DNA of 64,000 nt from Litorivivens lipolytica (GTDB lineage: Bacteria; Pseudomonadota; Gammaproteobacteria; Pseudomonadales; Spongiibacteraceae). Positions 1 through 64,000 of this stretch are shown here, in pieces. The notes beneath the pieces are model-generated. The model worked only from the letters and a program-made list of their open reading frames with translations, was not told the DNA's origin and made no database searches. The stretch covers positions 248,001-312,000 of the forward strand of contig NZ_JACHWY010000003.1 of NCBI RefSeq assembly GCF_014191715.1, given 5' to 3'. Position numbers and translations under genes: made by a program. The first letter of the stretch is position 1; every line of letters starts with the position of its first letter.

Positions 1-1193
<1,193 letters not shown>

Positions 1194-1197
1194 AACG

Positions 1198-2334
1198 GTG
1201 CTGGCGCGGCGCCTTGTTCTGATACTGCTGATTGCCTTTGGCGGGCAATCGGCAACGCTGGCCGACGCCGACAAGCGAGAACAGCTTAAAAACCTGAAAA
1301 GCCGCATTGCCAGCGTCCAGCGCGAACTGAACAGTCAGCGCGAAAAACGCAGCAGCGAACAGAAAGCCCTGCGCACGATTGAAACGCGACTCGGTGAGCT
1401 GCAACGACAACTGCGCAACACCCAGAACGATCTGGACAGGCAGCAGCGCAAGCTCGATGAGCTCGCCACTCGCAAGCGCAGCCTCAACCGCCAGCGCGAG
1501 CAGCAGGAAAAACTGATCGAGCAGCAAATTCTCGCGGCATACCAGCTCGGTCAGGAAAAGAAACTGAAAATGCTGCTGAATCAGGAGTCACCCGATACCC
1601 TCAGTCGCGCACTGGTTTACTACGACTATTTCAATCGCGCCCGCGCCGAAGAGATTGAGTCCTACCGCAGCACCATCGAAGAAATCAGCGCGATTGAACC
1701 GGCCATCCAGAAAGAAACCGAAGCACTCGAAGCCAGCAAAGAGCAATTGTCAGCTCAGCGCAATGAGCTGGCGGCAAAGCAGCGCGAACGCGCCGCTACC
1801 CTCGCCGCCCTTGACGCCCAGATCAGCACCCGCGACCAGAAACTCAACGCCATGCGCGCTGAGCAGGACGATCTGTTGAAACTGCTGCAAGCCATCGAGG
1901 AAGAAGTCGCCAATATCAGCCTGCCCGACTCTTACAGTCCCTTTCACACCCGCAAAGGCAAAATGGCCTGGCCAGCCAGCGGCAAACAGCTCCATCGCTT
2001 CGGCAGCCGCCGCGACGGTTCCAGCCTGAACTGGAACGGTGTTGTTATCGGCTCCACCAAAGGCAGCCCGGTGCGCGCCATCCACCACGGTCGGGTAGTC
2101 TTTTCCGACTGGCTGCGCGGCGCCGGCCTGCTGATCATTGTCGATCACGGTGGTGGCTATATGAGCCTTTACGGTCACAATGAGTCCCTGCTGTTCGATA
2201 CTGGCGACTGGGTGAAGGCCGGGGAAACGATTGCTACCGTTGGCAACAGCGGCGGCCGTAGCGAGGCTTCGCTGTATTTTGAAATCCGCAAAAACGGGCG
2301 GCCCACCAACCCCTCACAGTGGTGTCGCGGCTGA
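1198..2334 (+). CDS. envC: EnvC-like murein hydrolase activator (coiled coil plus degenerate LytM domain)
   Basis: This is a predicted periplasmic activator of cell-separation amidases. The 378-residue product begins at a GTG four bases after gpmI. It has a signal peptide (residues about 1-23), a long charged coiled coil rich in Q, E, K and R (about 25-230), and a C-terminal M23/LytM domain (about 260-378). The zinc ligands expected in an active M23 peptidase are not seen. The usual HxGxD region reads NWNGVVIG, and the terminal HxH reads SLYFEIR. This matches EnvC, which binds and activates AmiA/AmiB rather than cutting peptidoglycan itself. Translational coupling with gpmI is likely. A catalytic M23 peptidase is the alternative, but the missing ligands argue against it. 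Confidence 0.88.
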   Translation: MLARRLVLILLIAFGGQSATLADADKREQLKNLKSRIASVQRELNSQREKRSSEQKALRTIETRLGELQRQLRNTQNDLDRQQRKLDELATRKRSLNRQREQQEKLIEQQILAAYQLGQEKKLKMLLNQESPDTLSRALVYYDYFNRARAEEIESYRSTIEEISAIEPAIQKETEALEASKEQLSAQRNELAAKQRERAATLAALDAQISTRDQKLNAMRAEQDDLLKLLQAIEEEVANISLPDSYSPFHTRKGKMAWPASGKQLHRFGSRRDGSSLNWNGVVIGSTKGSPVRAIHHGRVVFSDWLRGAGLLIIVDHGGGYMSLYGHNESLLFDTGDWVKAGETIATVGNSGGRSEASLYFEIRKNGRPTNPSQWCRG

Positions 2335-2443
2335 CAACCTTTCGTCTTTTCACTGTAGAGCCTTGCAAGCAGGTACACTTACCCCAGTAAAATGGTTTGG
2401 AAATGCCTGAAACACTGCATGCAAGCGGAGTGATACCCACGCA

Positions 2444-3733
2444 ATGAAGCGACTATTTTCGACCCTAGCCCTGGCGGGCTGCCTCAGCCTGAATGCCGGC
2501 GCCCAAGAAGCGCCAACCGAGACCGAACTGCCGCTGGAAGATCTACGACTGTTTGCGGACGTGTTTAATCAGGTGCGCAGTGCCTATGTGGACGAAGTCG
2601 ACGACCGCGAGCTGCTGGAAGACGCCATCCGCGGCCTGCTCAACGGCCTCGACCCGCACTCGGCCTTTCTCGACGCCAGCTCCTACGACCACCTGCAAAC
2701 CAATACCACCGGCGAATTCGGCGGCCTGGGCCTAGAAGTGGGCATGGAAAACGGCTTCGTCAAAGTTATTTCGCCCATCGATGACAGCCCCGCCCAAAGG
2801 GCCGACATTCGCGCCGGCGACCTGATCATCGAACTGGATGACAAGCCAGTCAAAGGCATGAGCCTGCAGGAAGCAGTGGACGCCATGCGCGGCCGCAAGG
2901 GTACAAAAATCGTGCTGACGGTAGTGCGCGAAGGTGTCAACGCGCCCTTTGATATCACGCTGACCCGCGACATTATTACCGTCGCCAGCGTGCGCTCCAA
3001 AACTCTGGAACCGGGTTTCGGTTATATCCGTATCGCCCAGTTCCAGACCAAAACCGCCAACGACTTCCGCCGCGAACTGGATAAACTCAAGCGCAGTAAT
3101 CAGCCGCTGAAAGGACTGGTGCTCGACCTGCGCAACAACCCCGGCGGACTGCTGCAATCATCCATCGAGCTGGCCGATATCTTTCTGAACGAAGGCACGA
3201 TTGTCTACACTGAGGGCCGCATTCCCAGCTCCAAAACCATTTTCGAAGCCAGTGCCACGGAGCCCGCCGACGACACACCGCTGGTGGTGTTGATTAATGG
3301 CGGCTCAGCTTCGGCGTCAGAAATTGTGGCCGGCGCCCTGCAGGATCACAAACGCGCGTTGATTGCGGGCACCCAGAGCTTTGGCAAGGGCTCGGTGCAA
3401 ACCGTATTGCCACTCAGTCGCGACCGCGCGATCAAGATCACCACGGCGCGCTACTACACACCCAATGGCCGCTCCATTCAGGCGCAGGGCATCAGCCCGG
3501 ATATCGTACTGGAACGTGCGCGGGTGCAAACGCTGGGGCAAGGCGATGAAGTCACCGAGGCCGACTTGCACGGCCACTTGACCCGCGCAGATGGCAATGA
3601 AAGTTCAAGCAGCACACGACGGAAAGTTGAAGGCGGCAACTCACTAGCCGAAGACGACAATCAGCTATTTGAAGCGCTGAACCTGCTGAAAGGGATTTAT
3701 CTGATGGGCGAGCGCGTCAGACCGAAAGGCTAA
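2444..3733 (+). CDS. ctpA: Carboxy-terminal processing protease, S41 family
   Basis: This is a periplasmic or inner-membrane-associated serine protease that trims or degrades envelope proteins from their C termini. The product has 429 residues. A signal peptide covers about 1-20 (ending AGA-QE), a PDZ domain about 90-165 (GGLGLEVG, then SPAQRADIRAGD), and the S41 core follows. The catalytic serine sits in GGSASASE (residues 286-293) and the lysine is K315 in QSFGKGS. The gene lies 109 bases after envC. In E. coli and Pseudomonas a YibQ-type deacetylase is common in this neighbourhood, but here galE follows on the opposite strand. The C-terminal tail after about residue 375 is acidic and low in complexity. 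Confidence 0.93.
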   Translation: MKRLFSTLALAGCLSLNAGAQEAPTETELPLEDLRLFADVFNQVRSAYVDEVDDRELLEDAIRGLLNGLDPHSAFLDASSYDHLQTNTTGEFGGLGLEVGMENGFVKVISPIDDSPAQRADIRAGDLIIELDDKPVKGMSLQEAVDAMRGRKGTKIVLTVVREGVNAPFDITLTRDIITVASVRSKTLEPGFGYIRIAQFQTKTANDFRRELDKLKRSNQPLKGLVLDLRNNPGGLLQSSIELADIFLNEGTIVYTEGRIPSSKTIFEASATEPADDTPLVVLINGGSASASEIVAGALQDHKRALIAGTQSFGKGSVQTVLPLSRDRAIKITTARYYTPNGRSIQAQGISPDIVLERARVQTLGQGDEVTEADLHGHLTRADGNESSSSTRRKVEGGNSLAEDDNQLFEALNLLKGIYLMGERVRPKG

Positions 3734-3749
3734 GCGCGACTGTGGTCTT

Positions 3750-3772
3750 GGGTTGCCCCTTGGGAGCAACCC
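3750..3772. terminator. Hairpin between convergent ctpA and galE
   Basis: A 7-bp perfect stem (GGGTTGC/GCAACCC) lies in the 49-base gap between two genes that converge. No run of T follows on either strand, so it may be a weak or factor-assisted bidirectional terminator. Confidence 0.4.
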
Positions 3773-3782
3773 GCAAACGAGC

Positions 3783-4799
3783 TTATTGGGCGTATCCGCG
3801 GGGATTCCCGCTCTGCCAGCGCCAGGTATCTTCCATCATCTTGTCGAGCGGTGTGTCCGCTGACCAGCCGAGCTCGCGCTTGGCCTTATCGGCATCGGCC
3901 CACACCGCTGCCAGATCACCTTCCCGACGCGGCGCGATCCGATGCGCTACCGGCTGACCGGTTACCCGCTGGAAGGCCTCAACCATTTCCTTCACCGAAT
4001 ATCCACGGCCGGTACCGAGATTGAATACATGGTAACCCGGCTTGGACAAGGCTTTGAGCGCCTTAACGTGTCCGTCAGCCAGATCCGCCACATGCAGATA
4101 ATCGCGAATACAGGTGCCGTCGGGCGTATCGTAGTCATCACCAAAAATCGCCAACTCCGGCAGCTGCCCCACGGCGACCTTGCTGATAAAGGGCATCAGA
4201 TTGTTGGGTATACCCTGCGGATCCTCGCCAATCAGGCCCGACTCGTGGGCCCCGATGGGATTGAAGTAGCGCAGGGCTGCCACAGACCAGTCACTGTCGG
4301 CGGCGCACAGATCATCAAGTATGCGCTCGATCATGGCCTTGGAGGCGCCATAGGGATTGGTGGCGCGGCCCAAGGTCATATCTTCGCGGTAGGGCACCTC
4401 CGCCTCTGAGCCGTATACCGTGGCCGAGGAACTGAAGATCAGATTTTTCACACCCACCGTTTGCATGGCTTCGCACAACACCAGGGTGCCGTTAACGTTG
4501 TTGTCGTAGTATTTCAGCGGCAGCTCAATGCTCTCGCCCACCGCCTTGAGCCCGGCAAAGTGAATCACCGCCTCCGCCTTGGAATGCTTCAACGCGCGTT
4601 CCAGCAGCGCCCGGTCACGGATATCGCCCTCGATAAAATCCGGCGACTGACCGCTGATGGCCGCAATGCGCTCCAACACCACCCGATGACTGTTACTGAG
4701 GTTATCGACAATCGTCACCTCACAACCGGTCTTGAGCAGCTCCACCACCGTGTGACTGCCGATATAACCGCTACCACCGGTTACCAGAATGCGCTTCAT
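3783..4799 (-). CDS. galE: UDP-glucose 4-epimerase
   Basis: This enzyme interconverts UDP-glucose and UDP-galactose, supplying sugars for lipopolysaccharide and exopolysaccharide. The product has 338 residues, the normal length. The start at 4799 was preferred over an upstream ATG because the protein then begins directly with the Rossmann motif (ILVTGGSGYIGSH). NAD-binding GGSGYIG is at residues 8-14, the SSSATVYG segment gives S125, and the catalytic pair is Y150/K154 in YGASK. The RYFNPIGAH and IRDYLHVADL signatures are also present. It is transcribed convergently with ctpA and divergently from lptM-lysA. No other nucleotide-sugar genes are adjacent. Confidence 0.96.
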   Translation of the reverse strand: MKRILVTGGSGYIGSHTVVELLKTGCEVTIVDNLSNSHRVVLERIAAISGQSPDFIEGDIRDRALLERALKHSKAEAVIHFAGLKAVGESIELPLKYYDNNVNGTLVLCEAMQTVGVKNLIFSSSATVYGSEAEVPYREDMTLGRATNPYGASKAMIERILDDLCAADSDWSVAALRYFNPIGAHESGLIGEDPQGIPNNLMPFISKVAVGQLPELAIFGDDYDTPDGTCIRDYLHVADLADGHVKALKALSKPGYHVFNLGTGRGYSVKEMVEAFQRVTGQPVAHRIAPRREGDLAAVWADADKAKRELGWSADTPLDKMMEDTWRWQSGNPRGYAQ

Positions 4800-4958
4800 G
4801 CCTGCTGCCACTGTTAAAAATCCCTGAATTTGAAAAAGAAGGCTATTGTTCAGCAATCGCCACGGGCAGGCAACCGCCGGGCTTTTCGGTATAATGCCGG
4901 CCTTTTACTTTCAGCGGCGCGTTCTTGCGGGAACGCCCCCACAATCAGGCTCAGTACC

Positions 4959-5087
4959 ATGCGTGTTTTCTGCCTCTTTTTTGCCCTGATACTGCTTGCA
5001 GGCTGCGGCCAGAAAGGCCCGCTGCGTCTGCCCGATGACAATTCCAATGGGAACGCCGCCGGCAATACACAGGAACAGGCCCAATGA
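4959..5087 (+). CDS. lptM: LptM-type small lipoprotein (YifL family)
   Basis: This 42-residue lipoprotein has a signal peptide ending in a lipobox LLAGC (acylated cysteine C16), followed by the family hallmark GQKGPLRLP. In E. coli, LptM (YifL) associates with LptD and helps maturation of the LPS translocon at the outer membrane. The ATG at 4959 was chosen because it places a normal 15-residue signal peptide before the cysteine. A longer in-frame start would add a poorly structured extension. The stop overlaps the lysA start (ATGA), so the two are translationally coupled. The lptM-lysA-dapF order is conserved in Gammaproteobacteria. Confidence 0.88.
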   Translation: MRVFCLFFALILLAGCGQKGPLRLPDDNSNGNAAGNTQEQAQ

Positions 5088-6331
5088 GCGCTGAATTTAC
5101 TTACCAGAACGGCGAGCTGTTCGCCGAAAATGTGGCCCTGAGCGACATCGCCGGCACCTTCGGCAGCCCCACGTATGTCTATTCCCGCCGCCATATCGAA
5201 ACCGCCTACCGCAATTACACCGACGCCCTGGCAGGTATGGATCATCAGGTCTGCTATGCGGTCAAAGCCAACTCCAATATCGGTGTGCTGAACGTACTGG
5301 CGCGCCTCGGCGCCGGCTTTGATATCGTCTCTGCCGGTGAATTGGCGCGTGTACTGGCTGCCGGTGGCGATGCCAAAAGAGTCGTATTTTCCGGCGTCGG
5401 CAAAACCGAAGACGAAATGGCCGAGGCCCTCAAGGCCGGGATTGGCTGCTTCAATGTGGAATCCTCATCGGAATTGGAACGCCTGAATCGCGTCGCCGGC
5501 AGCCTGAAACTGCTGGCGCCGGTCTCCATCCGCGTCAATCCGGATGTCGACGCCCAGACCCACCCCTATATTTCCACCGGTTTGCGCGACAATAAATTCG
5601 GCATTGATATCAAGGAAGCGCCACAGGTCTATGCCCGTGCCCGCGATCTTGAACACATCAATGTGATCGGCGTGGATTGCCATATCGGCTCCCAGCTCAC
5701 CGACGTCAGCCCCTTCCTCGACGCCCTCGACCGGGTACTACTGCTGATTGATGAACTGGCCGGACTCGGCATCAGCATCAGCCACCTGGATCTGGGCGGT
5801 GGTCTTGGTGTGAAATACCGTGATGAGACGCCACCCACCCCGGCCGCGTACATCGGCGCCATCCGCGAACGCCTCGGCGAGCGCAAGGTAAAGCTCCTGT
5901 TTGAACCGGGCCGCTCACTGGTCGCTAACGCCGGCGTGTTGCTGACCAAGGTCGAATACCTCAAGCATAACGAGCACAAGAACTTCGCGATTATCGACGC
6001 CGCCATGAACGACATGCTGCGTCCCGCGCTCTACAGCGCGTGGATGGATCTTCTGCCGGTCAGGCCGCGCGAGGGCGGCGCCAATGCTTATGATGTGGTG
6101 GGACCAGTGTGCGAAACCGGCGACTTTCTGGCGAAAGACCGGGAGTTGGTGATTGAAGAAGGGGATCTGCTGGCACTGGCTTCCGCCGGCGCCTATGGAT
6201 TTACCATGAGTTCCAATTACAATAGCCGAGGACGCGCCGCAGAGGTCATGGTCGATGGCGACCAGGTTCACCTGATCCGGGCGCGGGAATCACTCGCCGA
6301 CCTGATGCTGGGCGAACAGCTGCTCCCCTGA
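5084..6331 (+). CDS. lysA: Diaminopimelate decarboxylase
   Basis: This PLP enzyme performs the last step of lysine synthesis, decarboxylating meso-diaminopimelate. It has 415 residues, the usual size. The PLP lysine is K61 in CYAVKANSN. The barrel signatures [14 protein letters not shown] and [11 protein letters not shown] are present, and the C-terminal domain carries GPVCETGDF with the substrate-contacting cysteine. The start overlaps the lptM stop by four bases. The next gene, dapF, makes its substrate, so the lysine/cell-wall branch is grouped. No frameshift or unusual feature is seen. Confidence 0.97.
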
Positions 6332-6422
6332 TCCCTCGTCGCTCAGACAGGGGTCAACTTGGAGTCCAGCGCCGGCATCAATCACACAGCGCGCCAACGG
6401 CGAGGCGCACAGGTGCCGGATT

Positions 6423-7253
6423 ATGCTGCTCAAATTTACCAAGATGCACGGGCTGGGCAATGACTTCGTCGTCGTTGACCTGATCACCCAGCGTTTCAAC
6501 CTCAAACCCCATCATGTGCGCAAAATTGCCGACCGCAATTTCGGCGTCGGCTGCGACCAGTTGCTGGTTGTAGAGGCTCCCAGCCGGCCGGATGTGGATT
6601 TTCGCTATCGCATATTCAATGCCGAGGGCAGCGAAGTGGAGCAATGCGGCAACGGCGCACGCTGCTTCGCCCGCTTTGTACGCGACAAGAAACTGACCGG
6701 CAACAACCCCATCCGGGTCGAGACCGCCGGCGGCATCATCAGCCTCGAAATCGACGAACAGAAGCGGGTGCGCGTGGACATGGGCGCCCCCATTCTCGAG
6801 CCCGACGCGATTCCCTTTATTGCCGACGCCCGCGCCACGACCTATACCCTCGAAGCCGATGGCAGAGACTACACCGTCAGCGCCATCTCCATGGGCAACC
6901 CCCACGTAGTGCTGCAAGTGGACGATACCCGCTACGCACCGGTGGCCACGCTGGGGCCCATTCTGGAAGCTCATGGCCGGTTTCCCAAGCGCGTGAATGT
7001 CGGCTTTATGCAGGTGCTCGACCGCCAGCGCTTCCGGCTACGAGTGTTTGAGCGCGGCGTGGGCGAAACCCTGGCCTGCGGCAGCGGCGCCTGCGCCGCT
7101 ATGGTAGCCGGCGTGCAGCGCGGCCTGCTCGACAGCAATGCCACCGCCGAACTCAATGGCGGCGAACTGATCCTGAGCTGGCAGGGGGAAGGCCATCCCG
7201 TTATCATGACCGGGCCAGCCACCACCGTCTTTGAAGGCCAGGTGCGCATATAA
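6423..7253 (+). CDS. dapF: Diaminopimelate epimerase
   Basis: This PLP-independent racemase converts LL- to meso-diaminopimelate, used for lysine and peptidoglycan. The 276-residue protein has the two catalytic cysteines in their standard contexts: C75 in [11 protein letters not shown] and C219 in TLACGSGAC. The N terminus [11 protein letters not shown] is typical, which supports the ATG at 6423. It sits 91 bases after lysA in the same direction, followed closely by the DUF484 gene and xerC, as in enterics and pseudomonads. Confidence 0.97.
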
Positions 7254-7267
7254 ATCCAATAGACCGG

Positions 7268-7978
7268 GTGACAGGTAATCTCGACGTGGATACATCGACC
7301 GATAAAAAGAAAGACAACCTGACTGAAGAAGATGTCGCGCGCTACCTGCGCAATCACCCCGGCTTTTTTCTCAAGCATGAAGATCTATTGGCAGATCTGA
7401 AGCTGTCCCAGGACAGGGGCAAGGCCGTGTCGCTGACAGAACGTCAGGCGAGCATTCTGCGCGAACGCAATATGGAAATGCGCACCCGCCTCAGCAGCCT
7501 GCTGGAAAACGCCCAGCGCAACGACGTGCTATTCGAAAAAACCAAGGCTCTCATTTTGGCGCTGGTCGATGCCCGCCGCGCCGATGAACTGTCCAATGCC
7601 TTCTGCCAGCACCTCACCGAAAATTTCCAGATCGATGCCGCCAGCGTCATCGTCTTTGGCAACCCCGTAGTAAGTAACTCGCGCCTGCGCGTTACCACCG
7701 AATCCGAAGCCAGCGCCCATATCGGTAGCATCCTGAAAAACAACAAAGCCATCTGCGGCAACCTCCGCGAATCAGAAATTCAATTTCTGTTCGGCGAGCG
7801 CAATGTCGACAAGGTTGGCTCCGCGGCCGTGGTTCCCCTGCACCGTGACCGACCACTGGGCGTAATCGCCATCGGCAGTCGCGACCCACAGCACTTCCAG
7901 AGCAGCATGGACACATTGTTCCTCGGCTATATCGCCGAAGTCATCAACCGCTGCCTGCCGCGGCTGCTGAAAGCGTGA
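7268..7978 (+). CDS. DUF484 family protein (GAF-like)
   Basis: This is a conserved 236-residue protein of the DUF484 family (YigA in E. coli), always found between dapF and xerC. Its biochemical role is not established. The N terminus holds the family signature VARYLRNHPGFFLKHEDLL (around residues 23-41). A short helical linker and a GAF-like fold follow (about 90-230), with alternating hydrophobic strands and a conserved VPLHRDRPLGVIAIGS segment. The start appears to be GTG at 7268. A later start is possible because the first 17 residues are poorly conserved in character. It ends one base before the xerC start, so it is very likely co-transcribed. Confidence 0.88.
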   Translation: MTGNLDVDTSTDKKKDNLTEEDVARYLRNHPGFFLKHEDLLADLKLSQDRGKAVSLTERQASILRERNMEMRTRLSSLLENAQRNDVLFEKTKALILALVDARRADELSNAFCQHLTENFQIDAASVIVFGNPVVSNSRLRVTTESEASAHIGSILKNNKAICGNLRESEIQFLFGERNVDKVGSAAVVPLHRDRPLGVIAIGSRDPQHFQSSMDTLFLGYIAEVINRCLPRLLKA

Positions 7979-7979
7979 T

Positions 7980-8897
7980 ATGCACCTTGCCGCGAGCGTC
8001 AGTGAGTTTCTCGACTACCTGCAATCCGCTCGCCGCCTGAGCCCGCACACCGTGAGCGGCTACCGCCGCGACCTCACCCAGTTTCTCGACTTCTGCGAAC
8101 AGCAGCACTTTCGCCGCCCGAACGACATTGATATGGCGGCGGTGCGCCACTTTGTCAGCCAGCGCCGCGCCGGTGGTACCGGTGGCCGCAGCTTGCAGCG
8201 CCAGCTCTCAGCCCTGCGCACCTGGTTCAATTACCTGGTAAAAACCGGTGTCTGCGAAAACAATCCCGCCACCGGCATCCAGGCCCCCAAAGCGCCCAAG
8301 CGCCTGCCCAAGGCCCTGAGCCCCGAAGATATGGAGCAGATGCTGGCCAGCCCGGACGACGACTGGCACAGCCAACGCGATCAAGCCATAGCCGAACTGT
8401 TTTATTCCTCTGGCCTGCGTTTGTCGGAATTGGTCTCGCTGAACAGCGACGATATTCAGTTTCAAAGCGCGTTGGTCACGGTCACCGGCAAGGGAAGCAA
8501 GACCCGCACCGTGCCCATTGGACGCCTCGCGCTGCAGGCACTAAAGCAGTGGCTCAAGGTTCGGCCGCTGCACTGCAAAGACCGCAGCGAACCGGCCCTA
8601 TTTATCAGTCAGCGCGGTCAGCGCCTCAGCACCCGCAGCATCCAGCTCCGCTTGAAAAACATGGCGCAGAAGCAAGGTATTTATCAGCCGGTGCACCCGC
8701 ATATGCTGCGACACTCCTTTGCCAGCCACCTGCTCGAATCCAGCAGTGACCTTCGCGCCGTACAAGAACTTTTGGGACACGCCAACCTGTCGACAACCCA
8801 GGTGTACACCCATCTCGACTTTCAACACCTGTCCAAGGTATACGACAAGGCTCACCCGCGAGCAGCACGACGCAAGAAAGAGCCTTCAGCGGAATAG
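7980..8897 (+). CDS. xerC: Site-specific tyrosine recombinase XerC
   Basis: XerC acts with XerD at dif to resolve chromosome dimers at cell division. The 305-residue product has the N-terminal SAM-like DNA-binding domain (about 5-90) and the catalytic domain (about 110-290). All six catalytic residues are visible: R147 (SGLRLSE), K171 (GKGSKTR), H241 and R244 (HMLRHSF), H267 (LGHANL) and nucleophile Y276 (TQVYTH). Its position after dapF and DUF484 identifies it as XerC rather than XerD or an integron integrase. A short tandem repeat begins within its last codons and runs past the stop. Confidence 0.95.
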   Translation: MHLAASVSEFLDYLQSARRLSPHTVSGYRRDLTQFLDFCEQQHFRRPNDIDMAAVRHFVSQRRAGGTGGRSLQRQLSALRTWFNYLVKTGVCENNPATGIQAPKAPKRLPKALSPEDMEQMLASPDDDWHSQRDQAIAELFYSSGLRLSELVSLNSDDIQFQSALVTVTGKGSKTRTVPIGRLALQALKQWLKVRPLHCKDRSEPALFISQRGQRLSTRSIQLRLKNMAQKQGIYQPVHPHMLRHSFASHLLESSSDLRAVQELLGHANLSTTQVYTHLDFQHLSKVYDKAHPRAARRKKEPSAE

Positions 8898-8947
8898 GTG
8901 GAGAGCCCTCAGCGGATTAGGTAAAGCGCTTTCAGCGAATTAGAAAG
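8879..8947. repeat. Three tandem copies of a 23-bp unit at the 3' end of xerC
   Basis: The copies occupy 8879-8901, 8902-8924 and 8925-8947. Each has the core TCAGCG(G)AATAG or TCAGCG(G)ATTAG, and the core recurs exactly every 23 bases (T at 8886, 8909 and 8932). The first copy contains the xerC stop codon. The third copy has drifted most. The unit is not a multiple of three, so it does not extend the protein in frame. Confidence 0.8.
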
Positions 8948-8966
8948 CTAACCAGAAAGAGTTCAT

Positions 8967-9665
8967 ATGAGTATTAAACTGATCACCCTCGACCTGGACG
9001 ACACCCTTTGGCCGGTGGACGATGTGATCACCCGCGCAGAGGCGATCTATTACGATTTTCTCTGCAAGCAGGCCCCGGAGCTTTTCACAAAGCTCGACAA
9101 GGAAGACCTGCGCAATTACCGATTACAACACCTGAAGAAGCACCCGGAACTGCAGCACGACATCAGCCGTTGGCGACTCGACAGCCTTAGCTGTCAGCTA
9201 CAGGAAGCCGGGCTCAATGCCGTACAGGCACAACAGTTATCCGAGCAAAGCTTTGAGGTCTTTCTGGAAGCACGGCAGGACGTTGCACTATTCCCCCACG
9301 CCGAACAGGTACTGGCTGAGTTATCGGGAAAATATCGACTGATCGCGGTAACCAATGGCAACGCGGATGTGAATCGCATGCCTATCGGACCTTATTTTTT
9401 CGGGGCGTTTCGGGCGGAGGATCTAAAAATCAGCAAACCCGCCCCGGAACTGTTTGAGGCGGCACTGGAGGCGGCGGGAGTAACGGCGGCACAGACACTG
9501 CATATCGGCGACGACCCCTACTACGATATCGAACCGGCAATGGCTTTGGGGATGCACACCCTGCAGGCCTGCATCACCGACAAACACCCGGCAACCGGGC
9601 CTGCCTTTTCAGACTGGCGACAGGTGCCGCGACAGATCCAGCAACTGGATCAGACCGAACGCTGA
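8967..9665 (+). CDS. HAD-family hydrolase (YigB-like phosphatase)
   Basis: This is a 232-residue haloacid dehalogenase superfamily phosphatase. Motif I is LDLDDTLWP, with nucleophile D9 and acid/base D11. Motif II is AVTNGN, motif III the lysine in LKISKPAPELF, and motif IV GDDPYYDIEPA. The alpha-helical cap between motifs I and II fits the HAD-IA group that includes E. coli YigB, an FMN and sugar-phosphate phosphatase encoded next to xerC. The same neighbourhood here supports that relation, although the substrate cannot be read from sequence. The ATG at 8967 follows the xerC repeat tract. Confidence 0.87.
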   Translation: MSIKLITLDLDDTLWPVDDVITRAEAIYYDFLCKQAPELFTKLDKEDLRNYRLQHLKKHPELQHDISRWRLDSLSCQLQEAGLNAVQAQQLSEQSFEVFLEARQDVALFPHAEQVLAELSGKYRLIAVTNGNADVNRMPIGPYFFGAFRAEDLKISKPAPELFEAALEAAGVTAAQTLHIGDDPYYDIEPAMALGMHTLQACITDKHPATGPAFSDWRQVPRQIQQLDQTER

Positions 9666-9674
9666 AAAATGCGC

Positions 9675-9908
9675 CTAAAAAAGATCGTTATCGCCAACCT
9701 TTTCCGCGTAGTTTTCCGCGTGAGCCGTGGTATCCAGATGTTGAATCTGTCCACCCTGGGCCAGAAACGCTTCAACGTCTGAAGCCAACTGGCGGCGGAT
9801 GCGCTCGCGCGCGGTCAGTGTATGAGTATCGTTAGTGCTATCCCACGGTTCTTCTACACTGTCGGTAAAGTCGTCATCAAACGACCGGTCTCTTCGACTA
9901 CTCCCCAT
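9675..9908 (-). CDS. Small acidic protein resembling RNA polymerase-associated regulator SutA
   Basis: This is a 77-residue acidic protein with a disordered-looking first 35 residues (clusters of D, E, S and T). A predicted amphipathic helix and the segment VEAFLAQGGQIQ (around residues 44-55) follow. A helix ending in FLxxGGxxQ is the feature I recall from Pseudomonas SutA, which binds RNA polymerase and supports transcription in slow growth. Context agrees: it lies beside the PII gene and close to the lysA-xerC block, where sutA sits in Pseudomonas near amtB-glnK. This is an inference from a short motif and gene order. It could be an unrelated small acidic protein. Confidence 0.6.
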   Translation of the reverse strand: MGSSRRDRSFDDDFTDSVEEPWDSTNDTHTLTARERIRRQLASDVEAFLAQGGQIQHLDTTAHAENYAEKVGDNDLF

Positions 9909-10072
9909 GATGCAAACCTCGCTTTTTGCCTACATCACCACATGAAGCTTTTTCGCGCAAATTGCCCGTTCGCGGCACAAAACACAATAGGCAAATGTCG
10001 CGCGCGCTAGTTTATTTTGTTCTATTCGAAGGTGCGCTTATATCAAGCTAAGAAGTACGGTTGCGGGGAGAG

Positions 10073-10105
10073 ATAAAACAACAGCCCGCCAGGACAGGCG
10101 GGCTG
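10073..10105 (-). terminator. Rho-independent terminator of the PII gene
   Basis: On the minus strand, downstream of the PII stop, a 9-bp perfect stem (CAGCCCGCC/GGCGGGCTG at 10082-10090 and 10097-10105) is followed by a T-rich stretch (TGTTGTTTTATC). It lies 12 bases past the stop codon. Confidence 0.7.
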
Positions 10106-10116
10106 GGGGGAACACT

Positions 10117-10455
<339 letters not shown>

Positions 10456-10535
10456 TCAGCTTCCCCCTTACAGGAAATCATTGACCAGAGAACGTTAGCC
10501 CAGCGCCCTGCCGGTTGCAACTTTTGCCTCCCAAC

Positions 10536-11393
10536 TCAGGGTTCACGGGATATTCGCAGTGACTGCAAGCCGCGGTTGAGGGTGGCCAGATGCTCACGCA
10601 CCGACGGCCCCTTGGCTCGCGATACGCCCACCGCCAGAATATCGATCACCGCCATATGGGCGATGCGCGACGGCAGCGGCGTGTAGTTTTCATTGTCTTC
10701 TTCCACGTCGATATGGATAGCAAGATCACAGACTCTGGCCACCGGTGTGGCACTCGGCGCCAAACCAATCACGGTGGCACCGGTTTCACGCACCAGATGA
10801 ATCGCGTCGATCAGGGCCTGAGTCCGACCGGACTGAGAGATTGCCACTACCACATCACCACGCCGCAGCGACATGGCCGACATCGCCTGAATATGCGGAT
10901 CGGAATAGGCGCTGGACGAAATCTGCAGCCGGAAAAATTTGTGCTGGGCGTCGGTAGCCACCGCACTGGAGGCACCAAACCCATAGAACTCCACGCGATT
11001 GGCCGAGCCCAGCGCATCCACGGCTTTTTCAATGGCCTTCACATCAATGTTGTCGCGCACCCGCTTGAGGGTTTCCATGGTGGCGTCAAACACCTTGAAG
11101 GTATATTCGTGAGCGGAGTCCTGCTCGGTAAAACGGTAATGCTGATAGCGTGGACTGTGAGCTACGTGTTGGGCCAACGCCAGTTTGAAAGACTGAAACC
11201 CGTCGCAGCCAATCGCCCGACAGAAGCGCACCACGGTCGGCTCGCTGACATTGGATTCCTGCGCCAGATCCACAATCCGCATATGAATAACATCCTCGGC
11301 CTTGGCCAGCACAAAGTCCGCCACCTTGCGCTCGGACTTGCGCAGCTCGTGGCGGCCATTTTCGATGGCGCGGATGATATTGCGGGGCTTCAT
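10536..11393 (-). CDS. hexR: RpiR-family transcriptional regulator, HexR type
   Basis: This is a 285-residue regulator with an N-terminal RpiR helix-turn-helix (about 1-75, including SEPTVVRFCRAIGCDGFQ) and a C-terminal SIS sugar-phosphate-binding domain (about 120-255, with EFYGFGASSAVATDAQHKFFR and SQSGRT). These segments closely resemble Pseudomonas HexR, a repressor of Entner-Doudoroff and related glucose genes released by 2-keto-3-deoxy-6-phosphogluconate. The start at 11393 was chosen because the protein then begins immediately with the HTH; an upstream in-frame ATG would add 49 atypical residues. No glucose catabolic genes are adjacent, so targets are elsewhere. It is transcribed divergently from uvrD across 145 bases. 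Confidence 0.82.
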   Translation of the reverse strand: MKPRNIIRAIENGRHELRKSERKVADFVLAKAEDVIHMRIVDLAQESNVSEPTVVRFCRAIGCDGFQSFKLALAQHVAHSPRYQHYRFTEQDSAHEYTFKVFDATMETLKRVRDNIDVKAIEKAVDALGSANRVEFYGFGASSAVATDAQHKFFRLQISSSAYSDPHIQAMSAMSLRRGDVVVAISQSGRTQALIDAIHLVRETGATVIGLAPSATPVARVCDLAIHIDVEEDNENYTPLPSRIAHMAVIDILAVGVSRAKGPSVREHLATLNRGLQSLRISREP

Positions 11394-11538
11394 GTTGCGG
11401 TGTCTCGGCTTGAGCGTCTGCCTGATGAGCGGATTGTAGCGGAAAGCCCGGCAAGGTTCCTGAAATCGTACGACTCCGCCCGGATTGAGGCTGCCGAGCC
11501 CTGCTCGCCACGGGCAAAATCCGCTAGAATGCTCCCCC

Positions 11539-13698
11539 ATGGACGTATCTCATATTCTGAACCACCTTAACGATGCTCAGCGCCAGGCCGTTGCAGCCCC
11601 ACCCGGCAACGCACTGGTACTCGCAGGCGCCGGCTCAGGCAAAACCCGGGTTCTGGTGCATCGTATCGCCTGGCTGATTCAGGCCGAGGGCTACTCACCC
11701 CATAGTATTCTGGCCGTGACCTTCACCAATAAGGCCGCCCGGGAAATGCGCGGCCGCATTGAAGAGCTGCTGGGTCACAGCTATGCCGGCATGTGGGTGG
11801 GCACCTTTCACGGCCTCGCACACCGCCTGTTAAAAGCTCACAGCAAGGAAGCCGGGCTGCCGGACAACTTCCAGATTCTCGATAGCGACGACCAGCTGCG
11901 CCTGCTCAAGCGCATTCACCGCGAGCTGGAGCTGGATGAAAGCCGCTGGCCACCGCGTCAGTCACAGTGGTTTATCAACGGCCAAAAGGACGAGGGCAAA
12001 CGCTCACAGCATATTGAAGACTTCGGCCACGACCTGTTTATCACGACCATGCTCAAGGTCTATCGCCGCTACGAGGAAATCTGCCAACAGCAAGGCGTGG
12101 TGGACTTCGCCGAGCTCCTGTTGCGCGCCCACGAAATCTGGCTGAACCACCCTGCCTTACTCGGTCACTACCAGAGCCGCTTCCGCCACATTCTGGTCGA
12201 CGAGTTTCAGGACACCAACACCATTCAATACGCCTGGCTGCGCGTGCTTGCGGGCAAGCAGGTGCCCATCACGGCCGTAGGTGATGACGATCAGAGCATC
12301 TACGGCTGGCGCGGTGCCCGCATCGAAAACATCCAGCAGTTCTCCCAAGATTTTGCCGGCGTTGAAACCATCCGCCTCGAGCAAAACTACCGCTCCACCC
12401 AGACCATCCTGAAAGCGGCCAATGCGGTAATCGCCAACAACCGCGACCGTCTCGGCAAGGAACTGTGGAGTCAGGGTGATGAAGGCGATCCGATTCAGGT
12501 TTACGCCGGCTTTAACGAGCAGGATGAGGCGCGCTTTATTACCGAGCGCATCGACAGCCTCACCAGCGGCGGCGATTACAGCCGCAGCGACACCGCCATC
12601 CTCTATCGCAGTAACGCACAGTCACGGGTGCTGGAAGAAAACCTGATTCGTGCCGGCCTGCCCTACCGCATCTACGGTGGCCAGCGCTTTTACGATCGCC
12701 TAGAAATCCGCAACGCCCTCGCCTATCTGCGCCTGAGCCTGCACCGCGACGATGACGCCGCACTGGAACGGGTAATCAATACACCGACCCGCGGCATCGG
12801 CGCTCGCACCGTTGAGCAACTTAGACTGATTGCCCGGGAGCAGGGCTGCTCACTGTGGGCCGCCGCTCAGTTTTGCCTGCGTGAAAAAGTCTTGCCCGCC
12901 CGCGCCAGTGGCGCCCTGCAGGCCTTTGTGGATCTGATCGCCGGTATCGAGCAGGGCATCGCCGAGCTGCCGTTGGACGAACAGGTCGATCACGCTATTG
13001 AAGCCTCAGGACTGATCGAGTTTCACAAAAAGGAAAAAGGCGAAAAGGGTCAGGCGCGGGTGGAAAACCTGCAGGAACTGGTCAGCGCGGCCCGCAGTTT
13101 TGAAACCGACGACGAAGATGTACCGCTACTACGCGCCTTTCTCGATCAGGCCGCCCTCGATGCAGGCGAGCAACAGGCCGATGAATACGAAGACAGTGTG
13201 CAGATGATGACACTGCACTCGGCCAAAGGCCTGGAGTTTCCGGTGGTCTTTATCGCCGGCATGGAGCAGAACCTGTTCCCCCACCGCATGTCGATGGAAG
13301 AGCAAAGCCTCGAGGAAGAACGGCGCCTGTGCTATGTGGGTATTACCCGCGCTGAACAGCAGCTCTATTTAACCTACGCTGAAACCCGACGTCTGCACGG
13401 TCAGGACAACTACAACTCGCCGTCCTGCTTCCTGTCGGAAATTCCCCGCGAGTTAATGAGCGAAGTGCGCGGCAATACCCAGATCTCGCGGCCGGTCAGC
13501 TTTGCCAATACCAGCATGCACAGCACCGACGAAGACAGCGGGCTGACGCTGGGGCAGCGCGTGCTGCACTCCATCTTCGGCGAGGGCACTATCCTGAACT
13601 TCGAAGGGCAAGGCGCCAGCGCGCGAGTGCAGGTGAACTTTGAAAGCGAGGGCAGTAAGTGGTTAGTGCTGGCCTATGCCAAGCTGGAAGCGATTTAA
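11539..13698 (+). CDS. uvrD: DNA helicase II
   Basis: UvrD is the 3'-5' superfamily 1 helicase of nucleotide excision and mismatch repair. The 719-residue product has Walker A GAGSGKT at residues 30-36, VTFTNKAAREM (motif Ia), VDEFQDTN (motif II), DDQSIYGWRGA (motif III), QNYRST (motif IV), TLHSAKGLEF (motif V) and VGITRAE (motif VI). The C-terminal Tudor-like tail (GQRVLHSIFGEGTI) distinguishes UvrD from Rep. The start at 11539 aligns with the family N terminus (NDAQRQAV). I see no convincing LexA box in the 145-base upstream region. Confidence 0.97.
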   Translation: MDVSHILNHLNDAQRQAVAAPPGNALVLAGAGSGKTRVLVHRIAWLIQAEGYSPHSILAVTFTNKAAREMRGRIEELLGHSYAGMWVGTFHGLAHRLLKAHSKEAGLPDNFQILDSDDQLRLLKRIHRELELDESRWPPRQSQWFINGQKDEGKRSQHIEDFGHDLFITTMLKVYRRYEEICQQQGVVDFAELLLRAHEIWLNHPALLGHYQSRFRHILVDEFQDTNTIQYAWLRVLAGKQVPITAVGDDDQSIYGWRGARIENIQQFSQDFAGVETIRLEQNYRSTQTILKAANAVIANNRDRLGKELWSQGDEGDPIQVYAGFNEQDEARFITERIDSLTSGGDYSRSDTAILYRSNAQSRVLEENLIRAGLPYRIYGGQRFYDRLEIRNALAYLRLSLHRDDDAALERVINTPTRGIGARTVEQLRLIAREQGCSLWAAAQFCLREKVLPARASGALQAFVDLIAGIEQGIAELPLDEQVDHAIEASGLIEFHKKEKGEKGQARVENLQELVSAARSFETDDEDVPLLRAFLDQAALDAGEQQADEYEDSVQMMTLHSAKGLEFPVVFIAGMEQNLFPHRMSMEEQSLEEERRLCYVGITRAEQQLYLTYAETRRLHGQDNYNSPSCFLSEIPRELMSEVRGNTQISRPVSFANTSMHSTDEDSGLTLGQRVLHSIFGEGTILNFEGQGASARVQVNFESEGSKWLVLAYAKLEAI

Positions 13699-13719
13699 TC
13701 AAACAAAGAATAAAAACCT

Positions 13720-14847
13720 ATGAATTCACGCAAGCAATCGATCGTTATTCTGCTGCTGGTCGCCGCACTCGTCAGCCTGTTCTGGCTCTATGTTGGCGAG
13801 CAAGCGGAAGATTTCAGCAGTGACACCCTAACGGCCTCCGGCAATCAGCGGGTCTACCACTGGAAGCTCGTCACCAGTTGGCCCAAAAATTATCCCGGCC
13901 TCGGCACCGCGCCGGAAAACTTTGCCAAAGCGGTAAAAGAAATGAGTGGTGGCCGCTTGCTGATCAAGGTCTACGGCGGCGGCGAGCTGGTACCACCGCT
14001 GGGCGTGTTTGATGCCGTGTCGCTGGGCAGTGTCGAAATGGGGCACAGCGCGGCCTATTACTGGAAAGGCAAAATGCCCGCCGCGCCGTTCTTCACCTCC
14101 GTACCGTTTGGCATGACCGCTCAGGAGATGAATGGCTGGCTGCACTACGGCGGCGGTCTTGAGCTGTGGCGCGAGGTCTACGCGCCTTTTAATGTGATTC
14201 CGCTCGCCGGCGGCAATACTGGCGTGCAAATGGCCGGTTGGTTCAACAAGGAAATCAACTCGGTGGACGATTTGAAAGGCCTGAAAATGCGCATCCCGGG
14301 TGTGGGCGGTGAAGTGTTTTCACGGGCCGGCGGAACCGCGGTGACGCTGCCCGGCGGCGAGCTTTATACCTCGTTGCAAACAGGAGTGATCGACGCCACC
14401 GAGTGGGTCGCGCCCTACAACGACATGGCGCTCGGTCTGCACGAAGTTGCGCGCTATTACTATTACCCGGGCTGGCACGAACCGGGCCCGACACTGGAAA
14501 TCACCGTCAACAAGAAAGCCTTCGAAAGCCTGCCGAAAGACCTGCAGCGCATTGTCGAAATCGCCGCGCGCTACGCCAATCAGGATATGCTCGACGAGTA
14601 CACCGCGCGCAACAACGCCGCGCTCAACCGCCTGCTTGATCAACACGATATTCAAGTCAAGAAGTTGCCGAATGATGTACTGCGGCATCTGCGGAAAGCG
14701 GCCTACGATTATTATGGCGAGGTGACGGAAAGCGACCCGACGGCCAAAAAAGTGTACCAGAGCTGGAAAAAATTCCTCGATGGCGCCAGCAATTACCACC
14801 GTATTTCCGAGCAGGCGTATATTAATACCCGCGATTTGGAAGAGTAA
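13720..14847 (+). CDS. TRAP transporter substrate-binding protein, TakP/DctP type
   Basis: This is a 375-residue periplasmic solute receptor. A signal sequence or N-terminal anchor covers about 8-27. The mature protein begins with the WKLVTSWPKNYPGLGT-type strand typical of the TakP (2-oxo acid) and 'mannitol/chloroaromatic' branch of TRAP receptors. Also visible are LKGLKMRIPGVGGEV, whose arginine usually contacts the substrate carboxylate, and the TEWVAPYNDMALGL segment near the ligand and metal site. The ligand is probably a monocarboxylate, possibly a 2-oxo acid; this is inferred from family. The QM permease genes are 1.8 kb downstream on the opposite strand rather than in the same operon. 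Confidence 0.88.
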   Translation: MNSRKQSIVILLLVAALVSLFWLYVGEQAEDFSSDTLTASGNQRVYHWKLVTSWPKNYPGLGTAPENFAKAVKEMSGGRLLIKVYGGGELVPPLGVFDAVSLGSVEMGHSAAYYWKGKMPAAPFFTSVPFGMTAQEMNGWLHYGGGLELWREVYAPFNVIPLAGGNTGVQMAGWFNKEINSVDDLKGLKMRIPGVGGEVFSRAGGTAVTLPGGELYTSLQTGVIDATEWVAPYNDMALGLHEVARYYYYPGWHEPGPTLEITVNKKAFESLPKDLQRIVEIAARYANQDMLDEYTARNNAALNRLLDQHDIQVKKLPNDVLRHLRKAAYDYYGEVTESDPTAKKVYQSWKKFLDGASNYHRISEQAYINTRDLEE

Positions 14848-14860
14848 TTAAGGAAGCCCC

Positions 14861-15154
14861 ATGATCCGTCATTTTGTATTGCTGAAGTGGAATCAGACTC
14901 TCAGCGAAGAACAGCTCACCACCTTTAACGCCGCCTACGCAGCGCTGCCCGAACAAGTGACCAGCATTCGCAACATCGCCCACGGCCCGGACAAACAGTT
15001 TTATCCGGGTAATTACGACTACGTGCTGATGCTGGATTTCGACAACAAGGCCGATCTGGACGATTACGTCGCCAGCCCGGCCCATGCCGAGCTGCTGGAA
15101 AAAGTGGTAGGACCGTTTCTGGAAGGCTGGGCGATTGCGCAGATAGAAATTTGA
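14861..15154 (+). CDS. Dabb (stress-responsive A/B barrel) protein
   Basis: This is a 97-residue dimeric ferredoxin-like alpha/beta barrel protein. It starts with the family's IRHFVLLKWN strand and ends with the characteristic YVASPAHAELLEKVVGPFLEG. Dabb proteins range from plant stress proteins to enzymes and are often of unknown function in bacteria. It begins 13 bases after the TRAP receptor gene with a good ribosome site (AAGGA), so it is probably co-transcribed with it. No catalytic role can be assigned. Confidence 0.85.
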   Translation: MIRHFVLLKWNQTLSEEQLTTFNAAYAALPEQVTSIRNIAHGPDKQFYPGNYDYVLMLDFDNKADLDDYVASPAHAELLEKVVGPFLEGWAIAQIEI

Positions 15155-15162
15155 TTGATACC

Positions 15163-15185
15163 CGGGGCGGCTTCAGCCAGCCCCG
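15163..15185. terminator. GC-rich hairpin between convergent genes
   Basis: The stem CGGGGCGGC pairs with GCC(A)GCCCCG around the tetraloop TTCA, with one bulged A. It is between the Dabb gene and the SDR gene, which converge. A poly-T tail is lacking, so termination is plausible but not certain. Confidence 0.45.
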
Positions 15186-15199
15186 TCAGCTCAGTCGTG

Positions 15200-16057
15200 T
15201 TAATTGAGCCCTGTCAGTTCGCGACTCACATCCCACAAGCGTTTCGCTGCCACATTGTCCTTGGCCCAGGGCTTCGGTTCTAACGGCTTGCATTTGGCGA
15301 AGTATTTGCCGGTCACACCCTCCACCTCAGGTGAGGTCGCCAGATACACCGAGGTCGAGGCGCCCTTCTCTGGCGTCTGAAAGAACGGTGCCACGATGGC
15401 CGTCATCAATTTACCCAACAGACCATTCTGCTTGCCAAGCCCTGAGCGCACCGCTCCCGGATGCACACAGTTAGCGGTTACACCCGTGCCTTCGAGTTGC
15501 CGCGCCAGCTCCCGCGTCCACAGAATATTGGCCAGTTTGGAATGGCCGTAGACTTCGAAGGTTTTGTAAGCGCGACGCTCATAATTGAGATCATCAAAAT
15601 GAATCTCTTTGCAGAATGCGTGTGCGCCTGACGCCACGCTGACAATGCGCGCCGGCGCGCTCTCGACAATGCGCTCACGCAGCAACTCTGTAAACAGAAA
15701 GTAGGCCAGATGATTAACCGCAAAGGTTTCTTCCAGACCATCGGCGGTAATCTTGCGCTCGGTGTAGATCACACCCGCATTATTGATCAGCAGATGTAAG
15801 GGCTTACCGGTTTGCAGAAATTCCTCTGCCGCGCGACGCACATCGGCCAGCACACTGAGGTCGGCCACAATCTTGTTGAGCTGAGTGTTACCGGTCTTCT
15901 GCTGAATCTCATCCAGCAGCGCCTGACCCTTGGCGGCATTGCGACAGACGATAAATAATTCCGCACCCTGAGCCGCCATGGCTTCGGCGGTCGCCGAACC
16001 GATACCGCTGGTGGCGCCGGTGACCAGCGCGACTTTACCTTTCAGATTCATAGCCAT
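15200..16057 (-). CDS. Short-chain dehydrogenase/reductase, retinol-dehydrogenase-like
   Basis: This is a 285-residue NAD(P)-dependent oxidoreductase of the classical SDR fold. The cofactor motif is TGATSGIG (residues 13-20), followed by the structural NNAG (92-95), the catalytic serine S143, Y170 and K174 (YGHSK). The C-terminal extension (residues about 230-285, with KYFAKC and AAKRLWDVSRELTGL) matches the WW-domain oxidoreductase/retinol dehydrogenase-like branch found in many environmental bacteria. The substrate is unknown. The start may be the ATG at 16057 or a second one two codons later. It stands alone, convergent with the Dabb gene. Confidence 0.87.
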   Translation of the reverse strand: MAMNLKGKVALVTGATSGIGSATAEAMAAQGAELFIVCRNAAKGQALLDEIQQKTGNTQLNKIVADLSVLADVRRAAEEFLQTGKPLHLLINNAGVIYTERKITADGLEETFAVNHLAYFLFTELLRERIVESAPARIVSVASGAHAFCKEIHFDDLNYERRAYKTFEVYGHSKLANILWTRELARQLEGTGVTANCVHPGAVRSGLGKQNGLLGKLMTAIVAPFFQTPEKGASTSVYLATSPEVEGVTGKYFAKCKPLEPKPWAKDNVAAKRLWDVSRELTGLN

Positions 16058-16139
16058 TCCTGATTATTATCACTGTGGGAAAGCGCTATAAGACTACAGC
16101 GGCCGGAGCCGCCGCATTACGAAGTTGTAAACTCGAAGG

Positions 16140-16535
16140 TCACTCGTCTTCGTCGGGAACCACACGGGTGTGGCCGCGGTCATCGATCGCGACGAAGACA
16201 AACTCGCCCTCGGTGACCTTAACCGGGTTTTTGTGGGGGTTAATCCAGACTTCCACATTGATGCGGATCGAGCTGCGACCTACTTCGAGAATATCGGTAT
16301 AACAGCTAACGACCGAGCCCACCTTTACCGGTGTCAGAAAAGCCATGCCAGTTACGGCAACCGTGGCGGTGCGCCCCTGCGCGCGTCGTGAGGCCGTAAT
16401 AAATCCTGCCAAGTCCATCTGTGACATCAGCCAGCCGCCGAAGATATCGCCGCTGGGGTTGGTATCAGCGGGCATGGCCAGCGTCTGCAACGCCAGCTCA
16501 CCCTTGGGCAGGGGGGTATCGTCTATATCACGCAT
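16140..16535 (-). CDS. yciA: Acyl-CoA thioesterase, YciA type
   Basis: This 131-residue hot-dog-fold enzyme hydrolyses acyl-CoA esters. The YciA signature TLAMPADTNPSGDIFGGW lies near residues 18-35 and includes N26 and D30 at the active site. The start at 16535 was preferred over an in-frame upstream ATG, which would add 27 residues absent from the family. The second half shows the usual DILEVGRSSIRINVEVW strand and the end strand FVFVAIDDRGHTR. It is transcribed in the same direction as the TRAP permease genes upstream of it, but 146 bases separate them. Confidence 0.88.
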   Translation of the reverse strand: MRDIDDTPLPKGELALQTLAMPADTNPSGDIFGGWLMSQMDLAGFITASRRAQGRTATVAVTGMAFLTPVKVGSVVSCYTDILEVGRSSIRINVEVWINPHKNPVKVTEGEFVFVAIDDRGHTRVVPDEDE

Positions 16536-16681
16536 CGGTGATTCCTTCCGTACAGAGAGCTTTCCATTGGAAAAGGCACGGTATGTGCTTCCATCAGCCC
16601 TGTCAATCAGCGCCAACCGAAATCGTTAAGCAATCCCTGTGCCTTTTTATAACAGGCACTAGGTGGATTCGCACATTGCCC

Positions 16682-18055
16682 TCAACGCAGGGATCGCACC
16701 CAATCCGGCAGTGCGGTGGCAAGGTCGGGCCACAGGGCCAACATGCCGAGCATCAGCAATTGCAGCACAATAAAGGGCGCAACGCCCCGATACAGGTCGG
16801 TCGTGCGCACCGAATCCGGGGCTACACCGCGCAGGTAAAACAGGGCAAAACCGAAAGGCGGGGTCAAAAAGGAGGTTTGCAGATTAAGTGCAATCATAAT
16901 CCCGAGCCAAACCGGGTCGACGCCCATTGCCAACAGGATCGGGCCAACAATAGGCACCACCACAAAGGTGATCTCAATAAAATCGAGAATAAAGCCCAAC
17001 AGAAAGATCGCCAGCATCACCACAAATACGGCAACGCCAACACCACCGCCAAGCTGCTCAAACAGGGACTGAATCAATTCGTCGCCGCCGTAGCCGCGAA
17101 AAACCAGTGAAAAGACCGCCGCACCGATCAGGATCATAAACACCATGCAAGTGACTTCGAGGGTCGACTCGCCCACCTCGCGCAAGCGGCGCAGGGGTAA
17201 TTCGCCTTTCATGCGCGCCAGCAAGGCGGCACCCAACGCCCCCACTGCAGCAGCTTCGGTTGGCGTAGCCGCACCGATCAGAATGGAGCCAAGCACCGTC
17301 ACAATCAGCGCGACCGGCGGCAACAGATTGGCGATCAGCCGGGAGGTGGGCACCTCCCCAATATTCGTTGCCGGCGGCACCCGCTCGGGGTCACGCAGCG
17401 CAATCACGATAATGTAGATAAGGTAGAGCCCAACCAGAATCAGCCCCGGCACCAGTGCTCCCATAAACAGGTCACCCACGGAGACCGTTTCCGGGTTGCT
17501 GACATTCATTTTAAGCTGCGCCTGCTGATAGGCGGTCGATAGCGTATCACCGAGCAGTACCAGCGCAATCGAGGGCGGTATAATCTGGCCGAGGGTGCCA
17601 GTAGCGCAGATAGTACCGGTGGCAATGGAAGGTGCGTAGCCGCGGCGCAGCATGGTCGGTAGTGACAACAAACCCATGGTCACCACCGTCGCCCCCACGA
17701 TCCCGGTACTGGCCGCCAGCAACGCCCCCACCAGAATCACGGAGATGCCGAGCCCACCGGGCATGCGCCCAAACAGGCGTGCCATAGTATCGAGCAGTTC
17801 TTCGGCGATGCGGCTGCGTTCAAGCAAAACGCCCATCAGAATAAACAGCGGCACCGCCATCAGCGTTACGTTATTGATGGTGCCAAACAGGCGTGCCGGC
17901 AGGGCTGACAGGTAACTGGGATCAAACCAGCCCGCGATAATGCCGACGCCGGCAAACAGCATGGCGGTACCGGCCAGAGAAAAGGCCACCGGATAGCCCG
18001 CGATTAACGCCAGACAGACCGCGGCGAACATGATCAAGGGAATCCATTCAATCAT
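16682..18055 (-). CDS. dctM: TRAP transporter large permease (DctM type)
   Basis: This 457-residue integral membrane protein, with about 12 predicted segments, forms the transport path of a tripartite ATP-independent periplasmic transporter and uses a sodium or proton gradient. Signatures include VPLFILMGVLLERSRIAEELL, the ASTGIVGATVVTMG loop, CATGTLGQIIPPSIALVLLGD, and a second inverted half (ATPTEAAAVGALGA, then LQTSFLTPPFGFALFYLRG). This is the branch that pairs with TakP-like receptors, matching the receptor gene at 13.7 kb. It overlaps dctQ by 8 bases. Confidence 0.92.
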   Translation of the reverse strand: MIEWIPLIMFAAVCLALIAGYPVAFSLAGTAMLFAGVGIIAGWFDPSYLSALPARLFGTINNVTLMAVPLFILMGVLLERSRIAEELLDTMARLFGRMPGGLGISVILVGALLAASTGIVGATVVTMGLLSLPTMLRRGYAPSIATGTICATGTLGQIIPPSIALVLLGDTLSTAYQQAQLKMNVSNPETVSVGDLFMGALVPGLILVGLYLIYIIVIALRDPERVPPATNIGEVPTSRLIANLLPPVALIVTVLGSILIGAATPTEAAAVGALGAALLARMKGELPLRRLREVGESTLEVTCMVFMILIGAAVFSLVFRGYGGDELIQSLFEQLGGGVGVAVFVVMLAIFLLGFILDFIEITFVVVPIVGPILLAMGVDPVWLGIMIALNLQTSFLTPPFGFALFYLRGVAPDSVRTTDLYRGVAPFIVLQLLMLGMLALWPDLATALPDWVRSLR

Positions 18056-18566
18056 GGGCCGGTGCCTCCAGCAGAACCGCCAGCGACTTGCAGAACTCCG
18101 AGATGCCCTGCAGGGCCAGATTCACCGCCATCAGCGGGATCAGCGCTTTCAGCGCATAAACTGCCGGAATACCACCCGGCTCAGCCGACCCCTCACGAAT
18201 CAGCCAGGCATGCTGCACAAAGTCCCAGCTGCTGATCAGCACGTAGCCACATAGCGGCAACAGAAAGACCAATGTGCCGATGGCATTCACCCAAGCCTGT
18301 CGATAAGGGCTCATGCGGCGATAGAGCACATCCACTCGCACGTGACCATCGCGCTTAAGGGTATAGCCGGCCCCCAGCATAAAGACGGTTGCATGTAAGT
18401 AGGTCGACAGTTCCTGCAGATAGGTAGAGCCCAGCTCCAGACCATAGCGGAGAAACACCACCACACAGGTATTTAGCATCAGCAGCGGCAAAAGCCACGC
18501 CAGCAATCGGCCGACGGATTCGCTGTAGGCGTCGAGTGTTGAGGACAGGGCTGTTATTATTCGCAT
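18048..18566 (-). CDS. dctQ: TRAP transporter small permease (DctQ type)
   Basis: This 172-residue membrane subunit has four hydrophobic segments (about residues 15-38, 48-68, 90-115 and 130-150). The DctQ hallmark LQELSTYLHATVFMLGAGYTLKRDGHVRVDVLY is split across segments two and three. It partners DctM in binding the loaded receptor. The 3' end overlaps dctM by 8 bases, indicating translational coupling. No receptor gene lies in this minus-strand unit, so the plus-strand receptor at 13.7 kb is the likely partner. Confidence 0.9.
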   Translation of the reverse strand: MRIITALSSTLDAYSESVGRLLAWLLPLLMLNTCVVVFLRYGLELGSTYLQELSTYLHATVFMLGAGYTLKRDGHVRVDVLYRRMSPYRQAWVNAIGTLVFLLPLCGYVLISSWDFVQHAWLIREGSAEPGGIPAVYALKALIPLMAVNLALQGISEFCKSLAVLLEAPAHD

Positions 18567-18644
18567 GCGCTGAACCGGCTAAAATCGAGACCCGGCATTA
18601 TAGCGTAGTAAATCATTTCTACACGGCTCGCACGGACACACAGT

Positions 18645-19421
18645 ATGCTGACGGTTATTTCACCTGCCAAAACCCTGGATTTTGAATCACCTCTGCCCAC
18701 TGAAGATTTCAGCCAACCGGGCTTTCTGAAGGAATCCCGACAGCTGATCAAGGAGTTGCGCGAACTCTCGCCGGAGGATATTTCCAGCCTGATGAAAATC
18801 AGCCCGGCGCTGGGCGAACTCAACCATAGCCGCTTTATGAACTGGAAAACACCTTTTAAGCCCAGCAACGCCCGACCTGCCGTACTGGCCTTCAAGGGCG
18901 ACGTGTATCAGGGACTGAGCGCCGAGGATTTTGGCAAACGGGATTTCGACTTTGCCCAGAAGCACCTGCGCATTCTATCTGGCCTTTACGGCCTGCTGCG
19001 CCCGCTGGACCTGATCCAGCCCTACCGCCTGGAAATGGGCACCCGCTTTGAGAACAGCAAGGGCAAGGACCTCTATACCTTCTGGGACAGCAAAATCACC
19101 GAAGCCGTGAATGAATCCCTGAAGGCAGTTAAATCAGACACGCTGGTCAATCTGGCGTCCAACGAATACTTCAAGTCGATCAAGAAGAAAGAACTCAACG
19201 GCGAGATTGTAACGCCGGTATTCAAGGATCAGAAGAACGGTCAGTACAAGATCATCAGCTTCTATGCCAAAAAGGCGCGCGGCCTGATGAGCGCCTACAT
19301 CATTAAAAACCGGGTAAAAACCGTGGAAGGGCTGAAGGACTTTGACTGGGAAGGCTATCGTTATCAGCCGGATCAATCATCGGCTGGGGAGCTGGTTTTT
19401 ACCCGCAAAGAAATTGCCTGA
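18645..19421 (+). CDS. yaaA: Peroxide stress protein YaaA (DUF328/UPF0246)
   Basis: This 258-residue protein belongs to the YaaA family, which in E. coli lowers free intracellular iron and DNA damage during peroxide stress and has a DNA-binding fold. The N terminus [14 protein letters not shown], the central [10 protein letters not shown] and [26 protein letters not shown], and the C-terminal [14 protein letters not shown] segments are all diagnostic. It is monocistronic, divergent from dctQ across 78 bases. I cannot identify an OxyR site by eye in that short gap. Confidence 0.94.
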
Positions 19422-19436
19422 TTTTTCTCGCAGGCA
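19415..19436. terminator. Weak hairpin at the yaaA / EVE convergence
   Basis: The arms TGCCTG (19415-19420) and CAGGCA (19431-19436) flank a T-rich loop, with A/T runs outside each arm. The first arm overlaps the yaaA stop. It could serve both convergent genes. Confidence 0.35.
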
Positions 19437-19443
19437 TTTCACA

Positions 19444-19899
19444 TCACACCATAGCCAGAATAGCGTCGAACTCCGACGCTGCTACCGGCATCACTGACAA
19501 GCGGTTGCCCTTGCGCAGCAACTGCATTCCTTCAAGCTGAGGATTCTGCTTCAGCTCCTTCAGCGTCACAGTGCGTTTCAGTTTTTTCTTGTACTGAATA
19601 TCCACCATAAACCAGCGAGGCTTTTCTTCGGACGATTTGGGATCGTAGTACTTTGACTCGGGATCAAGATCCGTGAAATCCGGATACGCTTCTTTTACGA
19701 CCTTGGCCACGCCAACCACCCCCGGCTCGGGGCAGCTGGAATGATAGAACAGAATCTCGTCGCCTTTTTTCATCTCACGCATAAAATTACGCGCCTGATA
19801 GTTGCGCACACCATCCCAGTGTTCGCGCTTGCCCGGCCGCGCGACAAGGTCATCAATGCTGAAGGCATCGGGCTCGGATTTCATCAGCCAGTAATTCAT
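19444..19899 (-). CDS. EVE domain protein
   Basis: This 151-residue protein is a single EVE domain, a PUA-like fold related to YTH and ASCH domains that is thought to bind modified bases in DNA or RNA. The family start MNYWLMKSEPDAFSIDDL, the GVRNYQARNFMREMKKGDEILFYHS segment and PRWFMVDI are all clear. Its start overlaps the stop of the M48 gene by four bases, making it the last gene of a minus-strand operon with two YbjQ-type genes and the protease. EVE proteins of this simple type are widespread housekeeping proteins of uncertain role. Confidence 0.9.
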   Translation of the reverse strand: MNYWLMKSEPDAFSIDDLVARPGKREHWDGVRNYQARNFMREMKKGDEILFYHSSCPEPGVVGVAKVVKEAYPDFTDLDPESKYYDPKSSEEKPRWFMVDIQYKKKLKRTVTLKELKQNPQLEGMQLLRKGNRLSVMPVAASEFDAILAMV

Positions 19900-20735
19900 T
19901 CGCCTGCCTCTTGTTCATGTAAAAACGCCGGCAATGGCACCGCGTTACCCGCCTGGGGATGAGTCGCTGCAAATTCACGCACCGCCGAGATACGCTTGCT
20001 GCTCAGTGGATGCGTGCTGAATAGTTCCGGCGGTTCACCGCCCTCAAACAGGGTAAAGATCTGATCAGCACCCTGCACGTTGCCATAACGTGCCTGCAGC
20101 ATTTTCAATGCCATGGCGTCTGCATCACGCTCCTGTTCGCGGGTAAACCCGGAGAGCGTTGCCACCCCCATCTGCTGAATCAACCAATCGGCCGCGCCGC
20201 TATTGCCAAGCCCCGTGAGACTGGCCAAGGCCAGTGACACAGTGACACCCCGCCCCATCGCTACAATCGGGTCGCGATTAAGAATATGGGCGAGCTCGTG
20301 AGCCAACACCATCGACAGCGCATTCTCACTACCCATCTCTTGAATCAAGCCCTTCATGATAAACACCCGCCCACCGAGCGTGGCGAAGGCATTCGTCATT
20401 GGCGAATCCACGTAGGCAACTTGCAAATTAAAACCTTCAGGCAATTTTTGACCGGAAAGCAACGACTCAGCGAGCTCGCTCAGATAAGCGTCAATTTTCT
20501 GAGCGCGCTCGCTTTCGGCAGGCGCTGGTAGCGACGAGGAGAATTGTTCAACCAGCCGGTTTTCCACACTAAACGGAATCAGCGGTGCCAGTTTCTGTGC
20601 CGCCAGTGACAGCGAAAACAGCAGCACCGCCAGCGCGCCAGCTAGTGCCACACAGAGCAATAGAAATTCTTTCAGCGGATTTTCCCGGCTGTAGTTTATG
20701 CCTTCGGGAACCGGGCGGTTTTCGTAGTCGGCCAT
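19896..20735 (-). CDS. M48-family zinc metalloprotease, membrane anchored
   Basis: This 279-residue protein has one strong membrane segment (about residues 22-48) after a short cytoplasmic tail, then a periplasmic M48 peptidase domain. The zinc motif HELAH is at 146-150 and the third ligand is E202 in EQERDADAMAL. It resembles membrane-anchored relatives of BepA/YcaL that act in envelope quality control. It starts 6 bases after the membrane-anchored YbjQ gene and overlaps the EVE gene, so the group is almost certainly one transcript. Confidence 0.9.
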   Translation of the reverse strand: MADYENRPVPEGINYSRENPLKEFLLLCVALAGALAVLLFSLSLAAQKLAPLIPFSVENRLVEQFSSSLPAPAESERAQKIDAYLSELAESLLSGQKLPEGFNLQVAYVDSPMTNAFATLGGRVFIMKGLIQEMGSENALSMVLAHELAHILNRDPIVAMGRGVTVSLALASLTGLGNSGAADWLIQQMGVATLSGFTREQERDADAMALKMLQARYGNVQGADQIFTLFEGGEPPELFSTHPLSSKRISAVREFAATHPQAGNAVPLPAFLHEQEAGE

Positions 20736-20741
20736 GCGTAA

Positions 20742-21197
20742 TCAGGTCAGCGCTTGTTCGATCAATGCGGTGCCGTAGGCGTACACCTCCACCGCTCCCA
20801 CCTGACCTTTGTTGCCCTTGGAAATGGAGGCGGTTTCGAGTTTGACGTTGACGACCATTTGCGCCCCCAGATCACGAGCTTCCTGCTTCATTCGCAGCAG
20901 CGCTTCCCGGCGAGCGCGCTCGGTTAGACTTTCAAAGGCGCGAACCCGACCGCCAAACAGACTGCGCAGACCGGCGGCGATCATTTTGAAGTAGTCCACC
21001 GAGATCACGACATTGCCACCGACCAGCGCCACCTCGCGATGCGCCATAGAAGGCGGCGGCAGTCGCTCGCTGAAGGCCAGCACACCGGCAAACTCCTGCT
21101 CGCGCTGCTGGATGGATTTGAAATGACGGGATTCCGCAAAGCGCCCAAACACATAACCGAGCGCCAGCAAAACCAGAAAGACAATCAGATCAATCAC
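20742..21197 (-). CDS. Membrane-anchored YbjQ-like (DUF74) protein
   Basis: This 151-residue protein uses GTG at 21197, four bases after the preceding YbjQ gene stops. With that start, it opens with a hydrophobic segment (residues 1-17). A longer frame would overlap the upstream gene by over 90 bases. A linker follows, then a YbjQ-type domain: EVALVGGNVVISVDYFK, LFGGRVRAFESL and the conserved ALLRMKQEARDLGAQMVVNVKLETASI region. The YbjQ fold assembles as a pentamer in solved structures, and its function is unsettled ('heavy-metal-binding' is a database label). Fusion of this fold to a membrane anchor is noteworthy beside a membrane protease. Confidence 0.78.
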   Translation of the reverse strand: MIDLIVFLVLLALGYVFGRFAESRHFKSIQQREQEFAGVLAFSERLPPPSMAHREVALVGGNVVISVDYFKMIAAGLRSLFGGRVRAFESLTERARREALLRMKQEARDLGAQMVVNVKLETASISKGNKGQVGAVEVYAYGTALIEQALT

Positions 21198-21201
21198 GCG
21201 T

Positions 21202-21516
21202 CTACTCCAGAATAACGGCTGTCCCGTAGGCAAACAGCTCCGCGGCACCGGCCGCAACCGACGAGGTGGAGAAACGCACGTTGATGATCGCATTGGCCCC
21301 CATCGACTCCGCCTGCTGCATCATGCGCTGCACCGCTTCTTCACGCGCATCATTTAACAGTTCTGTGTAACCCTTGAGTTCACCACCGAAAATATTTTTC
21401 AGGCCCGCCATCAGATCGCGCCCCAAATGCTTGGTACGCACAGTGTTGCCCTGCACCAGACCAAGATGTTTAGCGATACGCTTACCGGGAATGATTTCGA
21501 TATTGCTGACCAGCAC
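21202..21516 (-). CDS. YbjQ/DUF74 family protein
   Basis: This is a 104-residue soluble YbjQ-type protein. The GTG at 21516 was chosen because it has an AAGGA ribosome site about 8 bases upstream and matches the usual family length; the frame is open 30 codons further upstream. Conserved segments are NIEIIPGKRIAKHLGLVQGNTVR, FGGELKGYTELL and the helix REEAVQRMMQQAESMGANAIINVRF. It is the first gene of a four-gene minus-strand run: YbjQ, anchored YbjQ, M48 protease, EVE. Confidence 0.82.
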   Translation of the reverse strand: MLVSNIEIIPGKRIAKHLGLVQGNTVRTKHLGRDLMAGLKNIFGGELKGYTELLNDAREEAVQRMMQQAESMGANAIINVRFSTSSVAAGAAELFAYGTAVILE

Positions 21517-21635
21517 GTGACACGTCCTTGAACTTTGATTTATGGTTCTTGTGAATTTATGGTTTTGCTGCTTTCCCCAGAGCAAAGCAGCCTCCTTTAT
21601 AGTCACTTACGACAATTACTGGCAAGCATTAATTC

Positions 21636-22226
21636 ATGAGCAAACCCTTTTCACAGGCCTGCGAAAACAACAAGCAACCCATTCTCAGCGTGTTGCACGA
21701 CGCTTTCGCGAGTGTTGATTACGTGCTTGAGATCGGCAGCGGCACCGGCCAACACGCTGTCCACTTTGCCGCCAACCTGCCCCACCTGATCTGGCAGCCC
21801 AGCGACCAGCGCGAATACCTCGACGGCATCGCCGCCTGGTGCGACGACGCCAGACTGGAAAACCTGCGCCGCCCGCTGGAGCTTGACGTCTGCGCGACCT
21901 GGCCAGTGACCCGAACGCCGGCCGTATTTTCGGCCAATACCGTTCACATTATGCAATGGCCTATGGTTGAAGCTTTTTTTGAGGGGCTTGGGGCGGTGCT
22001 AACCGAGGAGGGCGTGTTTTGCTTGTATGGCCCCTTCAACTTTCAAGGCCGCTATACCAGCGATAGCAATGCGCAGTTTGATCGATTTTTGCGGGAACGG
22101 GATCCGGGTAGCGGTATCAGGGATATTGAGGCGATTGTTGAGTTAGCGGCTGGCGCCGGGCTGGTTTTGAGGGCGGATCATACTATGCCAGCAAATAATC
22201 GGTTGTTGAAGTTTGTGCGGGGGTAG
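21636..22226 (+). CDS. DUF938 family, methyltransferase-like protein
   Basis: This 196-residue protein belongs to DUF938 (UPF0585), a class I S-adenosylmethionine-dependent methyltransferase fold. The binding loop is LEIGSGTGQH at residues 31-40 and is followed by WQPSDQREYLDGI. The NTVHIMQWPMVEAFFEGL and LYGPFNFQGRYTSDSNAQFD segments are family hallmarks. Its substrate is not known. It is divergent from the YbjQ operon and its 3' end lies 46 bases before the inverted-repeat element. Confidence 0.85.
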   Translation: MSKPFSQACENNKQPILSVLHDAFASVDYVLEIGSGTGQHAVHFAANLPHLIWQPSDQREYLDGIAAWCDDARLENLRRPLELDVCATWPVTRTPAVFSANTVHIMQWPMVEAFFEGLGAVLTEEGVFCLYGPFNFQGRYTSDSNAQFDRFLRERDPGSGIRDIEAIVELAAGAGLVLRADHTMPANNRLLKFVRG

Positions 22227-22271
22227 GCAGGGAGCGGTGCGCTCGGTTAATTGTGTTTTGGATTAAGCATG

Positions 22272-22554
22272 GGTTTCGCCCTGCTGGGCGAGTGACTTCT
22301 TTTTGCATGCCCAAAAAGAAGTAACCAAGAAAAAAGGCACCCTGAACCCCCTTTGGAGGTGCCGAGAAGCGCAGAGCAACAACGGGCCAGAGCGAGCACT
22401 GTTCGAGTCCCGGAGCGGCGATAGCCGCGGAGGTCGAGTTGCGTAGATTGTTGATCGAGCATCGCAGGGAACCCGAAGGGAGACAGGGGTGTCCTTCTTT
22501 GGGTTACCTTTCTTGGACAAGCAAGAAAGGTAACTCGCCCAGCAGGGCGAAACC
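22272..22554. mobile_element. 283-bp noncoding element with long inverted repeats (MITE-like)
   Basis: The outermost 22 bases at each end (22272-22293 and 22533-22554) are perfect inverted repeats beginning GGTTTCGCCCTGCTGGGCGA. Similarity between the arms continues inward for about 70 bases. Each arm contains its own perfect hairpin: a 10-bp stem at 22295-22304/22313-22322 and an 11-bp stem at 22504-22514/22523-22533, each with an 8-base loop. The GC-rich centre (22350-22484) has no credible gene. I recall similar 'GCCCTGCTGGGCGA' intergenic repeats in other Gammaproteobacteria, so this is probably one copy of a dispersed family. No target-site duplication is obvious, and no transposase is nearby. 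Confidence 0.75.
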
Positions 22555-22611
22555 ACTGCCCGCTATAACCTCACACCTAAAACCCAACCCCACAACCACT
22601 ATCTGAAAGCC

Positions 22612-22637
22612 AAAAAAAAGGCCCTCCAAAGAGGGCC
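22612..22637 (-). terminator. Rho-independent terminator of the OmpA-like gene
   Basis: On the minus strand the 7-bp stem GGCCCTC/GAGGGCC (22620-22626 and 22631-22637, loop CAAA) is followed by eight T residues (the A run at 22612-22619). It lies 27 bases past the porin stop codon. Confidence 0.88.
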
Positions 22638-22664
22638 TCTTATAACCAGTAAAAAGGAGCGCGC

Positions 22665-24092
22665 TTAACGCTCCTGAATCACCTTCATCTCTACCCGACG
22701 GTTACGCTCACGGCCATCTTCACTACCGTTATCCGCAACCGGCTGACGCTCACCGTAACCGCGCGCCACCATCGCATCGGCGTCTACGCCTTTGCTTATC
22801 AGGTAGGCTTTTACGGCGCCTGCGCGATCCTGCGACAGGATCAGGTTGTAGGCATCGCTGCCGACGTTGTCGGTGTGCCCCTGGATCTCCACCACAAAGT
22901 TCGGCGACTCTTTCAGAGACTTGGCTACCAGATCCAGAATGCGCTGCGCATTGGGTTGCAGGCGGGCGCTGTCGAACTCGAAGTTCACACCTTCCAGCAC
23001 AACACTCTGCTGCACGCCGCAGCCGTTGGACATAACCGGTTTGTTAGGCACTGAATCCGGGCAGGCATCGACACGGTCAGTGACACCGTCACCGTCGACG
23101 TCAGAACAGCCATTACCATCAACCTGCGTACCTACCGGGGTACCGGGGCACAGATCCTGACCATCCACCACGCCATCACCATCCAGGTCTGAACAGCCGA
23201 ATTCGTTGACAGGTGTGCCGGGCGGAGTGCTCGGGCAACGATCTAGATTGTCGGCTACGCCATCGCCATCGCTATCGGAACAACCGAATTTGTTAACCCG
23301 GTCACCGCGTGGAGTGTGCGGACAGCGATCATCGGCGTTGCGCACACCGTCGCCATCGGAATCCCCGTCGGCACTGTCTTTGCCTTCAAAGTTGTAGCGG
23401 AAGCCCAGTACCAGTCCGGCGCCGTGGTATTCGGCCAGAAAGTTCTCGTACTCGGGCTTGTCGGCTTCGAAATAGCGGGCACCGAAATCCATCATAAAGC
23501 TGTCGGTTACGACGAAATTCATCCCAAAGCCGGCCTGAGCAAACAGGGTGGTATCATCAAGATTGTTGGCTTGAGCACCGGCCAGCTTCATTTTAGCCGC
23601 GCCCACACCCAAACCCACATAGGGCTGCACCACACCGTCTTCGTTAAAATCGAACCACAGGTTGGTCAGCAGGGCTTGAGCCTCCTGAGTGAAGTCCACA
23701 TCCTGGCGGGGGCCACCATCGATGCGCACGTAGTCAGCTTCGTTTTTCATCTGTTTCGCTGACAGGTCAACCCGTACCGGACCTTCAAAGTTATAGCCCA
23801 CCGACAGACCAAAGCCATCGTCATCATCGTAGTTATGAATCCGATCATCAAACAGACTTGGGTTACCACAATTACCCACACCTGGAATAGCGAATGCGCC
23901 ACCCAAGCAGGCGCCTGATGGCGCTGTAGACGGCTGATAAACCTTGTCGTCTTCGGCGGCAAAAATACGCTGCCGGCCGTATTCGGCACTGATGTACCAG
24001 TTATTTTCTGCCAGTGTCGGCAGAGTCGTACAGGCCAGCACAGCACCTGCAGCCCAGGTGCGCCAGCGCGCCCACTGAATTGACGTAGTCAT
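22665..24092 (-). CDS. OmpA/OprF-like outer membrane protein with thrombospondin type 3 repeats
   Basis: This is a 475-residue outer membrane protein. A signal peptide covers about 1-28 (ending TLA-EN), and an 8-stranded OmpA-like beta barrel about 30-245. A calcium-binding linker of about four thrombospondin type 3 repeats follows (about 247-355; DSDGDGV, DxCPxTPxGxxV and FGCSD recur). A C-terminal OmpA peptidoglycan-binding domain (about 365-470) carries VNFEFDSARL, EIQGHTDNVGSDAYN and RGYGERQPVADN. The arrangement matches OprF and related porins that link the outer membrane to the murein. The gene is monocistronic with a strong terminator. Confidence 0.93.
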   Translation of the reverse strand: MTTSIQWARWRTWAAGAVLACTTLPTLAENNWYISAEYGRQRIFAAEDDKVYQPSTAPSGACLGGAFAIPGVGNCGNPSLFDDRIHNYDDDDGFGLSVGYNFEGPVRVDLSAKQMKNEADYVRIDGGPRQDVDFTQEAQALLTNLWFDFNEDGVVQPYVGLGVGAAKMKLAGAQANNLDDTTLFAQAGFGMNFVVTDSFMMDFGARYFEADKPEYENFLAEYHGAGLVLGFRYNFEGKDSADGDSDGDGVRNADDRCPHTPRGDRVNKFGCSDSDGDGVADNLDRCPSTPPGTPVNEFGCSDLDGDGVVDGQDLCPGTPVGTQVDGNGCSDVDGDGVTDRVDACPDSVPNKPVMSNGCGVQQSVVLEGVNFEFDSARLQPNAQRILDLVAKSLKESPNFVVEIQGHTDNVGSDAYNLILSQDRAGAVKAYLISKGVDADAMVARGYGERQPVADNGSEDGRERNRRVEMKVIQER

Positions 24093-24279
24093 TGAAAACC
24101 CCTAGTTAGGCAGTCATTGTTCTTGTTGCGCGTACCTTCGCACTATCTGCGTTTTTTTTCAATTGCGCAGCACCGTCAAAATGTACGCCACAGGCGGCTT
24201 TGCGCCTCGTTTTGTGACTCACGGCCACGATCAATCGTCTATTCTATAACCGAGGCTAACAGGAAAAGGAGACGTTCTG

Positions 24280-24687
24280 ATGACAGTACGACAGATCCAT
24301 ATATTGCGGGCCCTGACCAGTACGGCACTGCTCAGCCTGCTGCTCGGTGCCGTACTGACAGTGATGAGCGGCCTGTTCAGCACCTTCTACAGTATAGTCG
24401 TGGGCGTCGGCACGGTTTTGATTACCCTCTACTGCTACCGCCGCGCGGATCAGAAAATCTCCGCCAGTCGCGAGTACTATCTCTGGCGCTATGTACCGAC
24501 CTTGGTGTTCGTGTTCGGACCACTGATTCTGATGGCCCTGTCCGCCACGGAGGGCGACTGGTCGATCAGTGGCTGGTTACTGTTTCTGCGCTTCAGTGTG
24601 AGCTTTCTGATCCCCATTGCCTGCTTGATGATGCTCGAACGCGTGCTGAAACAGGCCCTGCAGAGTGCGCGCGCCGACCCCGTCTGA
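24280..24687 (+). CDS. Four-helix membrane protein of unknown function
   Basis: I do not recognise this 135-residue protein. It has four hydrophobic segments (about residues 10-30, 34-52, 68-90 and 97-118), a short basic cytoplasmic loop (YRRADQKISASREYY) between the second and third, and no catalytic motif. A strong ribosome site (AAGGAG) precedes the ATG by about 8 bases, supporting a real gene. It is divergent from the OmpA-like gene and converges with the AhpD-like pair. An overlapping longer frame on the same strand is a shadow. Confidence 0.7.
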   Translation: MTVRQIHILRALTSTALLSLLLGAVLTVMSGLFSTFYSIVVGVGTVLITLYCYRRADQKISASREYYLWRYVPTLVFVFGPLILMALSATEGDWSISGWLLFLRFSVSFLIPIACLMMLERVLKQALQSARADPV

Positions 24688-24694
24688 CCCTCGT

Positions 24695-25207
24695 CTACTC
24701 CGGGGTCGGCATTTCAAAGGTCGGCAGGGAATCCGGCATTCCCCCCAGAGAGACCGCAATTTTGGAAAAGCCCATAAAGAGCGCTAGCCCCGCCGTTAGC
24801 TCAACCACCTCCTCTGGACTGAATTCTTCAGCCATCGCAGCTTTTAAGTCGGCATCGAGGCCGCCGGGGTCTGTTAGAAAACAATCGGTATAGCGCAAAA
24901 TCAGCTTTTGCCGATCTGACAAGCTGCTGTTTTCATAGTCATCCTGAATCTGCTCAACTTGCGCTTCACTCAAACCCTCAGCGCGTGCGGTCGCGAACCT
25001 CACATTACGGCAGAACACACAGTTGGTCTTGCGGGCATTGCGCAGCCGCGCCAGTTCCTTGCTCGGGTGGTCCAGCACGCCGCGACTCCAGAGCGTGCCA
25101 TAGAGTTGATTAAAGGCTGACAGCGCTTCCGGCTGTAATGCCAACGCGCTGCCACTGATGGGATCATCGCCCGCTGACTCCGGCAGACGCACGCGGGAAG
25201 CACTCAT
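24695..25207 (-). CDS. AhpD-like carboxymuconolactone decarboxylase family protein (CxxC type)
   Basis: This 170-residue all-helical protein of the CMD/AhpD superfamily has a redox-type motif NCVFCRN (C63 and C66) at the start of the core helix. AhpD-type members use a CxxC pair in thiol peroxidase chemistry. Simple CMD proteins often lack a defined substrate. It overlaps the start of its upstream neighbour, which is also CMD-like, by four bases, so the two are translationally coupled and may form a heteromer. An annotation as gamma-carboxymuconolactone decarboxylase itself would not be justified, since no aromatic catabolic genes are nearby. Confidence 0.8.
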   Translation of the reverse strand: MSASRVRLPESAGDDPISGSALALQPEALSAFNQLYGTLWSRGVLDHPSKELARLRNARKTNCVFCRNVRFATARAEGLSEAQVEQIQDDYENSSLSDRQKLILRYTDCFLTDPGGLDADLKAAMAEEFSPEEVVELTAGLALFMGFSKIAVSLGGMPDSLPTFEMPTPE

Positions 25208-25653
25208 GCCGCCTCCTCCACCTGCAGCATCACCCGAAAACGCGTAAAGCCATCGCAGAGTGCCAAATATTCCAACAAGGCAACCAAGCCCTCGTCACCG
25301 ATCTCGTCTACCACCGCAGCCGCCATGGCATCACTGATACTGTGTGGGTCGAGGCAAAAGCATTCTGTTAGCTGGAGGGCGGCCTTTTCCAGCGATGTAA
25401 ACTCCGCCCGGTTATACCACTGTGGCAAGGCTTCAATCTGCTCGTTCGATAGCGAAGCAACCCTGTGCGCACTGCGATGCAGCTGAGCACAGCGCTGTTT
25501 ACACAAGGCCATAAGCTGCTTGTCCAACAACTTTTGCTCAGAGAAAACACTTTCGAAGGCCTGATAGTCGCGGTACAGGTTCTCGCGCAAGGCAAAGACC
25601 TCTTCGAAGGTGCGGCAGGAATCGTCGATCCAGCTCATCCGGGGGACCCTCAC
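25204..25653 (-). CDS. CMD/AhpD-like protein, upstream partner
   Basis: This 149-residue helical protein resembles the CMD superfamily. The expected redox position reads ALCKQRCAQLHRSAHR, with C51 and C55 spaced CxxxC instead of CxxC. The later helices (FTSLEKAALQLTECFCLDP, then LVALLEYLALCDGFTRFRV) follow the family pattern. The GTG at 25653 or the ATG at 25638 may be the start. It forms a two-gene operon with the CxxC protein that follows (ATGA overlap). The split of two related but unequal proteins suggests specialised subunits. The function is not known. Confidence 0.72.
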   Translation of the reverse strand: MRVPRMSWIDDSCRTFEEVFALRENLYRDYQAFESVFSEQKLLDKQLMALCKQRCAQLHRSAHRVASLSNEQIEALPQWYNRAEFTSLEKAALQLTECFCLDPHSISDAMAAAVVDEIGDEGLVALLEYLALCDGFTRFRVMLQVEEAA

Positions 25654-25733
25654 TTAGCATTTTTATAGTCTCAATACACGCTCGCACAGGGCTTGGTGGC
25701 GCGCAAGCAGGCTGGTTCAAGCTTCTGAATCAA

Positions 25734-26876
25734 TCAGGCTTTTGTGCACTTGAAGGGCAATAACTGCCGGGCTTCCGCTAGGTAGCGCTCGATCGCTGGT
25801 GACTCATCACCAAGGAAGCGCTCGACGGCTTGCCGGAAGCGCGGATCAACTATCCAGTGTCGCGAGCGGGTTTCAATGGGCTCAAAGCCGCGCTGGATTT
25901 TGTGTTCACCCTGTGCACCGGGATCAAAGCGTTTCAGCCCCTGCTCAATACAGTATTCGATGCCCTGGTAGTAGCAGGCTTCAAAGTGCAGGAACTCCAC
26001 CTCTCGCACACAGCCCCAGTAGCGCCCGTACAGGGTATTGGCATCCTTGAAATTAAGCGCGCAGGCAATCGGCTCCCCGTCCCGCTCGGCCAGCACCAGC
26101 AGCAGGCTATCCGGCATAGCCCGGCCGATGACCTCAAAAAAAGCCTGATTGAGATAGCCACCATGACCACTGCGCTTGGCGTAGGTCATTTGATAACAGT
26201 GATAAAAATGGCGCCAGAGTTGTGGCGTGATATCCGGACCTTCAATGCGCCGCAGGCTTACGCCAGCCTCATCAACCAGTCGCCGCTCCCGCCGCAGGCT
26301 TTTGCGCTTGCGGGAACTGAAGGTGGCGAGAAAATCGTCAAAGCTCTCATATCCTCGATTAAACCAGTGGTACTGAGGTGCGATCCGCTGCGCCAGCCCC
26401 GCCTGCTGCCAGGCGGCATCTTCCTGCGGGGTTGTGAACAAAACATGCAAAGACGAGGCGCTGGCCTCTGTGTGCTCACACAAAAAGCGACCGATTTCGA
26501 CGCGCAAGGCCGAAGTATCCCTTTCCGCTGTCAGCGACAATCGAGGTCCGGTGGCCGGCGTAAAGGGTATCGCGGAAAGCAGCTTCGGGTAGTAATCGAG
26601 ACCATTGCGATGCCAGGCATCAGCCCAAGACCAATCAAAGACATATTCACCGTAGCTGTGATATTTCAAATACAGGGGCAAGTGACCAATCAGTTTGCCC
26701 TGATCTTCAATAACGAGATGATGAGGCTGCCAGCCGCTTTTACGTTGGGTCGCCCCACTGTGCTCCAGCGCCTGCAAAAAGCTGTGCCGTAGAAAGGGGT
26801 AGTCACTGCCGAGCACGTTGTCCCAGTGCGCCGCAGGCACCGCATCAATGGAATCCACAAACCGGAAATCGGTCAT
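25734..26876 (-). CDS. COG3146 family (DUF482) GNAT/FemAB-like acyltransferase
   Basis: This 380-residue protein belongs to the widely conserved DUF482 family, annotated as 'peptidogalycan biosynthesis' or GNAT acyltransferase-like. It has a double GNAT fold related to FemAB, but no substrate has been established that I know of. Family segments include [41 protein letters not shown], the basic [14 protein letters not shown] loop, YGRYWG and [15 protein letters not shown]. Its start overlaps the ubiA stop by four bases, so it is co-translated with ubiA. Confidence 0.83.
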
Positions 26877-27742
26877 GCAGGCGCGATCAAATAATGTGCC
26901 ACGATGCCTACAAACACCGCCATACCCACATAGTTATTATTGAGAAAGGCCTGAAAGCATTGCTCGCGTTGGCGATGACGGATCAGGCGCTGCTGATAGA
27001 CAAACAAACCCGCAGCTACTGCCACGCCGACAAAGTAGATAAAGCCCAAACCAAAACGCGAGCCCATCAGCACAAGAATAAAGGCCGCGCTGCCCTGCAG
27101 CATGCCCGTCATCAGCCGATCTTCGTCACCAAAATAGATCGCTGTGGATTTCACCCCGATCTTGAGATCATCGTCGCGATCCACCATCGCATAGAAGGTG
27201 TCGTAGGCGACGGTCCAGATCACCACCGCCAGATACACCAGCCACGCCTCGGGCGGCACCGTGTTCTGCACCGCCGCAAAACTCATCGGTACGCTCCAAG
27301 CAAAAGCCGCCCCCAACACGACTTGAGGGAAGTGGGTATAGCGTTTCATAAAGGGGTAGGTCGCCGCCAAGGCCACCGCACCGAAGGACAGATAAATTGT
27401 CAGTCGATTGGTAAAAAGCACCAGAATAAAAGACAGCATGCACAGCCCGACAAATAGCTGCAGCGCTTCGCGTGAGTGCATCTCCCCAGTCGCCAACGGC
27501 CGCGCCTTGGTGCGCTCAACATGCCCGTCGATCTTCCGGTCGGCAAAATCATTGATCACACAGCCCGCTGCTCGCATCAAGATCACCCCGGCCACAAAGA
27601 TCGCCAGCGTCGACAGTGGGGGAATGCCCTCCGCCGCCAACCACAGCGCCCACAGCGTGGGCCACAGCACCAGAAAGGTGCCGATCGGGCGGTCGAAGCG
27701 CATCAAGCGAAAATAGATGGGTAGTCGTTGTTTTATCTGCAT
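26873..27742 (-). CDS. ubiA: 4-hydroxybenzoate octaprenyltransferase
   Basis: This membrane prenyltransferase attaches the polyprenyl chain to 4-hydroxybenzoate in ubiquinone synthesis. The 289-residue product, with about eight or nine membrane segments, has the first aspartate-rich motif NDFADRKID (N64, D65, D68, D72) and the second [13 protein letters not shown]. These bind the Mg-diphosphate. Normally ubiC lies immediately upstream in the same operon. Here ubiC is 840 bases away, with an oppositely oriented TfpX-like gene between them. Confidence 0.96.
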
Positions 27743-27850
27743 GACGCTACTGTAAAAAGGTCAGGCTTGAAAGTATATCAAGCAACCCCAATTTATAAGC
27801 ATGGTTCGTCAAAACGGCGATTCGGGGTTTCAGTTTATAAAGAGGAAAAG

Positions 27851-28573
27851 ATGAACACCGCCATCCTAAAACACAAATGTCTGGCCACTGGCATCCATTT
27901 AAGCCTGTCACTCGCTGTCTTTGCCGTTGCGCTCTATCTAATCCTCGCAGTCTGGTACCCCGGACTACTATTTCATATTGATGGCGGCTGGCAAGGCGTC
28001 AGAATCATGATTGCCGTGGATCTGGTGCTCGGTCCACTATTGACCTTTATCGTTTTTAATCCGTCGAAGCCAAAACGTGAGATAAAGCTCGACCTCTCGC
28101 TGATCGCATTGGTTCAAATCGCCGCGCTTTGCTGGGGCTTCTGGGCGGTAAATCACGTGAAACCACTCGCACTAGCCTACGGCAACGGCGCCTTCCAATC
28201 CGTTGTCGCCGAAGAATTGGAAATTCAGGAGCAATCCCCGGCCGATATCGAAAACTTTGGTCCCTCCCCCGTGCTGATCTTTGGCCGTGAGCCCGCAAAC
28301 GGGGAAGAGTCCGCTGGTGTTGCGGCCTACGAAATGCTGGAAGGCATCCCTCCAAGCAAGCTCGTCTTTCTTTGGGAACCACTCACAGACAACATGGACG
28401 CGGTAGAGGCGCTTTCCGCCGATGCGCTAAAACAGGAATTTCCGGACAAAGCCGATGCTATCGAGCAGCTACCGGGCAAACTGGTTCGCTTTCAGGGCCG
28501 CTACGGCTATGGAGTGATGGCCTTGTCTGAAAGCGGTGAGTGGCTGGATTCTCTAGTACTGACGACCTATTAA
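27851..28573 (+). CDS. TfpX/TfpZ-like type IV pilin accessory protein
   Basis: This 240-residue protein has three hydrophobic segments (about residues 16-38, 52-72 and 84-103) and a soluble C-terminal half. The pattern LAVWYPGLLFHIDGGWQGVRI followed by VDLVLGPLLTFIVFNPSK matches the TfpX/TfpZ family, which modulates type IV pilin assembly when encoded beside a pilin gene. No pilin gene is present here. The start at 27851 follows an AGAGGAAAAG ribosome site. The gene lies between ubiC and ubiA in opposite orientation, with a comparatively AT-rich 5' flank, consistent with insertion by transfer. That is an inference. Confidence 0.78.
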   Translation: MNTAILKHKCLATGIHLSLSLAVFAVALYLILAVWYPGLLFHIDGGWQGVRIMIAVDLVLGPLLTFIVFNPSKPKREIKLDLSLIALVQIAALCWGFWAVNHVKPLALAYGNGAFQSVVAEELEIQEQSPADIENFGPSPVLIFGREPANGEESAGVAAYEMLEGIPPSKLVFLWEPLTDNMDAVEALSADALKQEFPDKADAIEQLPGKLVRFQGRYGYGVMALSESGEWLDSLVLTTY

Positions 28574-28582
28574 AGGCAGAAC

Positions 28583-29140
28583 CTAAGGCCGAAACGCCGG
28601 CAAAAAGATTTCGCTGACCATCAGCGGCAGACCGCTGAGGTAAAAACAGGAGCGCCGCCCCCAGAGGGTGGCATCGGCTTGCTGGTCTGCGGGAATAAGC
28701 GGCGACAGGCCGTCGATGGCGGCAACTTCATAAGAGGCGCGCCGCATACTGGGGTCGCTGAACAGGAGGGCGCCGAGGGCTGAGTCGCGCAGCTTTCGCA
28801 AATGACGAAGGCGTCCTTCAAGACTCCGGGCCGGCAGCACACTGCGGGCATAGACCCAGGGCTCGCCTCGGCAAATCAGTAGAACTTCCCGGATTATCCC
28901 CTGTTCGCGGTCACCCATTTCGAGTAGGCGCCTTTCGGTCAATCGGGGGCGCTGCCAGGACTGCTCCAGCACCTGAACCCGAAAATCTCCGCCGCTAGCC
29001 CTTACCAGCCGGGCTGTCAGGGACCCCCGGTCAAGCAACCAGGGACGAATCGACTGGGGTAGTTCGCTGGCGGTGAGGCACCGGTGATCCCGCCACTGTG
29101 GCTCGTCAGGCTGGTATCGGCAGTGGCGAACAGCGTACAA
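28583..29140 (-). CDS. ubiC: Chorismate lyase
   Basis: UbiC removes pyruvate from chorismate to give 4-hydroxybenzoate, the first committed step of ubiquinone synthesis. The 185-residue product shows the family pattern WLLDRGSLTARL, ERRLLEMGDREQGIIREVLL with active-site arginine, and EPWVYARSVLP. The C-terminal SYEVAAIDG and YLSGLPLMVSEIFLP resemble those of pseudomonad UbiC. It ends only 9 bases from the convergent TfpX-like gene and is divergent from the rubredoxin-fusion gene. Confidence 0.9.
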   Translation of the reverse strand: MYAVRHCRYQPDEPQWRDHRCLTASELPQSIRPWLLDRGSLTARLVRASGGDFRVQVLEQSWQRPRLTERRLLEMGDREQGIIREVLLICRGEPWVYARSVLPARSLEGRLRHLRKLRDSALGALLFSDPSMRRASYEVAAIDGLSPLIPADQQADATLWGRRSCFYLSGLPLMVSEIFLPAFRP

Positions 29141-29302
29141 TTACCGGCTCCCTGAATACTGCAAAACCCTGATTTCAGGCGTCCACGGCTCGCTTTTAAG
29201 CGGTCGACCGCACAAGAGACGCCCTATTGAAAGTGGCGGCAGAATGCGTGATTCCCTCACAAACTGCAAGCGCCACGCACTGACTATGAGGAAGGATAAG
29301 TA

Positions 29303-30679
29303 ATGAGTAAGTGGGAATGTATTGTCTGCGGCTGGGTCTACGACGAAGAGAAGGGCGATCCGGATTCCGGCATTGCGCCGGGCACCAAATGGGAAGATAT
29401 TCCCGATGACTGGCTGTGCCCCGACTGCGGCGTTGGCAAGGAAGATTTTGAGCTGATCGAAACCAGCGAGCCGGCAGCTACGCCTCACCACGAAGAAGAA
29501 ACCGCCGACGAAACCAAGGCGCCGATTGTGGTACTCGGCACCGGTCTGGCGGGTTACGGTCTGGTGCGCGAATTCCGCAAACACGATCAGGACACCCCGG
29601 TGATCATGATCACCGCCGACGACGGCCGCTCCTACTCCAAGCCGATGCTGTCGACCGGCTACACCAAAGACACCACCGCCGACGATCTGGCTCAGGCCGA
29701 TGCGGGCACCATGGGCAAGCAGCTCAAAGCCAGCGTCTGGACCATGACTCACGTCACCGCCATCGACACCGAGAACCAGACTATCAAGCTCGGCGATGCG
29801 GAAACCCAGATTCACTACGGCAAACTGGTACTGGCCCTCGGCGCCGACACCATTACCCCGCCGATCAAGGGTGATGCACTGGAGTACGTCTACTCTGTCA
29901 ACGATCTACTGGACTACGACGACTACCGCACCGCGATCAAAAAGAACGATGTGAAAAAAGTCTGCATCATCGGTGCCGGCCTGATCGGCTGTGAGTTCAC
30001 CAACGATCTGATCAACGGCGGCTTCTCCGTGGAAGCCGTCGACCCCATGGGTTACTGCCTGCCCACCCTGCTGCCCGAGCCCGCCGGTCGCGCCGTGCAG
30101 CGCGCGCTGGAAGAAAAAGGCGCCAAGTTCCACTTCGGGCCGCTGGTTACCGAAGTCAACAAGGCTGCCGGCGATGTTGGCCTGACCGTCACGCTCAACA
30201 ACGGTGACACGATCGACTGTGATCTGGTGGTATCGGCTGTAGGCGTGCGTCCGCGCACCCAACTGGCCAGCGATGCCGGCATCAATGTTAACCGCGGCGT
30301 CACCACCAACCGCTTGCTGGAAACCAGCGCCAAGAACGTTTACGCCATGGGTGACTGCGTGGAAGTAGACGGCCACGTGCTGGTCTACGTTGCACCGCTG
30401 ATGGCTCAGGCCCGCGCGCTGGGTAAAACTCTGGCCGGCGAAGCAACCGAGGTCAGCTACCCCGCCATGCCGGTGACCATCAAAACTCCGGCCTGCCCGG
30501 TGACCGTCAACCCGCCGCCACGCGATATGGAAGGCGACTGGGATATTCAGGAAGACGGCAACAACGTGGTCGCCACCTTCCGCGACAAGAGCGGTCAGTT
30601 GCAGGGCTTCGCCCTGACCGGTGACGGCATCAAGCAGAAGATGGCTCTGCAGAAGGAACTGCCGCCACTGCTGGGCTAA
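29303..30679 (+). CDS. Rubredoxin / rubredoxin-NAD(P)+ reductase fusion
   Basis: This 458-residue protein joins an N-terminal rubredoxin (residues about 1-52; iron ligands C6, C9, C39, C42) through an acidic linker (about 53-70) to an FAD-dependent pyridine nucleotide-disulphide oxidoreductase. The FAD motif GTGLAG is at 79-84, the NAD(P) motif GAGLIG near 223, and the VYAMGDCVE motif that closes the FAD site comes later. In pseudomonads the rubredoxins and reductase are separate proteins that pass electrons to alkane hydroxylase AlkB. Here one polypeptide could deliver electrons to an AlkB or a P450 encoded elsewhere (one P450 is at 46.4 kb). The start has an AAGGA ribosome site. Confidence 0.93.
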
Positions 30680-30689
30680 ACGTCGAAAC

Positions 30690-30723
30690 CGTTGCGTTCG
30701 CTGCATTGGCGGTGAACGCAACG
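30690..30723. terminator. Strong hairpin after the rubredoxin fusion gene
   Basis: A perfect 10-bp stem (CGTTGCGTTC/GAACGCAACG) encloses a 14-base loop. It lies between the fusion gene and the TauE gene. A proper T tract is missing (only CGTTCTGACTTTGTT follows), so it may attenuate rather than terminate. Confidence 0.5.
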
Positions 30724-30749
30724 CGTTCTGACTTTGTTACGGAACCTCC

Positions 30750-31514
30750 TTGGAAAACCTCCTCTCCTATCAATACTTACTTATCGGCCTGATCTTCATC
30801 TGGAGTGGCTTTGTCCGTTCCGGGCTGGGCTTTGGCGGCGCGGTACTGTCGCTGCCCTTTCTGCTGCTGGTACACAACGACGCGCTGGTCTTTCTACCGC
30901 TGATATCCGTCCACCTGCTGGTGTTCGCCTCGATCACCGTGATCCAGAACAACCGCAAACCGTCGAGCGAAGGCGGCACAGTAAACTGGCCCTACCTGCG
31001 CTACCTCTTGCTGATCATGCTGATTCCGAAACTGATCGGGGTGTTCGGCTTGGTGACGCTACCGTCCAGCCTTATGAGCGGGGTGATCTTCACCATCGTG
31101 GCGGTATATTCGCTGTCCTATATTTTCAACCGTCCCTTCAAGAGCAACAGCAAGGTGGTGGACACTCTGTTTCTGTTGCTCGGCGGTTATATCAGCGGCA
31201 CCTCATTGATCGGTGCTCCACTGATCATCGCGGTGGCGGCCCAACATGTGGCACGGGAGCAGTTGCGCGACACCCTGTTTGCCTTATGGCTGGTCTTGGT
31301 CGCCATCAAGATGGCGGCCTTTGTTTATTTTGAGGTAGACCTGCAGCTGATCCATCACCTGTGGCTGCTGCCCTGCGCTTTTATCGGCCATCTCATTGGC
31401 CTGCGCTTTCACCGCCACATGCTGCAGACCGATGCGGCGGTGTTTATGCGTTTTCTGGGCACTGCGCTGCTGGTGATCAGTCTGGTTGGGCTGACGCGGG
31501 CGGCGCTGGGTTAG
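30750..31514 (+). CDS. TauE/SafE family anion permease
   Basis: This 254-residue polytopic membrane protein has seven or eight predicted segments in two repeats. Repeat signatures are FVRSGLGFGGAVLSLPFLL near residue 30 and GGYISGTSLIGAPLIIAVAAQH near residue 155. TauE/SafE members export or import sulfite, sulfoacetate or other small organic anions, and the substrate here is unknown. The start is TTG at 30750, preceded by GGA about 7 bases upstream. The 3' end overlaps the convergent CNNM gene by 38 bases, an unusually long antisense overlap. Confidence 0.85.
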   Translation: MENLLSYQYLLIGLIFIWSGFVRSGLGFGGAVLSLPFLLLVHNDALVFLPLISVHLLVFASITVIQNNRKPSSEGGTVNWPYLRYLLLIMLIPKLIGVFGLVTLPSSLMSGVIFTIVAVYSLSYIFNRPFKSNSKVVDTLFLLLGGYISGTSLIGAPLIIAVAAQHVAREQLRDTLFALWLVLVAIKMAAFVYFEVDLQLIHHLWLLPCAFIGHLIGLRFHRHMLQTDAAVFMRFLGTALLVISLVGLTRAALG

Positions 31515-32598
31515 GCGGTTCGGCCGCGGCTTCCGGGTCCACGTTCAAACCCATCTGCCGGGCCCGGCGCATCCAGCGCTCGCGCGCCAGTTTCTGCATA
31601 TCATCGACGCTGTCCATTTCATCCACGATCTCCATCCCGATCAGGGTTTCAATCACGTCTTCCATGGTCACGATACCGGCGGTCCCGCCATACTCATCCA
31701 CCACCAGCGCGATATGTTCCTGATTCTCCAGGAAGCGGCTGAAAATATCCGGCAGCGGGCAGGACTCGTGGATGGTGATAATCTCGCGCTTGAGGTCGCG
31801 CAACAGCTTTTCGCCGTGGTTATCGACCAGTTCCACCAGGAACTCATCCTTAAGGATGTAACCCACCACCTTGTCCTTGCTGCCCTCTTCATGGATCGGA
31901 ATCCGTGAGAACACGATATTGCCTTCACGCTCGTGAAACTCCTGCAGACTCAGGCTCATGGGCGCAGCTTTAACGACGGTGCGCGGGGTCATCACATCCT
32001 TGGCGCGGATATTCTTGAATCGCAGCAGGTTGGCGATAAAGGCAGATTCGTTCTTCTCGATTACCCCTTCCTTTTCACCGATCTCCGCCAGCATCAGAAA
32101 ATCGCGGCGGGAGAATACACTGCGGCTTTTATCCTTGCGCAGGATGGCGGTGAGCTGCTGACTCAACCACACCAGCGGCAGCAGCACGGTAATGATCACT
32201 TTGAGCGAATACACCGTGAACGGCGCCAGTTCTTTCCAGTAGTTGGCTCCCAACGTTTTGGGAATGATCTCCGACAGAATCAGGATCGCCAGTGTCAGCG
32301 CCACCGGAATCACCACCCCGGTAATCATCGGATTGGTCTCGGCCCAGAGCAGGGTCGCCTGTTGGCCGACACCGATCGCGCCCGCGGTGTGGGCCACTGT
32401 GTTGAGAGTTAGGATAGCCGCCAGCGGCCGGTCGATATTGTCTTTGAAGCTTTTCAGCTGACGGCCAATCCCGGCCCCCTCCTGAAACTTGATCTGGGCA
32501 TAGGCCGGGGTAATGCTGAGCAGCACCGCTTCCCACAGGGAACATAAAAAGGAAAAACCAATAGCCAGCACAAAATAGGCAATCAGCAGGGTGAACAT
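31477..32598 (-). CDS. CNNM/DUF21 protein with CBS domains (HlyC/CorC-like)
   Basis: This 373-residue membrane protein has an N-terminal DUF21/CNNM transmembrane domain (about residues 1-175, four segments). A pair of CBS domains follows (about 200-330, including RAKDVMTPRTVV and ALVVDEYGGTAGIVTMEDVIETLIG). Related proteins are implicated in magnesium or cobalt export. The C-terminal CorC_HlyC domain found in many homologues is absent. Instead the chain ends in a short tail rich in proline and alanine. The start at 32598 was chosen because the hydrophobic domain then begins at once; an upstream ATG would add 27 residues. Confidence 0.86.
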   Translation of the reverse strand: MFTLLIAYFVLAIGFSFLCSLWEAVLLSITPAYAQIKFQEGAGIGRQLKSFKDNIDRPLAAILTLNTVAHTAGAIGVGQQATLLWAETNPMITGVVIPVALTLAILILSEIIPKTLGANYWKELAPFTVYSLKVIITVLLPLVWLSQQLTAILRKDKSRSVFSRRDFLMLAEIGEKEGVIEKNESAFIANLLRFKNIRAKDVMTPRTVVKAAPMSLSLQEFHEREGNIVFSRIPIHEEGSKDKVVGYILKDEFLVELVDNHGEKLLRDLKREIITIHESCPLPDIFSRFLENQEHIALVVDEYGGTAGIVTMEDVIETLIGMEIVDEMDSVDDMQKLARERWMRRARQMGLNVDPEAAAEPPNPAPPASAQPD

Positions 32599-32794
32599 GG
32601 CGCTCCCGTCTCGCGTTGAATTAGGGCCTACCATAACGGTTTTCACAGCCGTGTTCATGGTTTTCCAGCGCTGGCCCACCGCAATTACGTCGCTTTATTG
32701 AGGTTTTCCCGGTGCGTCCCGGTCGGCGAGGTCGCCTGGCACGCGCACCGCGCCTAGTGTGAAGCTCCCAAATAACAACAACCGGGAGTATTCC

Positions 32795-35128
32795 ATGCTG
32801 AAACGGATCACCGTGGCGGCGCTCTGCCTGAGCACCGCCAGCCCCGCCCTGCTGGCCGAGCAGACTCGTGGCGGGCTTTATATCGAGGAAGTGATTGTCA
32901 CGGTCAACAAGCGGGAGGAATCCCTGCAGGATGTGGGCGCCTCAGTGACCGCGCTGGACGCCGACATGCTTGAAGCCGCCAATATTGAAGACCCTTTTAA
33001 TCTTGCCGAAATGACCCCCGGCGTGGTTACCCGGGGCCGTGAAAATATGACCATCCGCGGCATAGGCGTGGATCTGATCGGGGTGCCGCCGGTAGCCTTC
33101 CACGAAAACGGGCTGTTTATCCCCAACAACAATGTGGGGGGTAATTACTACGATCTCGCCGCCATAGAGCTACTGCGCGGCCCCTCCGGCACGGTCTATG
33201 GTCGCAACGCCACCGCCGGCGCCCTGAATCTACGCTGGAATCCACCGGTCGACGCGCTGGAGTTCAAGATCGATACCCGCGCCGCCAGCCTTAACGAACG
33301 CCGCCTGCGCGCTGCCGTTAATACTCCGATCCTGCCGAATAACTGGCTCAATGCCCGACTGGTGATCAGCGATCATCGTCGCGACGGTCTGGTAACTAAT
33401 CTGCTGGCGGAAAAGGACCGCTTCAACGGCGACACCAAGGACGACCAGATGGCCCGGCTGTGGCTCCAGTCCCAGCCCACCGACGCCCTCCAGCTAAACC
33501 TGCGTTACAAATATTTCCAGCGCGACCAGTACCGCATTTCCAGCCCCTCGGCGCTGACCCGTCGCAATGGTTCGCTGCAGGAATTTGGCGCCGAGCCGCT
33601 GCCCGAGGATCTGACACTGGTGAAAGCCCGCGCCCACCAGATGGTGTTCAGCGATCAGGCTCGCGAACTGTTTGGCGACGTGGACTACAGCGATTACAAA
33701 ATTGACGTTGAGCGAGTGGACGCCGAGATCGTCTGGGCGCTGGAAGACCTGCCCGGGTTCGGCAACGTGGATATGACCTTGCTGGTCGGCAAAAGCTCTG
33801 ACTACGCCTTCCGCCCGCTGGATATCGATGGCACTGAAGCCACCATTGTCGATGTGCTGCGCGAGGAGCGCGACGACGCGGTGATTCAGGAGTTTCGTCT
33901 GGCCTCCCAGAACGACAGTGCCTTTAACTGGATCTTCGGAGTGTTTCGCGCGGAGCAGGAAGCTCGCCTGACAGCCCTCAATTTCGTCAAAGCCAAAATT
34001 GATCTGGCCGGCGCGGTCACCGGCATCCCATCTCCCACCGGCGGCAGCGTTTACGACCTCGACACCTCCACCCCGGACAGCGACGTCACCTTTACCAGTG
34101 AAGCCGTCTATTTCAACGGCACCTTCCGCCTGAAGCAGTGGCTAAGCGATCTCCCGGATGTAGAAGTATTCGGTGGTCTGCGCCAGAACCGCGACAGCCA
34201 GGAGCTGTTTGAGGTGAACGACGTCGCCATTGTGCTGCCCGACCGGGAAAACCGAACCCGCGCTGCCAGCATCTCCGGAGGCACCACGAATTTTGACGTG
34301 GACTTCAAAGAGCCCACCGGCGAGTTCGGTGCCAAGTGGTTTATGAGCGACGAGCACATGGTTTACGCCAAAATCGCCCGGGGCTATAAAAACGGTTTCG
34401 GTGAGGTGAAGGACGACGGTAGTCTGAACGAGGTTGAGGCCGAGCAATTGGACGCCATCGAAATCGGTAGCAAGAACCGCTTCTTCGACGGCCGCCTCCA
34501 GCTCAACGCCGTAGCTTTCACCTACGACTATCAGAACCTGCAGGTGCAACAGGTACGCGACACCACCACCGTCACCGAAAATGCCGCCAGCGCCAGCCTG
34601 TCCGGACTGGAAATCGATATGACCGTGGCCGCCACCGAAAACCTCTACAGCGTGATCTCGCTCGGCTACCTGAAAGGCACCTTTGATGAGTTCTGCTCCT
34701 CCGACCCCGCCTTTCCCAGCCTGTCGGACCCCAGCTGCCCCGAGGGCGAACAGGATCTGACCGGCAACGACCTGCAGGATACCCCGCGCTACAAGGCCTC
34801 GCTGCTCGTAAACTACCAGCGCCCGCTGGGCGAATGGGGCTCACTGCGCGCGGTGTTGAAAACCACCTGGACCGATGACTACTTCTTGCGCCATTACAAT
34901 CGCGAAGACGTAGACCATTTTGCCAGCTACACCAATACCGATATCCGCCTGAGCTGGATCAGCCCCAGCACCTCCTTTACGGTGGATGCCTTTATTGAAA
35001 GCCTTGAGGACAATGATCAACTGTTCTTCCGGCCGGTACCGCTCGGACTGGGCGTTGAAGGCGTAATTACCAACCTCGGGCCCAACTCCCCACGCACCGT
35101 TGGGATCAGTCTGGCTTACCAGTATTAA
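32795..35128 (+). CDS. TonB-dependent outer membrane receptor
   Basis: This 777-residue receptor has a signal peptide (about 1-22) and a TonB-box-like EEVIVTV (residues 31-37). The plug domain covers about 45-160, with MTIRGIGVD, LLRGPSGTVYGRNATAGALN. A 22-stranded barrel ends in an aromatic residue (AYQY). The barrel style, with KREESLQDV after the TonB box and an ARGYKNGFG-like strand, is that of the large receptor group abundant in marine gammaproteobacteria and sphingomonads. The ligand cannot be inferred: no siderophore, B12 or polysaccharide genes adjoin. GGGAG precedes the chosen ATG by about 7 bases. Confidence 0.9.
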   Translation: MLKRITVAALCLSTASPALLAEQTRGGLYIEEVIVTVNKREESLQDVGASVTALDADMLEAANIEDPFNLAEMTPGVVTRGRENMTIRGIGVDLIGVPPVAFHENGLFIPNNNVGGNYYDLAAIELLRGPSGTVYGRNATAGALNLRWNPPVDALEFKIDTRAASLNERRLRAAVNTPILPNNWLNARLVISDHRRDGLVTNLLAEKDRFNGDTKDDQMARLWLQSQPTDALQLNLRYKYFQRDQYRISSPSALTRRNGSLQEFGAEPLPEDLTLVKARAHQMVFSDQARELFGDVDYSDYKIDVERVDAEIVWALEDLPGFGNVDMTLLVGKSSDYAFRPLDIDGTEATIVDVLREERDDAVIQEFRLASQNDSAFNWIFGVFRAEQEARLTALNFVKAKIDLAGAVTGIPSPTGGSVYDLDTSTPDSDVTFTSEAVYFNGTFRLKQWLSDLPDVEVFGGLRQNRDSQELFEVNDVAIVLPDRENRTRAASISGGTTNFDVDFKEPTGEFGAKWFMSDEHMVYAKIARGYKNGFGEVKDDGSLNEVEAEQLDAIEIGSKNRFFDGRLQLNAVAFTYDYQNLQVQQVRDTTTVTENAASASLSGLEIDMTVAATENLYSVISLGYLKGTFDEFCSSDPAFPSLSDPSCPEGEQDLTGNDLQDTPRYKASLLVNYQRPLGEWGSLRAVLKTTWTDDYFLRHYNREDVDHFASYTNTDIRLSWISPSTSFTVDAFIESLEDNDQLFFRPVPLGLGVEGVITNLGPNSPRTVGISLAYQY

Positions 35129-35136
35129 GCGGACAT

Positions 35137-35172
35137 AAAAAAACCGGGGCGACTTTCGTGGCCCCGGTTTTC
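35137..35172. terminator. Bidirectional terminator between TonB receptor and PAP2 genes
   Basis: The 10-bp perfect stem AAACCGGGGC/GCCCCGGTTT (35141-35150 and 35161-35170) has A residues before it and T residues after it, so it can terminate the two convergent genes on either strand. Confidence 0.85.
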
Positions 35173-35187
35173 CAATCTATGTGACGC

Positions 35188-36051
35188 CTACAATCGCACT
35201 TTCTGAAACAGCCAGGGCAGCAGTCCGACAATCACCGCGCCAAATACCGCCATGAGCACAAAACCGTCAACAACCGAAGGCAGCTGGCTCCAAGCCGCCG
35301 CTTTCTGCAGCAACATCATCAACCCGAACATGGCCGCCACCCCGATGCCATAGCGAACACCTCGCTTAAGCAGGCTGGCTGCCGCCACATCATCGCGCAC
35401 CCACAGCCCGTATAACCCGGCCGCCAGCCCCATGCCGACACTGCCATAAACCATCTCCGTTGAACCCAGCAAAAAAGCCAGCCCCGTCATCGCCGCGCAG
35501 GCAAGCAAAAGACCAATCAGTCGCTGACGGGTCGACCAACGCTCCAGCGCTTCGCCCCAACGATGCCAGGCCCACAAGGTCAGGCCTCCGAACAACCAAC
35601 CCACCATCACATCGGTGGGGTAGTGAACCCCCAGGTAAGAACGCGACAGACCGGTCAGGAATATGACCAAGAGACACACACCGGTAAACCAGCGTCGACC
35701 GACCTCCATCGCGAGCAGGCCCCAGAACACCGCCACCAGCTGGGCATGACCACTGGGAAAGCTGAAGCCCATTTCGCCCTCGGAAATAATCCGGGTATCC
35801 ACCTCGAAAGGGCGCGGCAGAGCAAACCATTCCTTGATCACCGTATTGAGATACATGGTCAGTATCACCATCAGCAGCAGACGCAAGCCCAAACGACGAT
35901 CGATACACCACAATACCAGCGGTACGGTGAACAGGTAACCTATGCCTCCCAGCCAGGTGAAAAAGCGCAGCACCCAATCCCAGGGAGCGAAGGTAAATTG
36001 CTGCAGAGCGACGATAAAATCCGCGCCCCAAGCCAGAATACTTTCAATCAC
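35188..36051 (-). CDS. PAP2-family membrane phosphatase
   Basis: This is a 287-residue integral membrane protein of the type 2 phosphatidic acid phosphatase superfamily. All three motifs are present: K73-x6-RP (R80, P81), PSGH at 99-102 with the catalytic histidine's partner, and SR-x5-H-x3-D with R137, H143 and D147. About eight further hydrophobic segments follow, more than in minimal PAP2 enzymes. Likely substrates are undecaprenyl diphosphate or phosphatidate, but sequence does not decide. It is transcribed convergently with the TonB receptor. Confidence 0.9.
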   Translation of the reverse strand: MIESILAWGADFIVALQQFTFAPWDWVLRFFTWLGGIGYLFTVPLVLWCIDRRLGLRLLLMVILTMYLNTVIKEWFALPRPFEVDTRIISEGEMGFSFPSGHAQLVAVFWGLLAMEVGRRWFTGVCLLVIFLTGLSRSYLGVHYPTDVMVGWLFGGLTLWAWHRWGEALERWSTRQRLIGLLLACAAMTGLAFLLGSTEMVYGSVGMGLAAGLYGLWVRDDVAAASLLKRGVRYGIGVAAMFGLMMLLQKAAAWSQLPSVVDGFVLMAVFGAVIVGLLPWLFQKVRL

Positions 36052-36144
36052 GGAAAACTCCTTACATTTATAGCTGTACGCCCTACTCTGCCCGGAAACC
36101 CCTCTCTCAGGCGACCTCGCCGACCGGCGCGACCCCGCGCACCC

Positions 36145-37374
36145 CTATTTTTCTGTCGTTTCGGGCGATAGCAGCGCCGCGCGATAGGCTCCGGGAGTCT
36201 GCCCGACCGCCGCCTTGAAGTACTTGTTAAAGGTAGATTTGCTTCGAAACCCGGCTTCTTCCGCCAGATACAACAGGGAAGACTCGCGATAGTCCGGGTT
36301 TGCCATCAAGGCCTGCACCTCGCGCACCCGGTAGCTGTTAACGTAGTCGTAGAAGTTCTGGCCGGCGCAGGTGCTCAATACCTGCGACAGCTCCTGAGTA
36401 CTGATCCCCACTTCCCGTGCCAGACTGGCTAGCTGCAGGCTGTCATCCAGATAGGGTTTGCTCTCTCGCATAATGCGCTCGACTTCCGCCCACAGCTGGC
36501 GGCAGGCGGATTCATCAAGCCCGGAACGCGCGTACTTGGTCGCGTTATCGGAAGAAACTTCATCTTGAATAGGGGTATCCGGCGCAGTGGCCGGTGTACT
36601 GGGCTTGTCCAGCTTCTCATCCAGCAGCGTGGCCAGCTCCGGCAGGGCGTAAAACAGCTGGGCACGACGAAAGCCGGCGATGGCCACGTAATTGAGCAAG
36701 ATAACGGCAGTCGGGAGAATCACGTAAAGCACCGGATGCAGGCTGCCACCCACTTCGACCCGCAGCAGGGCAACCGGCGCCATCACCAGATTCATCACCC
36801 CAAACAGATAGAGAATACGCCGCAGCCAACGCAAACTGATGGCCTCCAGACTGGAAAAGCGATCGCGCAAGCCCCGCTGATAGCGACTCACCACGCGCAG
36901 GCTGGCAATCACATAAGCCAGCCCCCAGGCACTGCCGAGCAAGGCGATCAGACTGGTGAGCCACATCAAATGCGGGCTGTCATCGGTGGCAATCGCCACC
37001 CCCGCCTCCGGATCGGTCATCAATCCAAACACCGGCAGGCTGGCGATCAATACCAGTGCCACCGGTACAAAATGCAGCAGATCGCCCCGCCGCAGGCGAA
37101 AGCCCGGCTGCACCATGGCGCGGGTGTAAAGCAGCATCAGCGGAGAAATCGCCAAACCCGTGACCGCGACAACCCGCCGGTAATAACCGGGAAAGGGCGT
37201 GGTGCCCGTTTCTTTCCAAAAAAACAGCAGCAAACTGCTGCCAATGATCAGCAGAATCAGCGCCAACAAGCGGTTGGCAACACGCATGGCAGGCTCGGCA
37301 ATCATCAGCAGCATGGCCACCAGCAAGGCAAGCTGGGCCATCACAATCAGGGCTGCAAGGGCGGCAATACTCAT
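36145..37374 (-). CDS. AraC-family regulator with N-terminal membrane domain
   Basis: This 409-residue protein starts with seven predicted membrane helices (about residues 5-235). A linker follows, then a C-terminal AraC/XylS DNA-binding domain (about 300-400, with LASLAREVGISTQELSQVLS, NFYDYVNSYRV and LYLAEEAGFRSKSTFNKYFKAAVGQTPGAYR). Such membrane-embedded AraC regulators probably sense an extracellular or lipid signal and bind DNA from the membrane. It is divergent from the GGDEF/EAL gene across 181 bases, a likely regulated target. The PAP2 gene follows 93 bases downstream in the same direction. Confidence 0.88.
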   Translation of the reverse strand: MSIAALAALIVMAQLALLVAMLLMIAEPAMRVANRLLALILLIIGSSLLLFFWKETGTTPFPGYYRRVVAVTGLAISPLMLLYTRAMVQPGFRLRRGDLLHFVPVALVLIASLPVFGLMTDPEAGVAIATDDSPHLMWLTSLIALLGSAWGLAYVIASLRVVSRYQRGLRDRFSSLEAISLRWLRRILYLFGVMNLVMAPVALLRVEVGGSLHPVLYVILPTAVILLNYVAIAGFRRAQLFYALPELATLLDEKLDKPSTPATAPDTPIQDEVSSDNATKYARSGLDESACRQLWAEVERIMRESKPYLDDSLQLASLAREVGISTQELSQVLSTCAGQNFYDYVNSYRVREVQALMANPDYRESSLLYLAEEAGFRSKSTFNKYFKAAVGQTPGAYRAALLSPETTEK

Positions 37375-37555
37375 AAGGTCAGGTTCTTATTCGTTTGAAG
37401 CAGCATACCCTTTTTTATATCGTCGCCCCATCACCAAAAGGGTGCAATGACACGCGTAAGACGGTGGAACCCCTCATTTTCTGCCTGCGAGGCAAGCAAG
37501 ACCGGCAAAGTTCTGCCAGAATCTATCTACTACCTAACGATTAGCCTTTCTCCCA

Positions 37556-39607
37556 ATGCTAATTCTGTATTTCTCGGCCAGCGTTATTGCGCTGTACACC
37601 GCCATTCAAGCTCTCTGGCTGAGCCGGCTCGGGCCCAATCGGCATATTTATCGCGCCTATGCCGCGCTGAGCGTCATCATTACCGTTTTTCTGGTCAGCA
37701 CATCCGTATTTACGATTGCGCCCACGCTTGCCGTAGCCACGCTGACCACCAAACTACAGGGTGCGGCAGCCTTCGCGTATCTCATCGCGCTCAACTGGTT
37801 GCTGGCACGCTACGCCAACATCCCCTGGCGCGGCGCCGCCCGACGCTTTCTGCTGACATTCTCCGTCACCGCAGGGGCTCTGGGCTTGTACAGCCTGTTT
37901 TTGCCGGCGGGCTTTTTCGCGGCGAGATTGTGGCCGATGGAGCCCGGCGGGCTCATCACCTTCGGCTTTGACTATCGTCCTGCCTCCGTTATTTTTCAGG
38001 TATTCGGCCTGATCGGTGTTGGCTGGTGCATATACTGCATTCGGGCATTGCGTCGCAAACAACCACTGGCCGCGCTGCTGTTTAGCAGCTTCATTGCTCT
38101 GCAGATCATTACCCATGTGTCTCAGTCTCTGCACTACTTTTTCGGACTGACAGCCATACCGGTTCTCCCCGGCGGCATGACCTATATCTGGTTTTTTGTG
38201 ATCACCGCCATTCTGTTCGCCCGTGACCACGAAGATACGGTTCTCGAGCTGGTCGCGAAAAACCAGTCTCTGACCCGGGAAGTCTCCAGCCGCAACGCCG
38301 CTGAGCGCCGCGCCCGCCTGCTGGCACTGAGCGACGAACTAACCAAGCTGTCGAACATCCGAAACCTGAAAAAAACGCTGGAATGGTTTCCAAAAGAAAT
38401 TCCTAACGCTCGACTTCTACTGCTCCAGATCGATTATTTCCGGGAACTGAAAAAAACCTTTGGTGAGGCTAAGACCGACCAGCTACTGCTGCAGTTGGCC
38501 GAACGGCTGTCCAGCGGTAACAGTGACTCGGAGCTGGCTGCGCGGATTTCCGAAGCCCAGTTCGCCATTCTCACCAGCGAGCCGGAGCGCTATTTGTACA
38601 CAGCGGGGAAAAGCCACAGCCCAACCTCAGCGCTGACCCGGCCCTTTACCGTCGGCCAGCAGACCCTGGATCTGACTTACAGCATTGCACTGGTTGGTCT
38701 GGGCAATGAAAGCAGCGTATCGGACATGCTCTACCACGCCGAACTGGCACTGGAAGAAGCGATTACCAACGGTGGCAATCAGGTTATTCACTACGATGGC
38801 GAATTCGCCGAAAAAATACAGCACCGATTTTCGCTGGAGCGAGAGCTTGATCGCGCGATTGAAGACAATCAGCTCGCGCTGCATTACCAGCCCCAGGTGG
38901 ACAGCACCGGGCACCTGATTGGTGCAGAAGCGCTGTTGCGCTGGCGCCATCCGGATCATGGCTGGATATCACCGAACACCTTTATCCCCCTTATCGAGCG
39001 GCGCGGACAGATGGTGTCCTTTGGCCAATGGGTTCTCGAACAGGCCTGTCGTGATCTCAAAGCCTGGCAGCAACGCGGCAGCTTTAACGGTCGCCTGTCG
39101 GTTAACGTCAGCCCCTATCAGTTGCAAGCCTACAACTACGGCCAGAAGGTGCTGGACACGCTAAAGGCCTATGACGTCCCCCCCTCCTCTATTGGTCTCG
39201 AGCTGACCGAATCCGGCATGGTGGAAGAGGCCAGCAGCAGCCTGGCCGGGCTGCCCCTGCTGCGCCGAGCCGGCGTGACCATCGCCATCGATGACTTTGG
39301 CACCGGCTTTTCATCTCTGTCCTATCTTGGTCGACTGCCCATCGATACGCTTAAAATCGACAAGGCCTTCGTAGATCAACTCGGTACGCGCAAGGGTGAC
39401 GCCCTGCTAAAAGCCCTGATGAATATTGGTCAGTCGCTGGATTTGAAGGTCCTTGCTGAAGGGATTGAGCGCGAAAACCAACACCGGGCACTGCAGGAAA
39501 TGGGCTGCCGCTACTTTCAGGGCTACCTGTTCGGCAAACCCGTTAGCGCTGACCAATTTGTGCTGGAGCAACCCAAAGCAGTGAGTGTTGGAGCCTCTGA
39601 CTTCTAA
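37556..39607 (+). CDS. Membrane GGDEF/EAL protein, probable cyclic di-GMP phosphodiesterase
   Basis: This 683-residue protein has an N-terminal seven-helix membrane sensor (about 1-225), a GGDEF-like domain (about 262-415) and an EAL domain (about 430-675). The GGDEF active-site loop is degenerate, reading RISEAQFAIL, so cyclase activity is unlikely. The EAL domain keeps its catalytic set: E458 (EALLRW), N517 (VNVSP), E549 (LELTES), D579/D580 (DDFGTG), K600 (LKIDKAFVD) and E635 (AEGIE). This suggests a phosphodiesterase with a regulatory pseudo-GGDEF. The ribosome site is weak. It is divergent from the AraC gene, and moaA follows after 25 bases. Confidence 0.9.
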   Translation: MLILYFSASVIALYTAIQALWLSRLGPNRHIYRAYAALSVIITVFLVSTSVFTIAPTLAVATLTTKLQGAAAFAYLIALNWLLARYANIPWRGAARRFLLTFSVTAGALGLYSLFLPAGFFAARLWPMEPGGLITFGFDYRPASVIFQVFGLIGVGWCIYCIRALRRKQPLAALLFSSFIALQIITHVSQSLHYFFGLTAIPVLPGGMTYIWFFVITAILFARDHEDTVLELVAKNQSLTREVSSRNAAERRARLLALSDELTKLSNIRNLKKTLEWFPKEIPNARLLLLQIDYFRELKKTFGEAKTDQLLLQLAERLSSGNSDSELAARISEAQFAILTSEPERYLYTAGKSHSPTSALTRPFTVGQQTLDLTYSIALVGLGNESSVSDMLYHAELALEEAITNGGNQVIHYDGEFAEKIQHRFSLERELDRAIEDNQLALHYQPQVDSTGHLIGAEALLRWRHPDHGWISPNTFIPLIERRGQMVSFGQWVLEQACRDLKAWQQRGSFNGRLSVNVSPYQLQAYNYGQKVLDTLKAYDVPPSSIGLELTESGMVEEASSSLAGLPLLRRAGVTIAIDDFGTGFSSLSYLGRLPIDTLKIDKAFVDQLGTRKGDALLKALMNIGQSLDLKVLAEGIERENQHRALQEMGCRYFQGYLFGKPVSADQFVLEQPKAVSVGASDF

Positions 39608-39632
39608 GCGGTTGTGATACTATCAGGGGATT

Positions 39633-40634
39633 ATGAGTAGCACCCCTTCCCTGATCGACCGTTTCGATCGCCGTATCGACTACGTCCGGCTGTCTGTCAC
39701 CGACCGCTGCGATTTCCGCTGCGTGTATTGCATGGCAGAAGATATGACCTTTCTGCCCCGCAACCAGATTCTGACGCTGGAACAGTTGTTTGATGTGGGC
39801 AAGGCCTTCGTCGACCTCGGCGTGAAAAAGATCCGCCTGACCGGCGGCGAACCGCTGGTACGCAATAACGTACTGTCGCTGGTTGAACGCCTCGGCGCGC
39901 TCAACGGCTTGCGCGAACTTCACCTCACCAGCAACGGCGCCCAGCTGGATAAATTCGCAGCGCCGCTGAAGGCTGCGGGATTGACGGGCATCAATATCAG
40001 CATCGACAGCCTGCGGGCAGACCGCTTCCGACAGCTGACGCGCACCGGCGATCTGAACAAGGTATTGCGTGGTATCGACGCGGCCATCGACGCCGGGTTT
40101 TCCCGCATCAAACTCAATGCGGTAATTCTTAAAGGCCGCAACGATGACGAAGTGCTGGATCTGGTGGACTTTGCCCGCGACAAGGGCGTGGATATTTCCT
40201 TTATCGAAGAAATGCCACTGGGCCTGATTGACGAACACAGCCGCGCGTTGAGCTTCTGCTCCAGTGACGAACTGCGCCAGATCATCGAAACCCGCTATCC
40301 TCTGAGCAACAGCCATGAAAGCACCGGCGGCCCGTCGGATTACTACCGTATGGTCGACAGTCCGATTCGCGTCGGTTTCATCTCGCCCCACAGCCACAAC
40401 TTCTGCCACCTGTGTAACCGGGTGCGGGTCACCGTGGAAGGCCGCCTCCTGCTCTGCCTCGGGAATGAACACTCGGTGGATTTGAAAGAGGTGCTCGACC
40501 AACATCCCGGTGATGGCGAGCGCCTGCAGCAGACCATTCGCAGCGCCATGGCAATCAAACCCGAGCGCCATTATTTCGAGCTGAACGACGATGAACCCCA
40601 GATCGTCCGCTTTATGAATATGACCGGTGGATAA
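39633..40634 (+). CDS. moaA: GTP 3',8-cyclase (molybdenum cofactor)
   Basis: MoaA is the radical SAM enzyme that starts molybdopterin synthesis from GTP. The 333-residue protein has the SAM cluster motif C26-x3-C30-x2-C33 (CDFRCVYC). The C-terminal substrate cluster ligands are C258, C261 and C275 (FCHLCNRVR...LLLCLG). The TGGEPLVR segment binds SAM. Other moa genes are not in this window. It follows the EAL gene by 25 bases and overlaps the downstream cupin gene by 8 bases. Confidence 0.95.
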
Positions 40635-41100
40635 ACAGCTGCTGATCACCCAGCTGCGGCTGGAGCCTCACCCCGAGGGCGGCTATTTCCGCCGCACCTA
40701 CGAAAGCAGCCAGGTACAAAAAGGCCGACGCCTGATGAGCAGCATTTTTTATCTGCTGACTGACGATTCGCCCACCGGCCACCTGCACCGCAACCGTTCC
40801 GATATCGTCCACTACTGGCAGGCCGGCTCACCGCTGCGCTACACCCTGCTGAGCCCGGAAGGTAAACGACTGACATTCACGCTCGGCCCCAATCTCGATG
40901 CGGGCGAGCAACTGCAACTGACCGTTCCCGGTGGATTCTGGAAGGCCTCTCAATTAGTCTGTGGCGAGTTTGGATTGATCTCGGAAGCGGTCTGCCCCGG
41001 CTTTGACTACGACGACCACGCCATGGCCCGCGCCGACGAGATAAAACAGCGCTACCCTGACCACTGGCCAGAACTCAAAGCGCTCTGCAAAGGCCCATAA
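40627..41100 (+). CDS. Cupin, DUF985 family
   Basis: This 157-residue single-domain cupin of the DUF985 group begins at GTG inside the end of moaA (8-base overlap). Family signatures are [47 protein letters not shown] and the C-terminal [22 protein letters not shown]. The metal site probably uses the histidines of GHLHRNRSD. Members are related to sugar epimerases by fold, but their activity is undefined. Translational overlap with moaA looks like compaction rather than a functional link. Confidence 0.85.
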
Positions 41101-41126
41101 GCAACACCCGAATAAGGAGCCACCAC

Positions 41127-42053
41127 GTGCAACCTACTCCGGCCAGCACGGCCGTGACCCAGCTGATTGAAGGCTTTGCCGCCGCCGGCTATATCGCCAG
41201 CGAGGCCATTGCCACCACCGTCTTTCTCGCGCAACAACTGCAGCGCCCGATTTTGGTGGAAGGCCCACCCGGCGTTGGCAAAACCGAGCTAGCCAAAGCC
41301 ACCGCCCTGCATAACGACCTGCCGCTGGTGCGCTTGCAATGCTACGAAGGCCTGGATGAAAGCAAGGCGCTTTACGATTGGAAATACTCCAAACAGCTAC
41401 TCTACAGCCAGGTCTTGAAAGAACAGCTGCACGATATCCTGCAGGGTGCCAAAGGTCTGGTCGAATCCGTCGAGCGTCTGAAAACCTTTGGCGATATTTT
41501 CTACTCGGAAGAATTCCTCGAACCCCGGCCCCTGCTGAAAGCCCTGCGCGAACCCAATGGCGCGGTGCTATTGATCGATGAAATCGACAAGGCCGACTAC
41601 GAGTTTGAGTCTCTGCTACTGGAAATCCTGTCCGATTTTCAGGCCTCCATCCCCGAGATCGGCACCGTCAAAGCCACCACCAAACCGGTGGTGATTCTGA
41701 CCAGCAATAACACTCGTGATCTGAGCGATGCCCTAAAGCGTCGCTGCCTCCACCTCTATATCGACTTCCCCAGCCGCGAGCTGGAGCAGCGCATTGTGCA
41801 TACCCGGGTGCCTGAGATTCCCGAATCCCTCAGCCAGCAACTGGTCAGCTTTATTCAGCAGGTGCGCGAGCTGGATCTGAAAAAGGCGCCGGCGGTGAGC
41901 GAAACCCTAGACTGGGCCCGCGCCCTTCTGCTGCTGCACGCCACCAGCCTGTCACCGGAGCTGGTGCAGAGCACCCTGAATGTCATTCTCAAATTCGAGG
42001 AAGACATTCAGCTGGTCAGCCCCGATATCCGTCAATTGTTGAAGGACCGCTAG
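41127..42053 (+). CDS. MoxR-family AAA+ ATPase
   Basis: This is a 308-residue AAA+ chaperone-type ATPase. Walker A GPPGVGKT is at residues 46-53 and Walker B is AVLLIDEIDKAD near 147-158. Sensor 1 is LTSNNTRDLSDALKRRCL, which includes the arginine finger. MoxR proteins act with VWA-domain partners to insert metals or remodel complexes; the VWA gene follows 9 bases later. The GTG start has an AAGGAG site 7 bases upstream. The client of this pair is not evident from the neighbours (cupin, moaA, PilZ). Confidence 0.92.
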   Translation: MQPTPASTAVTQLIEGFAAAGYIASEAIATTVFLAQQLQRPILVEGPPGVGKTELAKATALHNDLPLVRLQCYEGLDESKALYDWKYSKQLLYSQVLKEQLHDILQGAKGLVESVERLKTFGDIFYSEEFLEPRPLLKALREPNGAVLLIDEIDKADYEFESLLLEILSDFQASIPEIGTVKATTKPVVILTSNNTRDLSDALKRRCLHLYIDFPSRELEQRIVHTRVPEIPESLSQQLVSFIQQVRELDLKKAPAVSETLDWARALLLLHATSLSPELVQSTLNVILKFEEDIQLVSPDIRQLLKDR

Positions 42054-42062
42054 AGGCCCGGC

Positions 42063-43445
42063 ATGGAACAGGCCCTATTGGGATTCATCAACACCCTGCG
42101 CCAGCACGATGTGCGGATTTCCACCAGCGAAACGCTGGACGCCCTGCACACCGCCGATGTGGTGGGTTATGGCGAGCGCGAGTTACTGCGCAATGCGCTG
42201 GCCGCCGCCCTGACCAAAACGCGGGAAGAAAAGGCCACTTTCCACCGCTGCTTTGATTTGTATTTTCTGGCCAAGGGCGAGCGCCACAGCGAACAGCAAC
42301 AGAAGCAGCAGGAAAGCGCCCACCCCACCCAGTTCGAACTGCCCGATGCGGTCGCGGGCGACGCCGCGGTGCAGGCAGCGCTCAGCGCCCCCATGGTTCA
42401 GGCGGCCATCGACGGCAATCAGGACGCGGTGACCATGGCCATTGAGGAAGCCGCCGAAGGCGTCAGCCTAGACACCATCCGCTTCAACACCCAAAAGGGC
42501 ATTTTTCGTCGCCGCCTGGCCGAAGCCGCCGGCACCGGGGAATTCGACAAGGCCATTGAGGTGCTCAAGGCGATCGATGAGGAGGAACTGGCGGGGCCAA
42601 TTGAATGGCTGGAACAACAGCGCAATACCCTTGATATGGCGGCACGGGATGAGGTGGAACACCAGCTGTTGCTCAACGCCAATGCCGCCGGCCGCGCCAT
42701 TCAGCAGCAGATGCTGCGCAATACCAAACTGTCGGCGCTGGAAGGCTATCACCTCAAGCAGCTACCTACCCTGATCCGGGCGCTGGCCAAAAAACTCGCC
42801 ACCCGTCACCGCCAGCGCCGCAGGGTAGACCGGCGCGGTAAGCTGGATATGGCCAAAACCCTGCGCCGCAATCTGGCCTACGGCGGGGTGCCTTTTCACA
42901 CCTACTGGAAGCAAAAACGCAAGGACCAGCCCAAACTCTATGTGCTGTGTGACGTGAGCGGCTCGGTCTCTACCTACGCCCGCTTCCTGCTGCTATTCCT
43001 GTACAGCCTGACCGACGTGATGCCGCGCATCCGCAGCTTCGTATTCACCAGCGAAGTCTATGAGGTCACCGAGTTGTTCGACCGCCACCCGCCCGAGCAG
43101 GCGGTCGAGATGGTGAATCAGAAATGGGGCCGGGGCAGCAGCGACTACGGCAACAGCTTCAAGCACTTTGTGCGAGACTTCGGCGCCCAGATCGACCGAA
43201 ATACCACTTTGATCATTCTCGGTGATGGCCGCGCCAACAGCGCCGACCCGGGTCTGAACGAGCTGCGCCAGCTATACGATAAAAGTAAGTACTTACTATG
43301 GTTCAATCCCGAGCCCCGCAGCGCCTGGAATACCGGCGACTCGGAAATTAAACGCTACCAGAGCGCCTGCCACTTTGTGGCTGAGTGCAATTCACTGGCC
43401 AAACTGGAACGCCTGCTCGATCGTTTACTCACTGTTTTAAGGTGA
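42063..43445 (+). CDS. VWA domain protein, CoxE-like partner of MoxR ATPase
   Basis: This 460-residue protein has a helical N-terminal half. It contains a charged region (about 75-90, SEQQQKQQES) and a C-terminal von Willebrand A domain. The metal-ion-dependent adhesion site DVSGS is at residues 297-301, and later ligands lie in WGRGSSDYGNSF and ILGDGRAN. The basic RHRQRRRVDRRGKLDMAKTLRRNLAYGGVP stretch just before the VWA domain is the CoxE-family hallmark. With the preceding ATPase it forms a MoxR-VWA pair; in other bacteria such pairs mature molybdoenzymes or other metalloenzymes. Confidence 0.9.
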   Translation: MEQALLGFINTLRQHDVRISTSETLDALHTADVVGYGERELLRNALAAALTKTREEKATFHRCFDLYFLAKGERHSEQQQKQQESAHPTQFELPDAVAGDAAVQAALSAPMVQAAIDGNQDAVTMAIEEAAEGVSLDTIRFNTQKGIFRRRLAEAAGTGEFDKAIEVLKAIDEEELAGPIEWLEQQRNTLDMAARDEVEHQLLLNANAAGRAIQQQMLRNTKLSALEGYHLKQLPTLIRALAKKLATRHRQRRRVDRRGKLDMAKTLRRNLAYGGVPFHTYWKQKRKDQPKLYVLCDVSGSVSTYARFLLLFLYSLTDVMPRIRSFVFTSEVYEVTELFDRHPPEQAVEMVNQKWGRGSSDYGNSFKHFVRDFGAQIDRNTTLIILGDGRANSADPGLNELRQLYDKSKYLLWFNPEPRSAWNTGDSEIKRYQSACHFVAECNSLAKLERLLDRLLTVLR

Positions 43446-43580
43446 TTATTTCACCCTTTTGGAAAGTTCTTCCCGCTAGCGGCCGATCATCACCTAAACT
43501 GGGTTGGTAGGTAGAAGTACGGGTAGCTGTTTTAGCCCTGCGGATTACAGTGAAGATCTGAACAAGTGTGGTAACCAACA

Positions 43581-43985
43581 ATGGCAGACAACGCAGAAAG
43601 TCGCAGCGAACCCAGGTTCGATACCGTGGAAGCCGATTGCCTCGATATCTATCAGGACGGTGAAAGTTTCCGGGTACTCGCCAGCCGCGAGGAGTGTGAG
43701 ATTACTAACATCTCAAAACACGGCCTGATGGTGCGCTGCAAAACAACGTTGGCTACCTTTGAGCGTTTCCGCTTGCGCATGCATCTTGATTCCGGCAATG
43801 ATTTGACGCTCTACGGTACGGTTCGCTGGAGTGTGCCCGACGGCTCCGGCAATTACCTGCTTGGTCTGCTGCTGGAAGATACCCTCGGCACGGACTACCT
43901 ACTTTGGCAAAACCGCTTAAGCAAATTGCTGCTCAATCAAGCCCGGGCAGGGCTGGATACCAGCCGACTGACTGCTTCAGTGTAA
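43581..43985 (+). CDS. PilZ-like domain protein
   Basis: This 134-residue protein matches the PilZ fold in its strand pattern: CEITNISKHGLMVRCK corresponds to the (D/N)xSxxG motif, and LTLYGTVRWSVPDGSGNYLLGLLLED to the central sheet. The first cyclic-di-GMP motif (RxxxR) is not clear ahead of it; candidates are FRVLASR. Binding is therefore plausible but not assured. It precedes a CHASE-domain kinase gene by 19 bases, and a second PilZ gene follows the kinase. Confidence 0.75.
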   Translation: MADNAESRSEPRFDTVEADCLDIYQDGESFRVLASREECEITNISKHGLMVRCKTTLATFERFRLRMHLDSGNDLTLYGTVRWSVPDGSGNYLLGLLLEDTLGTDYLLWQNRLSKLLLNQARAGLDTSRLTASV

Positions 43986-44004
43986 GGCCTGATGCAGGGC
44001 GGCC

Positions 44005-45864
44005 ATGACCTCTGGGCCGCTCGCAAATCAGGCGCCTTACGCTAAGCCCCGCATTCCGTTTGGTGTTTCTCTAGCCAGCCTCTTTCATGGCGCGGTAACC
44101 GCGTGGCTGGTGCTTGCGACTGGCCTTGTGGTAACCGGCGCAGCTTGGTACACCTCGGTCCGAGCCACGGAACAGGCCGCGCACGAACGACTGCATCTTC
44201 GCAGCGAAGAAATCGCCAACGCCATCGAATCCCGCATGATTCTCTATGAGCAAGTGCTGTGGGGTGGCATTGGTTTGTTCAATGCCACCGGCGATGTCAG
44301 TCGCAGTGCCTTTCGCGCCTATGTCGACACCCTTGATCTGGACACCCACTGGCCTGGCGTGCAGGGCATCGGCTTTTCCCGCGCCCTGTCGCCTGACCTG
44401 CTGGTCCCCCATACTCTGGCGGTGCGCGCAGAGGGCTTTCCCGACTATCAGGTAAAGCCAGCCGGGCCGCGCGATTTTTACAGCGCAATTGTCTACCTTG
44501 AGCCCTTTGACTGGCGCAATCAGCGCGCCTTTGGCTACGACATGTGGAGCAACCCCGTGCGACGCGAAGCCATGAAGCGGAGCATGGAGAGCGGCAAGGC
44601 CCACACCTCTGGGGTCATCACCCTGGTGCAGGAAACCAGCCGGGACAAACAGCGCGGTTTTCTTACCTACACTCCCCTCTACGCCAAAGGTGCACAGCTG
44701 GACACGGTTGAACAGCGGCGCGCCGCCATCGTCGGCTGGGTCTACGCCCCCTTTCGCATGAACAATCTGATGCAGGGCATTCTGGGCAGCACCCGGGACG
44801 ATATTGGTTTTCGCATCTACGACACGGCCATCGACAACGAAAACCTGCTCTACGACAAGCCCACTTCAACAACACCCGATCTGGAAACGGTAAGGACGTT
44901 AAACCTGCAGGGGCGTCGCTGGCACGTGGTTTTCGGCAGCACGACCACCCAGCTACTCGGTGAGGCGCGAAGCCTGCAGCCCAGCCTGATTGCGCTGGCC
45001 GGCCTGATCGTCGAACTGCTGCTGTTTTCCATCTTGCGCGCGCTGCAGACTTCACAGATCCGCGCCGAGCGAATCGCCGCCGAGCGAACCGCGGAACTGC
45101 AAGAGGCACAACAGGCGCTGAAGCAGAAGGTCATTGAAGGTGAGCGCATGGTGGAGGTGCTTTTCAAGGCCAACGAGGAGCTGTCGCAGTTCGCTCACAT
45201 CGCCTCACATGACATGAAAGAGCCGCTGCGCATGGTGAGTAACTTTACCTCACTGCTGGAAGAAGACTACGGTGGGCAGCTGGACGAAACCGCCACGCTG
45301 TATATCCGCACGGCCCGGGAAGCGGCCGAGCGCATGCAGGCCATGGTCAGCGATCTGCTTGAGTACGCCCGCCTTGATCACGAAGCTGAGAGCAACCAGC
45401 TGGTCGACCTCAATCAGACGTTTAACGCTGTCTGCGAGGATTTACGCACGGCGATTAGCGGCAGCAAGGGCACCGTCAGTTTGCTCAACCCCCTACCCAG
45501 CCTCAGCGGCAATCCGACCCGCCTGCGCAGCCTGTTCCAGAACCTGATTGGCAATGGCCTGAAATACCAGCAACCCGATCGCCCCCCTGAGATTACCGTC
45601 AGCACCAGAGAAACCGACGAGCAGTGGCAGATCGCCATATCCGACAACGGTATTGGTATTGATGAGCGCTACCACCAGCGCATATTCCAGCCCTTCAAGC
45701 GCCTGCATAACGCCGAGGAATACCCCGGCACCGGCGTTGGTCTGGCCATCTGCAACAAGATCGCCACTGAGCTCGGCGGCTCGATCGAACTGGAATCAAC
45801 CCCGGGCCTTGGCAGCCGATTTACGGTCTTTTTACCCAAAATTCAGCCCGAAATGGGTGCCTAA
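44005..45864 (+). CDS. CHASE-domain sensor histidine kinase
   Basis: This 619-residue membrane kinase has a first membrane segment at about residues 27-50 and a periplasmic CHASE domain at about 75-295 (with WPGVQGIGFSRAL, FGYDMWSNPVRREAM and GFLTYTPLY). A second membrane segment covers about 330-350, and a coiled coil about 355-390. The HisKA domain has H402 in SHDMKEPLR, and the HATPase has N-box LIGNGLKY and DNGIGI. The kinase core resembles phytochrome-class kinases. CHASE domains detect small extracellular ligands such as cytokinin-like or peptide signals. No response regulator is adjacent; PilZ genes flank it on both sides. Confidence 0.9.
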   Translation: MTSGPLANQAPYAKPRIPFGVSLASLFHGAVTAWLVLATGLVVTGAAWYTSVRATEQAAHERLHLRSEEIANAIESRMILYEQVLWGGIGLFNATGDVSRSAFRAYVDTLDLDTHWPGVQGIGFSRALSPDLLVPHTLAVRAEGFPDYQVKPAGPRDFYSAIVYLEPFDWRNQRAFGYDMWSNPVRREAMKRSMESGKAHTSGVITLVQETSRDKQRGFLTYTPLYAKGAQLDTVEQRRAAIVGWVYAPFRMNNLMQGILGSTRDDIGFRIYDTAIDNENLLYDKPTSTTPDLETVRTLNLQGRRWHVVFGSTTTQLLGEARSLQPSLIALAGLIVELLLFSILRALQTSQIRAERIAAERTAELQEAQQALKQKVIEGERMVEVLFKANEELSQFAHIASHDMKEPLRMVSNFTSLLEEDYGGQLDETATLYIRTAREAAERMQAMVSDLLEYARLDHEAESNQLVDLNQTFNAVCEDLRTAISGSKGTVSLLNPLPSLSGNPTRLRSLFQNLIGNGLKYQQPDRPPEITVSTRETDEQWQIAISDNGIGIDERYHQRIFQPFKRLHNAEEYPGTGVGLAICNKIATELGGSIELESTPGLGSRFTVFLPKIQPEMGA

Positions 45865-45949
45865 TGCTGTCCTATACCCCACCAAAAGCAAAAACGGGAA
45901 AAGTTCACATATTGAGACCATTGGTATATAGTCCGGGAGCTGTTTGATT

Positions 45950-46357
45950 ATGTTGAGTAATAATAATATGACGATTGAACGCCGACAGGACGCCCGCTTT
46001 GACGATCAATCTCTTGTCTTTGTAGAAACCGAATCCGCCCAGCCGGGCACGCTCGCCCCCACCAAACTGGCGCTAGCAAGAACGCTGGATATCTCAGCCA
46101 AGGGGCTGCAGATTGCGACTCAGGAAGCCCTGACCGCCAACCGCATACTGCGTATTTTTGTGGATAACGGCGAAGACTACCCGCTGACGCTGGTTGGCGA
46201 AGTAAAGTGGACGCGTCAGGAGGGTGAGGAGCACCTTTCCGGCATTGAGCTCTACCCCTCCCGGGAAACTGCCCAGAAACAGTGGGCGGAAAAGGTTCGC
46301 CACAAGCTGGCGCTCGACGCCGCTGGTGGCGAGGAAGCGCTGCGACAGGCCGGCTAG
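45950..46357 (+). CDS. PilZ domain protein
   Basis: This 135-residue PilZ protein has both cyclic-di-GMP motifs: a basic RxxxR-type element (ERRQDAR near the N terminus) and LDISAKGLQI (DxSxxG). The conserved LVGEVKWTRQ strand is also present. The ATG at 45950 has GGGAG about 11 bases upstream. It probably reports cyclic di-GMP levels to another protein. It shares overall architecture with the PilZ-like protein on the other side of the kinase. The last four bases overlap the end of the convergent P450 gene. Confidence 0.85.
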   Translation: MLSNNNMTIERRQDARFDDQSLVFVETESAQPGTLAPTKLALARTLDISAKGLQIATQEALTANRILRIFVDNGEDYPLTLVGEVKWTRQEGEEHLSGIELYPSRETAQKQWAEKVRHKLALDAAGGEEALRQAG

Positions 46358-47559
46358 CGAGGCATCAGCCGCACTGGCAGGTCTTTAAAGCCATTCACCA
46401 GATTCGAGCGAATCCGCTTGGGTTCGCCAGTAAGCTCGGCGCCGGCAAACAGTTTGAAAAACTCTTCGAAGAAGATTTTCGCTTCCAGCCGCGCCAGGTT
46501 CGCACCCAGACACAGGTGAATACCGTGGCCGAAGGCCAGATGGGGGTTGGGGCTGCGCTCGATGTCGAATTCCTGTGGGTTTTCAAACACCCGCTCATCA
46601 AAGTTGGCCGATGAATACAGCATCACCACTCTGTCGTTCTCTTTGATCTGCTGGCCGTGCAACTCCGTGTCGCAGGTTGCCGTACGGCGGAAATAGTGCA
46701 GCGGGGTAGACCAGCGCAGCATTTCCTCCACCGCTCCCGGCAACAACTCGGGGTTGGCTTCCAGCTTGCGGTAAAGCTCCGGGCGCTTCAGCAGTTCGTA
46801 CATGCCGCTGGCGATCATGGAGCGCGTGGTTTCATTGCCCGCCACCGTAATCTGGATAAACAAGGAAGCAAATTCCTCGGCGGTGACCTTATGGCCGTCC
46901 ACTTCCACATTGATCAACAGGGAAATGAGATCGTCGGCATCACTGTTCTGGCGCTCGGTGGCTAGCTGATAGCCATACATGCCCATTTCCATGCTGATCT
47001 GCTGGGTCTCCTCCGGACTGGCGCCAAGGTCCGGGTCACCCGCCGAGGTCTGCATGTCGGACCAATGCCGGATTTGCCCCCACATATCCTTGGGCACGCC
47101 CATCAAGCTGCAGATCACCGCGGTCGGCAGGTTGCCAGCCGCATCGAAGACAAAGTTACAGTCGGGCTTTTCTCTTGCAGCCAACAGAGCATCGCGAGCG
47201 ATCTCGCGCACCATGGGCTCCATCTGCACCAGCATTTTTGAGGTAAAGCGCTCGATCACGGCCCGGCGAATTGGCCCGTGATTGGGCGGGTCCATCCCCA
47301 ACAACTGGCCCTGAGCCATACCGAGAATTTCAGGCGGCAGTTCATCCACCATCACAAAACCGCGTTGGGCAGAAAAGGTGGCGTGATCGCGGGAGACGGC
47401 GCGCACATCCTCGTAGCGGCTGATTACCCAGTAACCACCGCCATCGGGGTGTGCATGCCAATACACCGGCGCCTCATCGCGCAGCAATGTAAACTGCTCG
47501 TGGGGCACCGCTGCCACATAGTTGTCGGGGTTATAGATATCAATATCGCTGAGTTGCAT
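46354..47559 (-). CDS. Cytochrome P450
   Basis: This is a soluble bacterial P450 of 401 residues. The haem-binding motif is FGHGIHLCLG with ligand C350, the I-helix oxygen-activation motif is AGNETTRS, and the K-helix ExxR lies in EEMLRW. The sequence style (MDPPNHGPIRR, then FERVFENPQEFDIERSPNPHLAFG-like segments) resembles CYP families of marine and sphingomonad bacteria that hydroxylate steroids, terpenes or alkanes. The substrate is not predictable here. No ferredoxin is adjacent. The rubredoxin fusion at 29.3 kb is a conceivable electron donor, but typical donors are ferredoxins. Confidence 0.93.
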   Translation of the reverse strand: MQLSDIDIYNPDNYVAAVPHEQFTLLRDEAPVYWHAHPDGGGYWVISRYEDVRAVSRDHATFSAQRGFVMVDELPPEILGMAQGQLLGMDPPNHGPIRRAVIERFTSKMLVQMEPMVREIARDALLAAREKPDCNFVFDAAGNLPTAVICSLMGVPKDMWGQIRHWSDMQTSAGDPDLGASPEETQQISMEMGMYGYQLATERQNSDADDLISLLINVEVDGHKVTAEEFASLFIQITVAGNETTRSMIASGMYELLKRPELYRKLEANPELLPGAVEEMLRWSTPLHYFRRTATCDTELHGQQIKENDRVVMLYSSANFDERVFENPQEFDIERSPNPHLAFGHGIHLCLGANLARLEAKIFFEEFFKLFAGAELTGEPKRIRSNLVNGFKDLPVRLMPR

Positions 47560-47646
47560 CTTGCCTGCTCTTAGCCCGGAAAACTCGCATTATTCGCGAT
47601 CTACAGCGCGCGGCCATGACGATTTTTTCACGTCGACATTCACAGC

Positions 47647-48495
47647 TCAGTCAAAGTCCGCCGCGCTGTGACGCTCTTTCACCTGCCGTTCTTCATCACC
47701 CCAGGTTCTGTTGACCCGGCGCCCCCGCTGCACCGCCGGTCGTGCACCAACCTCGGCAGACCAGCGGCGCACATGGGTGTAGGATTCCACGTCGAGAAAC
47801 TCTGCCGCCTCGTAGAGCTTGCCCTCGACCAAACCGCCATACCACGGATAGGTCGCCATATCGGCGATGGTGTATTCATCACCCGCCAGGAACTTGCGCT
47901 CGGCCAGATTGCGATCCAGCACGTCGAGCTGACGCTTCACCTCCATCGTGAAGCGATTGATAGGATATTCCCATTTCTCAGGCGCATAGGCGTAGAAGTG
48001 ACCAAAGCCCCCGCCGAGGTAGGGCGTCGCGCCCATCTGCCAGAACAGCCAGGACAGGGTTTCCGAGCGCAGCGGCAGACTCTTGGGCAGGAAGGCATCA
48101 AACTTTTCGGCCAAGTACATCAGGATGGCACCGGACTCGAACACCCGCACCGGCTCGCTGCCACTGCGGTCTTCCAGTGCCGGGATTTTTGAATTGGGGT
48201 TGAGGGCGGTAAAACCACTGCCGAACTGATCGCCCTCGAGAATATTGATCAACCAGGCATCGTACTCCGCCCCTTCATGGCCGAGCGCCAGCAGCTCCTC
48301 CAGCATAATGGTGACTTTCACCCCATTGGGCGTACCCAGCGAATAGAGCTGCAGCGGGTGCTCACCTACCGGCAGGGTCTTGTCGTGGGTTGGCCCGGCG
48401 ATGGGGCGGTTAATATTGGTAAAGGCACCACCGCTCTGGGAATCCCACTGCCACACACGGGGCGGAACATAGGCTGACTGGTCACTCACGGGCAA
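47647..48495 (-). CDS. yghU: Glutathione transferase, YghU type
   Basis: This 282-residue member of the nu-class glutathione transferases (E. coli YghU) has disulphide-bond reductase activity and binds two glutathiones. The long N-terminal extension (VPPRVWQWDSQSGGAFTNINRP), the thioredoxin-like domain beginning LYSLGTPNGVKVTIMLEEL, and the C-terminal LGGGFGHFYAYAPEKWEYPINRFTMEVKRQLDVLDRNLA region are diagnostic. It is transcribed divergently from gshA, which makes the precursor of its cofactor, across 152 bases. Confidence 0.92.
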   Translation of the reverse strand: MPVSDQSAYVPPRVWQWDSQSGGAFTNINRPIAGPTHDKTLPVGEHPLQLYSLGTPNGVKVTIMLEELLALGHEGAEYDAWLINILEGDQFGSGFTALNPNSKIPALEDRSGSEPVRVFESGAILMYLAEKFDAFLPKSLPLRSETLSWLFWQMGATPYLGGGFGHFYAYAPEKWEYPINRFTMEVKRQLDVLDRNLAERKFLAGDEYTIADMATYPWYGGLVEGKLYEAAEFLDVESYTHVRRWSAEVGARPAVQRGRRVNRTWGDEERQVKERHSAADFD

Positions 48496-48647
48496 ACCTC
48501 CGACTGAAATGTTCTGGCAAAATTAAAGTGCCTTACCCTAGCAGACTTTTTCCGCGTGCGCGCCGCACAAATCCTCTGCCGATTTGCAACTTGTCCCTGT
48601 GGTAAGCGACGATTACACTTGCCTGCCGCGTCGTAGAGGACAATGCA

Positions 48648-50210
48648 TTGACCCGCACAGCCCCAGAGATACTGGCCGCATTGAATGCCAATGTTGCCAC
48701 CCTGAGTCGTATCCGACGCGGCATTGAAAAAGAAAGCCTGCGCATCAATGCGGACGGCGAGCTGGCAAAAACACCGCATCCAACCGCGCTGGGCTCGGCC
48801 CTGACCCACCCGGAGATCACCACTGATTTTTCCGAGGCGCTGCTGGAGTTTATTACACCGGTCAGCACCGACATCGATACCACCCTGAAACAGCTCGACA
48901 ACATTCACCGCTGGACCTACGCCAACCTCGGCGATGAGTTGCTATGGCCGGGCAGCATGCCCTGCCTGCTCGGCCCGGACGACGAGATTCCGGTGGCCCA
49001 GTACGGCAGCTCCAATGTCGCGCGAATGAAAACCCTGTACCGCCTTGGCTTGGGGCAGCGTTACGGCCGTCGCATGCAGACCATCTCCGGCATTCACTAC
49101 AATTTTTCCGTGCCGGACGAACTGTGGCAGTGGCTGGCCGAAGCCAGCGGCCGGGAGCTGAATCAGGATTTCATCACTGAGCGCTACTTTGGGCTGATCC
49201 GCAACTTCCGCCGTTTGTCCTGGCTGCTTATCTACCTGTTTGGCGCTGCACCGGCAGTTTGCCGCTGCTTCCTCGACGGCAAGGAGCACAAGCTCGACAG
49301 CCTCAACGGTGGCACCCTCTACCACCCCTTTGGCACCTCGCTGCGCATGGGGGATTTCGGCTACCAGAGTGCGGCCCAGAGCCCGCTGAACATTTGCTAT
49401 AACACCCTCGATAACTATATCCAGACGCTGAAGCAGGCAATCCAGACACCCCACCCGGACTACGCCCGCATTCCGAAAACCGAACAGCTTTCCGGCGGCT
49501 TACTGCAGATAGAGAACGAGTTTTACAGCCCGATCCGACCCAAGCGGGTCACCCAATCCGGTGAGATTCCCCTTGGCGCACTCAAGCGCGGCGGCGTGGA
49601 ATATATCGAGGTACGCTGCGTCGATGTAAATCCGGAAAGCCCCCTCGGCATCACCCGCGAGCAAATCCAGTTTCTCGATGTGTTTCTGGTTTACTGTCTC
49701 CTCAGCGACAGCCCCCTGTGCAATGAAAAGGTCTACGCGGAAATCGGTGCCAACCTTCACAAGGTAGTGGAACAAGGTCGTGAGCCCGGCCTGACCCTGA
49801 ACGATCACGGCCAAGCCATCACATTAGGCGATTGGGCCCAGCGCATCTTTGACGATATGGCCGATGTTGCCGAAGCCTTCGACACCGCCATTGAGAGCGG
49901 CGAGCATCCCAGCTACCTACAGGTGCTGGCGGACTGGAAGCGCAGCCTGAGCGAGCCCGACAATACGCCCTCGGCAAAAATGATCGACACCCTGCGCCAG
50001 CGCGGCCTCTCCTATTACGCCTACATGATGGAACGCGCCGAAGCCCATCGCGACTGGTTCAGCAAACCGGCCTTAAGCGATTCACAAATTGCAGCGGCCA
50101 AAGCCACTAGCGCCACGTCGCTAAGCGAGCAAAAAGTTGTGGAAGAAAGCGACAGCCTCAGCTTTGATGACTACCTGAGCAAGTACTACAGCCAATACGA
50201 CACACTGTGA
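48648..50210 (+). CDS. gshA: Glutamate-cysteine ligase
   Basis: This ATP-dependent enzyme performs the first step of glutathione synthesis. The 520-residue product is the normal length for the gammaproteobacterial class. Hallmarks are the N-terminal GIEKESLRINADGELAKTPHP, the substrate and metal segments EALLEFITPV, GIHYNFSVPDELW and ENEFYSPIRPKR, and EYIEVRCVDVNP. The start is TTG at 48648, supported by an AGAGGA ribosome site 7 bases upstream; no ATG fits. The stop overlaps the acpH start (GTGA). Confidence 0.96.
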   Translation: MTRTAPEILAALNANVATLSRIRRGIEKESLRINADGELAKTPHPTALGSALTHPEITTDFSEALLEFITPVSTDIDTTLKQLDNIHRWTYANLGDELLWPGSMPCLLGPDDEIPVAQYGSSNVARMKTLYRLGLGQRYGRRMQTISGIHYNFSVPDELWQWLAEASGRELNQDFITERYFGLIRNFRRLSWLLIYLFGAAPAVCRCFLDGKEHKLDSLNGGTLYHPFGTSLRMGDFGYQSAAQSPLNICYNTLDNYIQTLKQAIQTPHPDYARIPKTEQLSGGLLQIENEFYSPIRPKRVTQSGEIPLGALKRGGVEYIEVRCVDVNPESPLGITREQIQFLDVFLVYCLLSDSPLCNEKVYAEIGANLHKVVEQGREPGLTLNDHGQAITLGDWAQRIFDDMADVAEAFDTAIESGEHPSYLQVLADWKRSLSEPDNTPSAKMIDTLRQRGLSYYAYMMERAEAHRDWFSKPALSDSQIAAAKATSATSLSEQKVVEESDSLSFDDYLSKYYSQYDTL

Positions 50211-50803
50211 ATTATCTGGCCCATTTTCATCTAGCTGCCGTGGTCGCGGACACTGTTGACCACTCAAGAGACGAGATGCTGGTGGGCGCCCTGCTCGGTG
50301 ACTTTGTCAAAGGGCCGCTCAAGGGCGAATGGGCGGAGGGGCTTGAGGCTGGCATTGCCTTGCACCGTCGCATCGACGCCCTCACCGATACCCACCCGGA
50401 GGTAATCGCGCTGCTGGAACAGCTTCCGGCAGACTACCGCCGCTACGGAGGCATCATGCTGGATGTCTGCTTCGACTATTGCCTGACTCACCAGTGGGGG
50501 AACTTCTGCAGCGAATCGCTGCCGGATTTTACCGGTCAGGTGTATGCGGTACTGGCCGACGCCGAAGAGCACCTGCCCTTCAAAGCGAAACAGCAGGCGC
50601 AGCGCTTGCGCCAGTACGATGTACTGGGCAGCATGCACCACTGGCAAACCGTAACCAATATGCTGGCCCGTATTGGTCAGCGGCTGCGACGCGAGAATCC
50701 GCTCGCCGACAGCGCCGAGGTACTGGCAGATTATCTGCCTGCCATCGAACTACATTTTTTGCGCCTCTACCCCGAGCTGATGGGTAGCCTGCGCCGGGGA
50801 TAA
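50207..50803 (+). CDS. acpH: Acyl carrier protein phosphodiesterase
   Basis: AcpH (DUF479) removes the 4'-phosphopantetheine arm from acyl carrier protein. The 198-residue product uses GTG overlapping the gshA stop. It has the family opening MNYLAHFHLA, then LVGALLGDFVKG (with the metal-binding aspartate) and IALHRRIDALTDTHP. Those histidines and aspartates belong to the HD-like helical fold. It is the second gene in a gshA-acpH-dsbB-lrgA-lrgB run with very short spacing. Confidence 0.9.
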   Translation: MNYLAHFHLAAVVADTVDHSRDEMLVGALLGDFVKGPLKGEWAEGLEAGIALHRRIDALTDTHPEVIALLEQLPADYRRYGGIMLDVCFDYCLTHQWGNFCSESLPDFTGQVYAVLADAEEHLPFKAKQQAQRLRQYDVLGSMHHWQTVTNMLARIGQRLRRENPLADSAEVLADYLPAIELHFLRLYPELMGSLRRG

Positions 50804-50808
50804 CACAC

Positions 50809-51294
50809 ATGCCGTTCAGCGCCCGACAACTTTACCTAGCCATCACTCTGGTGTGCGCCGCCCTGCTCGGCTACGCCCTGTACACCGAATATTATCTGGG
50901 CCTGATCCCCTGCGCCCTGTGCATGACCCAGCGTTTCTTTTACGTGTGCACGGGCGCGGTTGCCCTGATCGCCGCGATTCACAACCCCGCAACCTTGGGC
51001 CGCCGGATTTACTCCGGCTTGATGGTGCTCGCCAGCGGTTTTGGCGCCGGCGTTGCCGGACGCCAGGTATGGCTCCAACACCTGCCGGAAGATCAGGTGC
51101 CCGCCTGCGGCCCCAGCCTGGAATACATCCTCGACACGCTGCCATTGGCTGATGCCTTTACCACCCTGATGATGGGTGACGGCAACTGCGCCGAGGTGCA
51201 ATGGACCTTCCTCGGTCAGAGCATGCCCACCTGGTCACTAATCTGGTTTGTGATTCTTATCCTGACTGCACTGGTTTCACTACGCGCCAAATGA
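50809..51294 (+). CDS. dsbB: Disulfide bond formation protein B
   Basis: DsbB reoxidises periplasmic DsbA and passes electrons to ubiquinone. The 161-residue protein has four membrane segments and both redox cysteine pairs: C35-x2-C38 (IPCALCMTQR) in the first periplasmic loop, and C100 and C127 in the second. It starts 5 bases after acpH and overlaps the lrgA-like gene by four bases (ATGA). A dsbA gene is not in the window. Confidence 0.94.
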   Translation: MPFSARQLYLAITLVCAALLGYALYTEYYLGLIPCALCMTQRFFYVCTGAVALIAAIHNPATLGRRIYSGLMVLASGFGAGVAGRQVWLQHLPEDQVPACGPSLEYILDTLPLADAFTTLMMGDGNCAEVQWTFLGQSMPTWSLIWFVILILTALVSLRAK

Positions 51295-51635
51295 AAGTCT
51301 CCGGCATTCTCACGCTGCTGATTTTTCACCTACTCGGTGAGGCCATTGTGCGCGCCACCGGATTGTTTATTCCCGGCGCCGTGGTCGGTCTGTTGCTACT
51401 ATTTTTCACTCTGCTGATTCGTGGGCAACTGTCGAGCGGGCTGGAACAGTCCAGCAAAACCCTGATCGGTTTTTTGCCTCTGCTGTTGATACTTTCCTCT
51501 GCCGGTATCTTTTTTTTAGGTGAGGCCTTTAGCGATCAATGGCTCGCCTTTGCCGGTGCCATCGTCGCCGGTACGATTTTGACGCTGGTGTTCTGCGCCC
51601 TGCTGATGAAGCTGATGGTGAAGCCCAATGACTGA
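51291..51635 (+). CDS. lrgA: CidA/LrgA family holin-like membrane protein
   Basis: This 114-residue membrane protein has four hydrophobic segments. The family signature covers VSGILTLLIFHLLGEAIVRATGLFIPGAVVGLLLLF in the first two, followed by LPLLLILSSAGIFF. CidA/LrgA proteins were described as holin/antiholin-like and later linked to export of overflow metabolites such as pyruvate, together with their B partner. The start at 51291 was chosen because it overlaps the dsbB stop and gives the family length; a longer upstream frame would lie wholly within dsbB. Confidence 0.88.
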   Translation: MKVSGILTLLIFHLLGEAIVRATGLFIPGAVVGLLLLFFTLLIRGQLSSGLEQSSKTLIGFLPLLLILSSAGIFFLGEAFSDQWLAFAGAIVAGTILTLVFCALLMKLMVKPND

Positions 51636-52323
51636 GCTGCTCACCTCACCCCTGTTCGCCATCACCGTTGTGCTTGGCGCTTATCAAGCCGCCGTCTGGC
51701 TCTATGAAAAAAGTGACCGACTGGTGTGGCTGCACCCGACCATCAGCGGTGCACTGGTAGTGGCGGCTGTGCTCGCCTTGCTCGATATCGATTACCACCG
51801 TTTCAGCGACGCCGCTTACTGGCTGACTTTCTGGCTTGGGCCGGCCACGGTTGCGCTGGCAATTCCGCTGTACCAGCAGTGGCATTTGATCCGAAAAATG
51901 GCAGAGCCATTGCTATTAACCCTTATCGCCGGCGCGGCCTTTGCCTGCCTGTCGGCGCTGGCTATTGCCTGGCTGCTTGGCGGCAGCGCAACGACGCTGC
52001 TTTCACTCAGCGCCAAGTCCGTCACCACACCGATTGCCATCGGCATCAGCGAAAGCATGGGCGGTCTTGCAACTATTACCGCCAGCGCCGTAATTCTTAC
52101 CGGCATTGTCGGCATCGTGTTTGTAAATATAACGATGAAACTATGCCGCATTGACGACGATAGGATCTGGGGCTTCTGCCTCGGCCTCAGCGCCCACGCT
52201 ATTGGCACCGCCCGCGCTTTTGAACGCAGCCCGGTGGCCGGTGCATTTTCCAGTCTTGCGCTTTGTCTGACCGGGAGTTACAGCGCGGTGTTTATTCCAC
52301 TGGCGTTGCAGTGGTTTCGCTAA
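51628..52323 (+). CDS. lrgB: CidB/LrgB family membrane protein
   Basis: This 231-residue polytopic protein with about six or seven hydrophobic segments is the partner of the preceding LrgA-like protein. Signatures include WLHPTISGALVVAAVLALLDI, FWLGPATVALAIPLYQQWHLI, LSAKSVTTPIAIGISESMGG and GLSAHAIGTARAFE. It overlaps lrgA by 8 bases. The operon ends in a clear terminator 15 bases further on. Confidence 0.92.
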   Translation: MTELLTSPLFAITVVLGAYQAAVWLYEKSDRLVWLHPTISGALVVAAVLALLDIDYHRFSDAAYWLTFWLGPATVALAIPLYQQWHLIRKMAEPLLLTLIAGAAFACLSALAIAWLLGGSATTLLSLSAKSVTTPIAIGISESMGGLATITASAVILTGIVGIVFVNITMKLCRIDDDRIWGFCLGLSAHAIGTARAFERSPVAGAFSSLALCLTGSYSAVFIPLALQWFR

Positions 52324-52338
52324 TCCCTCAAAAATAAA

Positions 52339-52360
52339 AAAGGCTCCCGAAGGAGCCTTT
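52339..52360. terminator. Bidirectional terminator after lrgB
   Basis: The perfect 9-bp stem AAAGGCTCC/GGAGCCTTT has loop CGAA. An A-rich run lies just before it, giving a T run for minus-strand transcripts. It lies between convergent lrgB and the secreted DUF4785-like gene. Confidence 0.85.
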
Positions 52361-52377
52361 GTCAGCAAGCTGAACGC

Positions 52378-53379
52378 TTATTGCAGGCGCGCTGCAGTAT
52401 CCAGCAGATCACTTCGACCGAAGGGCTTATCGGTCAAGGCAGTCGGCAGGATGGGCGCGGTAGTGTGGGCGTTTTCCAACACCTCACCCAGTGCGTTAGG
52501 CATGCCGTGGGTTGTGGTCAGTGTAACTGCTCCCAGCGACAGTGAGCCGGCCACACCAGCTTCACGCAGGGGCAGACCGTAAACCGGCAGTTCCACCCAT
52601 TGCTCGCCTTCACCCAGCACCGCAGCGGTTTGGGCAATCACCAGAGGCTCACCCAGTGGGCTGTTGATAACACCGGACAGATGCACTCGGCCCGCCTTCA
52701 CAACGTCAACCTGCGCCGCAATCACCAGATTGCCGTTGACGATGCTGTCCGCGAACTTGCCGGTCAAGGTGGCGGCAGGATGGCTGTATTGAAAGCCGTT
52801 CATCGCCACGCGCTGCTCCTGGGCATCGTTTTCCGCCGTTACGCGAAAGCCGAGGCTGGTCGCCTGACCGACAGCGGGCTGCCCCGCTTCACCCAGGGTG
52901 TAGGACGCAGAGTAAATGCCGTCACCTGCGGTCTGATCGGCACCCTTGCCGTCATCGGCAAAGGTAACACTGGCCAGCGAATCGCCGCCTTGCGTGACCA
53001 CTTCGCCAGTGACCGTCCAAGGACCTTTGGCATCAGCAGAGGGCGCCGTGAGGATGTCCTCGTCTTTCTGCGGCCGCGATTGCAGCTGGGCAAACAGCTC
53101 GACCGTATCGCCACGCTGATAACGGATTTCGCCCGCCCACACAGAGAGGGCCGGGCCAGCGCCATTGGGGCCGGGCCGGGTAACCGTGTCGGGCTCGCGC
53201 TCTGACAGAATCGGATTCGGCGCACCAGCGGGGACCGGCAGCGTCCACTCCGGGTATTTGGACAGGTTCCGGTATTCCGCCGCAGCCTGATCAGCTAGCT
53301 TGGGCGCGTCAGCCGCGCTCGCGACGGAAGAAATAAAGGGCAGTACCGACAGCACTGCAACTTTCGAAAACGTGTTCAT
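52378..53379 (-). CDS. Secreted beta-domain protein, choice-of-anchor X / DUF4785-like
   Basis: I only partly recognise this 333-residue secreted protein. A signal peptide covers about 1-22 (SSVASA-AD). The first half (about 65-200) looks like an immunoglobulin-type module with an acidic calcium-like loop, FADDGKGADQTAGDGIYSAS. That pattern recurs in proteins annotated choice-of-anchor X or DUF4785. The second half (about 200-333) is beta-rich, with the hydrophobic and valine-rich repeats expected of a second such domain. No catalytic motif is seen. It starts 22 bases downstream of the secreted hydrolase gene on the same strand, so the two very likely form an operon and may act together outside the cell. 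Confidence 0.7.
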   Translation of the reverse strand: MNTFSKVAVLSVLPFISSVASAADAPKLADQAAAEYRNLSKYPEWTLPVPAGAPNPILSEREPDTVTRPGPNGAGPALSVWAGEIRYQRGDTVELFAQLQSRPQKDEDILTAPSADAKGPWTVTGEVVTQGGDSLASVTFADDGKGADQTAGDGIYSASYTLGEAGQPAVGQATSLGFRVTAENDAQEQRVAMNGFQYSHPAATLTGKFADSIVNGNLVIAAQVDVVKAGRVHLSGVINSPLGEPLVIAQTAAVLGEGEQWVELPVYGLPLREAGVAGSLSLGAVTLTTTHGMPNALGEVLENAHTTAPILPTALTDKPFGRSDLLDTAARLQ

Positions 53380-53401
53380 CTCGTGTCTCCTTGGCAGTGG
53401 A

Positions 53402-54409
53402 TCAGTACAAAATGCTGATGAATTTAGCAGTGGTCATGGAGCTCTGGACCGACGTGTTCGGCGAGCAAGGGCTGCCACTGCAGGTCCAGATACCATCAGG
53501 AATCTGGCGACGGGTATCCGAGTCGCTGTCATCGCGCTCGTCGCCATGATTTTCGTGGGCCGCATCGAGGTTACGGAAACCGGAGACTTCCTGTTTGTAG
53601 CTGTTATTACAGGCATTGCTGTTGTTGTAGCTCGCGCTTGCGCTGCCGTCACAGGCATAGATCGACGCGTACTGCACCACACCATCATCTTCACCGCTCA
53701 GACAGGCGCTGGCACCGAAGATTGCCTCATAGCCGCCAGTCAGGTAAATATTTTTCGCTGGCGCGCTGGCATAGGTTCGAACCTGTACGTCGTTAGAGCT
53801 GCGAAGCCAGTAGGTGGCGTCATCGCAGTCTTGGATCCAGCCCGCGAACCAGTTACAACCACCACTTGACTGGCCGCATACCGCATCGGCACCTTCAGAA
53901 CCCCGGTGGGCGCCGCCAATGGTCATTGCCAGACTGACGCGCTGCGCAACCGTGTCATAGGGGCCGTTGTAGTTGTAGTTTGGGTCTGACGGGTCGTTGT
54001 TGCCCAAAATGTAGTCCGTGATGGTGCTGCCCATGCTGTGAGCTACGATCCAGAAGGTTCCGCCCTGCGCGTAGGTCTTGCTGCAGCGGTTGCCGCCCGC
54101 ATCAGCCACGCCGTTAGTGGCCGCCACAATTTCGTTTGCCACTTCGCCGGCTGACTGGGATTCCCAGTAGGGGCGAGTGCCGTTGTAGCCAACCACATAG
54201 AAATCGGTGGCAAAGTTTTTGGTTGCAGTTCTGATGAAGTCCTTACTTCCATTTACCCAGTAATTTCGGGCGGCGGTGTAGCTGGTGTAGGTATTGGTAT
54301 CCGTCTGTTTGCCGTGAACAAAAATCAGACAGTCGGCAGCGAACGATTGAGAGGCTGCTGAAAACAGCACCGCCCCAACCACCGCGCGCAACGCGGACAG
54401 GTATCGCAT
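53402..54409 (-). CDS. Secreted alpha/beta hydrolase, lipase-like
   Basis: This is a 335-residue exported protein. A signal peptide covers about 1-25 (SQSFAA). An alpha/beta-hydrolase core follows: oxyanion strand LIFVHGK (about 28-34), nucleophile elbow IVAHSMGS with S125, and likely acid D241 or D242 (GEDDGVV). The histidine is probably H285 or H288 (AHENHGD). The mature chain has ten cysteines (27, 109, 178, 185, 195, 236, 253, 267, 310, 315), so several disulphides are expected. The first elbow glycine is alanine, as in many lipases. The substrate is unknown; a lipase, esterase or depolymerase are all possible. Three CRP-like sites lie upstream. Confidence 0.78.
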   Translation of the reverse strand: MRYLSALRAVVGAVLFSAASQSFAADCLIFVHGKQTDTNTYTSYTAARNYWVNGSKDFIRTATKNFATDFYVVGYNGTRPYWESQSAGEVANEIVAATNGVADAGGNRCSKTYAQGGTFWIVAHSMGSTITDYILGNNDPSDPNYNYNGPYDTVAQRVSLAMTIGGAHRGSEGADAVCGQSSGGCNWFAGWIQDCDDATYWLRSSNDVQVRTYASAPAKNIYLTGGYEAIFGASACLSGEDDGVVQYASIYACDGSASASYNNSNACNNSYKQEVSGFRNLDAAHENHGDERDDSDSDTRRQIPDGIWTCSGSPCSPNTSVQSSMTTAKFISILY

Positions 54410-54515
54410 GATGATTCCCTCTTCAATTTTAATTTTTACTTATAGCGTTTCGGGTTGACCACTAGGGTCGCCAAAGCATCGTGCGCACAATGTTGGTGCT
54501 TCAAGTGAAGCTGAA

Positions 54516-54531
54516 TGTGATCACTGTCACC
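54516..54531 (-). promoter_or_regulatory. CRP/Vfr-like site upstream of the secreted hydrolase
   Basis: The sequence TGTGATCACTGTCACC fits the CRP consensus TGTGA-N6-TCACA at 9 of 10 core positions. It begins 107 bases upstream of the hydrolase start, in a 273-base intergenic region that is comparatively AT-rich and has no gene. Confidence 0.5.
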
Positions 54532-54581
54532 AATAAGGGAAATGAATCGAGGGTATAGGGTCGCGAAATAGTCGCGCCGTT

Positions 54582-54597
54582 AGTGACACGCAGCACA
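54582..54597 (-). promoter_or_regulatory. Second CRP-like site
   Basis: AGTGACACGCAGCACA matches TGTGA-N6-TCACA at 8 of 10 core positions and shares the spacer CACGCA with the next site. The 10-base run GTGACACGCA is repeated directly at 54583 and 54626. Confidence 0.4.
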
Positions 54598-54624
54598 ACT
54601 AATGTAAATTAGTCGCATAAAAAA

Positions 54625-54640
54625 TGTGACACGCATCACT
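54625..54640 (-). promoter_or_regulatory. Third CRP-like site
   Basis: TGTGACACGCATCACT matches the CRP consensus at 9 of 10 core positions. It lies 43 bases from the second site, about four helical turns. It is 216 bases upstream of the hydrolase gene and just beyond the thiI 3' end. Confidence 0.45.
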
Positions 54641-54682
54641 AAAGATTGCGTCGTTAGCGATCAAATAATCGACAGCCACCCC

Positions 54683-56137
54683 TCAGGCGGGACGGTAGAC
54701 CTTGATATTGGCAAAGCCTTGCTCCACCAGATGCGCCGCATGCAGACGACTCATCACCCCCTTATCGCAATACAGGAGGTAGGTGATGTCACTGCTCAGC
54801 TCGGAGGATTTGCTGTGCAGCTCGTAAAAGGGCAGGTTCTGCACCGTCACGCCCGCAAGCTTCAGCGGCGAGCGCTCGGCCTCATCCGGGTGGCGCACAT
54901 CCAGCACAATGGCATCGGGCAAGGGCACCGGCAGCACCTCCACCTCTATCCGCTCCAGCTCTTCGTTAGCCAGCTCATCGATGGTGGTATAGCGCGCCTT
55001 GGCGAGCGCCGCCTCCAGCACCGCAAAGTCAAACTTCGCCTCCTGCTCGGCAACACGCTCCGGACGCGCCTTGGTGGTAGGCTTCACGGAAATAACGCCG
55101 CAATATTCCGGCATATTCGCCGCAAATTCCTCGGTACCAATCTCTGCGGCGGTACGGATGATGTCACCCTTGTCGGCGGCGATCAGCGGTCTCAATACCA
55201 ACTTGTCGGTAACCGCATCAATCACCGACAGATTGGTCAGCGTCTGGCTGGACACCTGGGCAATAGCTTCCCCCGTCACCAGCGCCTGCACATTCAGCTC
55301 ATCGGCCACCTTTTCCGCAGCGCGCAGCATCATGCGCTTGAGCACCACACCCATCTGCGAGTTGTCGACATTCTTCAGAATCTCGCCGACCACATCTTCA
55401 AAGGGCACGGTGACGAACTTCACCCGGTGCGAAGCGCCGTACTTCATCCACAGATAGAGCGCGACTTCCTTTACGCCGATTTCGTGATCACGCCCACCAA
55501 GATTAAAGAAACAGAAATGGGTGCGCAGGCCGCGCTTCATCATCAGGTAACTGGCAACCGGCGAATCAAAGCCGCCGGAAATCAATGACAGCACCGGGTC
55601 GAGGCTACCCAGCGGAAAGCCGCCCAAGCCGGGGTAGCGCTGATTGACCACAAACACCGTCTCGTCGCGCACTTCGATACGCACCACCACCTCGGGATTC
55701 GCCAGATCCACCCCTGCGGCGTCGGTATGCTGGTTAAGGCCGCCGCCCACATAGCGCTCCACATCCAGCGACTGAAAGTCGTGGGTGCCGGTACGCTTGC
55801 AGCGCACACTGAAACGCTTGCCCGCCAGACGCTCAGCCCACAGCGCCAGGGTCTTCTGATAAATATCGTCGATGCTGACCAGCGGGTACTCAGCCACATC
55901 CATGAAATAAGCAATGCCGGGGGTATTGCGCAACACCTCGACAAAGCTGGCGAGCGTTTCCGGGTCGGTACTGCGGGTCGCCACCACCATCTTGTCCCAC
56001 TCCCGCGCCACGTGAACCTCGGGGTCGAGCGGCTGCAACAGACGCTTCACATTGGTGTGCAACTGTTTAACGAACTGCTTGCGAACCGGGCGGCTCTTGA
56101 TGGTAATTTCGGGGAAAAACTTGACGATAAACTTCAT
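54683..56137 (-). CDS. thiI: tRNA 4-thiouridine synthase ThiI with rhodanese domain
   Basis: ThiI makes 4-thiouridine at position 8 of tRNA and, in enterobacteria, supplies sulphur to thiazole synthesis. The 484-residue protein has an N-terminal ferredoxin-like and THUMP region (about 1-165). The PP-loop ATPase motif SGGFDS is at 187-192, and C346 (EYCGVIS) is the disulphide partner. A C-terminal rhodanese domain carries the catalytic persulphide cysteine C457 (YCDKGVMS). Its divergent neighbour is glnA; the 345-base gap holds the glnA regulatory region. Confidence 0.96.
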
Positions 56138-56250
56138 GGCAGCCCAGACTTGGCGGATGACGGGAAAGAAAAGACGCTAGTATACCAGCCAATCCCCACG
56201 GTAGTGCGCCGCTCCGGCAGAATGGAAGCGCACCAAATCAGACCCAACAA

Positions 56251-56288
56251 TGCACCACAATCGACCACCCATGGTCTATATTGGTGCA
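56251..56288 (+). promoter_or_regulatory. Paired NtrC-binding sites upstream of glnA
   Basis: Two 17-bp NtrC-like boxes (56251-56267, beginning TGCACCACAAT; 56272-56288, ending TATTGGTGCA) have outer half-sites TGCACCA and TGGTGCA. Their centres are 21 bases apart, two helical turns. The full 38 bases form an imperfect dyad with 14 of 19 matching positions. A further half-site GCACCAAATCA begins at 56230. The pair is about 70-107 bases upstream of the -24 element, normal for an NtrC enhancer. Confidence 0.78.
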
Positions 56289-56357
56289 TAGCAGGCGCGC
56301 GATGCGCGCAAATCGCCCACAGAAGGCATTTTTCAGCTCCCTGAGACGGTTTTTAGG

Positions 56358-56373
56358 TGGCACAGCTTTTGCT
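56358..56373 (+). promoter_or_regulatory. Sigma-54 (-24/-12) promoter of glnA
   Basis: TGGCACAGCTTTTGCT matches the sigma-54 consensus TGGCAC-N5-TTGCW throughout, with the required 10-base spacing between the GG and GC dinucleotides. Transcription should start near 56384, giving a leader of about 100 bases. A separate TATAAT at 56423-56428 could be the -10 of a second, sigma-70 promoter, though no good -35 is visible. Confidence 0.88.
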
Positions 56374-56482
56374 TTCAGTGTGGGCACAATCAGGGGAGCT
56401 ATGCGCCTCTGAACGAACGGCATATAATCGCCCACTTTCGGCCCGGCCGATACAACCGACTCTCTATTGGAGGAAAGCCCTA

Positions 56483-57889
56483 ATGTCAGAGAACACTCTG
56501 AAACTGATTAAAGACAATGAAGTCAAATGGGTCGACCTGCGCTTCACCGATACCAAAGGTAAAGAGCAGCACGTTACCCTGCCCGTCAAAGAAATCGACG
56601 ACTCTTTCTTTGAAGAAGGCAAGATGTTTGACGGATCCTCCATCTCCGGCTGGAAAGGCATCAACGAATCCGACATGATCCTGATGCCTGACGACAGCGC
56701 ATCGGTTCTCGACCCGTTCACCGACGATCCGACCGTTATCGTTCGCTGTAACATCGTTGAGCCTTCCACCATGCAAGGCTACAACCGCGATCCTCGCTCC
56801 ATCGCTGCCCGCGCTGAAGAATACCTGAAGTCTACTGGCGTTGCGGATTCTGCCCTGTTTGGTCCCGAGCCCGAGTTCTTCGTATTTGACGACGTTAAAT
56901 GGCACGCTGACATTTCTGGTGCCGGCTACGCCATCAGCTCTGACGAAGCCGCTTGGTCTTCCAACAAAGTCTTCGAAGACGGCAACTTCGGTCACCGTCC
57001 CGGCGTTAAAGGCGGCTACTTCCCCGTACCGCCGGTCGACAGCCTGCACGACCTGCGCGCCGCCATGTGTGACGCCATGGAAGCCATGGGTCTGGACATC
57101 GAAGTACACCACCACGAAGTGGGTACTGCCGGTCAGTGTGAAATCGGCGTTGGCCCCAACTCTGCCGTGAAGAAAGCTGACGAAGTACAGATTCTGAAGT
57201 ACTGCGTACACAACGTTGCTCACGCCTACGGCAAAACCGCAACCTTCATGCCCAAGCCTCTGGTTGGCGACAACGGTAGCGGCATGCACTGCCACATGTC
57301 TCTGAGCAAAGACGGCAAGAACCTGTTTGCTGGCGACGCTTACGGCGGCCTGTCTGAAACTGCCCTGTACTACATCGGCGGCATCATCAAGCACGCTCGC
57401 GCGCTGAACGCCTTCGCGAACTCTTCTACCAACTCCTACAAGCGTCTGGTACCCGGCTTCGAAGCCCCCGTTATGCTGGCTTACTCTGCCCGTAACCGCT
57501 CGGCTTCTATCCGTATCCCGTACGTTTCCAACCCGAAAGCACGCCGCATCGAAGTACGCTTTGGCGATCCGTCTGCCAACCCGTACCTGATGTTTGCTGC
57601 CTACCTGATGGCTGGTCTGGACGGTATCCAGAACAAGATCCACCCCGGCGACGCTGCTGACAAGGACCTGTACGACCTGCCCGCCGAAGAAGCGGCCGAA
57701 ATCCCGACCGTTGCTTCTTCACTGGAGCAAGCCCTGCAGGCTCTGGACGCAGACCGTGAGTTCCTGACTGCTGGCGGCGTATTCGACGACGACATGATCG
57801 ATGCCTACATCGGCCTGAAGTCTGGCGAAGTTGAGCGCCTGAACATGACCACTCACCCGGTCGAGTTCGACATGTACTACAGCGTGTAA
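56483..57889 (+). CDS. glnA: Glutamine synthetase, type I (GSI-beta)
   Basis: This dodecameric enzyme makes glutamine from glutamate, ammonia and ATP. The 468-residue product includes [17 protein letters not shown] near the N terminus, the metal-binding [21 protein letters not shown], and the adenylylation tyrosine Y397 in [10 protein letters not shown]. The start at 56483 follows an AGGAAAG ribosome site; an upstream in-frame ATG would lie close to the promoter and add 42 unrelated residues. Expression should depend on NtrC and sigma-54. The codon pattern is unusually uniform, as expected for a highly expressed gene. Confidence 0.97.
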
Positions 57890-57905
57890 TTTCCAGCGCT
57901 AATCG

Positions 57906-57935
57906 AAAGCCCGGCCCTGTGCCGGGCTTTTTTTT
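57906..57935 (+). terminator. Rho-independent terminator of glnA
   Basis: The 10-bp stem AAAGCCCGGC/GCCGGGCTTT (57906-57915 and 57921-57930, loop CCTGT) is followed by a run of T to 57935. It separates glnA from the downstream DUF4124 and ntrBC genes. Confidence 0.93.
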
Positions 57936-58020
57936 GCCCGCGTTTTGCACACAGGGCTGCGCTTGAGGTTTTGCTTAAGACTTCGCGTATTTTTCAGCGC
58001 AACTGGCCTATGATGAGAGC

Positions 58021-58554
58021 ATGAAAACACTGACTGCCTTGTTATTCACCGCCCTACTGGCCTTCACGGCACAGGCTGCCCCCGAGCCCGAAGACGACGG
58101 CCCGGTCATTTATCGCTCCACCGATGCCCAGGGACGCCCCGTTTTCAGCGACCAGCCAAGCCGCGACGCCGAGCGGGTCAATGTTAAAGAACCCAACCGC
58201 ACTCCCGCGGTCAGGCCACGCCCTCGCCCGGAACCCAAGACCTCAACACCAGACAACGACAGCAGCGGCTACGAGGTTCAGATAACGAACCCTTCCGAGG
58301 GCCAGTTCGTCCGCAACGGTTTGCTCGGTATCAATGTCAGCGCCAATGTCCACCCACCCATGCTACCCAAGCATCAGCTGGAGTTTCTGCACAACGGCAA
58401 CTCTGTCAGTAAGGGATCCAGTTACACGGCCCGGATCGAGCGTCTAACTCCCGGTGGGCACCAGATCAGTGCTCGCGTACTGGATCGCGACGGCAACGTT
58501 CTGGGGCAGTCGGCACCCGTCTCTGTAACCGCTCAGTGGCCCGGCGGCAAATAA
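58021..58554 (+). CDS. DUF4124 domain exported protein
   Basis: This 177-residue protein has a signal peptide (about 1-19, ending AQA-A). A DUF4124 module follows (about 28-60, VIYRSTDAQGRPVFSDQPSRDAERV-like, in which the tyrosine and 'G-x-P-x-F-S-D' are typical), then a proline-rich linker (about 62-80). A C-terminal immunoglobulin-like strand region (about 88-177) is also present. Homologues commonly sit between glnA and ntrB in Pseudomonas-type genomes. The function is unknown; it may be periplasmic. It has its own start with no visible coupling to glnA, being 131 bases downstream, past the terminator. Confidence 0.85.
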   Translation: MKTLTALLFTALLAFTAQAAPEPEDDGPVIYRSTDAQGRPVFSDQPSRDAERVNVKEPNRTPAVRPRPRPEPKTSTPDNDSSGYEVQITNPSEGQFVRNGLLGINVSANVHPPMLPKHQLEFLHNGNSVSKGSSYTARIERLTPGGHQISARVLDRDGNVLGQSAPVSVTAQWPGGK

Positions 58555-58565
58555 ACCCTTCGCCA

Positions 58566-58582
58566 TGCACCATTTTGGTGCT
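58566..58582 (+). promoter_or_regulatory. NtrC-binding site upstream of ntrB
   Basis: TGCACCATTTTGGTGCT fits the NtrC palindrome TGCACC-N5-GGTGCA at 11 of 12 half-site positions. It lies 163 bases before ntrB, and a perfect 7-bp hairpin (GCGCTAT/ATAGCGC, 58586-58604) containing a TATACT -10-like sequence follows immediately. This suggests control of ntrBC by NtrC, perhaps repression at a promoter here. Confidence 0.75.
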
Positions 58583-58745
58583 CGTGCGCTATACTGGATA
58601 GCGCGGAGCCTCATTTTAGTCACCCCTCCGCTCCTCCCGCCGCCCCGGGGCGCCAACGACGCGGAACAAGCCCCTAACTCCGCCCCACCCCGATGGCCCG
58701 GATATTGCTAGCACCGCTAGGATAGAAAGGAGTTCAAACACCCGC

Positions 58746-59825
58746 ATGGCACCGGACAACCTGCACCACCGCATACTCGATAACCTCAAGACGGCGATCA
58801 TTCTGGTCGAACCGAATCTGACGGTGAGTTACCTGAATCCAGCCGCAGAAGCCCTGCTGGCGGTTTCGCGGCTGCGCATGACTGGTCACTCGGTTACCAA
58901 GCTGTTTTACGAGCCGGAAGACGCCATGATCAACCTGCTCGACGCCATCAACAACTTCAACGCCTATACCAAGCGCGAAGCCCAGCTGTCACTGCAGACC
59001 GGCGACAAGATCACCGTCGATTTTGCGGTGACGCCGGTCTACGAGGCCAATGGCCGCAAATCCCTGATCATTGAACTGCAACCGCTGGACCGCCTGCTGC
59101 GGATAAGCCGCGAAGAGGGTTTGTTCTCCAGTCAGGAGCACGCCCGGGTACTGGTGCGCGGACTGGCCCACGAGATCAAAAATCCGCTCGGCGGCCTGCG
59201 CGGAGCGGCCCAGCTGCTGGCCCGGGAACTGCCCGACGAAAGCCTCTCCGACTACACCAATATCATCATTGAAGAGGCCGACCGCCTGCGCAATCTGGTC
59301 GACAACATGCTCGGCCCCAACCAGAGTCTGAAAATGGAGCCCACCAATATTCACGAGGTGCTGGAGCGGGTGCGGCATCTGGTGGAGGCGGAAGGTGCCG
59401 GCGGTATTCAGGTTGTACGCGACTATGACCCCAGCATCCCCGAGCTGGTTGCCGACCGCGAGCAGCTGATTCAGGCGACGCTAAACATCGTACGCAACGC
59501 CGTGCAGGCTCTGCAGCAACAGAACAACCAAGTCGACAATCCGCGCATCGTGCTTCGCACCCGCACCCTGCGCCAATTCACCATTGGCTCGCATCGCTAC
59601 AAGCTGGTGTGTCGGGTCGACGTTATCGACAACGGCCCCGGCATCGCCGACAGCGTGCGCGAGGCCATTTTCCTGCCCATGGTCAGCGGTCGCCCCGAAG
59701 GTACCGGCCTGGGCCTGTCTATCTCACAGTCCATCATAAACCGTCACCGTGGACTGATTGAATGCTCGAGCGAACCCGGCAACACCGTGTTCACGCTCAA
59801 TATCCCTCTGGAGTCCGCCGCATGA
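58746..59825 (+). CDS. ntrB: Nitrogen regulation sensor kinase NtrB
   Basis: This cytoplasmic histidine kinase/phosphatase, controlled by PII, phosphorylates NtrC. The 359-residue protein has an N-terminal PAS domain (about 8-115), the phosphoacceptor H142 in GLAHEIKNPLGG, and an HATPase domain with NIVRNAVQAL (N-box), DNGPGI (G1) and GTGLGLSIS (G2). It lacks membrane segments, as expected. It overlaps ntrC by four bases (ATGA). Confidence 0.96.
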   Translation: MAPDNLHHRILDNLKTAIILVEPNLTVSYLNPAAEALLAVSRLRMTGHSVTKLFYEPEDAMINLLDAINNFNAYTKREAQLSLQTGDKITVDFAVTPVYEANGRKSLIIELQPLDRLLRISREEGLFSSQEHARVLVRGLAHEIKNPLGGLRGAAQLLARELPDESLSDYTNIIIEEADRLRNLVDNMLGPNQSLKMEPTNIHEVLERVRHLVEAEGAGGIQVVRDYDPSIPELVADREQLIQATLNIVRNAVQALQQQNNQVDNPRIVLRTRTLRQFTIGSHRYKLVCRVDVIDNGPGIADSVREAIFLPMVSGRPEGTGLGLSISQSIINRHRGLIECSSEPGNTVFTLNIPLESAA

Positions 59826-61258
59826 GCAAGCCGCATACCGTCTGGATCGCAGACGATGACCGATCAATACGCTGGGTACTGGAAAAAGCCCTCAATCAGG
59901 CCAGCATCACCACCCAAAGCTTTGAAAGCGGCGACGAACTGCTGACTCAACTGGATACCGGCATCCCCGACGCCATCATCAGCGATATCCGCATGCCCGG
60001 CATCGATGGGCTGGATCTGCTCACCAAAATCACCGAAAACTATCAGGGCCTGCCGGTCGTTATCACCACCGCCCACTCGGATCTCGACAGCGCCGTCGCC
60101 TCCTATCAGGGCGGAGCCTTTGAATACCTGCCCAAGCCTTTTGACGTGGACGAAGTGGTCGCCACGGTTCAGCGTGCGCTGGAACATACCAACAAACGGA
60201 AAGGCGCGGCCCCTGCCGCAGACAATTACGAAACACCGGAAATCATTGGTGAAGCCCCGGCGATGCAAGAGGTCTTCCGCGCCATCGGCCGCCTCGCCCA
60301 CTCCAATATCACCGTAATGATCAACGGCGAATCGGGCACCGGTAAGGAACTGGTCGCCCACGCCCTGCACCGTCACAGCCCCCGTGCCGACAAGCCCTTT
60401 ATCGCCCTGAACATGGCCGCTATTCCGCGCGACCTGATGGAGTCGGAATTGTTCGGCCACGAAAAAGGCGCCTTCACTGGCGCCGGCGCCCAGCGTCGCG
60501 GTCGCTTTGAACAGGCCAACGGCGGCACCCTGTTTCTCGATGAAATCGGTGATATGCCGGCCGAAACCCAGACCCGCCTGCTGCGCGTGCTGGCCGACGG
60601 CGAGTTCTACCGGGTTGGCGGCCACACCTCGGTCAAGGTGGACGTGCGCATCATCGCCGCCACCCACCAGGATCTGGAAAAACTGGTGCAGGCCCACAAA
60701 TTCCGGGAAGACTTGTTTCACCGCCTGAACGTTATCCGCATCCACATTCCGCGGCTCGCCGAGCGGCGCGAAGATATTCCGATGCTGGTGAAACATTTCT
60801 TCAAACAGGCCGCCACCGAACTCAACGTGGAACCGAAACGGCTGCGTCCGGAAGCAGAAGAATACCTGATGAAACTGCCCTGGCCGGGCAACGTGCGCCA
60901 GCTGGAAAATACCTGTCGCTGGCTGACGGTTATGGCCTCAGGTCGCGATATTCACATCAACGATCTGCCGCCGGAAATGCTGGAGCAACCGGCCAAAGAC
61001 GACGAAGCAAGCCCCGGCCTGCCCAGCGTGCACTGGCAGGACAACCTGCGACACTGGGCTGATCAGGAGTTGCTGCTGGGACGCGACCGCTTGCTGGACA
61101 GAGCGGTACCACAGTTTGAGCGCATCATGATTGAAGCCGCCCTGCACTACACTCAGGGCCGGCGCCGGGATGCCTCAAACCTGCTGGGCTGGGGCCGCAA
61201 TACCCTGACTCGCAAGATCAAGGAACTGGGTATGGGCGGAGACGATCTGGACGACTGA
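59822..61258 (+). CDS. ntrC: Nitrogen regulation response regulator NtrC
   Basis: NtrC is the sigma-54 activator for nitrogen assimilation. The 478-residue protein has a receiver domain with phosphoacceptor D55 (IISDIRMPG). The AAA+ domain carries GESGTGKE, the sigma-54-contact loop GAFTGA, and [14 protein letters not shown] Fis-type helix-turn-helix ([25 protein letters not shown]) ends the chain. The start at 59822 overlaps the ntrB stop. Its likely targets in this window are the boxes ahead of glnA and ntrB. Confidence 0.97.
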
Positions 61259-61275
61259 GGGCGCAAAGTTAAGCC

Positions 61276-62400
61276 CTACAAAAACTCAGCCAGCGTAATG
61301 CCAACCAGATTGGCAATGGCGTAGCCAAATACGCCACAGAGAATGGCGGGGGTCACCAGCGCATGCCAGCCCCGTGCCACCGCCATGGCCGCCGCCGTTG
61401 GCGGGCTGAGAATACAGGCGTTGGACGCCACAGCCAGTTCCGCGCCGTTCAGTTTCAGCAGGCGGCCAAACACCGACAGCAGCACCAGATGCACCGTGAG
61501 TAGAATGGCGGTGAACAGCATGATCTCCGCACCTTCCGTCATCGCCAATACAAAATTGATCTGCACCCCAATCACCGCAAAAAAGCAGTAAATCAGAATT
61601 TGTCCCAGCTCGTAGTGGCCAGTCAGGCGCGCAGCCTGACGCGGCAGTAAAGTCGCAAACAGTACACTCAACAAGGTGATCATCAGAAACTTGGCGGGCC
61701 CGTAATCCAGCCACTGGGCGGTGATATCGCTCACCGCCACAATCACCGCACTCAAGGCCAGCGAGCTCGCCAAACTCAAGGATGTGATGCCCCGGCTGCT
61801 GACGCCGCCGCCCGCGCCCGGCAAGGTCACATGCTCTAAAGGCTGAGGGCTGAACAAGCGCCACAGGCGCGGCATATTGGGCAGACTGAGCAGCAAGGCG
61901 AGAAAAGGCACTGCCACCGCAAACACCGACGCGACCGCCACGCCCATCATCGGGTCTGAGGCCTTGTTCATAGCCACCGCCACCGAACCGGCATTGGCGC
62001 TGCCGCCAATAAAGCCCGCGGTCAGAATACCCACCCAGACGCCTTCCTCGGCCCCCAGGTTTACCAGCGGCAGTGCAATCAGGGCGCCAATAACCGTCGC
62101 CAGCGCCGCCCCCAAAAAGGCGATAATGACGCGTCCGGATTCGCGCCAGATACGACGCAGGTCCGCCTGAAACAGCAGCATCGGCAGCGACAACGGCACA
62201 AAGTCCTGCACCACAATGCCGTAGACCGTCGCCGCTCTCGGCAGTATATCCAGCGCACTCAACAGCGCCGGAAACAGAATAATAAAGAGCACACCAAACT
62301 GGCCGATGCGCGGCCGGTTTTCCATCGCCATGCCCAGCGCAACAATCACAAGCACAAGGGCGAGAACAGCCATGGAATCGGTGGGAGCGAGCAGCGTCAT
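61276..62400 (-). CDS. DUF819 family membrane protein
   Basis: This is a 374-residue integral membrane protein with about ten segments. The pattern SALDILPRAATVYGIVVQDFVPLSLPMLLFQADLRRIWRESG, then LTAGFIGGSANAGSVAVAMN, matches DUF819, a family related in fold to glutamate and dicarboxylate permeases. The substrate is not known. A central loop (about residues 190-205, GAGGGVSSRG) links the two halves. It is convergent with ntrC and divergent from selO across 140 bases. Confidence 0.85.
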   Translation of the reverse strand: MTLLAPTDSMAVLALVLVIVALGMAMENRPRIGQFGVLFIILFPALLSALDILPRAATVYGIVVQDFVPLSLPMLLFQADLRRIWRESGRVIIAFLGAALATVIGALIALPLVNLGAEEGVWVGILTAGFIGGSANAGSVAVAMNKASDPMMGVAVASVFAVAVPFLALLLSLPNMPRLWRLFSPQPLEHVTLPGAGGGVSSRGITSLSLASSLALSAVIVAVSDITAQWLDYGPAKFLMITLLSVLFATLLPRQAARLTGHYELGQILIYCFFAVIGVQINFVLAMTEGAEIMLFTAILLTVHLVLLSVFGRLLKLNGAELAVASNACILSPPTAAAMAVARGWHALVTPAILCGVFGYAIANLVGITLAEFL

Positions 62401-62540
62401 GGAACTACCTGTTGTTATTGTTTAAAGAGGTTTTAGACAAAACCGTCATTGCGCGCCCATTCTGCGCAAGGCACGCGCCCTTCGCAAGTAAGGGCCCTGA
62501 AATGGTAAAGTGATGCCTTCCATTTCCCGCATGAATTTCT

Positions 62541-64000
62541 ATGTCAAAAGCGCCCGCATTTCAGAACTTATACACCACCCTCCCTGACCATTTCTTTCAC
62601 CGTCAGGGAGCCGACACCGTTCCCGCGCCGGAGCTGATCGCGGTGAACGACGAGCTTGCAAAGTTTCTGGAGATAGACGCGGAATGGCTGCGCTCCGCCG
62701 CCGGTCTCGACATGCTCAGCGGCAAGGCCTTCCCGGATTCCGCAGACCCCATCGCGACCGTCTACGCCGGCTTTCAATTCGGCAACTGGAACCCCCAGCT
62801 CGGCGACGGTCGCGCCCTGCTGATCGGCGAAGTGATTGCGCAAAACCAGCAGCGTTACGATGTGCAGCTGAAAGGTTCCGGTCGCACGCCCTATTCTCGC
62901 GGCGGCGATGGCAAATCACCGCTCGGGCCGGTGTTGCGTGAATATCTGCTCAGCGAAGCTATGCACACCCTCGGCGTGCCCACCACCCGCGCACTGGCCG
63001 CTGTCACTACCGGCGAAGAAGTGTATCGGGATTCTGCCTTGCCCGGCGCCATCCTCACCCGCGTGGCCAGCAGTCATATTCGCGTCGGCACCGTACAGTT
63101 TTTTGCCTCGCGCAAAGATACCGACGGACTGCGCGCCCTGTGCGATCACGTCATCGAGCGCCACTACCCCGACTGCCGCGAATCTGACAACCCTACTCAG
63201 GCGCTGCTACGCAATATCATTGAGCGGCAGGCGAAACTGATCGCCAAGTGGCAGGGGCTCGGCTTTATTCACGGCGTCATGAACACCGACAATATGCTGC
63301 TCTGCGGTGAAACCGTCGACTACGGCCCCTGCGCCTTTATGGAAGCGTTTGATCCAGCCACCGTATTCAGCTCGATCGATCACGGCGGCCGCTATGCTTA
63401 TGGCAACCAGCCACACATAGGCCACTGGAATCTGGCGGGGCTGGCTCAGGCGCTATTACCGTTGCTGCACGACGATGAAGACGAGGCAGTGAAAATTGCG
63501 CAGGCCGAAATCAATAGCTACCCCGACCTGCATGTAGCGGCCTACCAACATGTACTCACCCGCAAATTGGGGCTCAGTGACTACCGCGACGAAGACGATG
63601 CGCTGGTGACTGACTTACTGGAATTATTGAAAACCGAACGCGCTGATTTCACACTCGCCTTTCGCCGGTTGTACGAACGCGCCGCCGGCACAAGCAGCGT
63701 AAAAACCCTCTGGGACTTCAGCCCCGCCTTTGATAGCTGGCTGGCGCGCTGGCAAACACGCTTTGCTGACAGCACACAGCCAGAAAGCGAGCGCATCGAA
63801 ACCATGCGCACCAGCAACCCCCTGTTTATTCCCCGCAACCACCGGGTAGAAGAGGCCATTCAGGCGGGCAACCAAGGCGACTTCTCTGTTTTTCACACAT
63901 TGCGGGAGGTGCTGCGCGAGCCCTTCACCGACAACCCGGATAATCTGGACTACGCGCGCCCGGCAGCGCCACAGGAAGTGGTAAAGCAAACTTTCTGTGG
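62541..64000 (+). CDS. selO: Protein adenylyltransferase SelO (YdiU), cut at window end
   Basis: SelO is a pseudokinase-fold enzyme that transfers AMP from ATP to Ser, Thr or Tyr residues of redox proteins. The frame runs open from ATG 62541 to the window end (486 complete codons). It ends in VKQTFCG, the usual family terminus, so only a codon or two is missing. Hallmarks are YAGFQFGNWNPQLGDGRALLIGE, the GRTPYSRGGDGKSPLGPVLREYL segment, and GVMNTDNMLLCGETVDYGPCAFM with active-site N and D. Bacterial members lack the selenocysteine of the human protein. Here a Cys precedes the final Gly, where the human selenocysteine lies close to the end. Confidence 0.95.
   Translation, partial: MSKAPAFQNLYTTLPDHFFHRQGADTVPAPELIAVNDELAKFLEIDAEWLRSAAGLDMLSGKAFPDSADPIATVYAGFQFGNWNPQLGDGRALLIGEVIAQNQQRYDVQLKGSGRTPYSRGGDGKSPLGPVLREYLLSEAMHTLGVPTTRALAAVTTGEEVYRDSALPGAILTRVASSHIRVGTVQFFASRKDTDGLRALCDHVIERHYPDCRESDNPTQALLRNIIERQAKLIAKWQGLGFIHGVMNTDNMLLCGETVDYGPCAFMEAFDPATVFSSIDHGGRYAYGNQPHIGHWNLAGLAQALLPLLHDDEDEAVKIAQAEINSYPDLHVAAYQHVLTRKLGLSDYRDEDDALVTDLLELLKTERADFTLAFRRLYERAAGTSSVKTLWDFSPAFDSWLARWQTRFADSTQPESERIETMRTSNPLFIPRNHRVEEAIQAGNQGDFSVFHTLREVLREPFTDNPDNLDYARPAAPQEVVKQTFC

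Follow-up and report, generated by a model that had tools for sequence, protein, structure and literature searches.

In the window, by which we mean the whole 64-kb stretch of DNA that was analysed, a gene for a secreted, lipase-like hydrolase is followed directly by a gene for an exported all-beta protein, here called the partner, and there is very strong evidence from other genomes that this pair is conserved by descent and adjacency. Judging from its predicted structure, the partner belongs to the fold family of NttD, a DUF4785 protein of Legionella pneumophila, and it is probably the dedicated helper of the enzyme; the best reading is that it acts as a periplasmic chaperone or secretion partner of a new structural type. 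The 22 bases that the first-pass annotation had placed between the two genes were confirmed from the sequence, with both reading frames as given in Table 1, and with this short gap and a terminator after the partner gene, hydrolase and partner constitute one transcription unit.

Table 1. Features of the hydrolase-partner locus (positions in the window)
Feature	Position	Strand	Basis
Secreted alpha/beta hydrolase, lipase-like, 335 aa	53402-54409	-	ORF, residue conservation, low-confidence fold model, profile comparison
Exported all-beta partner, 333 aa, NttD/DUF4785-type, choice-of-anchor X loop	52378-53379	-	ORF, NF041940, profile vs 4kh9, AF2 model, fold searches
22-nt gap with AAGGAG ribosome-binding site for the partner	53380-53401	-	Sequence
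Intrinsic terminator, 9-bp stem and T tail, 17 nt past the partner stop	52339-52360	-	1 found; shuffles mean 0.6
273-nt upstream region, thiI-like ORF to hydrolase, holding the regulatory sites	54410-54682	-	Sequence
Top-ranked CRP-like site of the window, GAATGTGATCACTGTCACCAAT	54513-54534		Consensus scan, shuffles
Weaker CRP-like half-site GTTAGTGACACGCAGCACAACT, rank 18 in the window	54579-54600		Consensus scan
Second-ranked CRP-like site of the window, AAATGTGACACGCATCACTAAA	54622-54643		Consensus scan, shuffles
Presumed thiI-like ORF upstream of the pair	54683-56137	-	ORF

Directly after the pair, on the opposite strand, two membrane proteins are encoded (51201-52323), which we take to resemble LrgA/LrgB. 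A convergent DsbB-like gene (50809-51294) lies about 1 kb from the pair, and the hydrolase has ten conserved cysteines; this proximity is probably a coincidence.

The serine elbow at S125 and the ten cysteines that had been assigned to the hydrolase were both recovered, with Ser125 in an AHSMG motif and 10 Cys counted in a sequence whose N-terminus, judged by eye, is a Sec-type signal peptide. S125, D241, D242 and H288 are invariant in 21/21 aligned hydrolases, all 10 Cys are kept in 15/15 close members of the family, and Ser125, Asp241/Asp242 and His288 are proposed as the catalytic residues. The protein shows the pattern of family I-type lipases, that is, a Ser in an H-S-x-G elbow, an Asp and a His, with their roles predicted from sequence. 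No Pfam family matched the window hydrolase even at E 10; Lipase_2 matched 8 of the 21 aligned members weakly at E 0.1 (best 0.0015), the window protein not being among them, and profile A1 found no credible match among PDB sequences. The structure model of the hydrolase is of low confidence (pLDDT 54) and its fold matches are supportive only: the top Foldseek row was 1tah (E 2.9e-5), presumably the lipase of Pseudomonas glumae, now Burkholderia, and VIA gave a Z of 12.8 to 1tah and of up to 14.1 for small lipases. For an independent check of the fold, nine lipases adjacent to Lif genes were collected into a profile, with which the hydrolase profile aligned in hhalign with a probability of 91.7 (P 7.6e-7) over 49 columns, which include the HSxG elbow as well as a stretch reading GGAxxGSxxAD. 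The hydrolase is distantly related to lipases, and the case for a lipase-like enzyme class is strong. A Shiga toxin B-like hit to residues 11-53 (NCBIfam, E 0.041) is far under its cut-off (14.2 vs 201 bits), overlaps the end of the signal peptide and was put down to chance.

The partner had been described as choice-of-anchor X/DUF4785-like with an acidic loop. This loop, DDGKGADQTAGDG, is present in a sequence devoid of cysteine, and the relation to choice-of-anchor X exceeds the NCBIfam cut-off (NF041940, 34.2 vs 25 bits); no mention of choice-of-anchor X was found in the literature searched. The relation to DUF4785 holds for the fold, which is shared with NttD, whereas the match of the window protein itself to DUF4785_3rd is weak (20.4 vs a cut-off of 24.5 bits). 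DUF4785_3rd matches all 19 partner members with E values of no more than 0.1 and down to 5.9e-13; DUF4785_1st was not matched by the window partner in Pfam and is present in the partner of locus L007, and the window protein covers DUF4785 domains 2 and 3. The profile of the 19 members (A2) found Legionella NttD (PDB 4kh9) at E 2.3e-8. An AF2 model of the partner (pLDDT 88.4) is almost all strand, and its top match in both fold-search programs was 4kh9, with E 6.9e-12 in Foldseek and, in VIA, a Z of 14.5 over 220 residues at an rmsd of 3.6, the next unrelated row having 10.4. On the basis of this model, the central and C-terminal domains of the NttD/DUF4785 fold family are shared by the partner. 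A match to Glycosyl hydrolase 43 (16.9 vs 32.2 bits) was rejected, and arrestin, complement and alpha-2-macroglobulin rows, which are common Ig-like sandwiches with TM <0.3, were set aside.

A scan of contigs from 84,980 species retrieved 15 hydrolase relatives of 66-86% identity, many of them from MAGs, and the close relatives belong to Spongiibacteraceae, alpha- and other proteobacterial, acidobacterial, Polyangiaceae and Binatia records. The close set consists of the window and these 15 contigs, except that L035, whose contig ends 287 bases past the match, was dropped and L059 was added; three genomes that duplicated others in the count were discarded. In this set the partner gene lies directly downstream on the same strand in 16/16 cases (window, 14 contigs and L059). 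The same arrangement was found for 4 of 6 intermediate homologues of about 30% identity and for 7/7 distant pairs of the DUF4785 type that were found via the hydrolase (G209, G514, G606, G870, G882, G938 and a Pseudoalteromonas plasmid, where the pair is annotated as hypothetical protein, then DUF4785). The distant hydrolases belong to the same family as the close ones, as follows from a profile comparison (probability 98.2, P 3.3e-14, 142 columns). Overall, hydrolase searches yielded 29 hydrolases, 27 of them with the partner directly downstream, and the two unpaired ones (L050 9420-10556 and L055 4199-5425) lie in genomes, G006 and G189, that also carry the pair. When searched from the partner side, the DUF4785 family PF20943 occurred in 5/369 genomes of the class with the hydrolase directly upstream in 5/5, and no partner gene without the enzyme was seen in this sample. 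Far from being rarely together, the two genes show a persistent adjacency that supports the first-pass idea of a real enzyme and partner pair. In G184 (L049 3005-5499), a partner-like protein with a membrane anchor precedes a weakly related, DUF7379-like hydrolase (A4 profile, E 0.0017), which is the reversed order. The pair is nevertheless rare and patchy, being present in 5/21 genomes of its own family, and a single-sequence hydrolase search of the order gave 8/244 genomes, including one, L008, that was rejected as a homologue, its match being chance-like and covering 90 residues of a 7,499-aa frame. The long choice-of-anchor X type proteins of L018/L056 and L020, next to which no hydrolase was seen, were left uncounted. 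Adjacency of the pair is kept across phyla at strong divergence, and the flanking genes vary.

Some neighbours recur in subsets of these loci. In three Spongiibacteraceae (L021 7196-8715, L022 7215-8750, L023 7155-8709) the two genes after the pair encode a c-type cytochrome (PF13442) and a protein that resembles a lipoprotein and has a trypsin-like domain (PF13365), assigned by a family scan of L021 only; neither comes after the pair in the window. AraC-type regulators, recognized by eye, are encoded upstream of the hydrolase at loci of intermediate homologues, L004, L005, L006 and L009 (G075, G049, G189 and G006, respectively).

Among close orthologues, identity is only 32-52% for the partner versus 66-86% for the hydrolase, and over 15 close pairs the mean distance of the partner is about twice that of the enzyme (0.60 vs 0.28). 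The distance matrices of hydrolase and partner correlate in the same 15 pairs (Mantel r 0.82, 0/5000 permutations), a correlation that shared ancestry alone also yields. For seven pairs of a Lif and its lipase, used as calibrators, the corresponding values are 0.77 vs 0.47 with r 0.94. Topology of the partners was judged from hydropathy. Of the 19 aligned partners, 8 (4/15 among the close members) carry a hydrophobic anchor at the N-terminus, with 83-101 residues between it and the conserved core, and the other 11, including that of the window, have a signal-peptide-like start with a cleavage-type site and 29-45 residues before the core. Unless cleaved, anchored partners stay in the cell, and therefore the job of the partner should be periplasmic at least in those lineages.

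The region upstream of the hydrolase gene is comparatively AT-rich, as had been noted (44% GC vs 58% in the window), and the repeated sequence GTGACACGCA was indeed found twice, at 54583 and 54626, 43 bases apart. From the three CRP-type palindromes claimed for this gap, two strong ones were retained and the third proved weaker. In a scan with a CRP consensus and weights set by the author, in which all positions of the window were ranked, the top two sites both fell in this gap. When the gap was shuffled 20,000 times with its dinucleotides kept, 0.11% of the shuffles had one or more sites scoring 13.5 or better and none had two, and three sites of at least 11.2 appeared in 0.01%. The motif TGTGAN6TCAC is not enriched genome-wide (14 matches vs 16 for the reversed control), so that the argument for CRP consists of the two-site cluster in this gap: two of the 14 genomic matches are the strong gap sites, 109 bp apart. 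The best upstream scores in relatives from the family were 12.4 (L021), 12.0 (L022) and 10.2 (L023), and those of the other 11 relatives scored ranged from 8.6 to 10.9; as these candidates are weaker, conservation of the CRP sites is unsupported. As the thiI-like gene lies on the same strand, the gap sites would serve only this unit, barring an unseen gene on the opposite strand. A CRP orthologue is encoded in the genome (NF008732, 367 bits vs a cut-off of 266), and CRP control of the pair in the window is likely, as judged from these sites. In Stenotrophomonas maltophilia, a DUF4785 gene, its locus-tag neighbour and crp appear together in one resistance transcriptome, which is a correlation only (PMC12394494).

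We see about an even chance that the unit encodes a lipase with a dedicated accessory protein that helps the enzyme to fold or to be secreted, as Lif or CpaB do, and that it is switched on by cAMP-CRP. Both proteins would be exported by Sec, and in the periplasm the partner would bind the enzyme and aid it in becoming folded, disulphide-bonded and competent for secretion, in the manner of Lif with LipA and of CpaB with CpaA. The enzyme would then exit via the type II system, possibly together with the partner where the latter has a cleavable signal peptide, and cAMP-CRP would likely turn the unit on. The hydrolase has the by-eye Sec signal peptide expected of a type II substrate, and the genome has a type II secretion system (T2SS), represented by the component GspC (PF11356, 76.6 bits vs 27). 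That the partner is dedicated to the enzyme is supported by their adjacency over wide divergence, in both search directions, and from their correlated divergence with the partner faster than the enzyme, as for Lif. The reading as a whole is further supported by the anchor and linker of the tethered members, which is the architecture of Lif and CpaB, by the alignment of the enzyme profile with Lif-adjacent lipases, by the restriction of unpaired paralogues to pair-holding genomes, and by the presence of GspC and CRP in the genome. Against it speak the signal-peptide-like start seen in 11 A2 members, the window partner among them, an all-beta fold that is as like binding domains as chaperones, and the low confidence of the enzyme model. 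It is also weakened by reports that NttD is found in the culture supernatant and that an nttD mutant has normal bulk lipase activity (PMC5904407), although a deficit could be concealed by the activity of other lipases.

The same N-termini with a cleavable-type signal peptide would suit a co-secreted subunit or cofactor, forming a complex that acts outside the cell with beta-sandwich domains binding substrate, surface or enzyme. NttD fits this, as an exoprotein that depends on the T2SS for release and is required to infect Acanthamoeba (PMC5904407), as does the putative lipase Lpg0957, which is likewise listed among supernatant proteins (PMC6617341). However, an anchored partner would have to be cleaved before it could leave the cell, the partner gave no Pfam match to a known carbohydrate-binding module, and purified NttD is reported to lack glycosidase activity (PMC5904407), and we consider a co-secreted subunit rather unlikely. 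An immunity protein would account for the fast evolution, the adjacency and, in some lineages, the periplasmic anchoring no less well than a chaperone, and the partner might then be a periplasmic inhibitor that silences a membrane-damaging lipase until export. This is improbable in view of the export of NttD and its promotion of infection (PMC5904407), of the two hydrolase paralogues without an adjacent partner, and of the partner genes of the class sample, which all accompany an enzyme. Operons often hold unrelated genes and the pair is patchy within its family, yet it is very hard to believe that two unrelated exported proteins merely have a common promoter here, since their adjacency outlasts strong divergence across phyla with differing flanking genes, and since the related pair of G184 stays together in reversed order.

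The reading as a dedicated periplasmic helper has its closest models in Lif and CpaB, and by analogy the partner likely works like one of them. As with Lif and family I lipases (LipA/LipB, LipH), a lipase gene is followed by that of a dedicated partner, the enzyme folds appear related, the partner evolves faster than the enzyme, and some partners have a predicted anchor and linker. Lif foldases have a helical fold. The statement of the first-pass annotation that they are of a different type holds, and the partner is not a Lif: the 19 partner members gave no match to PF03280 at E 0.1, the partner model is all-beta, and the window partner has a signal-peptide-like start. No Lif gene was found in its own genome. 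An adjacent gene and an N-terminal membrane segment are common to Lif and CpaB (Harding et al., PMC4713064), and CpaA/CpaB of Acinetobacter resembles the window pair in that the partner gene follows 22 bp after the exoenzyme gene in a T2SS setting, whereas CpaB, to which an SRPBCC domain has been assigned, has a metallopeptidase as its client (PMC4713064). The unpaired hydrolase paralogues in pair-holding genomes recall LipC of Pseudomonas aeruginosa, which is served by the distant LipB, and Table 1 of the same article names no DUF4785 case (PMC4713064).

NttD (Lpg0956, PDB 4KH9) has fold and sequence profile in common with the window partner, which differs in being without the DUF4785_1st domain. 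In two genomes the gene directly upstream of an NttD-like partner encodes a related hydrolase: at L045, where the partner has a 4kh9 match of E 3.7e-93, and at L046, where it is NttD-like by profile. The gene nttD is the second of a four-gene operon, dimers of NttD are mediated by its N-terminal domain (PMC5904407), and Lpg0957 is its neighbour by locus tag (PMC6617341). By analogy we infer that Lpg0957 is the hydrolase of NttD, and it seems that this infection factor is partnered with the putative lipase next to it. A partnership of DUF4785 proteins and lipases was not found in the literature searched, which covered a minority of subscription papers. For NttD, which is known from its crystal structure and an infection phenotype, the pairing supplies a concrete candidate client. 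If the partner is a foldase, proteins dedicated to the folding of secreted lipases evolved at least twice, with unrelated folds, and a helper gene is at hand for producing a little-studied lipase family. We tentatively propose, with somewhat less than even confidence, that DUF4785-type proteins form, next to Lif and CpaB, a third structural class of chaperones dedicated to exoenzymes, all-beta, lipase-specific, present in several phyla, tethered in some and released with the client in others, and that NttD acts in amoebal infection via its neighbouring lipase and not alone. An exoenzyme with an adjacent dedicated partner is known from the Lif and CpaB systems; the fold of the partner and the connection to NttD are new.
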